A stretch of DNA of 59,466 nt from a bacterium (lineage in GTDB: Bacteria > NPL-UPA2 > JAUVJM01). The DNA lies in NCBI GenBank assembly GCA_030606215.1, contig JAUWGW010000009.1, positions 1-59,466 on the forward strand, read 5' to 3'. Made by a program: the position numbers and the translations under genes. The notes under the pieces were generated by a model that worked only from the letters and a program-made list of their open reading frames with translations, was not told the DNA's origin and did not search any database. Shown here in pieces: positions 1-59,466 of the stretch (positions are counted from its first letter, which is position 1; every line of letters starts with the position of its first letter).

Positions 1-988
1 TTGCACTGTAAACATTATTATTTTGGCTTGTTCTAAACCATGCTGAAATCGTAAAGTCTTCTGTTCCAAGATTCAAACTGCTGTCACTCCCACAACCAAC
101 ATAATCATTACCTCCATCAAAAGAACCGCAGTGGGTACCGAATTTGCCGGGAGATACTGTATTTGCTCCTCCATAGGCAGTGCCGTGATTGCCCTGACCG
201 GATGAATCAATTACCTCAAAAAGTGTTCCATCCCAAGAATCCTCATCCATATGGTAGAGAGCTACAAGATATAAGTAGTATTGTGCTTTTATCTCCTCCT
301 CAGATAAAGCCCGGTTGTATATCTTCACCTCATCAATGAGACCGTTGAAATATCTAGTACCAACTGCCCATCTAAGTCTTCCTATCTCTACACTATCGGG
401 TATATCATCCCACACAGTGGGAGGAGTCCCTGCTGAGGAACTACTGGTCGGCAAATCTACTCCGTCCCTATAAAGTTTTATATTCAAAGGATTAAGTTCT
501 ACAACAGCTGATATGTGATGCCAATTTCCTACCCAATCATCAAAAGACCCAGAGGCAACTGTAACATAATTATTACCACCAGGATCTCTTGCATGAAGGC
601 TGAAGCTATCATCAGAATAAAAACGAAATTCGAAGATAGCATTCCCAGATACGCCTTTACTAACAAGTCCAACTGTTCCGCTATTGCTACCGCCAGATTT
701 TACCCACATAGAAATTGTCATATTTGAAGATGAACCATCAAACGGATTATCCATGTCTCCAACATCAACATACTTGTTGTTTCCATAAGAGCCACAGCGA
801 CCAACTTTACCATCGGCAAACCCTATACCACCATGTCCTGTTCCATTATTACCATTGCCGCTTGAATCATCCCAGTTATCCTCCATCTTCCAGTAGCCGA
901 CAAGACCGGTTTCTGCTCCTGCTGATGAAATAGTCAGAAAGGAAATTATTAGAGAAGCAGAAATTATAATAAGTTTTGTGTTTTTCAT
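1..988 (-). CDS. Secreted LamG-domain protein, 3' part cut by the window edge
   Basis: Reading the minus strand from the ATG at 988 gives an open frame to base 1 (329 complete codons). It starts with MKNTKLIIISASLIISFLTI and an AGAE stretch, a Sec signal peptide with likely cleavage near residue 25. Two LamG/concanavalin-like units follow. The first begins GLVGYWKMEDNWDDSSGNGN and closes with the family signature LIDEVKIYNRALSEEEI. The second starts at about residue 220 (LVALYHMDEDSWDG) and is cut by the edge. LamG units are beta-sandwich carbohydrate- or protein-binding folds in surface proteins. The start is 12 bases after the stop of the LamG pseudopilin, so the two are probably co-transcribed. 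I see no clear Shine-Dalgarno sequence. Binding target unknown. Confidence 0.85.
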   Translation of the reverse strand, partial: MKNTKLIIISASLIISFLTISSAGAETGLVGYWKMEDNWDDSSGNGNNGTGHGGIGFADGKVGRCGSYGNNKYVDVGDMDNPFDGSSSNMTISMWVKSGGSNSGTVGLVSKGVSGNAIFEFRFYSDDSFSLHARDPGGNNYVTVASGSFDDWVGNWHHISAVVELNPLNIKLYRDGVDLPTSSSSAGTPPTVWDDIPDSVEIGRLRWAVGTRYFNGLIDEVKIYNRALSEEEIKAQYYLYLVALYHMDEDSWDGTLFEVIDSSGQGNHGTAYGGANTVSPGKFGTHCGSFDGGNDYVGCGSDSSLNLGTEDFTISAWFRTSQNNNVYSA

Positions 989-1000
989 TTTGAATTTTTA

Positions 1001-2869
1001 TTATGGATGTTCAAGTCCAACATAATCCCTTTCCCAGATTGTGTCATCATAGGTTCCCGTAAAATCATCTTTTTTTGAATCAGTAAAGCCAAAAGCTGCT
1101 TCTTTTATCTCTTCTCCAGATAGAGCCCGGTTATATATTTTTACTTCGTCGATGAGGCCGTCAAAGTACTGTCTTGGAGTGCTATGATAATATCTCCCTA
1201 TCTCCAAAGCACCTCCGGTAGATAAGGCAACTTCGTCATTAGTAACTCCGTTCACTTCTCCATCAATATATATCTTCCAACTCGTCCCATCAAAAGTCCC
1301 TGCAATATGATACCAATGATCAGAATACATCCTATCATTTGAGCCAACTCCATGCCATGAACTGCCATCATAATGTCTAAAATAGGCTTTTGCGTCTGTC
1401 CCTATGGAAAAAACAAAATCAATGTTTGTACTATTTTGTGGACTTTTACACAAGATTTTGCCACCATGGTATAAATTAACATTTACCCATGCCATCACTG
1501 TTACCTTATTAACATCTAAACTTGAAACACTCCCAACATCAACATAATCATTGTTGCCATCAAAATACCCACAGCGACCGATTTTACCACTGGCTACTGT
1601 GTTTGCTCCATTTTTGGCTGTGCCATGATTATTATTTCCTGATGAGTCAATTACTTCACCAGCAGTGCCATTCCAGAAATACTCATTCATTTTCCAGTAG
1701 CCGACTAAACCACCTTCCTCTTCTGCCTCCCCGGGTAGTTCTTTCCTTAAGGTAATAGTATTTTTTAAACTGAATTTCTGAGTATCTTTTTTAAGTCCTA
1801 ACAGAATCTTAACTATTTTGATACTGTTACGTTTTGCCTGGGTGCTGGTATCAGTTACCTCATCATAATCTTCATCATAGTAGTTTACAACAAAGGTATC
1901 AGTATTGCATTCATGAACCAGTTGATGGCTGATTCCATTGACTTCCAAAGTTGGTTTATCTACAGGATTGCCCTGCCAAAAGATTCTTGTTCTGCGGACA
2001 TCATTGGAAACACGCACCTCATCTATCACTCCCTCAAAGGGATACTGGTTATTGGTGCCGTCGTAGCCAATGCAAAGGTTATCTGATGAGGTGGCAATGA
2101 AATTGGTGTGATTAGCGGTGGCAACATTATGTCCATTTATGTACAATTTTAGCTCTTCTCCTGTTTCCTCATCCTTATCGTATGTAAGAGCAGTATGAGC
2201 CCATGTGCTGCTGTTTCTCTGGACAGTCCGATTACTTATAATATCGTGCCAGTCACAGGAATAGTAAATACCCCCTACTAAATAACCACTGTCGTTAAGG
2301 TAAAGCCGATAGGCGGCGTGCATATAGATTATAGCCCCGCTGCCGCTTACGCCGGAATCAGGCTGGAGCCATGCTTCAAGTGTTAGCTTATCGCTGATTC
2401 TGAGGGTAGCGCCATTGCCGCAATCTACATAATCATCATTACCGTCAAATCTCAACGCATCTTTGCTCTCGCCATTATCATTGCCAACCCATGCAGGCTC
2501 GCCGGAAGCTTTCAAAGTCCCGTTATTTGTCCCTGTCTCATCGTTAGCAGTTGTTCCACTTCCTTCGTCAAAATGCCAGAGAGAGATAGTATAACCATCC
2601 ACTTCAGGAGCGGCGAGAGCTAAAGGGGTAAACACCACGCTTTTATCCCCTGCATAGTAGATACTGCCTGCTTTCTTGAGCTGACGTTCAATTTTATTCA
2701 TTGCAATAGTCGCTTCCTGGTGAAGTAGCAGTTTTGGGTCTTTTACCTTCCAATCGCGCAGAGCTCCTGTAAATATAATGGCAACAGCCGCTATCATGAA
2801 TGAAGCTATAACCATAGAGAGGAGCATTTCAAGAAGCGTTAGTCCCTTAGAAGAGTTATGAGTCCACAT
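1001..2869 (-). CDS. PilW/GspJ-type pseudopilin fused to two LamG domains
   Basis: I place the start at 2869 because AAAGGAG lies ten bases upstream and the protein then begins MWTHNSSKGLTLLEMLLSMV, a type III prepilin leader with the cleavage Gly before Leu and Glu at mature position 5. The hydrophobic helix (about residues 9-32) is followed by a short pilin-like helix. A first LamG unit (about 86-293) ends IDEVRVSNDVR, and a second (about 385-585) ends LIDEVKIYNRALSGEEI. Pseudopilins of this class are usually about 200 residues; this one is 622. It overlaps the upstream pseudopilin by 31 bases. It is likely a minor tip pseudopilin displaying carbohydrate- or protein-binding modules. Fusion is seen; tip placement and ligand are inferred. 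Confidence 0.85.
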   Translation of the reverse strand: MWTHNSSKGLTLLEMLLSMVIASFMIAAVAIIFTGALRDWKVKDPKLLLHQEATIAMNKIERQLKKAGSIYYAGDKSVVFTPLALAAPEVDGYTISLWHFDEGSGTTANDETGTNNGTLKASGEPAWVGNDNGESKDALRFDGNDDYVDCGNGATLRISDKLTLEAWLQPDSGVSGSGAIIYMHAAYRLYLNDSGYLVGGIYYSCDWHDIISNRTVQRNSSTWAHTALTYDKDEETGEELKLYINGHNVATANHTNFIATSSDNLCIGYDGTNNQYPFEGVIDEVRVSNDVRRTRIFWQGNPVDKPTLEVNGISHQLVHECNTDTFVVNYYDEDYDEVTDTSTQAKRNSIKIVKILLGLKKDTQKFSLKNTITLRKELPGEAEEEGGLVGYWKMNEYFWNGTAGEVIDSSGNNNHGTAKNGANTVASGKIGRCGYFDGNNDYVDVGSVSSLDVNKVTVMAWVNVNLYHGGKILCKSPQNSTNIDFVFSIGTDAKAYFRHYDGSSWHGVGSNDRMYSDHWYHIAGTFDGTSWKIYIDGEVNGVTNDEVALSTGGALEIGRYYHSTPRQYFDGLIDEVKIYNRALSGEEIKEAAFGFTDSKKDDFTGTYDDTIWERDYVGLEHP

Positions 2870-3309
2870 AAAATGGATGCTCCTTTCTCCTGCCAGAAAA
2901 CAGTAACCTGGACTTTTTTGTAGGTATCTATACCTCCTGCCCATTCAACCTGAGTAACTCTGTCAACAGTGCCGGGCAGACCAAGCTTTTTCTCAGGAGT
3001 AAGGTCTAATTCAGTGAGGTAGAGATTATCATCAAGGTATGAAACGGTATGTTCTACTACATTGGAAAGGGAAGAACCATTGAAGGAATAAGCGCCGGTT
3101 CCTTCATCAATAGTTATTCCATTTTGAACAAGATGTCTTATATCTTCTATTCTCTCCTGCGCAAGATTGGTTGCAATAGCCAGATTCTCAGCGCTTTCGC
3201 TTCCCCTGCTAACCACGGAAAACATCTCAATTATGGCAATTAGCGCAAACCCAACTATTACAGTTGCAATTAGCACCTCAACGAGAGAAAAACCCTTCTC
3301 TCTTCTCAC
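2839..3309 (-). CDS. Minor pseudopilin, GspI/PilV type
   Basis: The 156-residue protein begins MRREKGFSLVEVLIATVIVG, a class III prepilin signal with the cleavage Gly, then FSLVE with Glu at mature position 5, and a long hydrophobic helix. A GTG start is chosen because AGGAGGG lies nine bases upstream; the nearby ATG is out of frame and meets a stop at once. The C-terminal part is short and pilin-like, with no LamG domain. It lies between the GspG-like gene and the LamG pseudopilin and overlaps the latter by 31 bases, so translation is probably coupled. Expected role: minor subunit initiating or capping the pseudopilus in the inner membrane. Assignment to GspI rather than PilV is not certain. 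Confidence 0.8.
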   Translation of the reverse strand: MRREKGFSLVEVLIATVIVGFALIAIIEMFSVVSRGSESAENLAIATNLAQERIEDIRHLVQNGITIDEGTGAYSFNGSSLSNVVEHTVSYLDDNLYLTELDLTPEKKLGLPGTVDRVTQVEWAGGIDTYKKVQVTVFWQEKGASILCGLITLLRD

Positions 3310-3370
3310 ATGTTTTTTCCCTCCTATATCTTTACTTTCTACTCTTTACTTAACTTCCTATAAGCTGCAG

Positions 3371-3820
3371 TTAGCCGCCGTGGTTATACTCTTTGCAGTT
3401 ACTTACCCAGATGTCATCACCAGGAGCGTCGCCGCCAGTTACTGTGTCAGTCCCTGCTGTGAGAGGTTTTGCATTACCATCAGGTCCAACGCTGTAAATG
3501 ACATAATATGCATTGGTCCCATCAGTGTCGTAACCGTAGTCGCCGGTGCCGAATGGGTCAGTGGGAACCTCATCCACTAATCTATTTGTCTCTGATGTCA
3601 AAGCGTCCTCAATCTTGCCGTCTTCAGGTGTTTGTCCATTGTTGATAGCGTAGGCTTCCACTGCTGTCTTTAGAGTGTGCAGATCGGCTTTAACAGCTTT
3701 CGTCTTAGCTTCTGTAGAATAATCGGTTGCCCTCATCACGAGGATAGCCGACAGAAAGCCAATTATGACCATCACTAACAGCATCTCAATCAGTGTAAAG
3801 CCCTTGTTGTTTCTTACCAT
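3371..3820 (-). CDS. Major pseudopilin-like protein, GspG type
   Basis: It begins MVRNNKGFTLIEMLLVMVII, a textbook prepilin leader with cleavage after Gly7 and Glu at mature position 5. Then come an N-terminal amphipathic helix, the GspG-style motif AYAINNGQTPE, and PTDPFGTGDYGYDTDGTNAY, which matches the calcium-binding region of major type II secretion pseudopilins. Length (149) is typical of GspG. A strong GGAGGAGG sequence precedes the ATG. Expected role: main subunit of the pseudopilus fibre after processing by a prepilin peptidase, which is not in this window. It sits downstream of gspF-like and a second short pseudopilin in one operon. Confidence 0.85.
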   Translation of the reverse strand: MVRNNKGFTLIEMLLVMVIIGFLSAILVMRATDYSTEAKTKAVKADLHTLKTAVEAYAINNGQTPEDGKIEDALTSETNRLVDEVPTDPFGTGDYGYDTDGTNAYYVIYSVGPDGNAKPLTAGTDTVTGGDAPGDDIWVSNCKEYNHGG

Positions 3821-3839
3821 ATTTTTTTCACCTCCTCCT

Positions 3840-4196
3840 TTAATCTCCCCTTTGAGCCCCCTTTACTAAATGACAATCATACACTTTCCCGTTTACCGGG
3901 TCATAGATGTATCTCTTTCCAAAGGGGTCTATGGGATAGTTTTCCTCATCTACCGAAGAAATTGCTTCTGAGTTTAAAGCCTTCATACTCAGGCAGCGAA
4001 TGTCTGGTGGGAAAACTCCATAGCGCAGATTGTATGCCTGAATAGTTACCTGTAGATTCCTTAACTCTGCTTTCATCAACACCTCTCTCGCGTGAGAAAT
4101 AGTTGACTGACACTGCTCCAGCACGACAAAGATAATCGTTCCAATCAGAGCAGTAGCTAATATAAGTCCAATGACACTAAAACCATTGCTTTTCAC
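3840..4196 (-). CDS. Short pseudopilin-like protein lacking Glu5
   Basis: The 118-residue product starts at a GTG with MKSNGFSVIGLILATALIG. If it is cleaved after Gly5, position 5 of the mature protein is Gly and not the Glu found in the three other pseudopilins here. The rest has a helix and GspG-like pieces (IQAYNLRYGVFPPD, then YPIDPFGKRYIYDP) that match the calcium-loop region of major pseudopilins. It lies between gspF-like and gspG-like genes with a ten-base gap upstream. GspK is the known pseudopilin lacking Glu5, but this protein is far shorter and looks like a GspG derivative. Function unknown; membership in the apparatus is inferred from leader and position. Confidence 0.7.
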   Translation of the reverse strand: MKSNGFSVIGLILATALIGTIIFVVLEQCQSTISHAREVLMKAELRNLQVTIQAYNLRYGVFPPDIRCLSMKALNSEAISSVDEENYPIDPFGKRYIYDPVNGKVYDCHLVKGAQRGD

Positions 4197-4206
4197 GAAC
4201 CGAGAA

Positions 4207-5421
4207 CTATTTCATCACCTTCATCATATTAAATATGGGCAAATATATTGATAAAGCAATGAAAGCGATAGCTCCAGCCATCATAATAACAAGCACAGGT
4301 TCAAGAATAGTCGTAAGATTCTTAATTGCATAATCCACCTGCTTATCATAATCATCAGCAACGTTTTTAAAAGCATCTTCCAGCCTTCCTGTTTTTTCAC
4401 CAACACCTATCATCCTAACAGTCATGAGAGGAAACTCCCCTGTCTCCTTAAGCGGGGTTGTAATAGTTTCTCCTTCTCTGACAGCAGTTTCTACTTCACT
4501 CATTGCTTTCTTGAAGACCATATTCCCTGCACTTTCTGCGGCAATGTGCAGAGACAGCAGAATATTGACGCCGCTTCTTCCTAATATTTCCAGCGAGCGG
4601 CTTATGCGCGAGATAGTTATCTTACGGACAAGTGTTCCAAAAAGCGGAAGATTAAGCTTGAAATGGTCAAATCTCATCCTGCCTGACGGATTGCTGATGT
4701 ATATAATCGCACCTATAATAAAAATTACAACTCCGCCTATGATAAAATACCATTCTGATCTGAGGAAAGATGAAAGCCACAATAATAATTTTGTGGGGAC
4801 AGGTAGCTGCACGTTTGCTTTTGTAAAAACATAGGCAAATTTTGGAAAGACAAATGTCACAAGGAATATGATGACAGAAATTCCTGTGAATACCAGTACT
4901 AATGGATACATTGTCCCCGATTTGATTTGCGCTCTCAAGTCTACTTCCTTCTCGAGAAAATGAGCAAGCTGGTCAAGAACTTCCTCCAACCGTCCGCTTT
5001 CTTCCCCCACTCTTAATGTATTGATAAATAGTGAAGAAAAAGTCTGAGGTTGTTTTCTTAGAGCATCAGATAGGGAAATTCCCTCTTCCATATCTCTTTT
5101 CGCCTGGATGAGAACCTGCTGAAGCTTTTTATTTTCACTCTGTTCTATCAGAATGTCAAAAGTCTGAAGAACAGTCAATCCGGACCGAAGCATTGTTGCT
5201 AATTGTCTTGCAAACTGACTGATATCAGTCTTGCTTGCTTTTTGGAATCTGATAAAGATGTCTTCTTGAAAATGAGGATGGGTTCGTTCCTGTGAAACAC
5301 TTGAGACAAAATAACCCAACTGGCTAAGTTTTTCCATTAAATCACTTTCATCAGGAGCTTCTAATGTCCCTTCTACTATTTCACCTGTTTCTTTTCTTCC
5401 TTTATATCTGTAAACGGGCAT
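4207..5421 (-). CDS. gspF: Type II secretion / type IV pilus inner-membrane platform protein
   Basis: A 404-residue GspF/PilC-family protein. The N-terminus MPVYRYKGRKETGEIVEGTL is typical of the family. Two T2SSF repeats follow (about 70-190 and 270-400), each a helical bundle with FARQLATMLRSG and ISRSLEILGRSG signatures, and three transmembrane segments lie near residues 172-195, 225-245 and 372-398. The conserved GEESGRLEEVL and GEKTGRLEDAF motifs occur in both repeats. It would couple the cytoplasmic ATPase to pseudopilin assembly. It follows the ATPase by 11 bases. Whether the system is secretion or pilus cannot be told, because no secretin, GspC or PilM-type gene is in view. Confidence 0.9.
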   Translation of the reverse strand: MPVYRYKGRKETGEIVEGTLEAPDESDLMEKLSQLGYFVSSVSQERTHPHFQEDIFIRFQKASKTDISQFARQLATMLRSGLTVLQTFDILIEQSENKKLQQVLIQAKRDMEEGISLSDALRKQPQTFSSLFINTLRVGEESGRLEEVLDQLAHFLEKEVDLRAQIKSGTMYPLVLVFTGISVIIFLVTFVFPKFAYVFTKANVQLPVPTKLLLWLSSFLRSEWYFIIGGVVIFIIGAIIYISNPSGRMRFDHFKLNLPLFGTLVRKITISRISRSLEILGRSGVNILLSLHIAAESAGNMVFKKAMSEVETAVREGETITTPLKETGEFPLMTVRMIGVGEKTGRLEDAFKNVADDYDKQVDYAIKNLTTILEPVLVIMMAGAIAFIALSIYLPIFNMMKVMK

Positions 5422-5432
5422 TTTTATTGTCC

Positions 5433-7103
5433 CTAATCCTGTGTAACCCGCAGGATTTCCTCAACAGTGGTTTTGCCACTGCGAACAAACTGCAGTCCTG
5501 CCTCCCGCAGAGTCATCATACCGGCACGCTGTGCGGCTTGATGAATAACTAAAGGAGTGGATTTGGCAACAATCAGAGTTTGGAGTTCTTGTCCTGGAAT
5601 CATTAGCTCAAATATGCCTGTTCTGCCTTTGTAACCTGTGTCACCACAATTCTGGCAGCCTTTGCCTTTATAAAACTTCGTCTCTGCATCTAAGCCAAGG
5701 GTTTTTAGAAGCTCCTCTTTCGGTTTATAAAGTTCTTTACAGTGAGGGCAGATAAGGCGAACCAGTCTCTGCGCCAATGCGCCAATGATTGAAGAGGACA
5801 CTAAAAAAGGTTCAATTCCCATATCTATAAGTCTTGTTACAGCGCCGGGAGCATCGTTTGTATGAAGTGTGCTAAGTACGAGATGTCCCGTAAGTGCTGA
5901 TTGGATAGATATTTTAGCCGTTTCTAAATCCCTTATCTCTCCTACCATTATCACATCAGGGTCTTGCCTGAGGATATTGCGAAGCCCCGTTGCAAATGTC
6001 CATCCTGCTCTGGGATTAATCTGGGATTGATTAAGACCGCTTAGCTGGTATTCTACGGGGTCTTCAATGGTAGTTATGTTTATTTCCGTTGTCCTTATCT
6101 TGCTAAGAGCCGCATAAAGTGTGGTTGTCTTGCCGGAGCCAGTAGGCCCTGTGACAAGAATGATACCGTGTGCATGGCTGATAAGAGATTCAAACTTTTT
6201 CAAGGTGTCAGGTAAAAATCCAAGTTCAGCCAAACTATATTTAGCGCTGCCTTTGTAGAGAAGACGGAGAACAACTTTTTCCCCTCGTATTGTAGGAAAT
6301 GTAGCTACTCTCATGTCCATTTCTTTGCCTTCAGCCTTGAATTCAATATGACCGTCCTGTGGAATCCTTTTCTCAGCAATATTCATCCCTGCTAAAATCT
6401 TGATTCTGGAGACAATCAACGGATGAAGGTGAAGTGGGAGTTGAAGATTTTCATGCAAAACTCCGTCAATCCTGTAACGAACTTTCAGAATATTCTCGTC
6501 CGGCTCAATATGAATATCGCTTGCCCTATCGGTGATTGCCTGTGAGATAATCATGTCAACTGCTCTTATTACAGGGGCTTTTTCAGTTACTTCTATCTCC
6601 GGCCCGCTGATTACTGATGGTTCTCTCCCTATGCTTATGTTCCCTACTATATCGTGGATAGTATCAGTAACACGGTAATGACGTTCAATTGCTTCTCTTA
6701 TGCTTGTTTCAGTGCTTATCACAGCTTCAACAATAAAGCCGGTTTCGGACTGTATTCTGTCGATAATTTCCAGATTCATTGGGTCAGCCATTGCGACAGT
6801 GAGGGTATTGTCAATTCTGAAAAGTGGTATAAGACAGTGCTGGCGGCAAATGTTTTCACTGACAAGATGTGCGATTTTGGAGTCAATAACGTAGTTAGAA
6901 AGCTCCACTCTCGGTATGCGAAGCTGGGAACTCAATTCTTCCGCAAGAGTTTCCTCTTTTATAAAACCGAGACGAACCAGGCTCTGCCCCAAAAACTCGT
7001 CCTTTTCTTTCTGCCTTTCAATAGCTTCGCTGAGCTGCTCTTTAGTTATCAGGCCTTTTCCAGCCAGAATCTCCCCTAACCTTTTTCTTTTCACCTCAGC
7101 CAT
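5433..7103 (-). CDS. gspE: GspE/PilB-family assembly ATPase
   Basis: A 556-residue secretion/pilus ATPase. The N-terminal part (about 5-140) is an MshEN/GspE-N region starting RLGEILAGKGLITKEQL. The ATPase core has ASDIHIEP, Walker A GPTGSGKTTTLYAAL (near 315), the Asp box with TTIEDPVEYQL, Walker B DPDVIMVGEIRD and the His box STLHTNDAPGA. A zinc-binding tetracysteine (CPHC near 449 and CQNC near 483) and KGRTGIFELM close the protein, as in GspE and PilB. It would power pseudopilin polymerisation from the cytoplasm. MshEN domains often bind cyclic di-GMP; the degenerate GGDEF-like tail of the upstream kinase makes that worth noting, but binding here is not shown. Confidence 0.92.
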   Translation of the reverse strand: MAEVKRKRLGEILAGKGLITKEQLSEAIERQKEKDEFLGQSLVRLGFIKEETLAEELSSQLRIPRVELSNYVIDSKIAHLVSENICRQHCLIPLFRIDNTLTVAMADPMNLEIIDRIQSETGFIVEAVISTETSIREAIERHYRVTDTIHDIVGNISIGREPSVISGPEIEVTEKAPVIRAVDMIISQAITDRASDIHIEPDENILKVRYRIDGVLHENLQLPLHLHPLIVSRIKILAGMNIAEKRIPQDGHIEFKAEGKEMDMRVATFPTIRGEKVVLRLLYKGSAKYSLAELGFLPDTLKKFESLISHAHGIILVTGPTGSGKTTTLYAALSKIRTTEINITTIEDPVEYQLSGLNQSQINPRAGWTFATGLRNILRQDPDVIMVGEIRDLETAKISIQSALTGHLVLSTLHTNDAPGAVTRLIDMGIEPFLVSSSIIGALAQRLVRLICPHCKELYKPKEELLKTLGLDAETKFYKGKGCQNCGDTGYKGRTGIFELMIPGQELQTLIVAKSTPLVIHQAAQRAGMMTLREAGLQFVRSGKTTVEEILRVTQD

Positions 7104-7160
7104 CTTTAGCTCCCGCTACGTTTCCCAAGAAGTTTTTCTATCGTGCTCAAAAGCTCCTGT

Positions 7161-7559
7161 TTACTCCTTTCCTGTACACCTCCTGCGGGCGAGAAAGAGT
7201 TGACGCTCAACCTCACGCAGAAGTTCGTCTGTTATGTATGGTTTAGTGACATATGCATCAGCTCCTGCTTCAATCCCCAGGAGCTTATCTTCTGTCTGGT
7301 CTTTTACCGTAAGCATAACTATTGGGATATCTCTATATCTTCTATTTTTCTTTAACCGGCGACAAACTTCATACCCATCCATTCCAGGCAGTATTAAATC
7401 AAGGATAATGAGATCCGGTCTCAGTTTTTGTATTTTCTTCAGAGCAGTTTCTCCGGTGGGGGCAGTTATCACCTTGAGTTCTTTTGAAGTTAGCCGGCGT
7501 TCTAATGTTTCTAAAATACCTAAATCATCGTCTATGAGGAGAATCTGCCCTTTTGCCAT
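7161..7559 (-). CDS. Single-domain response regulator
   Basis: A receiver-only protein of 132 residues from the start at 7559, chosen because GGAGGGG lies just upstream and the product then begins MAKGQILLIDDD. It has the acidic pair near residues 10-11, the phospho-acceptor Asp54 in LIILDLILPGMDG, the Thr in VMLTVKD and the Lys in YVTKPY. No output domain is present, so it would act by protein contact. Candidate partners are the adjacent ATPase or the kinase, though this is inferred from position. It starts two bases after the stop of the preceding receiver gene and lies 57 bases before the GspE-like gene. Confidence 0.88.
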   Translation of the reverse strand: MAKGQILLIDDDLGILETLERRLTSKELKVITAPTGETALKKIQKLRPDLIILDLILPGMDGYEVCRRLKKNRRYRDIPIVMLTVKDQTEDKLLGIEAGADAYVTKPYITDELLREVERQLFLARRRCTGKE

Positions 7560-7560
7560 T

Positions 7561-7953
7561 TTACTCCCCTCCGGAAATATTTTTCTCAATTGTGGAGAGC
7601 AAATCATCCGATTCAAAAGGTTTTGTGAGATATCCCACTGCGCCCAATGCAGTGGCCTTATTGCCGAAATCCTCAGGGAAGGGGGAAGAAGCGGTAAATA
7701 TGATTATCGGTATTTCTCTTGTCTCTTCACAAGCTTTCAATCTCCTGCAAACTTCATAGCCGTCAAGTTCCGGCATCACGAGGTCAAGCAAAATTAAGTC
7801 AGGTTTAAAAGAGGTTGCTTTCTCAATTCCTTCTTTACCGTTTGCAGCAGTGATAACCTCATAGTTATTGGCTTCCAGGCGACGCATGGAAACAAGGAGA
7901 ATTGCCGGCTCATCATCTATTATCAATATCTTTTTCTTATCCACTGTGTCCAC
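7561..7953 (-). CDS. Single-domain response regulator
   Basis: A 130-residue CheY-like receiver with no output domain. Visible residues are IIDDEP near 11-16, the phospho-acceptor Asp57 in LILLDLVMPELDG, Thr in IIIFTAS and Lys in YLTKPFE. It overlaps the 3' end of the kinase gene by 17 bases, so the two are likely translationally coupled and cognate. It is similar in plan to the next receiver but is not a recent copy, since many positions differ. It probably carries the phosphoryl group between the kinase and a machine component or a second regulator. Confidence 0.88.
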   Translation of the reverse strand: MDTVDKKKILIIDDEPAILLVSMRRLEANNYEVITAANGKEGIEKATSFKPDLILLDLVMPELDGYEVCRRLKACEETREIPIIIFTASSPFPEDFGNKATALGAVGYLTKPFESDDLLSTIEKNISGGE

Positions 7954-9127
7954 TTATTATTTCTTCAACCTTCCTCAACAATTCTTGTCCACTACTCCCG
8001 TCATCAGGATAGATGACACTCCACTCGCGAATATCTAAGTCACTGGCGAATTCGTGCTCTTTGATAACTCCATCTACTCTATCTTCTATTGCAGATACTT
8101 TATCCTTATCCACTTCATTAAAAATAATAACCACTCCATCATCCCCGTATTCACTTGCCAGGTCATATGGATAGCGAATAACGCTATTCAGGACATTTTG
8201 CAATTCTCTTAAAAATTCACCCCTTTTCTCCACACTGTAGATTTCTTTAAGGCTGCTTGCTTTTACAACGAGGAGCATTATCACCGGCTTTTTGAATTCC
8301 TGTTTCTTTTCTGTATCTTTTGCTCTTTCAATTTCGTCATTCAGATGTTCGGCGGAGAAGAGAGGTATTCCGTATTTTGGAATTGCAAAGGTGAAGTTAC
8401 TTCCTTCACCTAATTTGCTTCTTACACCAATTTTCCCTCCCTGTAGCTCTACCAACTCTTTAGTTATAGCCAGTCCTAAACCGGCCCCGCCTGGCGCACC
8501 AGTGCTGGAACTCAAGAGACTAAACTCATTAAAGATTTTATCCAGATTCTCAGATGCAATGCCGCATCCGGTATCAGCGATTGTAACTTTAATGCATTCA
8601 TCTTCCTCTTCTACCTTAATAGAGACCGCGCCTTCTTCAGGAGTAAATTTGATAGCATTATTCACAATGTTAGTTAGAATCTGGGTTATCTTATCGTGGT
8701 CAGCGTAAGCTGTCGGCAGATGGAGAGGCAAATCCGATTTCAAGCTGATTCTTTTTTTATTTGCCTCAGCCTGCATTTCCTTACGAACCTTATCTACTAT
8801 AAAATGAATGCTTATGGGTCTTTTTCTTATTTCTATTGCCCCTCTATGTATGCGTGAGATATCAAGGAGTTCTTTTACCAGTCGTGATAGTCTCTTTGCC
8901 TCGCCCCGTGCCAGAGCGAGAAAATCTTCCTGTTCCTTATTTATCTTTCCGAGTGTTCCATCCAGAAGAAGAGAAAGTGCTTCGATAATTGAAGTGAGTG
9001 GAGTGCGAAGTTCGTGGGAGATATGTCCGATAAATGCGCGTCTGTTCTTTTCTACCCTGGTTAATTCGAGGTTTGCTTTCCTCAACTCAGTATTGAGCTC
9101 TTTAAGCTGGTCTTCCAGTTTTTTCAT
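7937..9127 (-). CDS. Soluble histidine kinase with a degenerate GGDEF-like C-terminal domain
   Basis: The 396-residue protein has no transmembrane segment or recognisable sensor. It starts with a coiled coil (about 1-30), then the H box FIGHISHELRTPL (His38), the N box NIVNNAIKFTP, G1 ADTGCGIA and G2 GGAGLGLAI. After the catalytic domain (ending near 252) comes a tail of about 140 residues whose pattern follows a GGDEF fold (IMLLVVKASSL, ASEYGDDGVVIIF, SVIYPDDGSSGQELL). GDDGV stands where GGDEF would be, so cyclase activity is unlikely. It is the first gene of the secretion operon and has its own promoter upstream. Input could be protein contact through the coiled coil. Confidence 0.88.
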   Translation of the reverse strand: MKKLEDQLKELNTELRKANLELTRVEKNRRAFIGHISHELRTPLTSIIEALSLLLDGTLGKINKEQEDFLALARGEAKRLSRLVKELLDISRIHRGAIEIRKRPISIHFIVDKVRKEMQAEANKKRISLKSDLPLHLPTAYADHDKITQILTNIVNNAIKFTPEEGAVSIKVEEEDECIKVTIADTGCGIASENLDKIFNEFSLLSSSTGAPGGAGLGLAITKELVELQGGKIGVRSKLGEGSNFTFAIPKYGIPLFSAEHLNDEIERAKDTEKKQEFKKPVIMLLVVKASSLKEIYSVEKRGEFLRELQNVLNSVIRYPYDLASEYGDDGVVIIFNEVDKDKVSAIEDRVDGVIKEHEFASDLDIREWSVIYPDDGSSGQELLRKVEEIISGHSG

Positions 9128-9180
9128 AACAGTATTATCTTTTGCAAAACCCCGAACACGGATAATTCTTCTAACCTGCT

Positions 9181-9209
9181 ATTGTACAGCGCCGCTCAAT
9201 TATGTGCAA
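9181..9209 (-). promoter_or_regulatory. Sigma70-type promoter for the kinase-secretion operon
   Basis: On the minus strand TTGCAC (9209-9204) and TACAAT (9186-9181) are separated by 17 bases, close to consensus. Transcription would start near 9174, giving a leader of about 47 bases before the kinase ATG at 9127. No other promoter-like pair of this quality is apparent in the small gaps of the operon. Confidence 0.6.
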
Positions 9210-9228
9210 CATTTTTTGGCGAATTTTC

Positions 9229-9258
9229 TTGCTTTATATGGAAATCATTTGATATTAT
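9229..9258 (+). promoter_or_regulatory. Probable promoter of tRNA-Phe and pabAB
   Basis: TTGCTT (9229-9234) and TATTAT (9253-9258) are spaced by 18 bases. The predicted start near 9265 is 13 bases before tRNA-Phe. It is divergent from the kinase promoter, with 19 bases between the two -35 elements. Confidence 0.5.
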
Positions 9259-9277
9259 ATAGCCCGCTGAGAATGGT

Positions 9278-9353
9278 GCCGAGATAGCTCAGTAGGTAGA
9301 GCGCAGGACTGAAAATCCTGGCGTCCCCAGTTCGATTCTGGGTCTCGGCACCA
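9278..9353 (+). tRNA. tRNA-Phe(GAA)
   Basis: The full cloverleaf can be drawn: acceptor GCCGAGA pairs with TCTCGGC, D stem GCTC/GAGC, anticodon stem CAGGA/TCCTG with loop CTGAAAA (anticodon GAA), and T stem CCCAG/CTGGG with loop TTCGATT. The discriminator base is A and the 3' CCA is encoded in the DNA. Length is 76 bases. The gene ends 14 bases before the pabA start codon, so both are probably on one primary transcript. Confidence 0.97.
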
Positions 9354-9367
9354 CATATTTTATAACA

Positions 9368-9928
9368 ATGAAAGTTTTCCTTCTGGATAACTATGACTCA
9401 TTTACCTATAATATTGTTCAGTTGCTGGAATGCATTGGTGTGCATCCTGTTGTGAAGAGGGATACTGATATAACTCTCAGCGAGATAGAGCTTATGAATC
9501 CTGACAGGATAATAATTTCCCCGGGACCAATGAGACCGGAAGACCATCCGTTGATTTTTGAGATTATTGAGAAGTTCCATACAACAACACCTATTTTTGG
9601 GGTATGTCTCGGTATGCAGGCAATAAATGAATTTTTCGGAGGCAGGTTAGAAGAAGCGGAGATTCCTGTTCACGGAAAAACATCCCTTATATACCACAGT
9701 TCAGAGAATTTCTTTTCTGGTATTCCATCCCCATTCAGAGCTGCCAGGTATCACTCCCTTATTGTTGGTGAGGCAGCACCTCAACTGAGAATAATTGCGG
9801 AAACTTTTGATGGGCTTGTAATGGCTCTGAGACACAACTCATTTCCGGTTTCCGGAGTGCAGTTCCATCCTGAATCATACCTGGGTGAATACGGGACAGA
9901 GATAATCTCGAATTTTTTAAAGGAATGA
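9368..9928 (+). CDS. pabA: Aminodeoxychorismate synthase glutaminase subunit
   Basis: A 186-residue class I glutamine amidotransferase of the PabA/TrpG family. It begins MKVFLLDNYDSFTYNIVQLL and has the oxyanion loop SPGP, the nucleophile Cys80 in FGVCLGMQ, and His167 and Glu169 in FHPES. It would release ammonia from glutamine for the chorismate-binding partner encoded next, whose start overlaps its stop as ATGA. PabA and TrpG cannot be told apart from this subunit, but the partner has the PabB-type lysine, so folate synthesis is favoured. No Shine-Dalgarno sequence is visible in the 14 bases after the tRNA. Confidence 0.9.
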   Translation: MKVFLLDNYDSFTYNIVQLLECIGVHPVVKRDTDITLSEIELMNPDRIIISPGPMRPEDHPLIFEIIEKFHTTTPIFGVCLGMQAINEFFGGRLEEAEIPVHGKTSLIYHSSENFFSGIPSPFRAARYHSLIVGEAAPQLRIIAETFDGLVMALRHNSFPVSGVQFHPESYLGEYGTEIISNFLKE

Positions 9929-11313
9929 TACCTGAACGCATTCTCCCCCGGATAAAAAATATAGAAGTAGAGGAATTTTATTGCCCCAGGCCAATTGAGT
10001 CCATCTATGCAAGCTTGACTGATAAAGTTCATACTGCATTTCTAAAGACAGGAAAAACTGTTGCTGAGCACCGCTGGTCAGTAATCGGCATGGATCCATT
10101 TCTTGTATTTGAATCAAAGGATGAAGATGTAATTATACATGGTATCAATATATTCAGGGTAAAAGGGAACCCTTTTATCTATTTACAGGAAATAATTGAC
10201 AGTTACTCAAACCTTGATTTACCTTCCAATATTCCATTTCCGATAGGAGCGATAGGGACATTTTCCTATGATTTGAAGGAAATACTGGAAGACATCCCTT
10301 CGTTATGCGTGGACAGTATGGGATGTTGTGGTATCTATTTCAGTTTCTTTAGGGAGTGGATAGTTGCAGATGAGAGAGAAGGGAAGTTTTATAAGGTGAG
10401 AATTGCCACTGATAGTGATGGGTTCCCTCCAGGTCTTGCAGAAGAGAAAAAAGCAGAGAAAGTTTTCCTTGGAGAACTTTCATCAAATTTTACCGAGGAG
10501 GAGTATAAGACTGCTATAACGAAAGTCAGAAAGTACATAAAGGAAGGAACAATTTACCAGGCAAACATTTCTCAGCAGTTCAGAGTGGAATTTCAGGGAA
10601 ACTCTTTCTATCTTTTTGAAATGTTGAATAAGATTAACCCCGCTCCGATGAGTGCGTATCTTAACTGGGGGGACTGTAAACTTATCAGTTCTTCTCCTGA
10701 GAGATTTTTGTTGCGAAAAGGTCAATATGTTGAGTCAAAACCTGTAAAGGGAACAAGACCGCGTGGTAAAAATAAAACTCAGGATTTGAAACTTAAACAG
10801 GAATTGATGGAAAGTGAAAAAGATTCTGCTGAACTCGCTATGATTGTTGACCTTGTGAGAAATGACCTCGGAAGGACAGCTAGGCCCGGGACAGTCAGGG
10901 TGCAAGCCCCAAAAGTTATTGAGGAATATACAAATGTTTTTCACTCGCTGGCAGTTGTTGCATCCTGTTTAAGGAAAGGCGTGAGTTCTCTTGAACTCAT
11001 TCGCAGTTGTTTCCCAGGAGGGTCAATTACAGGTTGCCCGAAAGTCCAGGCAATGAAAGTAATTGAGGAAATTGAGAAAAATAAAAGGGGGTTTTATTGC
11101 GGAAGCATTGGCTATATCGGGTTTAACGGAGATTTTGACCTGAGCATTGCAATCAGAACATTTATTGAGAAGGGAAACAGTCTGTATTTTAACTTAGGTG
11201 GTGGTATTGTATATGACTCAGACCCGCAGGAAGAATATGATGAAACCATTCATAAGGGAGAGACAATGTTTCAGGTTTTAAAGGAAACCTACAGAGGTTT
11301 AGTTTGGAAGTAG
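9925..11313 (+). CDS. pabB: Aminodeoxychorismate synthase, chorismate-binding subunit
   Basis: A 462-residue chorismate-utilising enzyme. Conserved blocks are EGTIYQANISQQF, ISSSPERFL, KPVKGTRPRG, IVDLVRNDLGR, FPGGSITGCPK and the C-terminal FNLGGGIVYDSDP. Lys275 in PVKGT corresponds to the lysine that forms a covalent intermediate in PabB; anthranilate synthases have Ala here. The reaction is therefore amination of chorismate to 4-amino-4-deoxychorismate with ammonia from PabA. The start overlaps the pabA stop (ATGA). The 3' end overlaps the convergent pabC by 25 bases. Confidence 0.9.
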   Translation: MIPERILPRIKNIEVEEFYCPRPIESIYASLTDKVHTAFLKTGKTVAEHRWSVIGMDPFLVFESKDEDVIIHGINIFRVKGNPFIYLQEIIDSYSNLDLPSNIPFPIGAIGTFSYDLKEILEDIPSLCVDSMGCCGIYFSFFREWIVADEREGKFYKVRIATDSDGFPPGLAEEKKAEKVFLGELSSNFTEEEYKTAITKVRKYIKEGTIYQANISQQFRVEFQGNSFYLFEMLNKINPAPMSAYLNWGDCKLISSSPERFLLRKGQYVESKPVKGTRPRGKNKTQDLKLKQELMESEKDSAELAMIVDLVRNDLGRTARPGTVRVQAPKVIEEYTNVFHSLAVVASCLRKGVSSLELIRSCFPGGSITGCPKVQAMKVIEEIEKNKRGFYCGSIGYIGFNGDFDLSIAIRTFIEKGNSLYFNLGGGIVYDSDPQEEYDETIHKGETMFQVLKETYRGLVWK

Positions 11314-12104
11314 GGAGAAAATTTATTTATAAGTTTTCTGATTATTGTTTCCCCTGTGACGTTCCTGAAAGTGGTTTTGCCAACAGCTCTGACAGGCATA
11401 ACTCCTATAAGGGAGTTGGTTATTAATAGCCCATTTTTTGAACTCAGGTCTTTCAGTTTTATCCTTTTCTCACGTACTCTGAAACCATCTCTTTTAAGCT
11501 CTTTTACAACTACTATTTCCATAATTCCATGAAGACGGTGGGAAGTAATCGGCGGGATAAAGAAATTTTTGCCGTCCCATATAAATAGATTAGCAACTGT
11601 GGATTCGAGAATTTTTCCTTCGCATCCAATGAGGAGGCAGTCAAAACATCCCTTTCTCACTGCCTTATCTCTGAGTTCCATGTATGGAAGCCGGCAAATG
11701 CTCTTTATTTTCGCAACTTCACTCTCACAGTATGGATGTTTTCCGGTGGATAATTTTACTCCGGTTGCGTAATTGTCCCTGTCAGGTGGGGCATATGGCT
11801 CCAGTGTCAGGCAGAAATGTGGAGATTCTCCATTAAAAAGGATTATTTTTGCTCTGGCAAGTTTCCCGTTTATCCGGGTTTTTTTAAGAAGCTTTCTTAT
11901 CAGAGATTCATAATCCGCATCTGGAACTGCTGTATTGAGGAATTTTGCTCCTTCACCGAGTCTTTTGAGGTGTAGTTTGAGATATTCTGGTATTCCTTCT
12001 TTTACTCTGATTGTTTCAAAAACTCCCTCTCCATACTGAAGTGCTCTTAAGAATTTTATTCTTTCCGGATTAACATATTCTCCATCAAGACAAATGTATC
12101 TCAC
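11289..12104 (-). CDS. pabC: Aminodeoxychorismate lyase-like class IV aminotransferase
   Basis: A 271-residue PLP fold type IV protein. It begins MRYICLDGEYVNPERIKFLR and has the family blocks YGEGVFETIRV, the likely PLP lysine in AKIKSICRLPYM, and ILESTVANLFIW with the phosphate-binding region near LITNSLIGVMPV. The neighbourhood of pabAB makes 4-amino-4-deoxychorismate lyase (forming p-aminobenzoate and pyruvate) the best reading. D-amino acid or branched-chain transaminases share the fold and cannot be fully excluded. GTG start. The coding strand follows tRNA-Arg by 21 bases, and the promoter of that tRNA probably drives it. Confidence 0.8.
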   Translation of the reverse strand: MRYICLDGEYVNPERIKFLRALQYGEGVFETIRVKEGIPEYLKLHLKRLGEGAKFLNTAVPDADYESLIRKLLKKTRINGKLARAKIILFNGESPHFCLTLEPYAPPDRDNYATGVKLSTGKHPYCESEVAKIKSICRLPYMELRDKAVRKGCFDCLLIGCEGKILESTVANLFIWDGKNFFIPPITSHRLHGIMEIVVVKELKRDGFRVREKRIKLKDLSSKNGLLITNSLIGVMPVRAVGKTTFRNVTGETIIRKLINKFSPYFQTKPL

Positions 12105-12125
12105 AAGGACGTCTCATAAATAACG

Positions 12126-12202
12126 TGGCACGCCTGGCCCGACTTGAACGGGCGACCTTCGAGTCCGCAACCCGACGCTCTATCCAACTGAGCTACAGGC
12201 GC
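12126..12202 (-). tRNA. tRNA-Arg with anticodon GCG
   Basis: The minus strand folds as a complete tRNA of 77 bases with encoded CCA. Acceptor GCGCCTG pairs with CAGGCGT (first pair G-U), D stem GCTC/GAGC, anticodon stem TCGGG/CTCGA around loop TTGCGGA, T stem GCCCG/CGGGC, discriminator G. The anticodon reads GCG. A20 in the D loop and C35 are arginine identity elements. Most bacteria read CGN codons with anticodon ACG (inosine), so G34 is unusual. Confidence 0.95.
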
Positions 12203-12228
12203 TCAAATACAGTAACTACTGCACTAAA

Positions 12229-12256
12229 ATTATACCAGATTAGCAACCATTGTCAA
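12229..12256 (-). promoter_or_regulatory. Consensus sigma70 promoter of tRNA-Arg and pabC
   Basis: On the minus strand a perfect TTGACA (12256-12251) and a perfect TATAAT (12234-12229) are spaced by 16 bases, with TGG before the -10 element. Start would fall near 12222, about 20 bases before the tRNA. Confidence 0.8.
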
Positions 12257-12285
12257 AAAAAGAATTTACTTTCTTTCATGCAGAG

Positions 12286-12291
12286 TATAAT
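12286..12291 (+). promoter_or_regulatory. Possible -10 element of the flippase gene
   Basis: A TATAAT lies 11 bases before the flippase ATG, so transcription would begin within a few bases of the start codon. The -35 is poor (TTTACT at 12265-12270, spacing 15). No Shine-Dalgarno sequence is present, in line with a very short or absent leader. Confidence 0.35.
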
Positions 12292-12301
12292 ATATATAAC
12301 C

Positions 12302-13558
12302 ATGTTAAAAGAATCTGATGGGCTGGTAGGGCATGGTTCTATCCTGCTTACTGCTACTGTAATCACTGGGATTGCCAACTATTTCTTCCATTTCTATATG
12401 ATAAGGGCTCTTGGCCCTGAAGATTATGGAATTTTATTCTCCCTCTTAGCTATTCTGATGGTTGTTGGTGTCCCTGCTGGGAGCATTCAAACCGTTATTA
12501 CAAAATATATTTCAAGCTTTAAAGCAAAAGGACAGAACGGTAAAATAGCTTTCCTTTTCTTCCATTCAATTAAGAAACTATTATTCTTCGGCAGTCTTGG
12601 ATTGGGTATCTTTGTTCTCCTCAGTGGGCAGCTCAGCGCATTTCTGAAGATTCCCTCTCAAACGCCGGTAGTCATTATTGGATTTGTTCTCTTAGTCTTT
12701 TTCTTATGTCCCGCTGCTTTTGGAACATTACAGGGTCTTCAAAGGTTTACTTTTCTTGGACTCAGTATTATTCTTGGTGCTATTTTAAGAGTGGCTTTTG
12801 GTATTTTCCTCATCCACCTCGGTTTCAAGGTTAATGGAGCATTAGCAGCTTCCTTCTTCGCTGGCGTTATAGTTTTTCTTGTTGCTTTCCTTCCACTTTT
12901 CCTCTTATTCAAGAGAGAGCAAATTGATAATAATGTGGAAACCGGGAAAATATATAAATTCTTTATCCCAACCTTGCTTGCTCTTGCGTCCTTCAACCTA
13001 CTCACTTATATTGATGTTCCACTTGTGAAACATTTCTTCTCTCCTTTAAAAGCAGGCTATTACTCCACAGCGGCTATTGTTGGAAAAGCTTTTCTGTTTC
13101 CTCCTATGGCTTTAGCAGGGGCAATGTTTCCAAAAGTTTCTGGATATAGCGATAAATCGCGTTTTCTACTGAATAAAACCTTGCTTTTTAGTCTTCTTCT
13201 TTTAATCTTTGGTATCCTCATTTGTCTCTTCTTCCCTAAGTTTATTCTTATTGTCCTGATGAAGGAGAAAGACCTCACTCCCCTTACTTTCTCAACCATT
13301 ATTCCTCTCCTGAGGCTATTTGGAGTAGCGATGAGCCCTTTTGCCTTAACCAGTATTCTTATTTATTATAACCTCGCCCGCCATGAGACAAAATTTCTCT
13401 ACTTTCTTATTGGTGGAGCTTGCCTTCAGATTATTCTGCTATCTATTTTCCACACAAGCCTCTTGCAGGTTGTCTTCATTCTTGGTTTTTCAGGATTTAT
13501 CATCTTCGCTTTTCTCCTCTTCCTGACATATAAGGCAAAAGCTTTTGACATACGGTAG
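12302..13558 (+). CDS. Polysaccharide flippase, Wzx/MATE-like
   Basis: About 418 residues with some twelve hydrophobic segments and the pattern of the MOP-superfamily lipid-linked oligosaccharide exporters. It starts MLKESDGLVGHGSILLTATV, and ALGPEDYGILFSLLAIL is the typical first-helix/loop motif of this family. It would flip an undecaprenyl-linked glycan across the inner membrane. The frame stays open upstream to 12125 but there runs antisense through tRNA-Arg, so that extension is not coding. ATG 12302 is taken; ATG 12278 is possible. It opens the glycan locus and is divergent from tRNA-Arg. Confidence 0.82.
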   Translation: MLKESDGLVGHGSILLTATVITGIANYFFHFYMIRALGPEDYGILFSLLAILMVVGVPAGSIQTVITKYISSFKAKGQNGKIAFLFFHSIKKLLFFGSLGLGIFVLLSGQLSAFLKIPSQTPVVIIGFVLLVFFLCPAAFGTLQGLQRFTFLGLSIILGAILRVAFGIFLIHLGFKVNGALAASFFAGVIVFLVAFLPLFLLFKREQIDNNVETGKIYKFFIPTLLALASFNLLTYIDVPLVKHFFSPLKAGYYSTAAIVGKAFLFPPMALAGAMFPKVSGYSDKSRFLLNKTLLFSLLLLIFGILICLFFPKFILIVLMKEKDLTPLTFSTIIPLLRLFGVAMSPFALTSILIYYNLARHETKFLYFLIGGACLQIILLSIFHTSLLQVVFILGFSGFIIFAFLLFLTYKAKAFDIR

Positions 13559-13573
13559 CAAATATAGTATACA
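13545..13573 (+). promoter_or_regulatory. Sigma70 promoter for the epimerase-led glycan genes
   Basis: TTGACA (13545-13550) and TATACA (13568-13573) are spaced by 17 bases. The -35 lies in the last codons of the flippase gene. Start is expected near 13580, about 20 bases before the ATG at 13601, which has AAAGGG just upstream. Confidence 0.65.
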
Positions 13574-13600
13574 ATTGATAGTTTTTTTGGGAAGAAAGGG

Positions 13601-14662
13601 ATGAAAAAAGTCTTAATTACAGGTTCAGCGGGTCTAATAGGTTCAGAGGCAGTGAGGTTCTTCTGTGAAAAAGATTTTGATGTTTTCGGCATAGACAATG
13701 ATATGCGTAAGGTCTTTTTCGGGGAAGATGCCTCTACTGAATGGAACAAAAAACTTCTCCTGAATAAGTACAAGAACTATCGCCATTTTGATATTGATAT
13801 AAGGGATAGCGAAAAAATTAGAGATTTATTCAAAGAAAATAAATTTGGTTTGATTATTCACACTGCTGCTCAACCTTCCCATGACTGGGCCTCTCAAGAC
13901 CCTATAACTGATTTCACGGTAAATGCTAACGGGACTTTGATCTTACTTGAAAACTTCAGGAGGTATTGCCCGGAAGCAGTTTTCATCTTCACATCTACTA
14001 ATAAAGTCTATGGAGACCGCCCGAATTACCTGCCGTTAATTGAACAAGAGATGCGGTATGAGTTACCAGAAAACCACAGATATTATAAGGGTATTGACGA
14101 GAGTATGAGTATAGATTTCTGTAAACACAGCCTTTTTGGCGCTTCAAAAGCTTCTGCTGATATTCTTGTTCAGGAATATGGCAGATATTTTAATCTGAAG
14201 ACGGTTTCTTTCAGAGGAGGCTGTCTGACAGGGCCTTTTCATTCCGGAACCCGTCTTCATGGATTTCTTTCTTACCTTATGAAGTGCTGTATAACAGGGA
14301 AGAGCTATGCTATCTATGGGTATAAAGGGAAACAGGTGCGAGACAATATCCATTCCTATGATCTGATTACTGCCTTTTACCATTTTTATCACAATCCGGG
14401 AAGTGGTGAAGTTTATAATATTGGCGGCTCAAGATTTGCAAATATTTCTATTCTGGAAGCTATAGAACTCTGCCAGAAGATTTCGGGGAAGAAACTCGAC
14501 GTTGAGTGTAAACCTGAAAGTAGAATCGGAGACCATATCTGGTGGATAAGTGATATATCGAAGTTCAGGAGAGATTATCCTGGCTGGGATTTCAGGTATA
14601 ATGTGGAAGATACGCTCACCCAGATTTACGAAACACAGAAAAAAATGTTGGCTGAGAGATAA
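13601..14662 (+). CDS. NAD-dependent sugar epimerase/dehydratase, CDP-paratose epimerase-like
   Basis: A 353-residue extended SDR. The N-terminus [18 protein letters not shown] is the Rossmann GxxGxx[20 protein letters not shown] and [20 protein letters not shown] resemble CDP-paratose 2-epimerase (tyvelose pathway) proteins. In the place of the catalytic YxxxK the sequence is SLFGASK, so Tyr is Phe. [20 protein letters not shown] is a substrate-loop block also seen in that subgroup. It probably makes or modifies a nucleotide-activated sugar for the glycan. The exact sugar cannot be read from the sequence, and the Phe leaves open whether epimerisation is the real activity. Confidence 0.78.
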
Positions 14663-14713
14663 AATGGTAGATGCTTAATGAGATGAGAATTTTGCAGGTG
14701 TCAGGATAAAATC

Positions 14714-15457
14714 ATGCGAAACTTTAATGGTAAAGTTTCCCTCATAATACCCGCTTATAATGAGGATGTTCATATTCATTCCAGCATCCAGGAGACATTG
14801 AGAACAGTAGATAAATTTGGCTGTGAGTATGAAGTGATTGTAGTAGATGATGGCAGTAAAGACAGGACTTATGAAGAGATTATGAGAGCTGCTTCTTCAA
14901 GTGATAAAGTAAAAGTTGTTCAGTACAATGATAATGTTGGTAAAGGATTTGCTTTACTCCAGGGATTTAAATATGCAAGTGGGGATTTGATTGTTTTTCT
15001 TGATGCTGACATGGATTTACACCCTGGTCAGATTCAGATACTTTTTGATTATATGAAAATATATGATGCTGATGCGGTAATTGGTTCAAAAAGACATCCG
15101 CAATCTGAAGTTAATTATCCCTGGCACAGGAAGCTCATAAGCAATATCTATTATGTGGTAATCAGAACATTGTTTGACCTGCCAGTAAGAGATACTCAGA
15201 CTGGACTCAAGATTTTTAAATACGAACCTTTAAAAAAGGCAATTTCCAGGATTTTAATAAAAAAATACGCTTTTGACCTGGAGATATTAGTAAATCTTCA
15301 TCACCTCGGTTACAAGATAGTTTCTGCTCCTGTAGTTTTGAATTTCAATCGTCGTTCCTGGGGACGTATAGGACTCAGGGATGTTTACCATACTGCAATT
15401 GATACACTTGCGATATTTTATCGTTTGCGCATTTTAAAGTATTATGATAGGGGATAG
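14714..15457 (+). CDS. GT2 glycosyltransferase, dolichyl-phosphate mannose synthase-like
   Basis: A 247-residue GT-A enzyme without membrane segments. It begins MRNFNGKVSLIIPAYNEDVH; EVIVVDDGSKDRT and VFLDADMDLHPGQI give the Asp residues that bind nucleotide and metal. RDTQTGLKIF and an RRSWGRIG tail recall DPM1-type polyprenyl-phosphate hexose synthases. It would charge a polyprenyl phosphate at the cytoplasmic face. AGGA precedes the ATG by seven bases. It overlaps the next GT2 gene by 14 bases. Confidence 0.85.
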   Translation: MRNFNGKVSLIIPAYNEDVHIHSSIQETLRTVDKFGCEYEVIVVDDGSKDRTYEEIMRAASSSDKVKVVQYNDNVGKGFALLQGFKYASGDLIVFLDADMDLHPGQIQILFDYMKIYDADAVIGSKRHPQSEVNYPWHRKLISNIYYVVIRTLFDLPVRDTQTGLKIFKYEPLKKAISRILIKKYAFDLEILVNLHHLGYKIVSAPVVLNFNRRSWGRIGLRDVYHTAIDTLAIFYRLRILKYYDRG

Positions 15458-16403
15458 TAGTCCAAAAATATCAGTTGTTATTCCGGTTAAAGAGTTTAAT
15501 CGGAATCTGGATGAATGTATTAAGCACTGCCTTGAACTTGACTATCCTGATTGCGAGATTATTGTATTGCCTGATTTTTCAATTGAGACACTTTATAATG
15601 TCCGGGTTGTACCCACAGGGGCAAAAGGTCCTTCAGAGAAAAGAAATATTGGGATTGAGGAGACAACCGGGGAAATAGTTGCTTTCCTGGACGATGATGC
15701 GTTCCCTTCAAAAGACTGGCTCAGGAATGCAGTTAGAAACTTTAATGATGAAGAAATTGGTGCTGTGGGAGGACCAGCAGTTACTCCAGAAAATGATTGG
15801 TTGAAAGAGAAAGCAAGTGGAACTATTTATTCTTCTCTTTTAGGAGGAGGAGTTTACAGATACAGGTATATTCCTCAGAAGAGGCGCTTTGTTGATGATT
15901 TTCCTTCCTGTAATTTCATTGTCAGAAAATCTATTTTGAAAGAGGCAGGTGGATTTAGAACGAAGTTCTGGCCTGGGGAGGATACAGCTCTCTGCCTTGA
16001 AATTACTAAAAAGCTGGGGAAGAGAATAGTCTATGACCCTGATGTATTAATATATCACCATCGTCGGAAGTTATTTATTCCTCACCTGAAACAGGTTTGT
16101 AGCTATGCTTTACATCGGGGATATTTTGCTAAAAGATTTCCACAGACCTCTTTAAGAGTTTCTTATTTCCTACCCACCTTTTTTGTTTTTGGTTTATTCT
16201 TCGGCTGGCTCACTGGGCTTATTCATCCTCTATTTTATAAAGTTTATCTTATTTCAATATTTGTCTATCTCTCTATGGCTCTATTAACAGGGTTAAAGAA
16301 TAAATCTCCCTTATACATTTTCTCAGGTTTGATTCTTACACATCTTTGTTATGGAATTTGGTTCATCAAGGGTTTGCTTTCCGGGAGGCTTAAGGAAGAA
16401 TGA
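15444..16403 (+). CDS. Membrane-anchored GT2 glycosyltransferase
   Basis: A 319-residue protein with an N-terminal GT-A fold (ISVVIPVKEFNRNLDECI, VAFLDDDAFPSKDWL, FWPGEDTALCLEI) and about three C-terminal hydrophobic segments from residue 240 on. The DDD metal motif and the ED pair of inverting GT2 enzymes are present. It likely transfers a sugar to a growing lipid-linked chain at the inner membrane. It overlaps both neighbours (14 and 4 bases), so it belongs to a tightly coupled group with the DPM1-like and radical SAM genes. Confidence 0.83.
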   Translation: MIGDSSPKISVVIPVKEFNRNLDECIKHCLELDYPDCEIIVLPDFSIETLYNVRVVPTGAKGPSEKRNIGIEETTGEIVAFLDDDAFPSKDWLRNAVRNFNDEEIGAVGGPAVTPENDWLKEKASGTIYSSLLGGGVYRYRYIPQKRRFVDDFPSCNFIVRKSILKEAGGFRTKFWPGEDTALCLEITKKLGKRIVYDPDVLIYHHRRKLFIPHLKQVCSYALHRGYFAKRFPQTSLRVSYFLPTFFVFGLFFGWLTGLIHPLFYKVYLISIFVYLSMALLTGLKNKSPLYIFSGLILTHLCYGIWFIKGLLSGRLKEE

Positions 16404-17896
16404 AAGTGATGATTTCCTATCCCCCGCTGGAAAGCAAGAAGGGGACCCCTCTTTTAAGCCAGAATCGGCAGTTTCAGTATTTCCGTAATCCTACCTATAT
16501 TTATCCTGTGATTCCAGCTTCTGCGGCAACATTACTCAAACAGAATGGTTATGAGATTGTCTGGAACGATTGTATTGCTGAAGGCTGGACCTATAAGCAA
16601 TTCTTAGATTTTGTCAAGGAAGAGAAGCCTGATTTGATTGCAATGGAAACTAAAACTCCTGTAATCAAGCAACACTGGAAGATTATCAGTGATTTGAAAT
16701 CCCTGGCTGCTGATAACTGGCCACTGACTACTGTCTTGTTGGGCGACCATGTAACAGCTCTTCCGCAGGAATCTTTTGAAAATAGCAAAGTGGATTTTGT
16801 TCTCACTGGCGGCGACTACGATTTTTTACTTCTGAACTTATGCAATTTTCTCAGAAAGCAAAGGGAATCAAAGCAACTTTCAACTCTCAACTCTCAACTC
16901 TCAGCTGAATTAGAGCCTGGCATATGGTATCGTCAGAACGGACAGGTCAAGAATACAGGACATTTCAAATTGGAGCACGATTTAGATTCCCTGCCTTTTA
17001 TTGATAGAAACCTGACAGGATGGAAACTCTACAGCACAAACAATGGTAATTACAAATGCCTCCCTGGAACTTATATCATGTCAGGTCGGGATTGCTGGCA
17101 CCATCGGTGTAGTTTTTGTTCATGGACTACACTATTTTCAAATTTTCGTGTGAGAACTCCAGAGAATGTTCTGAATGAGATAGGTATGCTTATTGAAAAA
17201 TATAATGTGAAGGAGATAATGGATGACACAGGAACGTTTCCAAAGGGTGATTGGTTAAGAGAGTTCTGTAAAGGAATGATTGGAAGAGGTTATAATAGGA
17301 GGATTTTCGTAGATTGCAATATGCGTTTTGGTGCCTGTTCCCTTGAAGATTACATGTTGATGAAGAGAGCAGGTTTCAGACTCCTTCTTTTTGGTCTGGA
17401 ATCGGCAAATCAAAAAACACTTGATAGGATAGATAAAAAGTTAAAAGTTGAGGAGATTATTAGCTCTTGTAAACTTGCCCATAAGGCTGGGCTTTTCCCT
17501 CATATCACGATAATGTTCGGTTATCCATGGGAAAGTTATGAAGAAGCACGCAAGACTCTTGAGTTGGGGAGATATCTTCTAAGGAAAGGTTATGCCTATA
17601 CTGTCCAGGCTACAATAGTTATTCCTTATCCCGGAACACCATTATTTGAAGAATGTAAAGAGGAGAACTTACTTAGAACTCTTGATTGGGATTACTATGA
17701 TATGGAAAACCCGGTGATGAAGGCGCCAATGAGTGATGAAGAGATATTAAAGTTAGTCCAGGGTATATATGGAGTTGCCTTTAATCCTGAATTTATTTGG
17801 AGAAGGTTTGCTTCTGTTAGAGATTTAGATGATATAAAATACTTTTTCCGTGCTGGAGCAAAAGTTGTCGGCCACCTTTTTGACTTTAGACCATAA
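16400..17896 (+). CDS. B12-binding radical SAM enzyme with CX4CX2C motif
   Basis: A 498-residue protein. The N-terminal B12-binding-like Rossmann domain (about 1-150) contains LLGDHVTALPQESF and LTGGDYDFLL. The radical SAM domain follows, with GRDCWHHRCSFCSWTTL, where the three cysteines are spaced CX4CX2C and not the usual CX3CX2C. Further blocks are IMDDTGTFPKGDWL and LLFGLESANQKTLDRI. Such enzymes methylate or rearrange unactivated carbons. In this glycan locus a sugar or lipid substrate is inferred. The ATGA overlap with the upstream GT2 gene suggests coupled translation. A four-copy heptanucleotide repeat lies in the linker. Confidence 0.85.
   Translation: MKVMISYPPLESKKGTPLLSQNRQFQYFRNPTYIYPVIPASAATLLKQNGYEIVWNDCIAEGWTYKQFLDFVKEEKPDLIAMETKTPVIKQHWKIISDLKSLAADNWPLTTVLLGDHVTALPQESFENSKVDFVLTGGDYDFLLLNLCNFLRKQRESKQLSTLNSQLSAELEPGIWYRQNGQVKNTGHFKLEHDLDSLPFIDRNLTGWKLYSTNNGNYKCLPGTYIMSGRDCWHHRCSFCSWTTLFSNFRVRTPENVLNEIGMLIEKYNVKEIMDDTGTFPKGDWLREFCKGMIGRGYNRRIFVDCNMRFGACSLEDYMLMKRAGFRLLLFGLESANQKTLDRIDKKLKVEEIISSCKLAHKAGLFPHITIMFGYPWESYEEARKTLELGRYLLRKGYAYTVQATIVIPYPGTPLFEECKEENLLRTLDWDYYDMENPVMKAPMSDEEILKLVQGIYGVAFNPEFIWRRFASVRDLDDIKYFFRAGAKVVGHLFDFRP
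16874..16901 (+). repeat. Heptanucleotide tandem repeat inside the radical SAM gene
   Basis: CAACTTT followed by three copies of CAACTCT makes a 28-base run. It encodes QLSTLNSQLS in the linker after the B12-binding domain. The unit is not a multiple of three, so gain or loss of one unit would shift the reading frame. Confidence 0.8.
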
Positions 17897-17948
17897 TAGA
17901 TACACTTATCCAATTTGTAGTGAAGAACCAAGACGAGAAAAATTAAGC

Positions 17949-17976
17949 TTGACACTTGAAATTCTCGGGCTATAAT
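17949..17976 (+). promoter_or_regulatory. Perfect consensus promoter of a likely leaderless ATPase mRNA
   Basis: TTGACA (17949-17954) and TATAAT (17971-17976) are both perfect, with a 16-base spacer. The start codon ATG at 17983 lies where transcription is expected to begin. The upstream in-frame ATG at 17956 lies within this promoter and is therefore not the start. Confidence 0.8.
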
Positions 17977-17982
17977 AAAGCT

Positions 17983-19272
17983 ATGGCTGTAATTGAAAGA
18001 AAAATTTTAAAAGAACTCAAAGACCATCTAAATAAAAAGGAAATCTCCCTCATTATTGGTCCCAGACAATCTGGAAAAACATTCTTAATGCTTCTACTTA
18101 AAGAATGCTTAGAGAAAAAAGGAGAAAAGACCACATTTCTAAGTCTTGATTTTGAGGCTGATAAGAAATTTTTTGTTTCTCAAGATGCCCTGGTGAAAAA
18201 GATTGAGTTAGAGCTTGGTAAGGTAAAAGGATATGTTTTTATTGATGAAATTCAGAGAAAGGAAGACGCAGGTCTTTTTCTTAAAGGAATTTATGACATG
18301 AATTTAGCTTATAAATTCATTGTCTCTGGTTCAGGTAGTATGGAGTTAAAGGAAAAAATTCATGAATCGTTGGTTGGCAGAAAAAGAATTTTTGAGCTGA
18401 ACACAATTTCATTTGATGAATTTGTCAATTTTAAAACAAATTACCGATACAAGGAGAAATTAACTAATTTTTTTCAGCTTGAAAAAGAAAAGACTTTTGG
18501 GTTTCTCAGGGAATATTTAAATTTTGGTGGTTATCCTCGAGTTATCTTAGAAGAAAAATTAAGTGAAAAGACAAAAATAATAGATGAGATTTTTCACAGT
18601 TACTTAGAAAAAGACATTTCTTATTTATTAAAAGTAAGAAACACAGAGGCTTTTAGTTCTTCGGTTAAAATTTTGGCTTCTCAGATAGGTAATTTAATAA
18701 GCTATTCTGAACTCGCTTCTACATTAGGGGTCTCTTTTCAGACAGTTAAAAATTACTTATGGTATTTAGAAAAGACCTTTATAACTAGAAAATTAACTCC
18801 TTATTCTAAGAACATAAGAAAAGAAATTTCTAAATCCCCAATAATGTATTTTTGCGATTTAGGATTAAGAAATTACACCTTAGGAGTATTTGGGAATGTT
18901 TCTGACATAAAAGAAAGCGGTTTTCTTTTTCAAAATTTCATTTTTAATATTTTGAGAGAAAAATTATGTTTTCAGCCTGCTTCACTTCATTTTTGGCGAA
19001 CTAAAGATAGAGCTGAAATTGATTTTATAATTGAGTTTGGGAAAGAGATTTTGCCAATAGAAGTAAAGTGTAAAAATATAAGAAAACCTGTTATAGGACG
19101 TTCAATAAGGAGCTTTATAGAAAGATATCACCCATCTCAGGTGTGGATAATCAACATAGATTTTGAAGCTGCTAAAAAAATAGGTTCAACAAGAATAAGA
19201 TATTTACCTTTCTGGAAGCTTTTAACTACGTCTTTGGAAGATATTCTTAAGGAAAATGCAAACCACAGTTAA
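17983..19272 (+). CDS. AAA ATPase with DUF4143-type C-terminal nuclease-like domain
   Basis: About 429 residues from ATG 17983. The N-terminal AAA_14 domain has Walker A IIGPRQSGKTFLM and Walker B GYVFIDEIQRKEDAG, then VSGSGSMELKEKI and the family ESLVGRKRIFELNTISF. A winged-helix-like segment and a C-terminal DUF4143 part (RAEIDFIIEF, ILPIEVKCKN) resemble a PD-(D/E)xK fold. These ATPases are widespread accessory proteins of unclear function. The gene is clearly more AT-rich than the upstream genes and carries its own consensus promoter inside a glycan locus, which suggests acquisition by transfer. The leaderless start is inferred from promoter position and the lack of a ribosome-binding site. 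Confidence 0.88.
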   Translation: MAVIERKILKELKDHLNKKEISLIIGPRQSGKTFLMLLLKECLEKKGEKTTFLSLDFEADKKFFVSQDALVKKIELELGKVKGYVFIDEIQRKEDAGLFLKGIYDMNLAYKFIVSGSGSMELKEKIHESLVGRKRIFELNTISFDEFVNFKTNYRYKEKLTNFFQLEKEKTFGFLREYLNFGGYPRVILEEKLSEKTKIIDEIFHSYLEKDISYLLKVRNTEAFSSSVKILASQIGNLISYSELASTLGVSFQTVKNYLWYLEKTFITRKLTPYSKNIRKEISKSPIMYFCDLGLRNYTLGVFGNVSDIKESGFLFQNFIFNILREKLCFQPASLHFWRTKDRAEIDFIIEFGKEILPIEVKCKNIRKPVIGRSIRSFIERYHPSQVWIINIDFEAAKKIGSTRIRYLPFWKLLTTSLEDILKENANHS

Positions 19273-19352
19273 AATGGATATCATTTTCCTAAGGGGTTCG
19301 TTGTCCACATGGGAGAATTCAGTTTTTTGACTTTAGACTGTAATTTCAAGCT

Positions 19353-21317
19353 ATGAGTGTGGTAGATATCTCAGTTATAGTAACAACTAAAAACGAAGAG
19401 GAAAATATAGAAAGTTGTCTTGGCTCTGTTAAACAACAGAGTTATCCGTGTGGCAAGATAGAAATAATTGTAGTAGACAATGATTCCATTGACCGAACCA
19501 AAGAAATTGCCCGGAAATACACTGATAAAGTATATAACTATGGACCTGAACGGTCTGCCCAGAGAAATTTTGGAGTAAAAGCAGCTAACGGAAAATATAT
19601 TTTGTATCTGGATGCAGATATGGTTCTGTCTGAAAATGTTATTAAAGAGTGTGTTAATAAATGCGAGAATGAGGATAATATTGCTTTATATATCCCAGAG
19701 AGAATTATTGGTGAAGGATTTTGGGTTCGGGTAAGAGATTTTGAGAGAAGTTTCTATAACGCTACCTGCATTGATTGTGTAAGATTTGTTAGGAAGGATA
19801 AATTTTTAGAGATAGGTGGGTTTGATGAAACTCTAACCGGTCCTGAAGATTGGGATTTTGATCGAAGGACTAAAAAAGTTGGCAAAGTAAATATAATAAA
19901 CTCGTCTATTTATCATAATGAAGAAGAGCTTAATCTTAAGAGATATTTAAGAAAAAAAAGTTACTATTCCAAAAGTTTCGATAAGTATATAGAGAAATGG
20001 GGAAAAAGCGATGAGATGATAAAAAAGCAATTGGGTATGTGGTACCGTTTATTTGGTGTTTTTATTGAAGACAGGAAATGGAAAAAGCTATTAAGGCATC
20101 CGATGTTGACTTCAGGGATGTATTTTTTAAGATTTTTAGTGGGGCTTTCTTTTGTAAAAAATAAATTAAAGTTTAAGAGATATAATGAAAATAAGTTAAT
20201 TGTTACAGGTCATATTACAGAAATTTACGGACCAGTTCAGGCTTTAGAAAATCATCTAAAAAAAAAGAAAGCTGAATTTTCTTTCATTACACATCCTTTA
20301 ATAAATTGTTCAATTAAAAATTCTTATTTCAAATTATATAAAAAGGGAAGATTAAAAAAGCAAAAGATATTACAAAGAAAAATTCTTCCAAGTTATTTAT
20401 TAGACATAACTTATAACCTATGGATAACGATAAGAAAAGTGAAAAATGTAAATTTATTTATTGGCATAGATAACCTTAATGCAATATGCGGAATCATCTT
20501 AAAAAAATTAGGTTATGTAAGAAAAGTTATATATTATGTAATTGATTATACACCCCGAAGATTTCAAAATAAGATAATGAATTATTTATATCATGCAGTA
20601 GATAAATATTGTGTTAAAAATTGTGATTATATATGGAATATTTCCGAAAGGATTGCAAATATTAGAGAGAGGCAAGGAGTTAGGTCAGATAAAAATTTGG
20701 TAGTATCTGTGGGGATAGAGTTGGATAAGATTCCTAACATTGATAATTTCAAGAATAGACGAAAAATCCTTGTTTTTGTTAGTCATTTAGATAAATCCAA
20801 GGGAGTGCAGTTAGCGATAGAATTTTTAGAAGAGGTTATTAAAAAATATTCAGATGTTATGTTGGAAATTATTGGAACAGGTCCTTATGAAGATAGATTA
20901 AAAGATTTGGCTAAGGGAAAGAAATTAGAAAGACATATAAGGTTCTTGGGAGCTATGTCGCATGAGAGATTACTTCAATATCTTCCTACCTGTGGAGTTG
21001 CATTAGCGACTTATTTGGATGCTCCCAATAGTATTACTTATTATGCTGATCCAACGAAACCAAAAGAATATTTAGCATGTGGTTTGCCAGTTATAATAAC
21101 AAAAGTTCCTTGGATTGCAGAGGAAGTAGAAAGAAAAAAAATGGGCATTGTCATTAATTATGATAAGGAAGAATTGATAGATGCAGTTGTAAAATTGCTT
21201 ACTGATGATAAGTTTTATAGCGAGTGCAGAAAGAATGCTATAGAGTTTACTTCAAATTTAAGTTGGGACAAAATATATGATGAGGCTTTTAGAAAAATTG
21301 GATATGAAACTACTTGA
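19353..21317 (+). CDS. Two-domain glycosyltransferase: GT2 fused to GT4
   Basis: The 654-residue protein joins two transferases. Residues 1 to about 270 are GT2 (VDISVIVTTKNEEENIESCL, EIIVVDNDSIDRT, YLDADM, GGFDETLTGPEDWDFD). From about 285 on the GT-B part is GT4-like (KILVFVSHLDKSKGVQLAIE, IGTGPYEDRL, YADPTKPKEYLACGLPVIIT, the last being the acidic donor-binding region). It would add two sugars in succession. It is AT-rich like the ATPase before it. The 3' end overlaps a broken methyltransferase gene. Confidence 0.87.
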   Translation: MSVVDISVIVTTKNEEENIESCLGSVKQQSYPCGKIEIIVVDNDSIDRTKEIARKYTDKVYNYGPERSAQRNFGVKAANGKYILYLDADMVLSENVIKECVNKCENEDNIALYIPERIIGEGFWVRVRDFERSFYNATCIDCVRFVRKDKFLEIGGFDETLTGPEDWDFDRRTKKVGKVNIINSSIYHNEEELNLKRYLRKKSYYSKSFDKYIEKWGKSDEMIKKQLGMWYRLFGVFIEDRKWKKLLRHPMLTSGMYFLRFLVGLSFVKNKLKFKRYNENKLIVTGHITEIYGPVQALENHLKKKKAEFSFITHPLINCSIKNSYFKLYKKGRLKKQKILQRKILPSYLLDITYNLWITIRKVKNVNLFIGIDNLNAICGIILKKLGYVRKVIYYVIDYTPRRFQNKIMNYLYHAVDKYCVKNCDYIWNISERIANIRERQGVRSDKNLVVSVGIELDKIPNIDNFKNRRKILVFVSHLDKSKGVQLAIEFLEEVIKKYSDVMLEIIGTGPYEDRLKDLAKGKKLERHIRFLGAMSHERLLQYLPTCGVALATYLDAPNSITYYADPTKPKEYLACGLPVIITKVPWIAEEVERKKMGIVINYDKEELIDAVVKLLTDDKFYSECRKNAIEFTSNLSWDKIYDEAFRKIGYETT

Positions 21318-21865
21318 TCCAGGGACTGATTGGAGACAAGGGATTTTCAGCAAGATAGATATTGCAGTTGCTAGGGGTCAAAAGGTGTTAAATATAGGAT
21401 GTGGGGATGGCGGAGATGCCTTGATTTTTGCAAATTTAGGAGCAAAAGGTATCGGGATTGACATTGCTTCTCACAAGAATTGGCATAAACTAGAGAATGA
21501 CAATCTAAAATTTGAGATAGTTGATAGTTGCAATCTCCCGTTCAAAGACAAATGTTTCGATTTAACTTGAGAATTCCCTGTGGCTTGCCACAGGGCTACT
21601 ATACAGAAAGTTCCTTGTTATCTGCGAAGTGTAGCGAAGCAGACATGATACCCTGCGGATTGCCGCAAGAGAGTTCATTTTTTGAGAAAGATATGCTTCA
21701 TCATATTAATAATCCAGAAAAAGCTCTTGCTGAGATTAAAAGAGTGACAAAAGAGGGGGGCAAGTTATTATAATTGAAGTTAATAGATACAATCCTATAC
21801 TTTATTTTTATATGACCTTGATGCTTGGACATCAGCACCTTACAAAGAGATATCTTAAGAGTTGA
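21304..21865 (+). pseudogene. Class I SAM methyltransferase broken by a palindromic insertion and a frameshift
   Basis: From ATG 21304 the frame reads MKLLDPGTDWRQGIFSK, then motif I KVLNIGCGDGGDALIFANLG, and ends at 21570 just after FKDKCFDLT. The matching downstream part (EKDMLHHINNPEKALAEIKR, VTKEGGKL) resumes at about 21685 in a different frame after a structured segment. A further one-base shift is needed near 21770 to continue as IIIEVNRYNPILYFYMTLML and on to a stop at 21865. The C-terminus is short for the family. No single frame makes an enzyme, so it is a decaying gene. Sequencing error could explain the last shift but not the insertion. Confidence 0.85.
21573..21681. repeat. Palindromic element inserted in the methyltransferase gene
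   Basis: A 109-base segment with three stems: CCCTGTGGC with GCCACAGGG (21576-21595, loop TT), TCTGC with GCAGA (21621-21643), and TGCGG with CCGCA (21654-21667). The first and third hairpins are diverged copies whose stem differences compensate each other (T to C against A to G). TTGAGA occurs directly on both sides (21567-21572 and 21682-21687), a possible target duplication. No coding capacity; resembles REP-like non-autonomous elements. Confidence 0.7.
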
Positions 21866-21881
21866 TAAAAGGAGAACAGAG

Positions 21882-22838
21882 ATGAGATTATTGATTATCA
21901 TTCCATGTTTAAATGAAGAGAAAAATTTAGGAGATGTAATTAGGAAGATCCCCAAGAGTATAAAGGGAATCTCAGAGGTAAAGATACTCGTTGTGGATGA
22001 TGGTAGTACAGATGGTACAGCTAATATTGCAAGAGCTTTTGGAGTTGAATTAGTTCAAAATGTGTATAATATGGGCTTAGGGGTGACATTTGATAAAGGT
22101 CTCCAATATGCGATTGAGAATGATTTTGATATTATGGTTAATATTGACGGAGACGGACAATTCGCATCAGAAGATGTTGTAAGACTTCTTGAGCCAATTC
22201 AGAATAGCGAAGCTGATTTCGTGACTGGATCAAGATTTATTAATAAGAGTTATTATCCCAAAATGCCTTTAATCAAATTTTGGGGTAATAAAATGATGAC
22301 CCATTTGATAAACAAACTTGTTGCCAGGAAATTTTACGACGTGTCCTGTGGGTTCAGAGCATATTCAAAAGAGGCTTTACTTTCTTTAAATCTACAAGGA
22401 GAGTTCACATATACCCAGGAAGCTTTTTTGAATTTAGCCTTCAAGAGATTGAAGATTAAAGAAGTCCCGATTAAGGTAAAATATTCTGCTGATAGGCGCT
22501 CAAGAATTGCGCCAAATATTTTTACTTATGGACTTCGTAGTGCAAGAATAATTCTTAGAACCTACCGGGATTATAAACCGTTATCATTTTTTGCTGGGAT
22601 TGGTGACTTCTTTTTCTTGATCGCCCTCTTTTTTGAGTCCATTCTTCTATTTACCTATTTAACAAGGGGAAGCTTTACTCCACATATCTGGTCTGGGTTT
22701 ATTGGTGGTATCTTTTTATTTGTTTCCATAGTATTTTTTGTTATCGGGATATTGGCCGATATGAATGATAGAATCAGGTTAAATCAGGAAAAAATCTTAT
22801 ATTATGTGAGGAAGCAAAAAATCAACAGAAAGTCGTAG
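21882..22838 (+). CDS. GT2 polyprenyl-phosphate glycosyltransferase with C-terminal membrane anchor
   Basis: About 318 residues from ATG 21882, chosen for AAAGGAG seven bases upstream. The GT-A domain has LLIIIPCLNEEKNLGDVIR, ILVVDDGSTDGT and VNIDGDGQFASED. SCGFRAYSKEALL and KYSADRRSRIA are typical of DPM1/DPG-synthase-like enzymes. Two hydrophobic helices lie at the C-terminus (about 235-300). It likely transfers a hexose from a nucleotide to polyprenyl phosphate as donor for the GT-C-like enzymes of the same locus. It starts 16 bases after the broken methyltransferase. Confidence 0.87.
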   Translation: MRLLIIIPCLNEEKNLGDVIRKIPKSIKGISEVKILVVDDGSTDGTANIARAFGVELVQNVYNMGLGVTFDKGLQYAIENDFDIMVNIDGDGQFASEDVVRLLEPIQNSEADFVTGSRFINKSYYPKMPLIKFWGNKMMTHLINKLVARKFYDVSCGFRAYSKEALLSLNLQGEFTYTQEAFLNLAFKRLKIKEVPIKVKYSADRRSRIAPNIFTYGLRSARIILRTYRDYKPLSFFAGIGDFFFLIALFFESILLFTYLTRGSFTPHIWSGFIGGIFLFVSIVFFVIGILADMNDRIRLNQEKILYYVRKQKINRKS

Positions 22839-22841
22839 TTT

Positions 22842-23498
22842 ATGCTAAAACCAGAAGAGAATAAATTTGTTAATTTTTTGCGTGACAATTTGTCGGGGAT
22901 TTCTTCTGAGCAGATCTCAGAAAGTGCTGCTCCTTCTTTTTGCCATCCCAACTGTTTAATTCGCTGGTTTGTCTGGCAACGAATCAGAAGGTCACTTGCC
23001 ATGACAAAAGACATACAATGCGAGAAGATATTAGATTTTGGTTCTGGCAGCGGTGTTATATTACCCTCTTGTGCTCCGAGATCAAAGATAACATACGCTC
23101 TTGATATTAATCCTATCTTAGTCAAGAAAACAAAAAAAGAGTATGGATTAAAAAATGTTGAAGTTGTCAATTATTTAAATAGCAGTATTCCTTTGCCATC
23201 GGAATCAATTGATTTGATTTACGCTTTGGAAGTGCTTGAGCATATAGAAGATTTGGATAGAGTGATCTCCGAAATCCATAGAGTCTGCAAGAAAAATGCC
23301 TATCTGTTATTTTCAGGACCAACAGAGAATCTTTTTTACAAAGCAGGGCGAGCTTTTGCTGGGTTCAAGGGAGATTACCATAAGACTTCATTGAATAGCA
23401 TTACTGAGAAAATTGAAAATAGATTTATTTGCCTGAGGCAGTCTAAATTGTTCAAGTTTATACCCATATATTTTTTGGGGTTATATAGAAAGGTTTGA
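22842..23498 (+). CDS. Class I SAM-dependent methyltransferase
   Basis: A 218-residue protein with a Methyltransf_11-type core: motif I EKILDFGSGSGVIL, the acidic motif II ITYALDINPILV, and the post-II block SIDLIYALEVLEHIEDLDRV. The first 55 residues hold a Cys/His-containing segment (PSFCHPNCLIRWFVW). It starts three bases after the GT2 stop and is followed by a B12-radical SAM gene, so it belongs to the glycan unit. The substrate is not apparent; sugar O-methylation is one guess. Confidence 0.8.
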   Translation: MLKPEENKFVNFLRDNLSGISSEQISESAAPSFCHPNCLIRWFVWQRIRRSLAMTKDIQCEKILDFGSGSGVILPSCAPRSKITYALDINPILVKKTKKEYGLKNVEVVNYLNSSIPLPSESIDLIYALEVLEHIEDLDRVISEIHRVCKKNAYLLFSGPTENLFYKAGRAFAGFKGDYHKTSLNSITEKIENRFICLRQSKLFKFIPIYFLGLYRKV

Positions 23499-23515
23499 TT
23501 GGGGAATAAAAAATT

Positions 23516-24964
23516 ATGAAGATACTATTGGTTAATCCTCCATTATCATTGGAAGAGAGATATGGCTCTAAGATGAAGAAGTTTGGTGCTATTTCAGAAC
23601 CGATGGGTCTTGCTTATATAGCCTCTTTCTTAGAGAAAAAACAATACAATGTTAAAATATTGGATGCTGCAGTCCTGGGGATGAGCTTAAAAGATATGGA
23701 ACAATTTCTTAAGGATGACTGCTTTGATATCATTGGCATTACCATGCTTACTACTGCCTATTCTGCAGCTTTGAATACACTTAGGATAGTAAAAAAGGTC
23801 TCCCCACACACTGTTGCTGTTTGTGGTGGTCCTCATCCCACAGCACTCCCAAAAGAGACATTAGAGGAAATAAGGGACTTAGATATCATTTGCATAGGAG
23901 AGGGTGAATACACGATGTATGAAATTGTAAAAACCTTAGAAAACAATGGAGATTTTACTAAAATAAAAGGAATAGCCTTTCGTCAAGATGACAAAATTGT
24001 GATAAATGCTCCAAGACCATACGAAAAAGAATTAGACAGTTTTCCTATTCCAGCAAGACATTTATTACCGGTAAATAAGTATAGTCTTACTACTTCTCGC
24101 ACAAGTGGAGGAAGGTATTGTCCTACAGTAATTGTTGCCAGAGGCTGCCCTTTTAAATGTGCTTTTTGTTTTAGAATTTTTGGAAGTACTTTCAGGCATC
24201 ATTCCATAGAGCGCATTATAGAAGAGTTAAAACTGCTTGTAGATAAATATCAAGCTTCGCAGGTTAATTTGGAAGCAGATACGATTTCTCTAAATAAGAG
24301 ATTTCTTATTAGCTTGTGCGATGCAATTATAAGTAACAAAATTAATAAAAAGATTAAATGGACATGCGAAAGTAGAATAGACACCATAGATGAGGATATA
24401 TTAAAAAAGATGAAGGAAGCAGGTTGCTGGCAAATAAGTTATGGAGTAGAAAGCGGCGTACAGAGATTATTGGATATAATTCAGAAAGGCATAAGATTAG
24501 AACAAGTTGAAAGGATTTTTAAACTCACTAAGAAGCATAGGATTTCTATAAGGTCTTTTTTTATGCTTGGTTTACCTACAGAGACCAGAGAAGAAAGTCA
24601 CCAAACGATAGAGTTTGCCAAGAAACTCGATGCAGATTGGGCTCAATTTACTCTTACTGTACCATACCCTGGAACTCATTTATATTCTTTAGTAAAAAAT
24701 AGTGGAGATTTAAAGAGTAAAAATTGGGATGAATATAACACCTGGGGCGGTTGGAAAGAAGAACGATTACCATATGTTACTGGTGGGCGTACGGAGGAGG
24801 AATTAAGAGAACTTCAAAAGATTGCATTTTATAGGTACTGTATGAGACCAAAAATCTTTTTTAGGTTTCTAAGAAAAAGCTTGAGTTCTTTCCCAGAGTT
24901 TAGGAAAATTTTATCCGGTTTCTTGACACTATTAACAATAAAAGAGAAAAGGCAGAGGTTATAG
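23516..24964 (+). CDS. B12-binding radical SAM enzyme
   Basis: A 482-residue protein with an N-terminal cobalamin-binding-like domain (MKILLVNPPLSLEERYGSKM, CGGPHPTALPKETL, IICIGEGEYTM; about 1-140). The radical SAM core carries VARGCPFKCAFC, the standard CX3CX2C cluster motif, then YGVESGVQRLLDIIQKG and FMLGLPTETREES. The C-terminal tail is short. Class B methylases and related enzymes share this architecture. It probably methylates or rearranges a glycan or lipid carbon. It is followed by a GT-C-like gene with a five-base gap. Confidence 0.87.
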   Translation: MKILLVNPPLSLEERYGSKMKKFGAISEPMGLAYIASFLEKKQYNVKILDAAVLGMSLKDMEQFLKDDCFDIIGITMLTTAYSAALNTLRIVKKVSPHTVAVCGGPHPTALPKETLEEIRDLDIICIGEGEYTMYEIVKTLENNGDFTKIKGIAFRQDDKIVINAPRPYEKELDSFPIPARHLLPVNKYSLTTSRTSGGRYCPTVIVARGCPFKCAFCFRIFGSTFRHHSIERIIEELKLLVDKYQASQVNLEADTISLNKRFLISLCDAIISNKINKKIKWTCESRIDTIDEDILKKMKEAGCWQISYGVESGVQRLLDIIQKGIRLEQVERIFKLTKKHRISIRSFFMLGLPTETREESHQTIEFAKKLDADWAQFTLTVPYPGTHLYSLVKNSGDLKSKNWDEYNTWGGWKEERLPYVTGGRTEEELRELQKIAFYRYCMRPKIFFRFLRKSLSSFPEFRKILSGFLTLLTIKEKRQRL

Positions 24965-24969
24965 AAAAT

Positions 24970-27018
24970 ATGAACATGCAGGATAGCAACTCAAGATTTA
25001 GCTTGACCGATTATCACTTTAAATTAACTATCCTTTTGAATTGTTTTCTCTTCCTTTTCTACTTTCTCTTTCGGCTTTATATGGCCATTCAATTGCTTCT
25101 TGTTGAAAACCAAGGGCTTTTCGACAGATTTCATTATAGCGAAGGACCTCAGCGGTATACCCTCTTTCGGGTATTCATTCCCGTCTTTCTTCTCACAGGA
25201 TTCGCCTTGCTCTGCTACAAACTTTTTAGAAGAGTGAGCGCCGAAGTGGTCAGATTATTCTTTCAACAGATTTTTCTTTTTGACAGAACTGCTCTGTCAA
25301 AGTATCTGTTGTTTCTTCTTTTGTCCTTTGGGATTCTATCTCTTGTTCCCGGATTTACTCTGCTGATAAGAAATCTTGATACTCAGTATGGTTTTATGGA
25401 TATCGATGCCTATATTAGTATGATAAAAAACATGTATCATGGCGACTATAATCCCTCTTGGTTGGGAGGCATTACTTTTGGAAAGTACTATCTTGTTACC
25501 ATGTCAACCTTGAGCCTAACTTTTCTATCCGGAATGGGCAATGTAGTTGCCGCTTACAATATCGTCATAACAATACTATTTTATTTTATAATACTGAATG
25601 TGGTTTTCACCTTTCGTAATCTCTTTTTTGACAAGAGGAATGGAACATATGAAGAACTAACAGCGATTTTCTTTATTAGCGCACTGGTTGTAATCTTCCT
25701 TCGCTTCTGTATCTTCCGAGACTACTTTAATAACGATGCGATTCTTCAAGCGTATTTGCAAGGATACTACGGGAGTTTTGGGGCAGCGTATCTCTACACA
25801 TGCATAATATTTATTTTCAGTCATTTACTGCGAGAAGGGATAGTAGATTTTAAGCAGACCATATTGATTACCTTGATAATTACCCTGTTTAGCAGCATGC
25901 TGGTTCAAAGCTATTTTAATCTTACTTTGTTTCTTCTCCCCACAAGTGGAATGATTCTTGCTGTATTGCTCTCAAGAAGAACCTCTTGGATCAATACCGG
26001 AAAGCTGGCTGTGCTTTTTTTGGCATATCTTATCCTGAATTACACCAGCTATCTTGCCTTGGACATCTTCCCCCGATATTCTATGGCCCCCATTACAAAA
26101 TTCAATATTATGTCCTTAGGCCTGGTGCTCAGCTTCCTCACCCTATTTCTTCTCAATAGACGGCTGAATAACATACCTCTGAAGGTTTTCCTCAAGTATC
26201 GTTCTCTCTTTGTCCTCACCCTCTTTTTTCTTCCTTTCCTCTGGTACTGTTATCATTCCGGGGATAGAAACCGAATAGAATTATTGGGTTATCCGATAAA
26301 ACTGGGAACATCCCGAATTTACTTTTTGGTTTTGCTCTTATATACTTTAGTTTTTGGGTGCTTAGTTTTTGGGTTTTTGAGACTGACTTTACTGAGAAAA
26401 AGAAAGTATTTCCTTTATGGTTTAATCGGCATTGCTTTCTTAATAAGTTTGTTTATAAGTCGTGCTTATGATGCGAAATGGTTTTTGCCCTTTGAATACC
26501 CACCCTTTTATTTCGAAGAAAGAAGAATAATGGATCGGTCTAATCTGTACGCCTTTGATGAAAATGGTATTAAGGTAACGTATAACAAGTATCTGGTTGA
26601 TGTTATCAAATATTTTGTCAGAAATGGGATCACCGATATGTATTACTGGATAGTTTCTAAGACGCCTTCACAGGGTGTCTATGAGCACGGATTGCTACAG
26701 CGTATTTTGTCGTCCAGAGATTATGAGATAGAGGGCATTACTGTAAAACATTTTGATAGTGATAAAGAAGACACTATTCCGGGGTGGGCTAAGACACATC
26801 TCGCTGGAGTTACGGTAAAAGATTATGATGATTTTGTTAAGTACATTTTTGACATTGGGAGAGAAGCCCGCGTAAAAGACACGCGGTTTAAGAATCGCTA
26901 TGTGATTCTGGATAACAATTTTCCCGGGGACACATTGAGACAGTTGGATATTAGTCCTCTATTCCGTAAGATGTATGAAAACAAGCTCTACAAGGTTTAT
27001 CGGATTGAAAGCCCGTGA
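24970..27018 (+). CDS. Large polytopic membrane protein, GT-C-like
   Basis: 682 residues. About a dozen hydrophobic segments between residues 18 and 500 are followed by a soluble C-terminal domain of about 170 residues (from SRAYDAKWFLPFEYPPFYF on). I do not recognise a named family. The plan (many helices, then an extracytoplasmic domain) and the neighbours fit a GT-C glycosyltransferase using polyprenyl-phosphate sugars. An acidic loop with MDIDAYISMIKNMYHGDYNP lies after the early helices, where GT-C enzymes have their catalytic Asp. It overlaps the truncated B12-domain gene by four bases. Confidence 0.7.
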   Translation: MNMQDSNSRFSLTDYHFKLTILLNCFLFLFYFLFRLYMAIQLLLVENQGLFDRFHYSEGPQRYTLFRVFIPVFLLTGFALLCYKLFRRVSAEVVRLFFQQIFLFDRTALSKYLLFLLLSFGILSLVPGFTLLIRNLDTQYGFMDIDAYISMIKNMYHGDYNPSWLGGITFGKYYLVTMSTLSLTFLSGMGNVVAAYNIVITILFYFIILNVVFTFRNLFFDKRNGTYEELTAIFFISALVVIFLRFCIFRDYFNNDAILQAYLQGYYGSFGAAYLYTCIIFIFSHLLREGIVDFKQTILITLIITLFSSMLVQSYFNLTLFLLPTSGMILAVLLSRRTSWINTGKLAVLFLAYLILNYTSYLALDIFPRYSMAPITKFNIMSLGLVLSFLTLFLLNRRLNNIPLKVFLKYRSLFVLTLFFLPFLWYCYHSGDRNRIELLGYPIKLGTSRIYFLVLLLYTLVFGCLVFGFLRLTLLRKRKYFLYGLIGIAFLISLFISRAYDAKWFLPFEYPPFYFEERRIMDRSNLYAFDENGIKVTYNKYLVDVIKYFVRNGITDMYYWIVSKTPSQGVYEHGLLQRILSSRDYEIEGITVKHFDSDKEDTIPGWAKTHLAGVTVKDYDDFVKYIFDIGREARVKDTRFKNRYVILDNNFPGDTLRQLDISPLFRKMYENKLYKVYRIESP

Positions 27019-27296
27019 AAGTATTATTGATAGAGCCGAACTATGACAGCCATGTGGTGCATCCTCCATTGGGCCTGGGGTATTTAGTTTCTTGTCTTGA
27101 GCGAGAAGACTATACTGTCTCCATTTTCGATGGCACATTAAAAGATGCTACTGAAGAAGATTTTCTGGAAGCGGTTTCGAATTTCGGGCCGGATTTGGTT
27201 GGCATTTCAGTGTTGACCCGGGGACACAACCGGGCGAAAAAGATGGCAGAAATTATTAAGGAACAATTTGGTAGTTTCCCGGTGGTAGTGGTATAA
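27015..27296 (+). pseudogene. Orphan B12-binding domain, remnant of a radical SAM gene
   Basis: From a GTG start the 93-residue frame MKVLLIEPNYDSHVVHPPLG matches the first part of the cobalamin-binding domain of the B12-radical SAM genes nearby (compare the starts at 23516 and 32136). It contains LGYLVSCLEREDYTVSIFDG and GISVLTRGHNRAKKM, and stops at PVVVV, just where the family continues GGPHP. The radical SAM domain is absent. Composition changes at the break from the glycan-locus average to AT-rich, so it marks a recombination junction. A free-standing B12-binding protein is possible but less likely. Confidence 0.7.
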
Positions 27297-27320
27297 TCCA
27301 CCAAAAAGAAAGACAAAAAT

Positions 27321-28421
27321 ATGTATAGAAAACATTTAGGGAAAATACATTGCATAGATTGTGGAGGTGGTTTTGAAATTATTTGCTCTAAGGGGCAAGG
27401 TAAAAACATTAAGTATGGAATCTTGAAATGTAAGAATTGTGGGGCGAAATTTCCAATTATTAATTTTATTCCAAGATTGCTGAAAGGTGAATTATTAAAG
27501 CAATGTTTGATTTATTATTTTGATCAAATAAGAAATAATGGAGATTTATATGATTTCTATAATGCAAAACTGAGTTCTATCAACGCTAAAAGAAGTAGAA
27601 AAAAGATAGAAGCAATTAAACTAAGGACCCAAAAACAATTTGGTTATGAGTGGCAAATATGGAAAAGGCTCCCTGCTTTTGCTGAAAACCACTTTTTTGA
27701 AATAATGGGGGAAGATTTAAATTTTTTCAAGAGTAAAATCGGATGGGATCCAGCTGTTGGTATGGGTAGAGATTTATTTAATGCAGCAAAAGCAATTGGA
27801 CAAAGTGGATTTATGATAGGTAGTGACATTTCTTTTGCAGTTGATGCGGCATATGAAAGATGTAAATTCTTCGATAATGTATTGATTGTTGAAGCAGATC
27901 TATATACGGATTTTGTGAAGGACGAAAGCCTAGATTTCGCGTGTATGATTGGCTTGATTCAGCATTTAACTCAACCTAAAAATGGAATAGAGCAGGTATT
28001 TAAGAAGGTAAAAAAGGATGGTTATTTTGTAGGAACTGTATACACTGAGCCAAATGATCTATTAGGCAAATTTCTTGTTAATTTTATAAATTTTATGAGG
28101 TTTTTTACCTTAAGGTTGCCCCTTCCAATTGTGTTGTTTATTAGCCGTATATGCGCAATTCCTGCATACATTTTGTTTAAATTACCTTTTTTTATTCTGA
28201 AAAGATTCAAGTATATTCAAAACATGAATAAGCTTTATCCAACCCATAAGACCCAAAAAAGAAAACCTAATTTAGACCTATTAGCTCATAATTGGTTTGA
28301 TCATTTTACACCTTCGATAATAGGTTTTTATTCACATAATCAAATAATGTCATTAATTGAAGATTTAAAGATTGATCTGAAATATTTTAAATATGGTATT
28401 TTCCGATTCGTCAAAGAATAA
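27321..28421 (+). CDS. Methyltransferase with N-terminal zinc ribbon
   Basis: A 366-residue, AT-rich gene. The N-terminus has CIDCGGGF and CKNCGAKFP, a four-cysteine Trm112-like zinc ribbon ending PIINFIPRLL. The class I fold follows with WDPAVGMGRDLFNAAK as motif I, GSDISFAVDAAYERCKF as motif II and ACMIGLIQHLTQPKNGIEQV as the post-II block. The C-terminal 120 residues include a hydrophobic stretch (LPLPIVLFISRICAIPAYIL) that may touch the membrane. The glycan locus suggests a sugar or lipid substrate. It sits directly after a truncated gene and may have arrived with that rearrangement. Confidence 0.8.
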   Translation: MYRKHLGKIHCIDCGGGFEIICSKGQGKNIKYGILKCKNCGAKFPIINFIPRLLKGELLKQCLIYYFDQIRNNGDLYDFYNAKLSSINAKRSRKKIEAIKLRTQKQFGYEWQIWKRLPAFAENHFFEIMGEDLNFFKSKIGWDPAVGMGRDLFNAAKAIGQSGFMIGSDISFAVDAAYERCKFFDNVLIVEADLYTDFVKDESLDFACMIGLIQHLTQPKNGIEQVFKKVKKDGYFVGTVYTEPNDLLGKFLVNFINFMRFFTLRLPLPIVLFISRICAIPAYILFKLPFFILKRFKYIQNMNKLYPTHKTQKRKPNLDLLAHNWFDHFTPSIIGFYSHNQIMSLIEDLKIDLKYFKYGIFRFVKE

Positions 28422-28491
28422 ATATTACTCAAAAAATGAGCAGAATATTCTCTCCTTTGTGCCGGGGACAGCTCATTAGAAGGAGAAGATA

Positions 28492-30303
28492 ATGTGTGGC
28501 ATTTGCGGAATTTTAGAGTTTGATTCAAAAAAGGCTGTTGATGAAGGCGTCTTAAGAGCAATGAATCAGACCATGGTTCATCGTGGGCCGGATGATTGTG
28601 GTTTTTATCTTAAGGAAAATGCAGGTTTGGGGAATCAACGCCTGAGCATTATAGATTTAGCCACTGGTCATCAGCCGATTCATAATGAAGGCAAGAATTT
28701 GTGGATTGTCTTGAATGGGGAAATCTATAATTTTTTAGAATTGAGGAAGGATTTGGAAGGAAATGGCCATAAATTTTACACCAGAAGTGATACCGAAGTA
28801 ATCTTGCATTTGTATGAGGAAGAAGGAGAGGGATGCTTAGAAAAGTTGGATGGGATGTTTGCGTTTGCAATCTGGGATGAGAAAAGGCGATGTTTATTTT
28901 TAGCTCGCGATCCTCTAGGCAAAAAACCGCTTCACTGGGCGATTTTTGACAATGCTTTTATCTTTGCCTCAGAGATAAAGGCGCTTCTAACTTATCCCGG
29001 ATTTGAGAGAGAGATTAACTCCGAATCTTTGGCGAAATATTTTCTGTACGGCTTTATTCCTGCCCCGGCAACAATTTTTAAAGGAATAAAAAAACTTTTG
29101 CCTGGTCATTTTATGGTAGTGGGAGATGACGGCAGAGTAAAAGAAGGAAAGTACTGGGACATTAACTATTCTTCAAAAATCGAAGACTGGAGCAGGGATG
29201 AAATAAAGAAGGAAGCAGTTACACTCTTAAAGAAAGCTACTGAGGAAAGGTTGATTTCTGATGTTCCTCTTGGAGTTTTTTTAAGTGGAGGGGTTGACTC
29301 GGGAATAGTGGCAGCTTTAATGGCAAGGATTGTTTCGCCTTCACAAGTTCGAGCTTTCAGCATCGGTTTTGAGGAAAAGGATTTTGACGAATCTTTTTAC
29401 GCTAAAAAGGTAGCTAAACACCTTGGGGTTGAACACCACCTTAAGATATTTTCTCAGAGAGAAATCTTGGAGCAGGTTTCGAAGATAGCCCGGTTTTTAG
29501 ATGAGCCGATGGCCGATCCCTCAATTCTGCCCACTTTTTTACTTTCTTCTTTTACCCGGGGAGGTGTTAAGGTGGCTCTTTCCGGCGACGGAGGGGATGA
29601 AGATTTCGCTGGTTATCCGAAATATTTAGCTCACCGGTTTTTAGAAAAGTTCCATGCGAACTGGCTTCCCATACATCTTTTGGCTAATCTTTTTCCGGGT
29701 AAAGCAGGAACTTTCTTGCGCTATTCTCGGTATCCTTTGCACCTGCGTAACCAGCTCTGGATTAGCCAGTTTTCTCCACGGGAAGTAGAGAGTTTGATGG
29801 GAAAAAATTTTGAGTTATTTGAGGATGTCAAAGGGTATCATGAGACTTTTAACGGCAAAGATTTCCTTGATGAGGCATTTTCCCTGGATATCAAGTTGAC
29901 CCTTTCCGATTTGTATCTGGTTAAAACCGATAGGGCCAGTATGGCGGCATCTTTGGAAGTCCGCTGCCCTTTTTTAGATAGGGAATTGGTCGAGTTTTGT
30001 GCTAGAATTCCATCACGGCTAAAATTAGAGGGTGGTGGGACAAAGTCTCTCTTGAAAGAGATTGCTGTGGAGTTTTTACCGGAGGACGTTGTCTTCAGAC
30101 CGAAGATGGGGCTTGGTATCCCTTTAGAGAAGTGGCTTAAAAAGGAGATGAGGTCTCTTGTGTTTGAAAGCCTTTCTCCTGAGAAGATCAAAAAGGAAGG
30201 AATTTTAAATCCTGAGAAAGTAGAAAAGGTCTTAACCGGAAGTAATCTACGTCAGGTTTGGACACTTTTGGTTTTTGAACAATGGTTGGAGAAATGGGTA
30301 TAA
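28492..30303 (+). CDS. asnB: Asparagine synthetase (glutamine-hydrolysing)-type amidotransferase
   Basis: A 603-residue AsnB-family protein starting MCGICGILEF, so Cys2 is the N-terminal glutaminase nucleophile after Met removal. MVHRGPDDCGFY and LGNQRLSIIDL belong to the glutaminase domain (1 to about 200). The synthetase domain has the PP-loop LSGGVDSGIVAAL, then FSIGFEEKDFDES, ALSGDGGDEDFAGY and the C-terminal VRCPFLDRELVEF. GGAG precedes the ATG. In surface-glycan loci such enzymes amidate uronic acids on O-antigens, or may simply make asparagine. The context favours glycan amidation; the sequence does not settle it. Confidence 0.87.
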   Translation: MCGICGILEFDSKKAVDEGVLRAMNQTMVHRGPDDCGFYLKENAGLGNQRLSIIDLATGHQPIHNEGKNLWIVLNGEIYNFLELRKDLEGNGHKFYTRSDTEVILHLYEEEGEGCLEKLDGMFAFAIWDEKRRCLFLARDPLGKKPLHWAIFDNAFIFASEIKALLTYPGFEREINSESLAKYFLYGFIPAPATIFKGIKKLLPGHFMVVGDDGRVKEGKYWDINYSSKIEDWSRDEIKKEAVTLLKKATEERLISDVPLGVFLSGGVDSGIVAALMARIVSPSQVRAFSIGFEEKDFDESFYAKKVAKHLGVEHHLKIFSQREILEQVSKIARFLDEPMADPSILPTFLLSSFTRGGVKVALSGDGGDEDFAGYPKYLAHRFLEKFHANWLPIHLLANLFPGKAGTFLRYSRYPLHLRNQLWISQFSPREVESLMGKNFELFEDVKGYHETFNGKDFLDEAFSLDIKLTLSDLYLVKTDRASMAASLEVRCPFLDRELVEFCARIPSRLKLEGGGTKSLLKEIAVEFLPEDVVFRPKMGLGIPLEKWLKKEMRSLVFESLSPEKIKKEGILNPEKVEKVLTGSNLRQVWTLLVFEQWLEKWV

Positions 30304-31226
30304 AGCTGGTTTCAGTTGTTATTACCACCAGAAATCGCAGGGATGTTGTCATAGACTGTCTTAATTCGGTTCTTAGGATGAATTATGCCAATTTTGAGGT
30401 GATTTTGGTAGACAATGCTTCAAGTGATGGAACAGTCCAAGCAGTAATGGAAAAGTTTCCTATGGTTAGGGTAGTGGCGGCTGAAGAAAACCTGGGACTC
30501 AATGGCGGCAAAAATTTAGGGCAAAAAGAAGCTTCAGGGGATTATATCTTTTATCTCGATTCCGATACAACTGTTGATGAGAGATTGCTTTTGGAAATGG
30601 TCAGAGTTGCCGAGAGTGACGTTAAAATTGGAGTTGTTACTCCCAAGATGTACTATCTGAATCCTCCAGATGTTATCTGGTATGCAGGGGCAAAGGTAAA
30701 TCTCTTAACGAGCCAAACTAAGAACATTGGATGTAATGAGAAGGATGAGGGACAATTGGACCAGATCAGGGAAACCGAGTTTGCTCCCACGGCTTATCTT
30801 GTAAAAAGGGAAGTCATAGAGAGGATTGGAGGGCATAATGAGGATTTGTTTATGACTTACGGAGATACAGATTTCGGTTTTCGGACAAGAGAAGCCGGAT
30901 TTAAGGTCGTTTTTTGTCCCGAAGCCAAACTCTGGCATTGTTTGGAAATGGATGAAAATATAAAGACCGTGCGGGCTTTAGGCTACAATTTGCCCATGCG
31001 GGCTTACTATTTTGCCCGTAATCGTGTGATTTTCATGAAGATTCACGTGCCAAGACTCAATTTTATCATCTTTATGCTTTTCTTTTTCCCTCTTTTTACT
31101 TTTTATTTTGTCTATAAGATTATTCGTTTTGGTGCAGGTTGGCGGTTTTTGAGGCCTCATCTAAGAGGAAGTTTCGACGGTTTAAGATATGCTTTTGGAG
31201 GTAGAATTAAAAATGTCTACAGATGA
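30282..31226 (+). CDS. GT2 rhamnosyltransferase-like glycosyltransferase
   Basis: A 314-residue GT-A enzyme. VSVVITTRNRRDVVIDCLNS, VILVDNASSDGT, YFLDSDTTVDERLL-like acidic motif (as read: YLDSDTTVDERLL) and MTYGDTDFGFRTREAGF follow the WcaA/rhamnosyltransferase group. A hydrophobic segment near 255-280 suggests membrane association. It overlaps asnB by 22 bases. The start at 30282 is taken; ATG 30294 is equally possible because both lack a well-placed ribosome-binding site. Confidence 0.85.
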   Translation: MVGEMGIKLVSVVITTRNRRDVVIDCLNSVLRMNYANFEVILVDNASSDGTVQAVMEKFPMVRVVAAEENLGLNGGKNLGQKEASGDYIFYLDSDTTVDERLLLEMVRVAESDVKIGVVTPKMYYLNPPDVIWYAGAKVNLLTSQTKNIGCNEKDEGQLDQIRETEFAPTAYLVKREVIERIGGHNEDLFMTYGDTDFGFRTREAGFKVVFCPEAKLWHCLEMDENIKTVRALGYNLPMRAYYFARNRVIFMKIHVPRLNFIIFMLFFFPLFTFYFVYKIIRFGAGWRFLRPHLRGSFDGLRYAFGGRIKNVYR

Positions 31227-32139
31227 TTTACTTCAAATCTTAGTCTGTCCTGATTGCCAGTCGGGTGTAGAGCCAAGGGATGGTGGTTTTTACTGCCGAT
31301 CTTGTCACCAATCATTTCCAGTGGCAGATGATATACCAATGATGCTTTCCCATTTTTCATCAGACATTGAGGTTACTAAGAAACAGTGGGATAAAAACTA
31401 TTTAGAATGGATAAAGGGAGACATTTCTCCGTATTTACTTGAGTACCGACGAGACTACCTTGCTGATATCCTAAAGCCGATTAATAAGTTTTTGACAATT
31501 AAACCGGGTTCAGTTTATTGTGAAATTGGTTGCGGTCCGGCAATTGTGGGCTTGGAGATGGCCAAAAAAGGCTGTCAGGTGGTAGGAATTGACCTTTCAT
31601 TGGAAGGATTAAAATTAGCTAAAAGCTTATATGCTAAGGAAAAATCCGAAGGATTTTTTGTTTGTGGGGATATTCTTAAAATGCCTTTTAAGGCGGACTC
31701 TTTAGACTTAATTTATGGAGGAGGAGTTCTGGAACACTTTAAGGATACTGCGGGGGCAATAAGGGAACTTTCTAGGGTTCTCAGAAAAGGCGGACATATC
31801 CTTGCGACTGTTCCTTTTATTTCTTTAAGCACTTTAACTTACAGGCAATCGTATGGTAACATTCCTGAACTGCCAATTTTGAAAACTATCTTAGAATTTG
31901 TACATATTAAAATTTTAAAGAAAAGATTTATGCCTTTCGGTTATGAGAAGTCATTCACCCGAGGAAAACTGAAAGAGCTTTTTTCTCAGGCAGGTTTTCA
32001 GGAGATAAAAATAGGTTTTTTTGAATGCCACCTCCCTTTTTATCGCTTTAAGAATGAGTCTTTAAAGGAGTTTTTGAGAAAAATAGCTAAACTTAAGCTC
32101 TTTTGGCCAATGATTTATATTGAGGCAGTAAAAAGTTGA
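31213..32139 (+). CDS. Methyltransferase with N-terminal zinc ribbon (Trm112-like)
   Basis: About 308 residues from ATG 31213, chosen for GGAGG 11 bases upstream. The N-terminus LLQILVCPDCQSGVEPRDGG and CRSCHQSFPVADDIPMM are a Trm112-type zinc ribbon. The class I core has YCEIGCGPAIVGLEMAKKG, VVGIDLSLEGLKLAK and DLIYGGGVLEHFKDTAGAIR. It has the same architecture as the gene at 27321 but a different sequence. It overlaps the GT2 gene by 14 bases, and its TGA overlaps the TTG start of the next radical SAM gene, so they form a coupled series. Confidence 0.85.
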   Translation: MSTDDLLQILVCPDCQSGVEPRDGGFYCRSCHQSFPVADDIPMMLSHFSSDIEVTKKQWDKNYLEWIKGDISPYLLEYRRDYLADILKPINKFLTIKPGSVYCEIGCGPAIVGLEMAKKGCQVVGIDLSLEGLKLAKSLYAKEKSEGFFVCGDILKMPFKADSLDLIYGGGVLEHFKDTAGAIRELSRVLRKGGHILATVPFISLSTLTYRQSYGNIPELPILKTILEFVHIKILKKRFMPFGYEKSFTRGKLKELFSQAGFQEIKIGFFECHLPFYRFKNESLKEFLRKIAKLKLFWPMIYIEAVKS

Positions 32140-33644
32140 AAGTTTTGCTTCTGAATCCGTTTCTAACTGTTTATCCTGACGATCCGGCTGGGGTGAGTCC
32201 GGCATTGGGATTAGGGTACTTAGCTGCCTACCTCGAGCAAAACGGGATAGATGTTTCCGTTTTGGATATCGCGGCTGAAGGAGTGCATGAGGTAAGAATG
32301 GTAGGCAAAAAAGTGCGCTACGGTTTGGATACAATAGAGATAAAGAGACGCTTGAAAGAATATTCCCCTCAGATTGTAGGCATTACCTGCCAATCTACTC
32401 TTCATGCCCAGGATGCCCATGATACAGCGAAGATAGTTAAGGATGCTGAGCCGGAGAGCTTAGTGGTAATGGGAGGAGCCCATCCTTCCTCAGAGCCCCG
32501 CGGAGTTTTGGAAGACGAAAATGTTGATATTGTTGTTAAGGGAGAAGGGGAAATAACTCTTCTGGGAATTTGTAAAAACTTTGAAGAGGAAAAAGACTTA
32601 GAGGACATTCTCGGTACCTTCGTCCGCAATAATGGAAAGGTAATTGAGAACCCACCCCGTCCGTTTATTAAGGAACTTGACAGTTTGCCTTTTCCCGCCC
32701 GTCATCTTTTGCCGATGGATACTTACTTCCGTGAGTTTGTTACCCGAACCAATTATGTGATGAGGGAGCGAGCAGCTACAGTAGTCACTTCCAGGGGCTG
32801 TCCGGGGAACTGTATCTTTTGTGCAGTCAAGACGGTTTGGGGCAGGAGGTGGCGGGCGCGTTCGCCCCAAAATGTAGTGGATGAAATTGAAGAACTGGTC
32901 AGGGATTATCATGTGGAAGAGATTCATTTCCTGGACGATAGTATTTCAGTGAACAGGGAACGGCTGATGGGGATATGCGGGGAAATCATCAGGCGAAAGC
33001 TTGATATTAAATGGACTACACCCAATGGCATAGCAGTCTGGCTGCTCCATAAAGAACTCCTGAGGAAAATGAAGCAAGCCGGGTGCTACCGTCTGACTTT
33101 TGGTCTTGAATCCGGTAATAGAGAAACCTTGAAATTTCTGGGTAAGAGTTATAATTATGACTATGCCCGGAAAATGATAAGATACAGCCATCGTATTGGT
33201 CTCTGGACCATCGGCACTTTTATTATCGGTTTTCCTTATGAGAAAAGAGAATCGATTGAGGACACTATTGATTTTGCTATTTCTACGAATCTTGATTTTG
33301 CCATTTTTTACATTGCTAATCCCCTTCCAGGAACTCCAATGTACGACATTTATCTCAAGGAGGGTTTACTTCCAAAAACCGGGGCATTTGATATCGTTCG
33401 TGGTTGCAGGACTAAGTATTTCAGCCACGAGGAACTCAAAAAGCTCCAGGGGGAAGCCTTCTCCCGTTTTTTGAAGAGCCGGCTCGGGAAACCCTGGCGG
33501 TTTGTGAATAAAGTAAGGTCTCTTGAAGACTTCGCTTATGTTCTGAAACTCGGGAGAAATTTTTCGCGGTTTATCTCAAATCCAACTTCAATGGAGAAAA
33601 AAGGAATTGCCGCTTTGTGGGAAGGTGGCAATAAGAAAAGATGA
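32136..33644 (+). CDS. B12-binding radical SAM enzyme
   Basis: 502 residues from a TTG start whose TTGA overlaps the previous stop. The N-terminal cobalamin-binding-like domain starts MKVLLLNPFLTVYPDDPAGV and includes MGGAHPSSEPRGVLEDENVD. The radical SAM core has TSRGCPGNCIFC (CX3CX2C), EIHFLDDSISVNRERL, LTFGLESGNRETL and FIIGFPYEKRES. It is most similar in layout to the enzyme at 23516. It is followed by the 1415-residue membrane protein with a four-base overlap. A carbon-methylation or rearrangement step on the glycan lipid is inferred. Confidence 0.87.
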   Translation: MKVLLLNPFLTVYPDDPAGVSPALGLGYLAAYLEQNGIDVSVLDIAAEGVHEVRMVGKKVRYGLDTIEIKRRLKEYSPQIVGITCQSTLHAQDAHDTAKIVKDAEPESLVVMGGAHPSSEPRGVLEDENVDIVVKGEGEITLLGICKNFEEEKDLEDILGTFVRNNGKVIENPPRPFIKELDSLPFPARHLLPMDTYFREFVTRTNYVMRERAATVVTSRGCPGNCIFCAVKTVWGRRWRARSPQNVVDEIEELVRDYHVEEIHFLDDSISVNRERLMGICGEIIRRKLDIKWTTPNGIAVWLLHKELLRKMKQAGCYRLTFGLESGNRETLKFLGKSYNYDYARKMIRYSHRIGLWTIGTFIIGFPYEKRESIEDTIDFAISTNLDFAIFYIANPLPGTPMYDIYLKEGLLPKTGAFDIVRGCRTKYFSHEELKKLQGEAFSRFLKSRLGKPWRFVNKVRSLEDFAYVLKLGRNFSRFISNPTSMEKKGIAALWEGGNKKR

Positions 33645-36600
33645 AAGTGGGTGCTAAGACTAAGATTCTATCTTCCGATATTGGGTTGATACTATTTTTG
33701 AGCCTTTTATCCATAACATGGTTCCGGGGCAATTTTATTATTAATGCAGGTGATTTTGGGTTTCCTTTCTCAAGGATACAATTTTTCCGCAACACCTTAT
33801 ATTTTTGGGACGATTCGATTTCTCTTGGTTATCTTGCTCCTGGCCAGTTAGCCTTTCTCGTGCCCTATACTATCTATGCCGCCCTTACGGAACATATCGG
33901 ACTATCGTTGCTCTTCTTCGAAAAATCGTTATTCTATTTATGGTTTGCCCTTTCCGGTTTAGCGATGTACTATTTGTGTTCTGCTCTGGAGTTCAAGAGG
34001 TTAGCGAAACTTGCCGCGTCTCTTTTCTACATGATGAATCCCTATGTTCTTCAAATCCCATGGCATTTAGCCTCTGGTATGTTAATGCCTGCATATCTTA
34101 TGAGTCCTCTTATCTTAGGATTGTTTGTGAGATCCTTGAATTCTCCCAAAGGATTAAGATATATCTTCATCTTGGCGGTTATCTGGTTTGCTATCGGAAC
34201 TTATGGATACGTTAACCCGGCGCTTGCAGTTGTGCATTGGTTTATTGTCTTCTCCTACTTGCTTTATTATTGCTTAATAAACAATAAAGAGCGCGGGCTT
34301 GTTAGGCGGGCGGTCCGCTTGACGTCAATTTTAGTTATCCTGTGGCTGTTTCTGAACCTGTTCTGGATAATTCCCTACGGGAGCGTTGTGTTTGAACAAC
34401 GGAAAGCAGTTTCCGATCCTTCATTGGGGTTCATATCGAGTTTGGAGACTTTCAAACTCAATAGTGCGAAATTGGTAGGTGCCTTAAGATTAGGAGGGCT
34501 CTGGTCTTTGCATGGGGAATGGATAAGGGGCGTCCCTTACTATCGTTGGGCTAAATTCTATCTTACCTGGCCATTTATTCTGATAAGTTTTCTGATTCCA
34601 TTTTTTAGCTTTTTGCCTCTGTTGAAAAACTCGGAGTGCAGGAAAAGTGAATGTATGTATTTGAGTATCCTGACTGTTGTGGGACTGTTTTTAGTTAAGG
34701 GAACCCAATCTCCTCTGGGCAATGTAAATATCTGGCTCTATCGACATATTCCTTTATTGGGGACTGCCTTTAAAGCTAACATTCAGAAGTGGGGACTAAT
34801 GCTTACTCTGGCTATGGCACCACTTTTAGGATTGGGAATAAGTTGCGCCGTTGACTTTTTGTCTGATAGATTTGGCAAGACTATTTCTTCTATATCTACT
34901 GTCTGTATTTTCATTCTCCTTTTTGTAGTTCTTGTTTTTCCTTTCTGGACCGGCGACGTTATTTTTGCAGGTGAGGGAATAGTTCCTTCTGCAAGAATAA
35001 AGGTTCCTGAGTATTATTCTCAGTTTAAGGAATGGACCAGTCAGAACGAAAACAATGAGAGGATTTTTTCTCTGCCACTGTCAAAAAGTAGCAATACTAT
35101 TTATCGCTGGGAAGATACTGGTTATGCAGGAGGCGACATAATAAGGTTCTTTTCTACTAAGCCGATCATATATGCTAATACTGGGATGGGATACGAGATT
35201 CCATTATTACTCAGTAAGCAAATAGAAAAGAGGTCGGGTCAAGTCTCTGCCGGAAGACTTTTCGGATTATTGAACGTTAAATATATACTCTTGCACCGGG
35301 ACATAAATTGGAGACTTATTAGAAATCATCCCTGGTGGTTTAAACACAATCCGGGCAATCTTGATGCTTTCCTTAATTCTCAAGATGGGATTAAACTGGA
35401 TAGAAATTTTGGTAAACTTGACCTTTACAAAATCTCTGACGAATTCTTTCTCCCTCATATTTACTCTTCGTCTGCTTCCACTCTCGTTGCAGGAGATGCA
35501 GGAGCACTTGTGCCAATGAGTTATACTAGATACCTTGATAGGAAACCGGTGTTGTTATTTACGGAGCAGATGAAAGAAGGCACTAATCACCAATTGCTAG
35601 GCGATGGTCGGAAAATCAGTAATATAGTTTTTTGTAATAGTAATTGGCAAGATTTGGTAGTGGATGTGAGTCCAAAGTTAGCACTAGGAGAACAGGAATT
35701 AGAAGTTGGAGTGAAAGAGAAAGGAGATTACGAATTATGGCTTGATTGCTTATCTGTCGAGATTGATGAAGAGGCACTAGATAAACTCGAAATTAAAGTT
35801 GATAACAAAAAGGTCCCTCTTGTGGTAGGAAGTTTACGGAGAGGGAAAGCCAAATGGAAAAGGATTGGGAAGATATATTTGGAAAAGGGAAAGTATCGGA
35901 TAGAGATTCAGAACTCAGATGAAAATGGGAAATTGGCGTTATTCTTGATAAAAAAGGAGAGAAGAGAAAAAGTGCAGAAAGAAATTCAAGGAATTATTGA
36001 TATGCCAGGGGTTAGTGTGGGCTATTTGTTTTCGAGAGAAAGAAGTGATTTAGCAAGTAAATATTTTTATATTCCTGATGACTCTGAGTATATCATTAAA
36101 GCGAAATTATCGCCGAATTTCGTGAGAGCTCGAATTCCGGAAAGTAGTGGTTTGAATCTCGAGTTGGGCTCACTCGAGGAATTTGAAAAGTGGTCTTTTA
36201 AACCTTCTAATGTTACATATAATTACTTTATTGAACCCGGAATATTGGCTGTATCAGCTTATTTTGACGGGGATTCTAAGGAGGATGAGTATGTGCAGAT
36301 GAGAAGGGAGGGGCTTAAAATAGATTTAGAAGAGTATTCTTGGTTTGATTTGACTTATAAGGTAGAAGACCCTAAAGTTCAGACAATAGAGGTTGTTCTT
36401 GGAATTGATTTTGACAGAGATGGAGTTGTGGATGTGTATATAAAGGGTATTTATCCAAGACCAGCGGCGACAAGGTTTGATAAATTCAGTTATAATGTTC
36501 TGGGGAAGGTGAAAAGGCGTTTCCCTGATAAGGGACATTACGACTTATTAGAGTTAGAACTTTATCCTCATAAACTCTGGAGAGTGGATTGCAAATCTTT

Positions 36601-37888
36601 TAAAAGAAGGGGGAAGTATGAATTTCATATTAAGAACATGGAGTTCTGCAATTACGGCGAAGATTTGTTAGAGGTTTGTGATTATGCACTCGATAGCGAC
36701 ATGGGAGAGGAAGATGAATTAAGAAAGTGGAGAGTTAGTTCGAATTTGCAAAGCTATTCCTGCAGTATCCAGGATGGGGATTTAGTCATCACAGATAGGT
36801 TTGATGGACAGGTTGATGAGAATGTTACTTTATCAAGGTCGTTTGAAAATTTGAATCTTGAGGAATTCCAGTTCATCGAGCTTGAGTATAAGGTTGATGA
36901 CCCCCTATTCCAAAGTCTTGAAGTTGTTCTCAGGTTAGATTTTGATAAAGATGGAATTGCTGACAAAGATATATTCAGTTCGATTTCTCTTTCCAAAACT
37001 TTCAAAAAATTCAGATTTAATGCTTTTGAGGTGGCTAAAGAGTCTTGCCCTGGGGTGAAAGAATATCATTTGCTTCAAGTGAGGTTGCGTTTGAAGGAGG
37101 GAAGAAAGGATTTTGTGGGATTTGCGAGAAAGGGCAAGTACTCCTGGTATTTCAGAGACATGAAGATATACTCTACTTCCTTTGTTTCACCTGATGACTT
37201 TGCTTTTGATAGACCCGTGTTTGAAGTTGATGGAGAGAAATGCTGTTTCAAGGGAAAGTTTAAGAATAGGCGGGAAGTTGAGGATGTGTTGTTTAGCAGG
37301 GAAGTTTACTTAAAGAAAGGAGAACGTTCAATTTCAAATCTGTTGAGAGAGGGGGGCAACTTTGAGTTTGATTGGGTTGTTATTAAGCCAATGAGCGGGG
37401 ACTTGTCGGCTCAAAATGAGCCGAAGATAGTTTTCAAAAGGGTGAATCCGACGAAGTATGAAGTGAAGGTGAGTGAAGCCAGTAAGCCATTATGGCTGGT
37501 GTTTTCAGAGAGTTTTCATAAGCAGTGGAGGTTATACCACGAGCAAAGGCTGGAGAGCCGCCCCAGTTTCGGTGGGTATTCTGAGGAGCCAGGCGAGATT
37601 GTGGCGGAGTATCCAAAGCTGGGAGTGAAAGAGGCCAAACACACAATGAGGTTTGCTCCGGAAGATATCAAGTATCTGTTTAAAAAGCCATTGGATGCTG
37701 AACATCATGTGGTCAATGGCTATGCCAATGGGTGGTATATAGAGCCAGATAAATTGGGTTTGGGGGAGAATTTCAAATTAACACTGTATTTCTGGCCACA
37801 GAGTCTATTCTATTTAGGATTGGGAATATCGGGATTAACTCTTACTGGATGTATTGTGCATCTTGGGAAGCGTTGGAGGAGAGATTGA
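33641..37888 (+). CDS. Giant polytopic membrane protein with duplicated Asp-box module, AftD/GT-C-like
   Basis: 1415 residues. The first 450 or so contain about ten hydrophobic segments. An acidic first loop (NAGDFGFPFSRIQFFRNTLY) recalls AftD-type arabinofuranosyltransferases (DUF3367) and other GT-C enzymes. A long extracytoplasmic region follows with a duplicated module of about 175 residues. Each copy contains KVEDPKVQTIEVVL or KVDDPLFQSLEVVL, then DFDRDGVVD (near 923) or DFDKDGIAD (near 1100), and ends in a GKYEFHI or GKYSWYF strand. These Asp boxes look like dockerin/EF-hand calcium loops. A hydrophobic segment closes the protein. Probable glycosyltransferase with carbohydrate-binding C-terminus. 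Confidence 0.7.
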   Translation: MKVGAKTKILSSDIGLILFLSLLSITWFRGNFIINAGDFGFPFSRIQFFRNTLYFWDDSISLGYLAPGQLAFLVPYTIYAALTEHIGLSLLFFEKSLFYLWFALSGLAMYYLCSALEFKRLAKLAASLFYMMNPYVLQIPWHLASGMLMPAYLMSPLILGLFVRSLNSPKGLRYIFILAVIWFAIGTYGYVNPALAVVHWFIVFSYLLYYCLINNKERGLVRRAVRLTSILVILWLFLNLFWIIPYGSVVFEQRKAVSDPSLGFISSLETFKLNSAKLVGALRLGGLWSLHGEWIRGVPYYRWAKFYLTWPFILISFLIPFFSFLPLLKNSECRKSECMYLSILTVVGLFLVKGTQSPLGNVNIWLYRHIPLLGTAFKANIQKWGLMLTLAMAPLLGLGISCAVDFLSDRFGKTISSISTVCIFILLFVVLVFPFWTGDVIFAGEGIVPSARIKVPEYYSQFKEWTSQNENNERIFSLPLSKSSNTIYRWEDTGYAGGDIIRFFSTKPIIYANTGMGYEIPLLLSKQIEKRSGQVSAGRLFGLLNVKYILLHRDINWRLIRNHPWWFKHNPGNLDAFLNSQDGIKLDRNFGKLDLYKISDEFFLPHIYSSSASTLVAGDAGALVPMSYTRYLDRKPVLLFTEQMKEGTNHQLLGDGRKISNIVFCNSNWQDLVVDVSPKLALGEQELEVGVKEKGDYELWLDCLSVEIDEEALDKLEIKVDNKKVPLVVGSLRRGKAKWKRIGKIYLEKGKYRIEIQNSDENGKLALFLIKKERREKVQKEIQGIIDMPGVSVGYLFSRERSDLASKYFYIPDDSEYIIKAKLSPNFVRARIPESSGLNLELGSLEEFEKWSFKPSNVTYNYFIEPGILAVSAYFDGDSKEDEYVQMRREGLKIDLEEYSWFDLTYKVEDPKVQTIEVVLGIDFDRDGVVDVYIKGIYPRPAATRFDKFSYNVLGKVKRRFPDKGHYDLLELELYPHKLWRVDCKSFKRRGKYEFHIKNMEFCNYGEDLLEVCDYALDSDMGEEDELRKWRVSSNLQSYSCSIQDGDLVITDRFDGQVDENVTLSRSFENLNLEEFQFIELEYKVDDPLFQSLEVVLRLDFDKDGIADKDIFSSISLSKTFKKFRFNAFEVAKESCPGVKEYHLLQVRLRLKEGRKDFVGFARKGKYSWYFRDMKIYSTSFVSPDDFAFDRPVFEVDGEKCCFKGKFKNRREVEDVLFSREVYLKKGERSISNLLREGGNFEFDWVVIKPMSGDLSAQNEPKIVFKRVNPTKYEVKVSEASKPLWLVFSESFHKQWRLYHEQRLESRPSFGGYSEEPGEIVAEYPKLGVKEAKHTMRFAPEDIKYLFKKPLDAEHHVVNGYANGWYIEPDKLGLGENFKLTLYFWPQSLFYLGLGISGLTLTGCIVHLGKRWRRD

Positions 37889-38094
37889 AAAAGGAAATTT
37901 TCCGATTTTTGAATTATCTTAAAGAAAATCCTGGCTCGGGATTTATTATTCTGTTTATGATTTTACTCATTACATGTGCATTTTTATTAATAGTGAGAAA
38001 TGAGAATGCGGCTGAAATTCTGGCTGGTTGGGCTTATTTATTTTTGGTTGTTGGGGTGATTGTAAAAATTATTGAGTTGAGAAAAAATAAATGA
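37885..38094 (+). CDS. Small two-helix membrane protein
   Basis: A 69-residue product from TTG 37885, whose TTGA overlaps the stop of the giant gene; GGAGG lies five bases upstream. Two hydrophobic segments (GFIILFMILLITCAFLLIV and ILAGWAYLFLVVGVIVKII) flank NENAAE. An in-frame ATG at 37849 exists but would need a longer overlap. No family recognised. It lies between two large GT-C-like genes with overlaps on both sides, so it may be a partner subunit. Function unknown. Confidence 0.65.
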   Translation: MKKEIFRFLNYLKENPGSGFIILFMILLITCAFLLIVRNENAAEILAGWAYLFLVVGVIVKIIELRKNK

Positions 38095-40229
38095 AGAAGT
38101 TTTATAAAGAAATTTTAATATTTCTTTTTTTTATTTTCCTAACGTTTCTCTGGACCTATCCTCTTGTTTTTAGAATGCACACGGGTATTTTTAGTGACCC
38201 GGAATGGATGTTTGATTCGCTTGGTTCACTACATGGTATTTGGTGGCAAAAATGTGCTTGGCTAAACGGGTTTCCGTCTACTTTTAATCACTTGGTTGCC
38301 TTTCCTTTTGGAGTTAATACGAGTAGGCAAGTAACTCAACCCTGCTTAGTGTATCCCTTATTAGTACTCTCATTATGGCAAAATGAATTGTTCGCTCATA
38401 ATTTCTTAACTTTAGTCAGTTTTGTGCTTTCAGCTGTTTTCTCTTATTGCCTTCTGTATTATTTAACTAAAAATAAATTAGCCAGTATGGTCTCGGGATT
38501 GATTTTCTCTTTTCCCCCAAACCATTTTCTCCAAGCCTTTTCTCATCTTGACCAAGCACAGATTCAGTGGATGCCGTTGTATGTGCTTTCCTTGCTCATA
38601 TTAAATGAACAAAGGTCTTACCGGAGTGCGTTCTTCTTGGCTTTTACCTTTTCCATGGTAACTCTTTCATGTGCCTATTTGGGATATTTCATGGTCATAT
38701 TTACAGTCGGGTTCATTTTGTTCAATATGTATAAATGGGGACAGAGCGGAAAAAAGAGAAATAGGAATGCATTGAGGAAATACGTTAAAATAATACTAGT
38801 TGCTGTGTCTCTCTCCTTAATTATAATTTTACCCTTTTACTGGCTTGCAATCGAAACCATTTTATCTCCATCTAAGTTGGATGAAGCAGTCTCCTCAGGA
38901 TACGTTCGTCCTTTAAAAGATTTGTATAAGTATTCTGCGAGGGTGAGTGACTATTTTGCTCCTTCAGAATATCATCCAATTTTTGGGAAGATTGATTTCT
39001 GGTTTATGAAACCATATACAAAGCCATCAAGGCACTGGGCAGAGAGGACTCTTTATCTGGGAATGATGCCTTTATTCTTAACGGTGTATGGAGTCATGAG
39101 ATGGTGGAAGAGGAAAAAAAGGAAAATGAGTAGCGGAAGGGAAAATTTCATAATCCCATTTTTTATATTCTCTGCTTTTCTTGCTTTTCTTTTTTCCCTT
39201 ACTCCGACAGTAAACATTTTTGGAATCCCTATTCCTACACCATCATTTTTTATGCATAAGATTGCTCCAATGTTTCGTTGTTCATGCAGGTTTGGGACAG
39301 TTGTGATCCTCTGCATTTCTGTTTTAGCCGGTTTTGGAATAAAGGAATTGTTGGGCAGAGTGCAAAATAAGGGAAGGCGAGTAGCAGTTAGTTCCTTTAT
39401 AATAGGATTTATTCTCTTTGAATTTACAGTTATCCCTCCTTTTAGAAATGTGGATTTAAGCAAAACTCCTCCTGTCTACAAATGGCTTGCTTCGGAACCT
39501 TCCGATGTGGTAATTGCTGAATATCCATGGATAGGCTCCATACAGGAGAAACATTACGAATACCTCTTCTATCAAAGAGTTCATCAAAAGAGGATGGTTA
39601 ATGGTGCTCCTGGTTGGACATTTGGAGAAGCTGTCAGAAAGCAAGCGAGAAAGATTGGGAATCCGGAGACTGCTTCTATCCTAAGCTATCTGGGAGCAAA
39701 GTATGTAATTGTTCATAAGGATGCTTATAATTCTGGAGATATTGAAAAGATTAATGGTAATCCTGATCTAGTGTTCGTTAAAAATTTCCCATCAGCAATT
39801 GTCTATGAAGTGGTTACTGAGAGTCCCGAACTAGTTACGATTTTCTGGAAGAGTTTTGCTATGTGGGAGAGGTGGGATGATGGTTCGGTCTGGCGATGGG
39901 CCGGGAATAACGCTACCATGTGGTTATGTAATACGATGGAAGAAAATATTCAAATTGATTTTAAATTCACCGTCCTTTCCTTTTACAGGGGGAGAACTCT
40001 AAGAATATTTTTAAATGATAAACTGATAAAAAGCATGCAGGTTCAGGCTCCGTCTGATATTTCTTTGGCTCATCGAGTCTCTTTGAAAAATTTGGAACTC
40101 AAGCCCGGAGAGAATATAATCAAGTTCTTTACTCCTCAAGGAACGGATAAAATAGATGATATTTTGCATAATGGCGACCAAAGAATGGTAAGCCTTGCCT
40201 TCAGTAATTTTAAGATAAAGAAGAGGTAG
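38091..40229 (+). CDS. Polytopic membrane protein, GT-C glycosyltransferase-like
   Basis: 712 residues with about ten hydrophobic segments in the first 460. The first loop carries the acidic pair SDPEWMFDSLGSLHGIWW, positioned as in GT-C and YfhO/PMT-like enzymes. The C-terminal 250 residues are soluble (from RNVDLSKTPPVYKWLASEPS on) and include EYPWIGSIQEKHYEYLFYQR, resembling the C-terminal part of YfhO-like proteins. It would act on the periplasmic side with a polyprenyl-phosphate sugar donor. ATG overlaps the small membrane gene (ATGA). It is the third of the large membrane enzymes in the locus. Confidence 0.72.
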   Translation: MKKFYKEILIFLFFIFLTFLWTYPLVFRMHTGIFSDPEWMFDSLGSLHGIWWQKCAWLNGFPSTFNHLVAFPFGVNTSRQVTQPCLVYPLLVLSLWQNELFAHNFLTLVSFVLSAVFSYCLLYYLTKNKLASMVSGLIFSFPPNHFLQAFSHLDQAQIQWMPLYVLSLLILNEQRSYRSAFFLAFTFSMVTLSCAYLGYFMVIFTVGFILFNMYKWGQSGKKRNRNALRKYVKIILVAVSLSLIIILPFYWLAIETILSPSKLDEAVSSGYVRPLKDLYKYSARVSDYFAPSEYHPIFGKIDFWFMKPYTKPSRHWAERTLYLGMMPLFLTVYGVMRWWKRKKRKMSSGRENFIIPFFIFSAFLAFLFSLTPTVNIFGIPIPTPSFFMHKIAPMFRCSCRFGTVVILCISVLAGFGIKELLGRVQNKGRRVAVSSFIIGFILFEFTVIPPFRNVDLSKTPPVYKWLASEPSDVVIAEYPWIGSIQEKHYEYLFYQRVHQKRMVNGAPGWTFGEAVRKQARKIGNPETASILSYLGAKYVIVHKDAYNSGDIEKINGNPDLVFVKNFPSAIVYEVVTESPELVTIFWKSFAMWERWDDGSVWRWAGNNATMWLCNTMEENIQIDFKFTVLSFYRGRTLRIFLNDKLIKSMQVQAPSDISLAHRVSLKNLELKPGENIIKFFTPQGTDKIDDILHNGDQRMVSLAFSNFKIKKR

Positions 40230-40245
40230 AGGAGCTCAGTCAATA

Positions 40246-41370
40246 ATGAAAGATAAAGTTGCTACTGATTGCAGGTTTTTTTCGGGGGAGAAACCGTGTG
40301 ATTTTCACAAGGAGTATGGGGTTAAGTGTGGCGATTGCCAATACTACAGCCCTGTTAAAGAGAGAATTCTGATTATAAAGATGGGGGCGAAGGGAGATGT
40401 TTTAAGGACAACTTGTATACTTACGGGTTTAAAAGAGAAATATCCAGATTCTTATGTAACATGGGTGGTGGAGAATGGTGCTGGGCAGTTGCTTCATAAT
40501 ATAGGTTTAATTGATAGGGTTCTGGAATTTTCTCTGGAAACAGTTGTAACGCTTCAGGCAGAAAAATTTGACCTTGTTTTGAGTCTTGATTCATCGGTTC
40601 TGAGTGCTTCCCTAGCAGAGAAGGTGAATGCTGAAGAGAAAAAAGGATTCGGGCTGAATAGGGAGGGGAAGATATATCCATTCAATCCTGAGGCGGAAGA
40701 ATGGTTCAGAATGGGTATTTTTGATGATTTGAAGCGTAAGAATAGAAAGACATATCAGGAGATAATACTTGAGATGGCAGGTATTTCAACAAAGAACTAT
40801 GAAATAATTGTCAATTTGACTGATGAGGAGAAAGAGTTTGCGAGAGCTTTCTCTAAGGAGAAGGGAATAGATGGTTCCTCACCCATTATAGGACTTAATA
40901 CAGGAGCGGGTGGCAGGTGGCTACTTAAAAAATGGACATTGGATGGATATCTTGAACTTATTGAAAAAATACATGAAGAGCTTTCTGCAAAGATTTTATT
41001 ATTCGGGGCTGAAGAAGAAAGAGAAAGAAATCGGTGGTTAAAAGAAAAATCTCCATATCCTGTTATTGACACAGGTTCGGGAAACACTCTGAGAGAGTTT
41101 TTTGCTCTTCTAAATCTTTGCGACATTGTTGTAGCTGGTGATACACTGGCAGTTCATGCGGCTGTTGGGCTTAAGAAGAAAGTAGTTGTCATTTTGGGCC
41201 CTACCTCTCCCTCTGAAATAGAACTCTACGGGATAGGGGAGAAGGTTATTGCTCCTGTTGACTGTATTGGTTGTTACAGGCAGAGCTGTAATCACAAACC
41301 TTCATGTATGGATTTGATAACTGCTGAATCAGTGTTCAGTGCAATCTCAAGATTGCTTTGCGGTTCTTAG
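40246..41370 (+). CDS. GT9 heptosyltransferase-like enzyme with cysteine clusters
   Basis: 374 residues. A short N-terminal cysteine motif (CRFFSGEKPCDFHKEYG, then KCGDCQYY) precedes a GT-B core with RILIIKMGAKGDVLRTT, GLNTGAGGRWLLKKW and VVAGDTLAVHAAVGLKKKVV, all family 9 hallmarks. A second cluster lies near the C-terminus (CIGCYRQSC and PSCM). The nucleotide donor is ADP-heptose in known members, but other sugars occur. It would act in LPS core or related lipid-glycan synthesis at the cytoplasmic face. The last gene of the polysaccharide unit before a terminal-repeat element. Confidence 0.85.
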   Translation: MKDKVATDCRFFSGEKPCDFHKEYGVKCGDCQYYSPVKERILIIKMGAKGDVLRTTCILTGLKEKYPDSYVTWVVENGAGQLLHNIGLIDRVLEFSLETVVTLQAEKFDLVLSLDSSVLSASLAEKVNAEEKKGFGLNREGKIYPFNPEAEEWFRMGIFDDLKRKNRKTYQEIILEMAGISTKNYEIIVNLTDEEKEFARAFSKEKGIDGSSPIIGLNTGAGGRWLLKKWTLDGYLELIEKIHEELSAKILLFGAEEERERNRWLKEKSPYPVIDTGSGNTLREFFALLNLCDIVVAGDTLAVHAAVGLKKKVVVILGPTSPSEIELYGIGEKVIAPVDCIGCYRQSCNHKPSCMDLITAESVFSAISRLLCGS

Positions 41371-41391
41371 CTCCTTAATGTTGTTGGATGT

Positions 41392-41498
41392 TGTCATTCC
41401 TGCGGAAGCAGGAATCTAAAATAAAGACTTGTCCCCACGAAAGTGGGGATGGATTCCCGCTGGAGTTTACCCCTGTGAAAACAGGGGCGGGAATGACA
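41392..41498. mobile_element. Non-autonomous palindromic element with TGTCATTCC ends
   Basis: TGTCATTCC (41392-41400) and GGAATGACA (41490-41498) are perfect terminal inverted repeats 107 bases apart. Three hairpins lie between: CCTGC with GCAGG, CCCCAC with GTGGGG, and CCCCTG with CAGGGG. There is no reading frame of note. A shorter relative occurs at 51983. It resembles the widespread MITE-like repeat that translates as CHSCECRNP. It fills most of the 168 bases between two glycosyltransferase genes. Confidence 0.8.
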
Positions 41499-41538
41499 GG
41501 AAACGGGATTCACTGAACTCACACGATGCGCTAAGTCT

Positions 41539-42246
41539 ATGAAAACGGTAATTGTAATCCCAACATATAATGAAAGGGGGAATATCTCTACCTTGCTTGA
41601 TAGGATAGATTCCCTTGGTCTTGAGAGTCTTGAGGTTGTTGTGGTTGATGATAATTCTCCTGATAGAACTTGGGGAATTGTTAAAAACAGGATGAGAGAA
41701 GATGCTCATCTTCATCTTCTGCGCAGGATGGAGGCAAGGGGAAGGGGTTTAGCAGGAGTAGCAGGCTTTAAGTATGCACTTGACATTGGAGGGTCAATCA
41801 TAATTGAGATGGATGGAGACCTTTCTCATGACCCTTCGTATATACCGGATTTTCTCAAGGCAATCGAACGGTTTGACGTTATCCTTGGTTCCCGTTTCAT
41901 AAAGGGAGGTGGGGCTCAGCGAAGAAGTTTTTTAAGAGAGGTTATCAGCAGGATGGCTGGATTATACATATGCATAATGCTTGATTTTCGTGTTAAGGAC
42001 CCGACTTCAGGATTTAGATGTTTCAGGGGGGAGGTGCTTGAAGAAATAAATTTATCCACTCTTACTGCAAGAGGTCCTTTTATCGTCACTGAAGTTCTTT
42101 TCCGCTGTTACAGGGAGGGATTCAGAATAGGCGAAATCCCAATTGTTTTCAGGGAAAGATTTCGGGGCAGGTCAAAATTAGGATTTGGGGTACTTCTGAG
42201 GAACTTTCTTGCAGTTCTAAGACTGAGATTTAAACCGGGGACATAA
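41539..42246 (+). CDS. GT2 polyprenyl-phosphate mannose synthase-like
   Basis: 235 residues, no membrane segment. MKTVIVIPTYNERGNISTLL, VVVVDDNSPDRTWGIV and EMDGDLSHDPSYIPDF are typical of DPM1-type enzymes, as is DPTSGFRCFRGEVLEEI. It would form polyprenyl-phosphate hexose as a donor for the GT-C-like enzymes upstream. It has no neighbour overlap and follows the palindromic element, so it may have its own promoter; none is clear. It ends the glycan locus. Confidence 0.88.
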   Translation: MKTVIVIPTYNERGNISTLLDRIDSLGLESLEVVVVDDNSPDRTWGIVKNRMREDAHLHLLRRMEARGRGLAGVAGFKYALDIGGSIIIEMDGDLSHDPSYIPDFLKAIERFDVILGSRFIKGGGAQRRSFLREVISRMAGLYICIMLDFRVKDPTSGFRCFRGEVLEEINLSTLTARGPFIVTEVLFRCYREGFRIGEIPIVFRERFRGRSKLGFGVLLRNFLAVLRLRFKPGT

Positions 42247-42260
42247 GATATGGAAAGTGC

Positions 42261-42289
42261 TTGCAAGAAAAATCCTTCCATGCTATTAT
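42261..42289 (+). promoter_or_regulatory. Sigma70-type promoter for the housekeeping operon
   Basis: TTGCAA (42261-42266) and TATTAT (42284-42289) are spaced by 17 bases. Start near 42296, about 65 bases before the GTG of the deacetylase gene at 42361. It probably drives the run of coupled genes up to 48788. Confidence 0.6.
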
Positions 42290-42360
42290 CCACATCAGGA
42301 TTAAGGTAAATACTTAGTAAACAAAACTTAATTCCAAGTTGCCAAACGAAGTGAGGCATT

Positions 42361-43002
42361 GTGGTATTTATTAATACAAAACAGGTTGTTTGCTGTCGGG
42401 GCGATCCGGATTTGAAAGAAGTTGCTCTTACGTTTGATGATGGTCCGTGCGAACCGTATACAGAGAGGATACTTGATGTACTTGAGAAGCACAATGTGAG
42501 AGCTACATTTTTTATGATTGGCAGAAATGTTGAGAGGTTTCCTGAAATTGCAAAAAAAGTTGCGGATGCCGGTCATGAAATAGGTAATCACACATATGCC
42601 CATAGCAGTTTAGTTCTGAATACTCCACGAAGAATAGCAATGGAGCTTGAGAAGGGGGAGGAAGCTATCAGACGCTGGACAGGTATTTCTACGAGAATGT
42701 TTCGTCCCCCATATGGTGCAAATACGCGGTGGATTCTGACTCAGGCGCTTCGGCGTGGGTATATTATTACAAAGTGGTCTGTGAATGCGGGCGATTGGGG
42801 GAAAGCAAGTGCAGAAAGAATTGTGAGAAGAACTCTTGCTCGTGTTGGAAATGGAGCGATTATTCTTATGCATGATGGAACGAGTTTTCGCAGGAATAAT
42901 CACCGCTGGCAGACAGTTACTGCTCTGCCAAATATAGTGGATACATTAAAGTCTCGTGGATACAGGTTGGTTACTGTTTCAGAACTGTTGCATATAAAAT
43001 GA
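42361..43002 (+). CDS. Polysaccharide deacetylase (NodB/CE4)
   Basis: 213 residues from a GTG start with GTGAGG just upstream. CE4 motifs are complete: ALTFDDGP (motif 1), GNHTYAHSSL (motif 2, HxxxHS zinc ligands), FRPPYGANTRW (motif 3), VNAGDWGK (motif 4) and IILMHDG (motif 5). There is no signal peptide, so the protein is either cytoplasmic or exported in a way I cannot see. It would deacetylate N-acetylated glycan or peptidoglycan. The stop overlaps the start of the GCS2-like gene. Confidence 0.9.
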   Translation: MVFINTKQVVCCRGDPDLKEVALTFDDGPCEPYTERILDVLEKHNVRATFFMIGRNVERFPEIAKKVADAGHEIGNHTYAHSSLVLNTPRRIAMELEKGEEAIRRWTGISTRMFRPPYGANTRWILTQALRRGYIITKWSVNAGDWGKASAERIVRRTLARVGNGAIILMHDGTSFRRNNHRWQTVTALPNIVDTLKSRGYRLVTVSELLHIK

Positions 43003-43979
43003 CTTATGGTATTGAGGAAGAAGTATTCATAGTCCAGGGAGGGAAGCCGAGTCTTGAGTCTCTTTTCTATTTAGCTTCGCTTCTCCGGAGCAGAGGGTAT
43101 TTCAACTATTTCCATACTGCATCTAATTTCTCTCATCTGTCTGATTTGCACACAGGGCTAATGGCAGGAGTTGAAGTATCAACCGAGGTCTGCCATGACA
43201 TAAATTCTCTGATGGAAGCACTTCTCCAACGCAGAAGAGAATTGGCAGATGTTTCAACAGGGTTGATTATTCCTGTCGGACATCTTTTTGATGGGGATTC
43301 TCCTACTAAAACCTGCGGTATGCATATTCACATAGGTGGTCTTGCAGATGTTAAAAAGCGATATCACAATCTTGCACATTTCCTGCCTCTTCTGTCGCTG
43401 CTCACAGCAAATTCTCCCTATATGAATGGGAAATACTTTGGCTGCTCGTATCGTATCCATTCGTGTCCATTTATCGGTTCGTTGAGAGATGACCCGTGGT
43501 ACAGGTTTCAGGATATGATTATTTCAAGGAGGTTAAAAACTCTGGAGTTGAGAATTTTCGACCCGGTCTGGGATATGTTCAGAATAAGGAAGTTACTTGA
43601 AATTATTGAAGAAATAATACAGATTGAGGAGGATATCAGTGTTGACCCTTCCTTTTACAAATCAGCTCGCATGGAAGCTGCCACTTCAGGTTATGGTAAA
43701 TTTACGGGCGAACTTTTTGACCGGTTGGAACAATTCTGCGATATATCGGAGGATTTGTTTAAGGTAACACCTTCTGATGTGGTGAACGGTTTCTACAGGG
43801 AAAATGGTGAGAAAGCAACTTTTTCAGCTCTTGACAATGCCTACCGCAATGGAATATTTGAACCATCCGGTTCCGATGGACACCAGCCGAGTATTACGAA
43901 AATTGGAATCGGGTTTGTTGGTTATTTTCTCCCGAGACTTCCATACATTGCCTGGAAAGCATGCAGGGAGATAGGATAA
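42999..43979 (+). CDS. GCS2-family carboxylate-amine ligase (YbdK-like)
   Basis: 326 residues starting MTYGIEEEVFIVQGGKPSLE, with the glutamate-cysteine ligase family 2 motif GIEEE. Further blocks are GVEVSTEVCHDINSLMEAL, KTCGMHIHIGGLADVKK and LKTLELRIFDPVWD, the Arg/Asp residues of the ATP-grasp-like fold. It would form a gamma-amide or peptide bond from a carboxylate and an amine using ATP; YbdK-type enzymes have only weak glutamate-cysteine ligase activity and the true substrate is open. ATGA overlap with the deacetylase. Confidence 0.83.
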   Translation: MTYGIEEEVFIVQGGKPSLESLFYLASLLRSRGYFNYFHTASNFSHLSDLHTGLMAGVEVSTEVCHDINSLMEALLQRRRELADVSTGLIIPVGHLFDGDSPTKTCGMHIHIGGLADVKKRYHNLAHFLPLLSLLTANSPYMNGKYFGCSYRIHSCPFIGSLRDDPWYRFQDMIISRRLKTLELRIFDPVWDMFRIRKLLEIIEEIIQIEEDISVDPSFYKSARMEAATSGYGKFTGELFDRLEQFCDISEDLFKVTPSDVVNGFYRENGEKATFSALDNAYRNGIFEPSGSDGHQPSITKIGIGFVGYFLPRLPYIAWKACREIG

Positions 43980-43986
43980 TTAAAAA

Positions 43987-44634
43987 ATGGTAAAGATTGC
44001 ACCGTCTATCTTAGCGGCTGATTTTGGGAAGCTTGACGAGGAGGTAAGAAGTGTGGAGAAGGCAGGCGCTGATTTACTTCATATAGATGTTATGGATGGA
44101 CATTTTGTCCCGAATATCACAGTCGGTGTGCCTATAGTGGCTTCTATAAAAGGAAAAACTTCACTTCCTCTTGATGTGCATCTTATGGTTAGCTCACCCG
44201 AGCGTTTTATCAAAGCTTTTGCAGAAGCAGGGAGTGATTACCTGACAGTGCATGTTGAGATTCGTTCAAGGCTCGGGAAACTCATAGATGCTATTCATAA
44301 GCTTGGCGTTAAAGCCGGACTTTCCATTAATCCGGAGACTTCTGTTGTGAGGTTGGAGCCGTTCCTTAAAGAAATTGATATTGCGCTTTTGATGAGTGTA
44401 GAGCCAGGGTTCGGCGGGCAAGTTTTTATTCCTGAAGTAATTTACAAGATCAGGGAGTTGAGAGAGAAAATAGAGAGGAAGAATTTAACTACGAGTATCG
44501 AGGTTGATGGCGGGGTTAACAAAGAGACTGCAGGAGAACTTATTTCTGCAGGGGCAGATATACTTGTCGCCGGCACGGCTATTTTTGGGAGAAAGAACAG
44601 GCGAGGTGCAATTAAAGCATTGCGGGGAAAATAG
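43987..44634 (+). CDS. rpe: Ribulose-phosphate 3-epimerase
   Basis: 215 residues, a TIM barrel with all family signatures: APSILAADFGKL, LLHIDVMDGHFVPNIT (metal-binding Asp and His), PLDVHLMVSSPERF, LLMSVEPGFGGQVFIP and IEVDGGVNKET. It interconverts ribulose 5-phosphate and xylulose 5-phosphate in the cytoplasmic pentose phosphate pathway. It lies seven bases after the GCS2-like gene and two before ffh, in the housekeeping operon. Confidence 0.95.
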   Translation: MVKIAPSILAADFGKLDEEVRSVEKAGADLLHIDVMDGHFVPNITVGVPIVASIKGKTSLPLDVHLMVSSPERFIKAFAEAGSDYLTVHVEIRSRLGKLIDAIHKLGVKAGLSINPETSVVRLEPFLKEIDIALLMSVEPGFGGQVFIPEVIYKIRELREKIERKNLTTSIEVDGGVNKETAGELISAGADILVAGTAIFGRKNRRGAIKALRGK

Positions 44635-44636
44635 CG

Positions 44637-45947
44637 GTGTTTGAGACTATTTCAAATAAGTTACAGGCTGTATTTAAGAAGTTAAGGGGTAGAGGCAGGC
44701 TCACGGAAGGGAATATAAAGGATGCTCTCAGGGAAGTGAGGCTTGCTTTACTTGAAGCGGATGTCAATTATAAAGTTGTGAAAATCTTTTTGGAAAAGGT
44801 GGAGAAAAGAGCAATTGGTGAGGAAGTTATTGGAAGTCTTCTGCCAGGTCAGCAGATGATTAAGATAGTCCATGAAGAGCTGGTTGGATTGATGGGAGCA
44901 GGTGAGACTGAAATCAATATGCAAAAAAAGCCGTCTACTATTATGCTTGTAGGATTGCAAGGCTGCGGGAAAACAACTGTATGTGCGAAATTGGGTTATC
45001 ACTTTAAGGAGAGGGGGAAGAAAAGTCTTCTCGTCCCGGCGGATACGCGGCGGCCGGCTGCGCGGGAACAGTTAGAAGTTCTCGGGAAAGAGGCTGGTGT
45101 GCCCACTTATAGTAACGGCTCTAAAAAGGCGCTGGATATTGTGAGAGATGGCGTGAATGAGGCTGAGAGAGGTGGTTTTGATATAGTGTTGATTGATACC
45201 GGTGGGCGGTTACATATAGATAATGAGCTGATGAATGAGCTCTCTGAGATGAAGGAGAGTATAGCACCCCAGGAAATTTTGCTTGTTGTTGATGCAATGA
45301 CAGGGCAGGATGCTGTTAGAGAGGCAGAGGAGTTTGAGGGAAGGCTTGGCATTGATGGTGTAGTTCTAACCAAGCTTGATGGGGATGCTCGCGGGGGAGC
45401 TGCTATTTCTGTAAAGGCGGTGACTGGCAAACCGATAAAGTTTGTGGGGGTTGGGGAGAAGCTGAATGCGTTAGAAGTTTTCTTGCCTGACAGAATGGCT
45501 TCACGGCTCCTTGGCATGGGAGATGTTGTCAGTCTCGTTGAAAGGATGGAAAATCTTGTTGCTGAGGAGGATAGGAAAAAGTGGGAGAAGAAAATTGCAA
45601 AGGAAACTTTTAGTCTGGAAGACCTATTAAGTCAATTTCAAATTACAAAGAGGATGGGTTCTATGCAGGAGTTGATGGAGATGCTTCCGGGTGGGAGAAA
45701 CTTACCGGCGGAAAACCTTGACAGCAGGTTTCACAAGGTGGAGGCAATTATCAGGTCAATGACGGTTTTGGAGAGGAGAAATCCAGATATTATTGATGGC
45801 AGCAGGCGCAGGAGAATTGCAGTGGGAAGTGGAACCTCTGTTCAGGAAGTGAATGCACTTTTGAAGCAGTTCAACCAGATGAAAAAGTTTATGAAAAATT
45901 TAAAGAAGCGTTCGGTGAAAGGAGTATTCAAATGGCAGTTGTCATGA
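44637..45947 (+). CDS. ffh: Signal recognition particle GTPase
   Basis: 436 residues from GTG with MFETISNKLQAVFKKLRGRG. The N domain, the G domain with GLQGCGKTTVCAKLG (P-loop; Ser or Ala is more common at the Cys), DTRRPAAREQL, DIVLIDTGGRL and TKLDGDARGGAA, and the M domain (FQITKRMGSMQELMEMLPGG, SRRRRIAVGSGTSVQEVN) are all present. It binds signal sequences and 4.5S RNA and hands ribosomes to FtsY. The RNA is not seen here. The C-terminal tail is short and lacks a long Met-rich end. The 3' end overlaps rpsP by 16 bases. Confidence 0.97.
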   Translation: MFETISNKLQAVFKKLRGRGRLTEGNIKDALREVRLALLEADVNYKVVKIFLEKVEKRAIGEEVIGSLLPGQQMIKIVHEELVGLMGAGETEINMQKKPSTIMLVGLQGCGKTTVCAKLGYHFKERGKKSLLVPADTRRPAAREQLEVLGKEAGVPTYSNGSKKALDIVRDGVNEAERGGFDIVLIDTGGRLHIDNELMNELSEMKESIAPQEILLVVDAMTGQDAVREAEEFEGRLGIDGVVLTKLDGDARGGAAISVKAVTGKPIKFVGVGEKLNALEVFLPDRMASRLLGMGDVVSLVERMENLVAEEDRKKWEKKIAKETFSLEDLLSQFQITKRMGSMQELMEMLPGGRNLPAENLDSRFHKVEAIIRSMTVLERRNPDIIDGSRRRRIAVGSGTSVQEVNALLKQFNQMKKFMKNLKKRSVKGVFKWQLS

Positions 45948-46183
45948 GATTATCAAGGGTAGGAGCAAAGAAGACCCCGTTTTATCGGGTGATGGTGGCT
46001 GACCGCCGCAAGCCGCGGGATGGCAAGTTTATTGAGAAAATTGGTTATTATGACCCGAGAAGTTCGGAAAAAAAAGCAGTTGTCGATGAAGAGAGAGCGC
46101 TTTACTGGCTCAAGCAGGGCGCAAAACCAAGCGAGACTGTAAAACAGATTCTCATAAGGGAGGGAATCTGGCAGAAAAAATGA
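45932..46183 (+). CDS. rpsP: 30S ribosomal protein S16
   Basis: 83 residues beginning [20 protein letters not shown], with [20 protein letters not shown] and the conserved [19 protein letters not shown]. It is the small-subunit assembly protein S16. It overlaps ffh by 16 bases and trmD by four. In most bacteria a KH-domain gene and rimM stand between rpsP and trmD; both are absent here. Confidence 0.97.
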
Positions 46184-46920
46184 GAGTAGATGTATTGACG
46201 CTGTTCCCGGAAGCTTTCAGTGCCCCTCTTGGAGTAAGTATTGTCGGCAGGGCTCAGAAAAATGATATTGTGGAAATTAAAATTCACGATATTCGCCGGT
46301 TCAGTCATGATAAACATGGGAAAGTTGATGATAGACCGTATGGAGGAGGTCCCGGTATGGTTATTAAGCCGGAGCCGATTTTTGAGGCAGTTGAGTTTAT
46401 TAAGAAAGAAGTCCCCCGCTCTCATCGTAGAGTTATCCTTATGACACCGCAGGGAGAAACTTTTTCGCAGAAGAAAGCAATTGAGTTATCAGGTTCTGCG
46501 CATCTCACAATCATATGTGGGAGGTATGAAGGTGTTGATGAAAGAGTCAGAGAGGTTCTTGTGACAGAAGAGATATCAATCGGAGATTATGTCATCTCAG
46601 GTGGTGAACTTGCAGCTATGGTTGTTATCGAAGCTGTGGTGCGTTTACTTCCGGGAGCGCTTGGGGATGAAAATTCAGTCAGGAGCGATTCCTTCTCTGA
46701 GGATTTTCTTGAGTATCCACAGTATACGCGGCCGCCTGAATACCGTGGTATGAAAGTTCCAGATGTATTACAATCCGGGGACCATGAGGAGATTCACAAA
46801 TGGCGCAGGAGAGAGGCTCTAAAACGCACCTTCCAGAGGCGGCCTGATATGCTGGGAAGGATAAAATTAACTGAAGAAGATAAGATGTTTTTGAGAGAGA
46901 TAAAAGAACAGGGGGTTTAG
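46180..46920 (+). CDS. trmD: tRNA (guanine-N1)-methyltransferase
   Basis: 246 residues starting [20 protein letters not shown]. Family blocks are [42 protein letters not shown] and [20 protein letters not shown], the trefoil-knot SAM site. It makes m1G37 in tRNAs with G36-G37, such as the CCG, GGG and CGG-reading species. ATGA overlap with rpsP. Confidence 0.97.
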
Positions 46921-46922
46921 GG

Positions 46923-47288
46923 ATGGATGTGAAAGAGACAACAGGCAAAGATATTTCTTCATTCAACATAGGGGATACTGTGCTTGTGGAGATGAAAGTT
47001 CGCGAAGGGGATAGTGAAAGAGTTCAGCCCTTTCAGGGAGCGGTTGTCAGGAAGAGTGGGCGGGGCGCGAGTGAAACTTTTACTGTGAGGCGTGTTGCTC
47101 ATGGAGAAGGAGTTGAGAGAATATTCCCGATGCGTTCTCCCCTCATTCACAGGATAGAGGTGGTGAGGAAGGGGGAAGTGAGGCGAGCCAAATTATACTA
47201 TCTGAGAGGGCTTAAGGGCAGGAAAAGCCGGATTCAGGAAGCAAAGCGGGTTGACACAAGTTCAGGAGAAACTTCTGGTGAAAAGTGA
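46923..47288 (+). CDS. rplS: 50S ribosomal protein L19
   Basis: 121 residues. [60 protein letters not shown] and [18 protein letters not shown] are the conserved L19 blocks. It sits at the 30S-50S interface. The start is two bases after trmD. The last codons overlap the rnhB start region. Confidence 0.97.
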
Positions 47289-47919
47289 AGACCTTCTGGC
47301 ATTTGAAAGAGATGCGTGGGATAAAGGTTTTGAACTGGTGGCAGGGGTTGATGAAGCTGGACGTGGGCCGCTGGCAGGACCCGTAGTGGCTGCCGCTGTG
47401 GTTTTCAAACCTGGAGAAGTGCCGGATGGTATAAGAGATTCAAAGGAGTTGTCTCCTAAAAGAAGGGAAGAACTTTTCTCACGGATATGTGAGAAAGCAG
47501 TTGCAACCGGTTTGGGGATAGTCAGCGAAAAGGTTATTGACAGGATAAATATCCTGCGTGGAACACATCAGGCAATGCGCAGAGCCATTGCGAGCCTAAA
47601 CCTCAAGCCTGATCTTTCCATGATTGATGGAATGAGAGTTCCAGGGGTAAATTGGCTGCAGAAACCGATTGTGGATGGGGATAGAGTGAGTGCATCTATC
47701 GCCGCCGCCTCAATAATTGCAAAGGTGACCAGGGATAGAATGATGATTGCACAGGATAGAGTATATCCTCAGTATGGGTTTGCTTCACATAAGGGTTATG
47801 GCACAAGAGCCCACGTCGCGGCTCTTGAAAAGTATGGTCCATGCAAGATACACAGGTTTAGTTTTCGTCCTGTTAGAGAGGTGGTTGAAAGGAGAGAGCA
47901 TGGGAAGAGCAAGAGTTGA
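47278..47919 (+). CDS. rnhB: Ribonuclease HII
   Basis: About 213 residues from GTG 47278, favoured because AGGAG lies nine bases upstream; TTG 47251 in the same frame would add nine residues. Catalytic motifs are [20 protein letters not shown] (Asp-Glu), [32 protein letters not shown] and [17 protein letters not shown]. It cuts the RNA strand of RNA-DNA hybrids and single ribonucleotides in DNA. It overlaps rplS by 11 bases and yraN by 20. Confidence 0.95.
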
Positions 47920-48283
47920 ACTTGGCGAGAAGGGAGAAAACTTAGCGGTTAAGTTCTTGCGGCGGAAAGGATACCGTATTGTGGCTACTAATTTCAGGTC
48001 GCTTCTTGGAGAGGTTGACCTCGTAGCTCAGGAAGGAGATACCACCGTTTTTGTAGAAGTAAAAACTCGCCGCTCTATAGAATATGGGGTACCGCAGGAG
48101 TCAATTACCTCCAACAAGCAAGCCCAGATATTGAAGACAGCGCTCATATATCTTAAGAAGAACAATTTAGGCGGTGGGAATTATCGTTTTGATGTTGTTT
48201 CAATTGTCATCGGCCCTGGTGGGAAAATCAAGAGCCTTGAGTTAATTAAAGATGCTTTTGAACCGGATGGCTGGTATGGATAG
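47900..48283 (+). CDS. yraN: YraN/UPF0102-family putative endonuclease
   Basis: 127 residues from ATG 47900, chosen for AAAGGAG upstream. The family core is visible: KGENLAVKFLRRKGYRIVAT, NFRSLLGEVDLVAQEGDTTV and FVEVKTRRS, a PD-(D/E)xK nuclease-like site (Glu-Asp...Glu-x-Lys). The cellular role of the family is not settled; it is often found next to rnhB as here. Confidence 0.92.
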   Translation: MGRARVELGEKGENLAVKFLRRKGYRIVATNFRSLLGEVDLVAQEGDTTVFVEVKTRRSIEYGVPQESITSNKQAQILKTALIYLKKNNLGGGNYRFDVVSIVIGPGGKIKSLELIKDAFEPDGWYG

Positions 48284-48293
48284 CTGGTAATTT

Positions 48294-48788
48294 ATGGTAT
48301 GGCGGATTATTGTAGTTGTATTTATGTTCGCGGGACTTCTTTCCATACTTATCGGGATTCCAGGGACATTTATCATTCTTGGAACGGCTCTCATCTATGC
48401 TATTTTTACACATTTTCAGATAATTACAGTTAAACTGCTGTTTGGTTTACTGGGCATTGCGATAATGGGGGAGGTGATTGAGGCATTTCTTGGCCTCTTG
48501 TCTGCGAGAAAATTTGGTGCTTCGCGCCTTTCTCTTTTCTTTGCTCTGGTTGGAGGTTTTGCGGGGGCACTGATTGGCTCTATGTTTCTGCCACTGGTTG
48601 GGACTGTAGTGGGGGCGATTACCGGAGCTTTTCTGGGAACATTTCTCCCGGAGCTGGTAGTGAAGAAGGAACTGCGGGTTTCTATTAAGGCAGGGGTTGG
48701 AACATTCCTCGGGCGAACAGCGGGCATATTGACAAAACTGGTTCTCGGTGCAATAATGGTTGGTCTTGTAGTAGCTAAATTATTTTAA
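48294..48788 (+). CDS. DUF456-family membrane protein
   Basis: 164 residues, almost all hydrophobic, with about four to five helices. The DUF456 pattern is visible in LLSILIGIPGTFIILGTALI, EVIEAFLGLLSARKFGASRL and VGAITGAFLGTFLPELV. Function unknown. It lies ten bases after yraN, and a palindrome follows 24 bases after the stop, so it probably ends the operon. Confidence 0.85.
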   Translation: MVWRIIVVVFMFAGLLSILIGIPGTFIILGTALIYAIFTHFQIITVKLLFGLLGIAIMGEVIEAFLGLLSARKFGASRLSLFFALVGGFAGALIGSMFLPLVGTVVGAITGAFLGTFLPELVVKKELRVSIKAGVGTFLGRTAGILTKLVLGAIMVGLVVAKLF

Positions 48789-48812
48789 AGTATTGGAACT
48801 TGAATAAGTTGT

Positions 48813-48858
48813 CCACCTCTCCTTATTCCTTCCCCTCGAGGGGGGAGGATATAGGTGG
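48813..48858. repeat. Palindrome between DUF456 and PAC2 genes, possible terminator
   Basis: CCCCTC/GAGGGG (48832-48843) is a perfect centre, and flanking arms extend it to CCACCT (48813) and AGGTGG (ending 48858) with mismatches. The hairpin could be a transcription terminator or a scattered palindromic repeat. No T-run follows it. Confidence 0.55.
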
Positions 48859-48884
48859 GGGTGTATATTGATAGGGAGTGGGTA

Positions 48885-49802
48885 ATGCAGGTAAAGTTTC
48901 ACAGGGAAATAAATATTGTTACTCCGATTATGATTGCAGGGTGGCCGGGGATGGGCAATGTGGCAATCAATGCTGTGGATTATCTGCGTAGAAAACTTGG
49001 AGCAAGGTTATTCGCGGAGATTGACACAAAAGGGGTTTATCTGCCGGATGCTATTATTGTGAATAAAGGGCTAGCAAGATTGCCCGAGTCTCCAAAGAAT
49101 CTTTTCTATTACAGGAAGAATCCCTCTGTTATTTTTCTTGAAGGTCAGGCTCAGTTTTCTGGGGAACAGGCACTGAAACTTATGAATATGGTTCTGGATT
49201 TAGCTGAACGACTCAAAGTGAGAAGAATCTTTACGGGAGCCGCTTTCCCTGTGCCTGTAAGTTACAGGGAGCCATCAAATGTGTATGTTGCATCGACGAG
49301 TGCTTCCTTGATAAATTACTTTAGAGACGCGGGTATAAGCGCTCTCAACGCAGGACAAATATCAGGACTCAATGGTTTGATGCTGGGGGTTGCTCAATCC
49401 AGGGGTATTGAAGCGGCTTGTCTACTTGCTACTCTTCCGCAGTACGCAGTGAACTTTCCTAATCCGAGAGCTTCATCTGCAATAGTTGAAATCATATGCA
49501 AAATCCTTGGGGTTGAGATAGATATGACAGAAATAGAGCAGATTGCTGAAGAGATGGATCGTAGGATGGCGGCGATTGAAGATAAGATAAAGGAAATGTT
49601 CCCTGTTTCAGAGTCTGGGGAAACGATAGACCTCAGGAGCGACAAAATTCCAAGCTATGTGATGGAGAAGGTAGAAAAACTTTTTCAGGAAGCGAAACAG
49701 GATAGAAAAAAAGCCACTCAGTTAAAGAAGGAACTTGACAGGTGGGATTTATACAAACTTTATGAGGATAGATTCCTTGACCTTTTCAAGGAACACCATT
49801 AA
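48885..49802 (+). CDS. PAC2-family (proteasome assembly chaperone-like) protein
   Basis: 305 residues from ATG 48885, chosen for GGGAG six bases before it. TPIMIAGWPGMGNVAINAVD is the PAC2 family signature. Further blocks are RLPESPKNLFYYRKNPSVIF, YVASTSASLINYFRDAGISA and LNGLMLGVAQSRGIEAACLL. The C-terminal 70 residues are a charged helix (VEKLFQEAKQDRKKATQLKK). Bacterial PAC2 proteins are of uncertain role, and no proteasome gene is in view. The TAA stop is followed with no gap by the first base of tRNA-Val. Confidence 0.88.
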   Translation: MQVKFHREINIVTPIMIAGWPGMGNVAINAVDYLRRKLGARLFAEIDTKGVYLPDAIIVNKGLARLPESPKNLFYYRKNPSVIFLEGQAQFSGEQALKLMNMVLDLAERLKVRRIFTGAAFPVPVSYREPSNVYVASTSASLINYFRDAGISALNAGQISGLNGLMLGVAQSRGIEAACLLATLPQYAVNFPNPRASSAIVEIICKILGVEIDMTEIEQIAEEMDRRMAAIEDKIKEMFPVSESGETIDLRSDKIPSYVMEKVEKLFQEAKQDRKKATQLKKELDRWDLYKLYEDRFLDLFKEHH

Positions 49803-49879
49803 GGGCGGTTAACTCAGTTCGGGAGAGTGCCTGCCTTACACGCAGGATGTCACTGGTTCAAACCCAGTACCGCCCACCA
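49803..49879 (+). tRNA. tRNA-Val(TAC)
   Basis: 77 bases with encoded CCA. Acceptor GGGCGGT pairs with ACCGCCC, D stem ACTC/GAGT, anticodon stem CCTGC/GCAGG with loop CTTACAC (anticodon TAC), T stem ACTGG/CCAGT with loop TTCAAAC, discriminator A. It begins at the base after the PAC2 stop codon, so it must be released from a longer transcript. Confidence 0.97.
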
Positions 49880-50012
49880 CAGCGATTCCGTCCGCTATTC
49901 CGGGAAGAGGGACTTGTTACAAAAAGCAAAAGTAGTAGAAATCTGGGACCTGGATGGCAACAAGTTGTATCACAAGCGCCAACATAGTTATGGATGGAGG
50001 TTACACAGCTAA
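49880..50012 (+). other. Gene remnant after tRNA-Val
   Basis: The 133 bases between tRNA-Val and the next start contain an open stretch ending at 50012 that reads KAKVVEIWDLDGNKLYHKRQ, then HSYGWRLHS and a stop. It looks like the C-terminus of a real protein, but the N-terminal part is missing and I do not recognise the family. It may be the leftover of a gene cut when something joined the tRNA 3' end. Confidence 0.4.
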
Positions 50013-50936
50013 ATGACAAAGGGATACAACCTTGGGATTATTGGAATGAGTCCTGGAAATGGCCATCCTTATTCCTGGGCAGCTATCTTTAATGGATATA
50101 ACAAGGAAAAGATGGCTAAGTGTCCATTCCCTGCAATACCTGAATATCTTGGTAAACAAGACCCTGGTACAATGTGCATTGAGGAAGCATGTGTAACCCA
50201 TATCTGGACGCAGGATAAGAAGATTTCAAGGGATATAGCTGAGGCTTCACTTATTGAGAATGCAGTTGAGAATATAACCGATCTCATTGGTAAGGTAGAC
50301 GGAGTTTTGCTTGCACGTGATGATGGAGAAAATCATCTCTCCATGGCAAAACTCTTTATTGAAGAGGGTATTCCTATATTAATTGATAAACCTCTTACTG
50401 ATAATGCGGAAGATCTGAAGGAATTTGTGCAATATTATGGAGAAGGGAAGCCAATTATGTCCTGCTCCAGTATGCGATATGCTGATTCCATACTTAAGCT
50501 AAAGGGGAAATTAGGACGTATTCTTACTGCTAATGCGGTTACTCCTAAATACTGGCGCACCTATGGCATTCATCTTATTGAAGGCATTTATGCTGTAATG
50601 GGGGGAGGTATTGGATCAGTCCAGAATGTTGGATGCGATGGAGAAGAAATAGTCCATCTGCATTATGCTGATGGAAGGCATGCGGTATTACAAACTTTTA
50701 AGAAGGTTCAGTCCGGTATGCATTTTGCCTTTTATGGAGAAGATAGTAGTGAAATAGTCACGCATATTGATGCTTTTTTATCTTTTAAAAATATGCTGCT
50801 TGACTTTGTAAAAATGCTTAAGAGCGGAAAGCCGCTTTTCGACTGGAATGAAACATTGGAAATGGCGAAGGTTGTTGTTGCCGGCAGGTTATCGCTGAGG
50901 GAAAAAGGCCGGATCGTTAACCTAAAGGAAATCTAA
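50013..50936 (+). CDS. Gfo/Idh/MocA-type oxidoreductase-like protein
   Basis: 307 residues. The N-terminal Rossmann fold starts YNLGIIGMSPGNGHPYSWAA, with the fingerprint altered from the usual GxGxxG. LLARDDGENHLSMAKLFIEE and PILIDKPLTDNAEDL give the expected catalytic lysine region (DKP). The C-terminal domain is shorter than in most members. It probably oxidises or reduces a sugar or inositol derivative with NAD(P). It follows the remnant without a gap and precedes a second member of the family, and the SDR remnant at 53090 shares a short 3' segment with it (AGGTTATCGCTGAG). Confidence 0.75.
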   Translation: MTKGYNLGIIGMSPGNGHPYSWAAIFNGYNKEKMAKCPFPAIPEYLGKQDPGTMCIEEACVTHIWTQDKKISRDIAEASLIENAVENITDLIGKVDGVLLARDDGENHLSMAKLFIEEGIPILIDKPLTDNAEDLKEFVQYYGEGKPIMSCSSMRYADSILKLKGKLGRILTANAVTPKYWRTYGIHLIEGIYAVMGGGIGSVQNVGCDGEEIVHLHYADGRHAVLQTFKKVQSGMHFAFYGEDSSEIVTHIDAFLSFKNMLLDFVKMLKSGKPLFDWNETLEMAKVVVAGRLSLREKGRIVNLKEI

Positions 50937-51935
50937 TTGAAGAATCTATTGATAGCTGGTGGAGGAGGAATTGGAGAGAGGCACATAAGATGCTTTTTAG
51001 CAACTGGGAAGGTATCTATTTCTCTTTGCGAAAAAAACGAGAGCCGGAGTAATCAACTTAAAGAAAAATATAGAATAGAATCTATTTTTACTAATTTTAA
51101 AAATGTTCCTTTAAAAGATTTTGATGCTGTCCTTATTGCTACTCCTCCGCCTTTCCATATTCCCATGGCTACCCGCTGTGCTGAAGAAGGAGTGCCATTT
51201 CTATTGGAGAAACCCCTTTCCCTAAATCTAAAAGGAGTAGAACGCTTAAGCAAGATTATCCGGAAGAAAGATCTTGTTGCTGGAGTTGCCTATGCGAGAA
51301 GGAGCCTTCCTTCTTCTAAAAAACTGAGAGAATTAATTTTAGATGGCTTAATTGGAGAAGTAAAAATGGGACGATTTGACGGTGGTCAGGAATACCCTAA
51401 ATATAGACCCGATTACCAGAAAATATATTATGCCTTCGAGAGGATGGGTGGAGGCTGTATCTTAGATGCTGCCAGCCACACGGTTAACTTAGCCGAATGG
51501 TTCTTCGGAAAAGCAAAAGAGGTAGTTTCCCTCTATGACCGCCTAGAATTAAAGAAAGTAGAGTGTGAAGATTCTTCCATCATCCTTCTTCGCTTTAAGG
51601 AAAATCGTGCTTTAGTTGAGATCTTTGTCAATCAATTCCAGAAACCCAATATTACTGAGATAGAGCTTATTGGAACAAAGGGGAATCTGAGATATGATGT
51701 TGAAGGTGAAATTCATAAAATCACCCTTTGTAGTGATGATAAGAACCGATGGAAGGAAATAGAAAGATTTTGCTACAGCTCAGATGATCGGTATATCCTG
51801 CAGGCGAGGGAATTTTTGGCCGCTTTGAATGGCAAGAATTCCTTACCTACCAGTATTGAGGAAGCAGAAAGCACATTACGTATTTGCTTGGCCGCCAAGG
51901 AATCACAGAAGAAAAACAAGATTTTAAAGGTTTAA
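50937..51935 (+). CDS. Gfo/Idh/MocA-family oxidoreductase
   Basis: 332 residues from a TTG start immediately after the stop of the preceding gene. NLLIAGGGGIGERHIRCFLA is the Rossmann GxGxxGxRH; VLIATPPPFHIPMATRC and PFLLEKPLSLNLKGVERLSK (EKP) are the family catalytic motifs. CILDAASHTVNLAEWFFGKA lies in the C-terminal domain. A sugar or cyclitol dehydrogenase is likely. The last base of its TAA starts the ATG of a truncated uroporphyrinogen-decarboxylase-like gene. Confidence 0.85.
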   Translation: MKNLLIAGGGGIGERHIRCFLATGKVSISLCEKNESRSNQLKEKYRIESIFTNFKNVPLKDFDAVLIATPPPFHIPMATRCAEEGVPFLLEKPLSLNLKGVERLSKIIRKKDLVAGVAYARRSLPSSKKLRELILDGLIGEVKMGRFDGGQEYPKYRPDYQKIYYAFERMGGGCILDAASHTVNLAEWFFGKAKEVVSLYDRLELKKVECEDSSIILLRFKENRALVEIFVNQFQKPNITEIELIGTKGNLRYDVEGEIHKITLCSDDKNRWKEIERFCYSSDDRYILQAREFLAALNGKNSLPTSIEEAESTLRICLAAKESQKKNKILKV

Positions 51936-51982
51936 TGATGGAACCTTATGAACGTGTTATAAGCACTATTAATCATGAAAGT
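51935..51982 (+). pseudogene. Five-prime remnant of a uroporphyrinogen-decarboxylase-like gene
   Basis: The frame from ATG 51935 reads MMEPYERVISTINHES, matching the conserved first residues of MtaA/UroD-type methyltransferase-like proteins (PRERVLxxLNHE). After this the DNA enters a TGTCATTCC element, and the rest of the gene is missing. Short but specific in pattern and in its overlap with the upstream stop codon. Confidence 0.55.
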
Positions 51983-52049
51983 TGTCATTCCTGCGAATGC
52001 AGGAATCCCGGGGAAAAACAGAGATTCCGGCACTACGGCCGGAATGACA
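51983..52049. mobile_element. Second TGTCATTCC-ended palindromic element
   Basis: TGTCATTCC (51983-51991) and GGAATGACA (52041-52049) bound 67 bases with a CCTGC/GCAGG hairpin. In translation it reads CHSCECRNPG, as such repeats commonly do. It is shorter than the copy at 41392 and shares its ends. It lies exactly at the break of the UroD-like remnant. Confidence 0.8.
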
Positions 52050-52072
52050 TTAAGGTTTACAGGAGAAAAATG

Positions 52073-52855
52073 ATGAAAATGCGGCCAAGTCGTGTGTTGG
52101 AAAAACTTCGCGCAGGCGAAATCGTGAGTTGCTTTAAATTGAATTTGGCTTGTGCTCGTGCAGGGGAAATTGCGGCCATGTGCGGGTTTGATTGTCTCTG
52201 GAGCGATATGGAACATGTTCCTAACGACTGGGCTGTCGTGGAAAAACAGATCTGGGCAGCTAAAACCAAAAATGTTGATGTGATGGTGCGAGTTGCCAGA
52301 GGTGGGTACAGCGATTATATAAAACCATTGGAGTTAGATGCTTCAGGTATCATGGTGCCTCATATCATGAATCTGGCTGATGCAAAGAATGTGGTCAGGA
52401 TGACTCGTTTTCATCCAATTGGTCGTCGCCCTGTTGATGGCGGCAATGCAGATGGTGCATACTGCAATATTGATTTTGTCGAATATATAAAACAGGCAAA
52501 CGAACAAAGGTTTGTTGCTATACAAATAGAGGACCCCGAGCCGCTGGATGATTTGGAGGCTATTGCATCTCTGGATGGTATAGACATAATCTTTTTCGGT
52601 CCAGGCGATTTTAGCCATGGTATTGGTGCACCTGCTGTATGGGATCATCCTAAGATAATAGAGACACGCAATCGTATAGCAGAAGTCTGTATAGCGCATG
52701 GAAAGTTTGCCGGTACCGTTGGGACTCCCGACAATCTGAATGAGCTTATCAGCATGGGATATCGCTTTATCAGTATGGGAGCTGATGTAACTGGTCTCAG
52801 TCAATATTGCAAAGATATAGTGGCTGAATTCCGAAAGCATCTTCAGGGAAAATAA
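52073..52855 (+). CDS. HpcH/HpaI aldolase family protein
   Basis: 260 residues from ATG 52073, with AGGAG seven bases upstream; ATG 52070 is equally in frame. Upstream frame is element DNA and not coding. Family motifs are CLWSDMEHVPNDWAVVEK (metal-binding Glu), VMVRVARGGYSDYIKPLELD (Arg), FVAIQIEDPEPLDDLEAIA and IIFFGPGDFSHGIG (Asp). These enzymes cleave or form 2-keto-3-deoxy acids or 4-hydroxy-2-oxo acids with pyruvate. The neighbouring dehydrogenases suggest a sugar-acid route, with the substrate unknown. Confidence 0.88.
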   Translation: MKMRPSRVLEKLRAGEIVSCFKLNLACARAGEIAAMCGFDCLWSDMEHVPNDWAVVEKQIWAAKTKNVDVMVRVARGGYSDYIKPLELDASGIMVPHIMNLADAKNVVRMTRFHPIGRRPVDGGNADGAYCNIDFVEYIKQANEQRFVAIQIEDPEPLDDLEAIASLDGIDIIFFGPGDFSHGIGAPAVWDHPKIIETRNRIAEVCIAHGKFAGTVGTPDNLNELISMGYRFISMGADVTGLSQYCKDIVAEFRKHLQGK

Positions 52856-52858
52856 TTA

Positions 52859-52966
52859 ATTGTCTTTATTGATGGCCATGTAGGCTTTTACAAAATATTA
52901 GGTCCGGGGGCACATATCTCGGTTAATGACGTAGTAGGTGGAGTTAGTTGTGATCCAGAGATGTAA
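52859..52966 (+). other. Unrecognised in-frame fragment
   Basis: The 427 bases between the aldolase and the alcohol dehydrogenase hold no intact gene. This 36-codon stretch, with no start codon, reads IVFIDGHVGFYKILGPGAHI, then SVNDVVGGVSCDPEM and a stop. Its composition looks protein-like but I do not recognise it. It may be a gene remnant. I see nothing supportable in 52967-53089. Confidence 0.3.
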
Positions 52967-53089
52967 ATAAAATAAAGACAAGGCCAATTACTTTTAAGGA
53001 AATATTGCCGTGGAAATTATCCCCCGTTTTTAGACCTGGTAGCACATGCCGGATTTAAAAGGTTAACTTAAAAAAGGAGCTAAAAGGAA

Positions 53090-53197
53090 ATGGGTATCTT
53101 AAGTAAATTTTCTCTTAAGGGTAAAGTTGGAGTAGTGACCGGAGGAAGTGGTCTTTACGGAAGGTTATCGCTGAGAGAGAAGCAGGAAAAATTTTGA
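53090..53197 (+). pseudogene. Truncated SDR gene joined to a Gfo-like 3' piece
   Basis: AGGAG at 53075-53079 precedes an ATG at 53090 that reads MGILSKFSLKGKVGVVTGGS, then GLYG: the start and Rossmann glycine loop of a short-chain dehydrogenase. It then changes to RLSLREKQEKF and stops. The bases AGGTTATCGCTGAG at this point repeat those near the end of the Gfo-like gene (50886-50899), where GRLSLREK also occurs. So the SDR was cut and joined to a piece of a Gfo-like gene. Confidence 0.65.
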
Positions 53198-53282
53198 TTA
53201 GTTGCATTCTGCTTCTAATGGGCCAGCCAATTCCTTGAGGAAGAAGAGATTACCCGATAATGTCGGCATAAAATAGGAAAGA

Positions 53283-54317
53283 TTAGCCGTGGGGCAAAAG
53301 CACAGCCTTGATGATAGGCTGATTTGCTTCTACGATTCCTGTAAGTGTTTTCTTACCCTCGTTGAAATTGAAGGTATGAGTTACCAGCAGACTGGCATCT
53401 ACAAGCCCGTCTCTTAACAGTTTATTGGAAGCGGGAAACTTTATCGCTGGTTCAGCAAAAGTCGGGCGCAGAGTAATCTTGCGGAAAATCATATCATTTA
53501 CATCTAAAGGGATTACATTCTTACCCCCAAAGTGTAACCCTATAAAGGAGATTATCCCTCCGAAATGGATAACTTTAAACGCTGTGAGCATACTCTCGGG
53601 CGGAGAAGTAACAAGGACACGGTCCACACCTTCCGGGAATCTGGACTTCACAACTTGCTCTGCATCTTCTTTTTCTCCTTCAATGACAATATCAGCACCC
53701 ATTTTTTCAGCCAGGGCCAGACGAGCTTTCTCCAGTTTTGTTTTCCTGGACAGACCTACGACAAAGACAGTTGAGGCACCGCGAAGCTTTGCTAATCTTG
53801 CAGCCATGAGGCCCAATGGTCCGGGGCCAAGAACCACTACGCTTCCCCCCAGAGGTATATCAGAGTTAAGGACAAGGTTGAGAGAAACAGCGAGAGGTTC
53901 GGTAAGACAGGCATACTTATAATCCAATCCGTCAAAGGGGTCAAGAAGGTTCTGGTGCACGCACATATATTCAGCCATACCCGGCTGTCCTGCCAACTCA
54001 TACATGTTCCGGCATTTGTCCACTTCTCCACTTTTACAATCTGCGCACACTCCGCACATACCACAGTCTTCGACAATTACTTTATCTCCGGTTTTGTATC
54101 TGGTGACATTCTTGCCTATTTCTACTACCTCGGCAGCAATCTCATGACCCAAAGGCATATAATCTTCATCCCAATCCCGCACAAAGTTGACATCAGTTCC
54201 GCATACACCACAGGCGTGAACTTTTACCACTACCTCATCATCACCCGGTTTGCCAATTTCCCTCTCGCGAATATCAATATCAAGGTATTTTTTTCCGTAA
54301 AGTCCAAGACTTTTCAT
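53283..54317 (-). CDS. Zinc-dependent alcohol dehydrogenase (MDR family)
   Basis: 344 residues. The catalytic zinc region HACGVCGTD (Cys36) and PLGHEIAAEVVEIG, the structural zinc site CGMCGVCADCKSGEVDKC, and the Rossmann GPGPLGLMAARLAKLRGAST are all present. This is the sorbitol/threonine dehydrogenase group. GGGAGG precedes the ATG. It is the last gene of the ROK-led operon, 21 bases after the aminotransferase gene. It probably oxidises a polyol or amino polyol. Confidence 0.9.
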   Translation of the reverse strand: MKSLGLYGKKYLDIDIREREIGKPGDDEVVVKVHACGVCGTDVNFVRDWDEDYMPLGHEIAAEVVEIGKNVTRYKTGDKVIVEDCGMCGVCADCKSGEVDKCRNMYELAGQPGMAEYMCVHQNLLDPFDGLDYKYACLTEPLAVSLNLVLNSDIPLGGSVVVLGPGPLGLMAARLAKLRGASTVFVVGLSRKTKLEKARLALAEKMGADIVIEGEKEDAEQVVKSRFPEGVDRVLVTSPPESMLTAFKVIHFGGIISFIGLHFGGKNVIPLDVNDMIFRKITLRPTFAEPAIKFPASNKLLRDGLVDASLLVTHTFNFNEGKKTLTGIVEANQPIIKAVLLPHG

Positions 54318-54338
54318 GATTTTAGCCCTCCCTTCATT

Positions 54339-55670
54339 TTATCCTGCACCATAGAGTGCACCATCGGGTCCCGGATAGAGCTCATCATCAGCATGTGCCA
54401 ACGCGACATCCAGATTATTAAATACCTTCTGGAAACCGGTCACTATTTTCTCCATCAGCTCAGTTCCATTTGGCGGATGGGTGCCATGCACGATGGTGTA
54501 GGTATCGCACAGCTCCTGGGCTGCCGGAAATTGAGCAGGGTCATAGTTGTACTTGATACCCTTGTCCTCATTGACAGCCCATGGATAGCTTGAGCTGCCA
54601 TACCCGAGTTTGCTCTGGAAGAGATCCTGGGCCGGTACCGGCATTGTCTGCCACTGGCCTACCAGCATACCCTCCTTGTAGAGTGCTTTTTCAACAGCAA
54701 TTCTGAATTTTTTTGGCTCACAATCAACACCAGCAGCCTTTGGGTCGAAACGGACATTATAGAAGAAGTAAACATGCTTGCACTCTGGTGGGCAGTACGG
54801 TGGAATAACACCAGGAATCTTAGAAAGTTCTTCTCTGAGATAATCGGCATTTTTTATACGGATATTGTTATTTTCATCCAGATGCTTGAGCTGGCCGCGA
54901 GCTAATGCCGCTGGCAACTCCTGGTTTCTGTACATATAGCCAAGAATTGAGGCGTTGTATTTGCGCCTACGGCTGACCTCATCAATTTCATCCCCGAAGC
55001 AGCGTATCAACACTCCCTTATTAAGCAAATCCTCATTGTCCGTGACGAATAACCCTCCTTCACCTCCACACAGATTTTTGAAGTTGTTCAGGCTAAATGT
55101 GCCAACTTCACCTATGGTGCCGACCATTTTGCCTTTGTAGGTAGCACCGTGCGCCTGGCATGCATCCTCAATAACGTGAAGGTTATGCTTCCCTGCAATT
55201 TCCATAATCGGGTCCATATCGGCGGGCAGGCCCTGGATGTGGACTGGAATGATAACCTTTGTTCGTTCGGTAACTGCCGCCTCAAGTTTACTCACATCCA
55301 TACAGTAAGTTTTTGGGTCAATGTCAACAAAAACCGGAATTGCATTCTGGTGCAGAGCGCATGATGCTGAGGCGAGGAAAGTAAATGCTGAGGTGATTAC
55401 CTCATCACCGGGTCCGACACCAACAGCTGCAAGAGCCATATGCAACGCAGCCGTGCCGCTGCAAGTGGTAAGACAGTGTTTTGCACCGATGAATTCAGCC
55501 CATTCCTTTTCTAATGCACTGACCTGGGGTGCGGTACCACCTGCCATGATGCCGCTATCCAATACTTCGTTTACGAATTTACGGTCATCATCAGTGATAA
55601 TCGGCCAGTTACCATAGTCGCTTCTGCTAAGAACCGGTGTGCCACCATCAATTGCAAGTTTCTCAGCCAT
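54339..55670 (-). CDS. DegT/DnrJ/EryC1/StrS-family PLP enzyme
   Basis: 443 residues. MAEKLAIDGGTPVLSRSDYG is the usual opening of this clade. SGTAALHMALAAVGVGPGDE binds the PLP phosphate, VIEDACQAHGA (Asp169) holds the PLP ring, and Lys198 in LNNFKNLCGGEGG is the Schiff-base lysine. It is longer than typical sugar aminotransferases, with an extended C-terminus. It would transaminate a keto sugar or keto-inositol. GGAGGT precedes the ATG. It belongs with the dehydrogenases as a ketone-forming and aminating pair, a relation inferred from position. Confidence 0.88.
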   Translation of the reverse strand: MAEKLAIDGGTPVLSRSDYGNWPIITDDDRKFVNEVLDSGIMAGGTAPQVSALEKEWAEFIGAKHCLTTCSGTAALHMALAAVGVGPGDEVITSAFTFLASASCALHQNAIPVFVDIDPKTYCMDVSKLEAAVTERTKVIIPVHIQGLPADMDPIMEIAGKHNLHVIEDACQAHGATYKGKMVGTIGEVGTFSLNNFKNLCGGEGGLFVTDNEDLLNKGVLIRCFGDEIDEVSRRRKYNASILGYMYRNQELPAALARGQLKHLDENNNIRIKNADYLREELSKIPGVIPPYCPPECKHVYFFYNVRFDPKAAGVDCEPKKFRIAVEKALYKEGMLVGQWQTMPVPAQDLFQSKLGYGSSSYPWAVNEDKGIKYNYDPAQFPAAQELCDTYTIVHGTHPPNGTELMEKIVTGFQKVFNNLDVALAHADDELYPGPDGALYGAG

Positions 55671-55713
55671 TTTTTTAACCTCCCCCTTCTTTTTCTGAAC
55701 GTCCTTCAGAAAA

Positions 55714-57021
55714 CTATTTTGAAGTTTTTAGACTACTCAGTATCTCCGCGCTATTTTTCATTATTATTTCCTCAGAAGAAGCGTCAGCTTCCCGGGTTGA
55801 CACAGCATAACCACCCTCACCGATTGCCTTCTTGGTAGGGAAATAACCCGTATAGTCATTAGCTAACCCTATAATATAGGTTCGAGTGAAAGGACTCTGC
55901 TTCTTGATGGCTCTGCCAATCTCGTTGAACAGCTCTCCGGGAAAGCTCAGGAAGGCTGCGTCTCCAATAGCTATGCCCATCATCTCCACAGGTATTTGGG
56001 TGCCCTTCTTTTTATCCAACTTTTGAAACAGGGTTGCCTTATACTCATCACTCACACCATCAGCGAGAGCAGTGACTTTGCCAGTGTCTTTTTTAAGAGC
56101 CTCACTGGCCCAATCCCTCTCTTCAGGGGTTATTGCCCTTATTGGTACAGCAAACTTCTTGAGTGTTACTGCTGTCTTTATATCCTTCTTAGGCTCTATT
56201 TTACCTGCCAAATCCACCACAACATTTGCCAGGGCGTTACCAGCCCGTTCAACCCCTTCCAGGTCCCTGTCCTTCAATCCATCAATGTCTATGCTCCCCT
56301 CAGCGCCATTGAAGAACATAGCCACTCCACCAAGTTTATCCTCAACGATTTTTGCCGCTAAGCCTGGATAATCGGAGCTGATATGGTAATTATCACCGGA
56401 AAGAATGTTGGGATGACCGGCGTGATTGAAAACAGTGGCAATCACGGAATTCGGGTTATCTGCTGAGACTATCTTCACCACACCAACTTCCAAATCAGGT
56501 TCTTCCGCCGGGCCAACTATGTTCTCCGGAGGATATTCCTCCCAGTTCATCAAAATTTTACCCTCCTTTGTCCAGAGGCGGCGGTAGTAACTGATTGTAT
56601 CCTCCTGTCCGGATACAGAACCAATTGCTGCCGGACGAAGAGTATCATTCGCCTCACAGATTGCCTGCACAACTTTAGATACGAAAAACTTTACATACTC
56701 TTCCTCTTTAGGATTGAAAAATCCATGAGTCGCCGGGCCTGAATGAGTATGGGTAACCGCAATCATCACATTCTCGGGAGGTATACCAGTCTCCTCGGAA
56801 GCCAATTTTCTAATCTCTTCAGTAGCAGCTCCTTCAATGGTGCAAACATCGCAGGAAATAAGAGCCATTCTTTTCTCCATACTTTCATCTTCTGAAATTA
56901 CCAGAGCCCGGGCAAAAAGCGGGTCATGAACACCCTCAGATTTATGGTCCCGCATCATCCCGTCCATCCAAACACTCGTCTTCGGCGTTATATCAACCTT
57001 TGCTGCACCTGCTTTTACCAT
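55714..57021 (-). CDS. Neutral/alkaline ceramidase-like hydrolase
   Basis: 435 residues from ATG 57021, chosen for AAGGAGG seven bases upstream. It begins MVKAGAAKVDITPKTSVWMD; AAKVDITP is the family opening. IAVTHTHSGPATHGFF (zinc ligands), TVFNHAGHPNILSGDNYHIS and MFFNGAEGSIDIDG are the active-site blocks. There is no signal peptide and no C-terminal immunoglobulin-like domain of full ceramidases. Members in environmental bacteria occur near sugar genes and the substrate is uncertain; amide hydrolysis of an N-acyl compound is plausible. Confidence 0.85.
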   Translation of the reverse strand: MVKAGAAKVDITPKTSVWMDGMMRDHKSEGVHDPLFARALVISEDESMEKRMALISCDVCTIEGAATEEIRKLASEETGIPPENVMIAVTHTHSGPATHGFFNPKEEEYVKFFVSKVVQAICEANDTLRPAAIGSVSGQEDTISYYRRLWTKEGKILMNWEEYPPENIVGPAEEPDLEVGVVKIVSADNPNSVIATVFNHAGHPNILSGDNYHISSDYPGLAAKIVEDKLGGVAMFFNGAEGSIDIDGLKDRDLEGVERAGNALANVVVDLAGKIEPKKDIKTAVTLKKFAVPIRAITPEERDWASEALKKDTGKVTALADGVSDEYKATLFQKLDKKKGTQIPVEMMGIAIGDAAFLSFPGELFNEIGRAIKKQSPFTRTYIIGLANDYTGYFPTKKAIGEGGYAVSTREADASSEEIIMKNSAEILSSLKTSK

Positions 57022-57038
57022 TGCAAATCCTCCTTTCT

Positions 57039-58013
57039 TCAAAACTTATCGTTATAACACCAATGCAGTCTCTTTAGATATTTAGTTTCATCGGATAGTT
57101 TTTCTAACACATTAATCATACAGAACTCCCGAATTCCCTCCGGTCTCTCAACAACGGGTTTTAGCCCCATCTCAACGACCTGTTTTTTGACCGGATGATT
57201 CTCTTGTAATCCTAAGACTAACTTGCGATGACCCTGGTCATATATTATTTTCATCGCTGACCTGAGCAGCTTTTCAAGAATATTGGCATTCCACTCTTTC
57301 GCTACTATCTCAGCGATGAGCATCTGAGTTTTTTCATCATGTAACCTGGCATAACCTAAAAGGTCAGACCCTTTTTCGTAAAGCAAAAAACGGTCACCGC
57401 TTTCTACAAAACCCGTGAGCCCTTTAAAATAGTAATCTTCCCAATAAGCAGGCTCACGCTTAATAGCCCCATTTAAAGATGGTGCAGTATCGTCATACAG
57501 CTTAACAATTGAACGCACACGGTCAAGGTCTTCCGTTACTGAAATATTTGAGTCAACCTTATTGTCCTTTTGGTTTGCAAGGTCTATAATCTGGTAGTCT
57601 TGAGGAATAATTTTCCAGCCCAGACTTTCATAAGCCCAGGGAAGTTCAGTTAAGAGAACGCTGATGTGAGTGCCCTCTTCCTGCATATTACGAAGACGTT
57701 CCTCCAGTAGAATTTTGGCATAACCTCTCCGTTGATAGTCTGGATGGGTAACTACACTGCCTATACCACCAATAGAGACAATCTTGCCATTGAGATAAGT
57801 CTGGTATCGTACCAGACTTACATTGGCTACAATACGACCGTCCATTACCATAACCCGGGGTTCGTAACCATATAAATAGTCATTCAGTGGTCTTTCTCCG
57901 TGTTCCAACTTCTTAAAACCATCCGCGGCGTGTGGGAAACAGGCATAAAAGACTTTGAAAAGCTCTGCTCTCTCTTCTTCAAGCGGTTCCCGTATTTCAT
58001 AATCTTTTGCCAT
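57039..58013 (-). CDS. GNAT acetyltransferase, Eis-like two-domain form
   Basis: 324 residues. The first GNAT domain carries motif A VVTHPDYQRRGYAKILLEE (acetyl-CoA pyrophosphate loop) and TELPWAYESLGWKIIPQDYQ. A second, divergent GNAT-like half fills the rest (LLGYARLHDEKTQMLIAEIV, KLVLGLQENHPVKKQVV). GGAG precedes the ATG. It starts 12 bases after the ROK gene. It probably acetylates an amine, perhaps on the sugar handled by this operon. Confidence 0.83.
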   Translation of the reverse strand: MAKDYEIREPLEEERAELFKVFYACFPHAADGFKKLEHGERPLNDYLYGYEPRVMVMDGRIVANVSLVRYQTYLNGKIVSIGGIGSVVTHPDYQRRGYAKILLEERLRNMQEEGTHISVLLTELPWAYESLGWKIIPQDYQIIDLANQKDNKVDSNISVTEDLDRVRSIVKLYDDTAPSLNGAIKREPAYWEDYYFKGLTGFVESGDRFLLYEKGSDLLGYARLHDEKTQMLIAEIVAKEWNANILEKLLRSAMKIIYDQGHRKLVLGLQENHPVKKQVVEMGLKPVVERPEGIREFCMINVLEKLSDETKYLKRLHWCYNDKF

Positions 58014-58025
58014 TTCTCTCCTCTC

Positions 58026-59237
58026 TCAATACAATTTGAATATCTTGTTCAACACCAGTGTAACTGCGCCTAAACTCCCGGCGTCATCTCCTAAGCCAGA
58101 CTGAAGAAACTCAACCGCCTCCGCTGAAGTTCGAAGAGCGTATCTTTTAATTGATTTTTTCATTGGGGCAAGAAAAGGTTCCCCAGCCTTAGCCAACCTG
58201 CCTCCGATGATGATTGTAGAAGGATTGAGAATATTAATGAGATTGGCTACTGCAACCCCCAGGTATTGACCTGTGTTTTTCAATACATCTATAGCTAATC
58301 CATCGCCTCCTTTAGCCGCTTCAGATACAGTGCGCGCAGTTATTCTTGATAACCTGCCATTAACCATATCAGAAATAGCTGACTTTTTCCCCGCCTTCAA
58401 TTCAGACCTAACTATCTGTGGGATGGCTGCTCCGGATGCAACTGTCTCCAGACAACCCCGGTTACCACAGCGGCATTTCCTGCCCCCAATCTCCACTATA
58501 GTATGTCCTATATCACCGGCAGAAAGTGTAGCTCCATAATGCAGCTTGCCCTGGTTGATAATCCCGCAGCCAATACCTATGCCTAAGTCCAGAAATATAA
58601 AATTATTTTTCTTTCGCCCGTTTCCAAACCATCTTTCAGCCAGAGCCATAGCCCAAGAAGAGGACTCTAAATAGGTAGAAACAGAGAATGTTCCCTCTAA
58701 TATCCTCCGCATGGGCACATCCCGCCACCCTTTTATGTTTGCCGCATAACGACAAATTCCATTTTTCTGGTCTATGACGCCGGGTACAATAAAACCTATA
58801 CCCAGGATTTTCCTTTTGTCAATTTTAGTATCCTTAATTAATTGAGTTATGAGCTTCTTTGTCTCCTCTACGATATCATCTTTGCTCTTCCCGTAACTGA
58901 ATTCCAGTTCATGTCTGGATAAAATGGATGCCTGAAAATCGGTAATTATCCCCGTTAAGTGACTGGCGCCCAGGTCTATACCAATGCTATATCCATAGCC
59001 GGGATTCAATTCCAGTTTTTCCCGGGGACGGCCGCCTTTGGAGGAACTAAACCCTTTGGATTTTATTAGCCCATTTTTGAGGAAAGTGTTAACTGCATTA
59101 GTGATTGTCTTAGCATCAAGACGCGTTTTACGGGATAATTCTATGCGGGATAAACATCTGTTCTCCCGCAGTAGATTCAACACCCGGGATAGATTTAGTT
59201 CTTTCAAGTATCTCTGGTTGCCTTGTATAGTCTTCAC
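58026..59237 (-). CDS. ROK-family transcriptional regulator
   Basis: 403 residues from GTG 59237. The N-terminal winged helix-turn-helix (RIELSRKTRLDAKTITNAVN; about 1-75) is followed by a ROK fold with GIDLGASHLTGIITDFQ, LDLGIGIGCGIINQGKLHYG, the zinc motif CRCGNRGCLE and IIIGGRLAKAG. Where ROK kinases have the catalytic Asn-Asp the sequence reads ESSSWAMALAERW, so kinase activity is unlikely. It is the first gene of the operon and would respond to a sugar or sugar phosphate. Direct repeats upstream may be operators. Confidence 0.9.
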   Translation of the reverse strand: MKTIQGNQRYLKELNLSRVLNLLRENRCLSRIELSRKTRLDAKTITNAVNTFLKNGLIKSKGFSSSKGGRPREKLELNPGYGYSIGIDLGASHLTGIITDFQASILSRHELEFSYGKSKDDIVEETKKLITQLIKDTKIDKRKILGIGFIVPGVIDQKNGICRYAANIKGWRDVPMRRILEGTFSVSTYLESSSWAMALAERWFGNGRKKNNFIFLDLGIGIGCGIINQGKLHYGATLSAGDIGHTIVEIGGRKCRCGNRGCLETVASGAAIPQIVRSELKAGKKSAISDMVNGRLSRITARTVSEAAKGGDGLAIDVLKNTGQYLGVAVANLINILNPSTIIIGGRLAKAGEPFLAPMKKSIKRYALRTSAEAVEFLQSGLGDDAGSLGAVTLVLNKIFKLY

Positions 59238-59282
59238 CGGATTCTCATCACACTAATTGGAAGCTTTCCAAAAACTGGACAA

Positions 59283-59310
59283 AGTTTACCACACCCAGAA
59301 ATGTTGTCAA
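59283..59310 (-). promoter_or_regulatory. Sigma70-type promoter of the ROK operon
   Basis: On the minus strand TTGACA (59310-59305) and TAAACT (59288-59283) are spaced by 16 bases. Start near 59276, leaving a leader of about 39 bases before the GTG. The -35 is perfect and the -10 is weak. Confidence 0.6.
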
Positions 59311-59345
59311 CCTTTTCTTTTCAAAATGTCAAGACAATTTAAAAA

Positions 59346-59384
59346 TGTCCTATTTTTAGCAAAATCAAAGTGTCCTATTTTGAT
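59346..59384. repeat. Direct repeat upstream of the ROK promoter
   Basis: TGTCCTATTTT occurs at 59346-59356 and again at 59371-59381, 25 bases apart in register, about 36 bases upstream of the -35 element. They could be operator half-sites or ends of an insertion element. No transposase is visible before the window ends. Confidence 0.45.
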
Positions 59385-59466
59385 AATTGTTTTCAATAAT
59401 TGTTTTTGAGTTTTTTAACATATTAAATCAGTAGTAGTCGGCCTTGTGTGAAATGTGGGTAACTGC

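Follow-up and report, generated by a model that had tools for sequence, protein, structure and literature searches.

Pilins that carry an additional domain are known as modular pilins, of which 264 architectures have been listed; PF13385 (Laminin_G_3) is one of the domains named for the 15 most frequent (Raynaud 2021, PMC8179133). PilB and PilC of Streptococcus sanguinis belong to this group (PMC8179133; PMC9934059), and for PilC, a pilin-lectin, glycan binding was demonstrated experimentally (PMC9934059). Insertion of a domain in the pilin fold is also established, namely for ComZ of Thermus thermophilus and for GspK (PMC6561018), and minor pilins are known to hold PilY1 (PMC10191384).

The protein studied here, referred to as LamG-pilin, has 622 residues and is an unusual build of this known type. 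It conforms to the definition of a modular type IV pilin given in PMC8179133, an extra domain that is not pilus-specific within the same protein, through two Laminin_G_3 domains. The novelty implied by a sequence-only reading of the locus was too strong, since both modular pilins with PF13385 and the pilin-lectin PilC had been described. On the evidence below, LamG-pilin is probably a modular minor pilin of the PilW/GspJ (J) type, a filament subunit with exposed lectin-like binding domains, likely near the tip.

The gene and its domain layout

The window, the complete stretch of 59,466 nucleotides analysed, opens contig C2 in a draft genome of 1.52 Mb that is 93% complete. LamG-pilin is encoded by a single minus-strand ORF (2869..1001) whose translation contains no internal stop (Table 1). 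The longest ORF begins at 2944, 25 codons upstream of the ATG at 2869. The latter start is favoured because AGGAG lies 10 nt before it and because the prepilin leader is then N-terminal. At its start the gene overlaps the PilV/GspI-like gene by 31 nt, and 12 nt lie between its end and the start codon of the next gene, which encodes a secreted LamG protein. A frameshift or separate genes for leader and LamG parts, which the sequence-only reading had named as the finding that would overturn it, were looked for and are ruled out by the one frame without internal stop, the ribosome-binding site and the C-terminal end (LamG2 end and tail) conserved in G001, the only genome of the same family.

An assembly artefact joining separate pilin and LamG genes via repeats is very improbable. 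Assemblies do break at LamG sequences: a LamG gene is interrupted by the start of the window, and a contig of G001 ends inside LamG2 of the pilin ortholog. The best DNA matches of the gene within its genome, however, are 70% over about 165 nt and 81-82% over 51-57 nt, and with no genomic repeat of sufficient length, the gene is unlikely to stem from a misjoin at repeats. The single frame with its ribosome-binding site, the presence in G001 too of LamG2 and tail followed by a LamG-repeat gene, and the pilin half-domains on both sides of LamG1 also speak against an artefact.

Table 1. Features of the LamG-pilin locus and related fusions (positions in the window unless a locus is named; a slash marks the predicted leader cleavage site)
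Feature	Position	Strand	Evidence
Secreted protein, at least two LamG, signal peptide by eye, no prepilin motif	1..988	-	Laminin_G_3 3.5e-29
Stop codon of LamG-pilin gene	1001-1003	-	
Tail GFxDSxxxDF...GTYxDTxWxxDxVxLxxP, kept in G001 ortholog; residues 593-622	1004..1093	-	Sequence comparison
LamG2, appended; residues about 394-592	1094..1690	-	Laminin_G_3, AF2 jelly-roll, PDB sequence match
Second half of PilW/GspJ-like pilin head; residues 301-393	1691..1969	-	PilW/GspJ HMM
LamG1, inserted in head; residues about 92-300	1970..2596	-	Laminin_G_3, AF2 jelly-roll, Foldseek
Class III leader MWTHNSSKG/LTLLE, pilin helix (12-66), head start; residues 1-91	2597..2869	-	Pfam N_methyl, PilW/GspJ HMM, AF2
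AGGAG, probable ribosome-binding site, 10 nt before ATG at 2869	2880..2884	-	Sequence
PilV/GspI-like minor pilin	2839..3309	-	NCBIfam type_IV_pilV 8e-9, gspI 6e-5, both below cut-off; N_methyl
GspG-like (major-type) pilin	3371..3820	-	T2SSG 1.8e-9; typeII_sec_gspG 6.7e-19, below cut-off
Short second GspG-like pilin, MKSNG/FSVIG	3840..4196	-	T2SSG 6e-4, just below cut-off
PilC/GspF platform protein	4207..5421	-	T2SSF 4e-58
PilB/GspE extension ATPase, N-terminal MshEN (c-di-GMP type)	5433..7103	-	T2SSE 3e-140, MshEN 2e-22
Pilin-LamG fusion, 309 aa, window's genome, contig C16	L021 2028-2957	-	
Pilin-LamG fusion, 289 aa, G006, contig C16	L170 1787-2656	+	

The N-terminus (MWTHNSSKG/LTLLEMLLSM) is a class III prepilin leader in which position +5 is Glu. 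The Pfam N_methyl match covers residues 5-29 (E 3e-5, 23.9 bits versus a cut-off of 21.2), and AF2 placed pilin helices at residues 12-37 and 45-66. For the head, a PilW/GspJ profile was built from plain minor pilins encoded in this genome and in others, picked by motif and gene order, with 8 and then with 29 sequences. The larger profile aligned residues 4-72 with its positions 2-70 (50.2 bits) and residues 296-377 with its positions 118-199 (13 bits in context), so that the family match to PilW/GspJ (J) minor pilins covers both helix and head. In isolation the second stretch scored 17.4 bits, compared to 9.5 for the best of 5,000 shuffles. With the 8-sequence profile it reached 15.0 bits versus 12.5 for the best in 3,000 shuffles, and those LamG windows of equal length that were scored gave at most 2.8 bits. 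The curated NCBIfam PilW/GspJ equivalogs matched LamG-pilin only below their cut-offs. Two single-protein scans for PilW/GspJ relatives in viral contigs found none.

Because two ordered pilin pieces flank LamG1, this domain is, by the profile alignment, inserted after the helix and the first strand of a PilW/GspJ-type head, which then resumes, and LamG2 is appended. The sequence-only reading had pictured both LamG units behind the pilin part; this holds for the appended LamG2 but not for LamG1, as pilin sequence resumes between the two, and the short conserved tail behind LamG2 had been missed. The structure prediction it proposed was run and returned the helices and both LamG jelly-rolls, confident for LamG1 at residues about 92-290 (mostly pLDDT 80-95, model of residues 1-393) and for LamG2 in the full-length model (mostly pLDDT 85-98). 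The pilin head, by contrast, stayed below pLDDT 50, at residues 317-393 in the shorter model (alignment with 33 LamG relatives) and at residues 298-384 in the full-length one (LamG-only alignment), both alignments being devoid of pilin-head relatives. Since AF2 gave no confident discontinuous pilin head, the insertion is argued from the profiles.

It is also conceivable that the leader serves as a membrane anchor only, LamG-pilin never polymerising but remaining in the inner membrane, from which its LamG domains would reach into the periplasm. The large head would suit such a protein, which is nevertheless quite improbable: Glu+5 is kept, the gene occupies the J/W slot of a filament operon, and pilin head sequence has been preserved on either side of LamG1, for which a mere anchor would have no need.

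Laminin_G_3 was found twice (Pfam, E 6e-49), which bears out the earlier description of a complete class III leader (N_methyl) and two concanavalin-like LamG units in one product. With an identity of only 29%, LamG1 and LamG2 are not recent tandem copies. The best Foldseek matches of LamG1 are concanavalin-like (AbnA domain 4, 5hon_A, TM 0.71 by target), and CBM40 (6er3_A), another carbohydrate-binding domain, is also among its matches. For LamG2, PDB sequence matches were obtained with 4qvs_A (E 2.5e-8) and 5hon_A (E 8e-5). By its predicted structure, LamG1 is a member of the concanavalin-like superfamily, a relation at the level of the fold that names no ligand. With 15 LamG matches, these domains are common in the genome, and they need not bind sugar. 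Assignment to the TafC family fimbrial proteins (NCBIfam NF052521) was rejected, the score being 75 bits versus a curated cut-off of 410, with the best stretch in the LamG1 region.

Operon and filament machinery

The genes around LamG-pilin run in one direction in the order histidine kinase, two response regulators, PilB, PilC, two GspG-like pilins, the PilV/GspI-like pilin, LamG-pilin and the secreted LamG protein. LamG-pilin follows a PilV/GspI-type gene and thus occupies the J/W slot; in sister systems the I-type gene is likewise followed by J. The short GspG-like pilin (3840-4196) lacks Glu+5 and lies beside a normal one. The secreted LamG protein is cut by the contig start (window base 1); in its sequenced part (1..988), no match to a PilY1 propeller was obtained with Pfam.

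The sequence-only reading had spoken of a type II secretion pseudopilin. This label is not established; to judge from the operon's machinery, a type IV pilus is no worse a fit than a T2SS. The ATPase matches type_IV_pilB (2e-182) and an MshE-related c-di-GMP domain (7e-16, NCBIfam), and it scores 607 bits as PilB versus 603 as GspE, both below the curated cut-offs. MshEN is shared by four ATPases in the genome and does not discriminate an MSHA-type pilus. One prepilin peptidase is encoded in the genome, on contig C8. The PilM-PilN ortholog lies on contig C13, adjoining a PilO-like gene and a secretin; judging from the synteny in G001, this set may serve the window operon. T2SS types E, F, G, I and J are present in the window, and secretin and PilM-PilN are linked to them by synteny with G001 only. 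Next to PilM-PilN on C13, a MinD/ParA-type gene (L088 9914-10282, minus strand) encodes 122 aa versus 258 aa in G001, which may reflect a truncation, a late start or an assembly fault.

A T2SS pseudopilus, in which the LamG domains of the J-type subunit catch periplasmic cargo (polysaccharide or secreted proteins of the LamG type) and not targets outside the cell, is unlikely, though it has several points in its favour: GspG-, GspI- and GspJ-like subunits are present, the fused PilM-PilN matches the arrangement of GspL/PulL (PMC10191384), the genome is rich in LamG proteins, and the HIJK complex of the T2SS is said to contact secreted effectors directly (PMC10191384). On the other hand, the ATPase scores marginally higher as PilB, G001 has a PilO-family protein, separate T2SS-like pilin sets occur in the genome at C5 and C22, and a pair of bulky lectin-like domains would be well suited to display at the surface.

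Further genes surround this machinery. The histidine kinase (7937-9127, minus strand) has a weak C-terminal GGDEF (22.0 bits versus a cut-off of 23.8), and the two response regulators (7561-7953 and 7161-7577, minus strand) are located directly upstream of the MshEN-bearing PilB. Together they are possibly a c-di-GMP control unit. On the plus strand, at about 12,000-40,000, genes for an epimerase, glycosyltransferases, an AsnB-like protein and a 1,415-aa GT-C protein with an AftD match near the cut-off were found, a region likely to be a glycan or exopolysaccharide synthesis cluster.

Relatives in the phylum

Nine genomes of the phylum were compared. The PilB of G001 is 78% identical to that of the window. 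Its LamG-pilin ortholog, which lies on a second contig (L042 5699-6142, minus strand, contig C55), keeps the last part of LamG2 and the tail, with 46% identity over a 115-column alignment; only these parts are seen to be conserved because the N-terminal half of the ortholog is missing at the contig end. Behind the tail follow an 811-aa LamG-repeat protein (3358-5793, minus strand), a weak PilX-like protein, a ParA/MinD-type ATPase, a fused PilM-PilN and PilO. Over 111 aa, LamG2 of the ortholog and the first LamG encoded by the adjacent gene share 87% identity, which suggests recent copying of a module between the two.

The search for other pilin-LamG fusions, recommended at the outset, was successful, as the nine genomes contain two further ORFs with N_methyl and Laminin_G_3 (L021 and L170, Table 1). 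In both, LamG follows soon after the pilin helix and a pilin head is not apparent. In sister systems of the phylum, the PilW/GspJ proteins are plain and of normal size, roughly 170-240 aa. The architecture of LamG-pilin was also sought across genome contigs; among the 10 loci obtained, of which L036 was read in detail, there was no close ortholog, and a motif-plus-LamG scan of those retrieved did not find a pilin fusion. In the window's genome, several stand-alone pilin genes recurrently occur at or near large LamG-containing proteins (L022, L023, L024 and L025 on C6, C17, C31 and C33).

Proposed working and comparison with known systems

The likeliest role of LamG-pilin, in our analysis, would be that of a minor, probably tip-located subunit showing lectin-like binding modules. 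We infer its cleavage, assembly, tip position and ligand binding as follows. The genome's prepilin peptidase would cut the leader after Gly9, and the mature protein would join the filament by its N-terminal helix, together with the PilV/GspI-like and GspG-like subunits. Its bulky head would be exposed, with LamG1 looped out of the sheet and LamG2 on the C-terminus; because of this bulk, a position at or near the tip appears most likely. The two lectin-like domains may bind a glycan or another surface ligand. The secreted LamG-repeat protein of the next gene probably binds jointly, in a role like that of PilY1 or MshQ, and may be held at the tip as PilY1 is by minor pilins. The sequence-only reading had supposed that binding modules are displayed, perhaps at the fibre tip, and this is still the best interpretation. 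A more far-reaching idea, that the J/W-type pilin and the secreted LamG-repeat protein jointly make up a tip that binds glycans, with modules copied from one neighbouring gene to the other and a specificity that can change in this way, is speculative and rather doubtful.

In the open literature, we found no report of a minor pilin of the J/W type that combines an inserted with an appended LamG, and no paper on a pseudopilin with a LamG domain. This is a weak indication, drawn from open papers and exclusive of the PMC8179133 architecture dataset, that the layout might be previously undescribed.

In MSHA (MshO/MshQ) and in T4aP (PilW/PilY1), a J/W-type minor pilin is located beside a large secreted non-pilin protein, as it is in the window, and MSHA also shares an extension ATPase with MshEN. 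MshO and PilW are not known to carry a LamG domain. The modular pilins with PF13385 combine N_methyl and Laminin_G_3 in one protein like LamG-pilin, but usually the pilin module is followed by the extra module, while LamG-pilin shows an insertion and an addition, a combination that the accessible text of PMC8179133 does not describe. PilC of S. sanguinis has in common with LamG-pilin the class III leader, a pilin moiety, a concanavalin-like lectin module and its place as a minor pilin in a type IV filament operon (PMC9934059). However, its Ig and concanavalin-like modules are all C-terminal, behind an unusually short pilin moiety (PMC9934059), whereas LamG-pilin has one lectin-like domain inside a J/W-type head and the second appended.

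ComZ is a proposed tip subunit with a domain inserted in the pilin fold, but its insert is a DNA-binding beta-solenoid between the last two strands, and the protein is closest to GspK (PMC6561018); in LamG-pilin, the insert is a LamG domain in the early part of a head of the J/W type. GspK, the tip pseudopilin of the T2SS, is likewise a minor subunit with a domain inserted in the pilin sheet (PMC6561018; PMC8179133), though the insert is alpha-helical and the subunit of the K type. LamG-pilin extends the modular pilins by a layout with two sites, one inserted and one appended, and places the extra domains on a J-type subunit, while the published inserted-domain examples considered here, ComZ and GspK, are GspK-like. 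Together with the two other genes from this small phylum in which LamG is joined to pilins in a simpler layout (helix and LamG), it is in line with the idea that the filaments of uncultured bacteria are equipped with binding domains that can be exchanged, leaving the mechanism known from the described systems unchanged.
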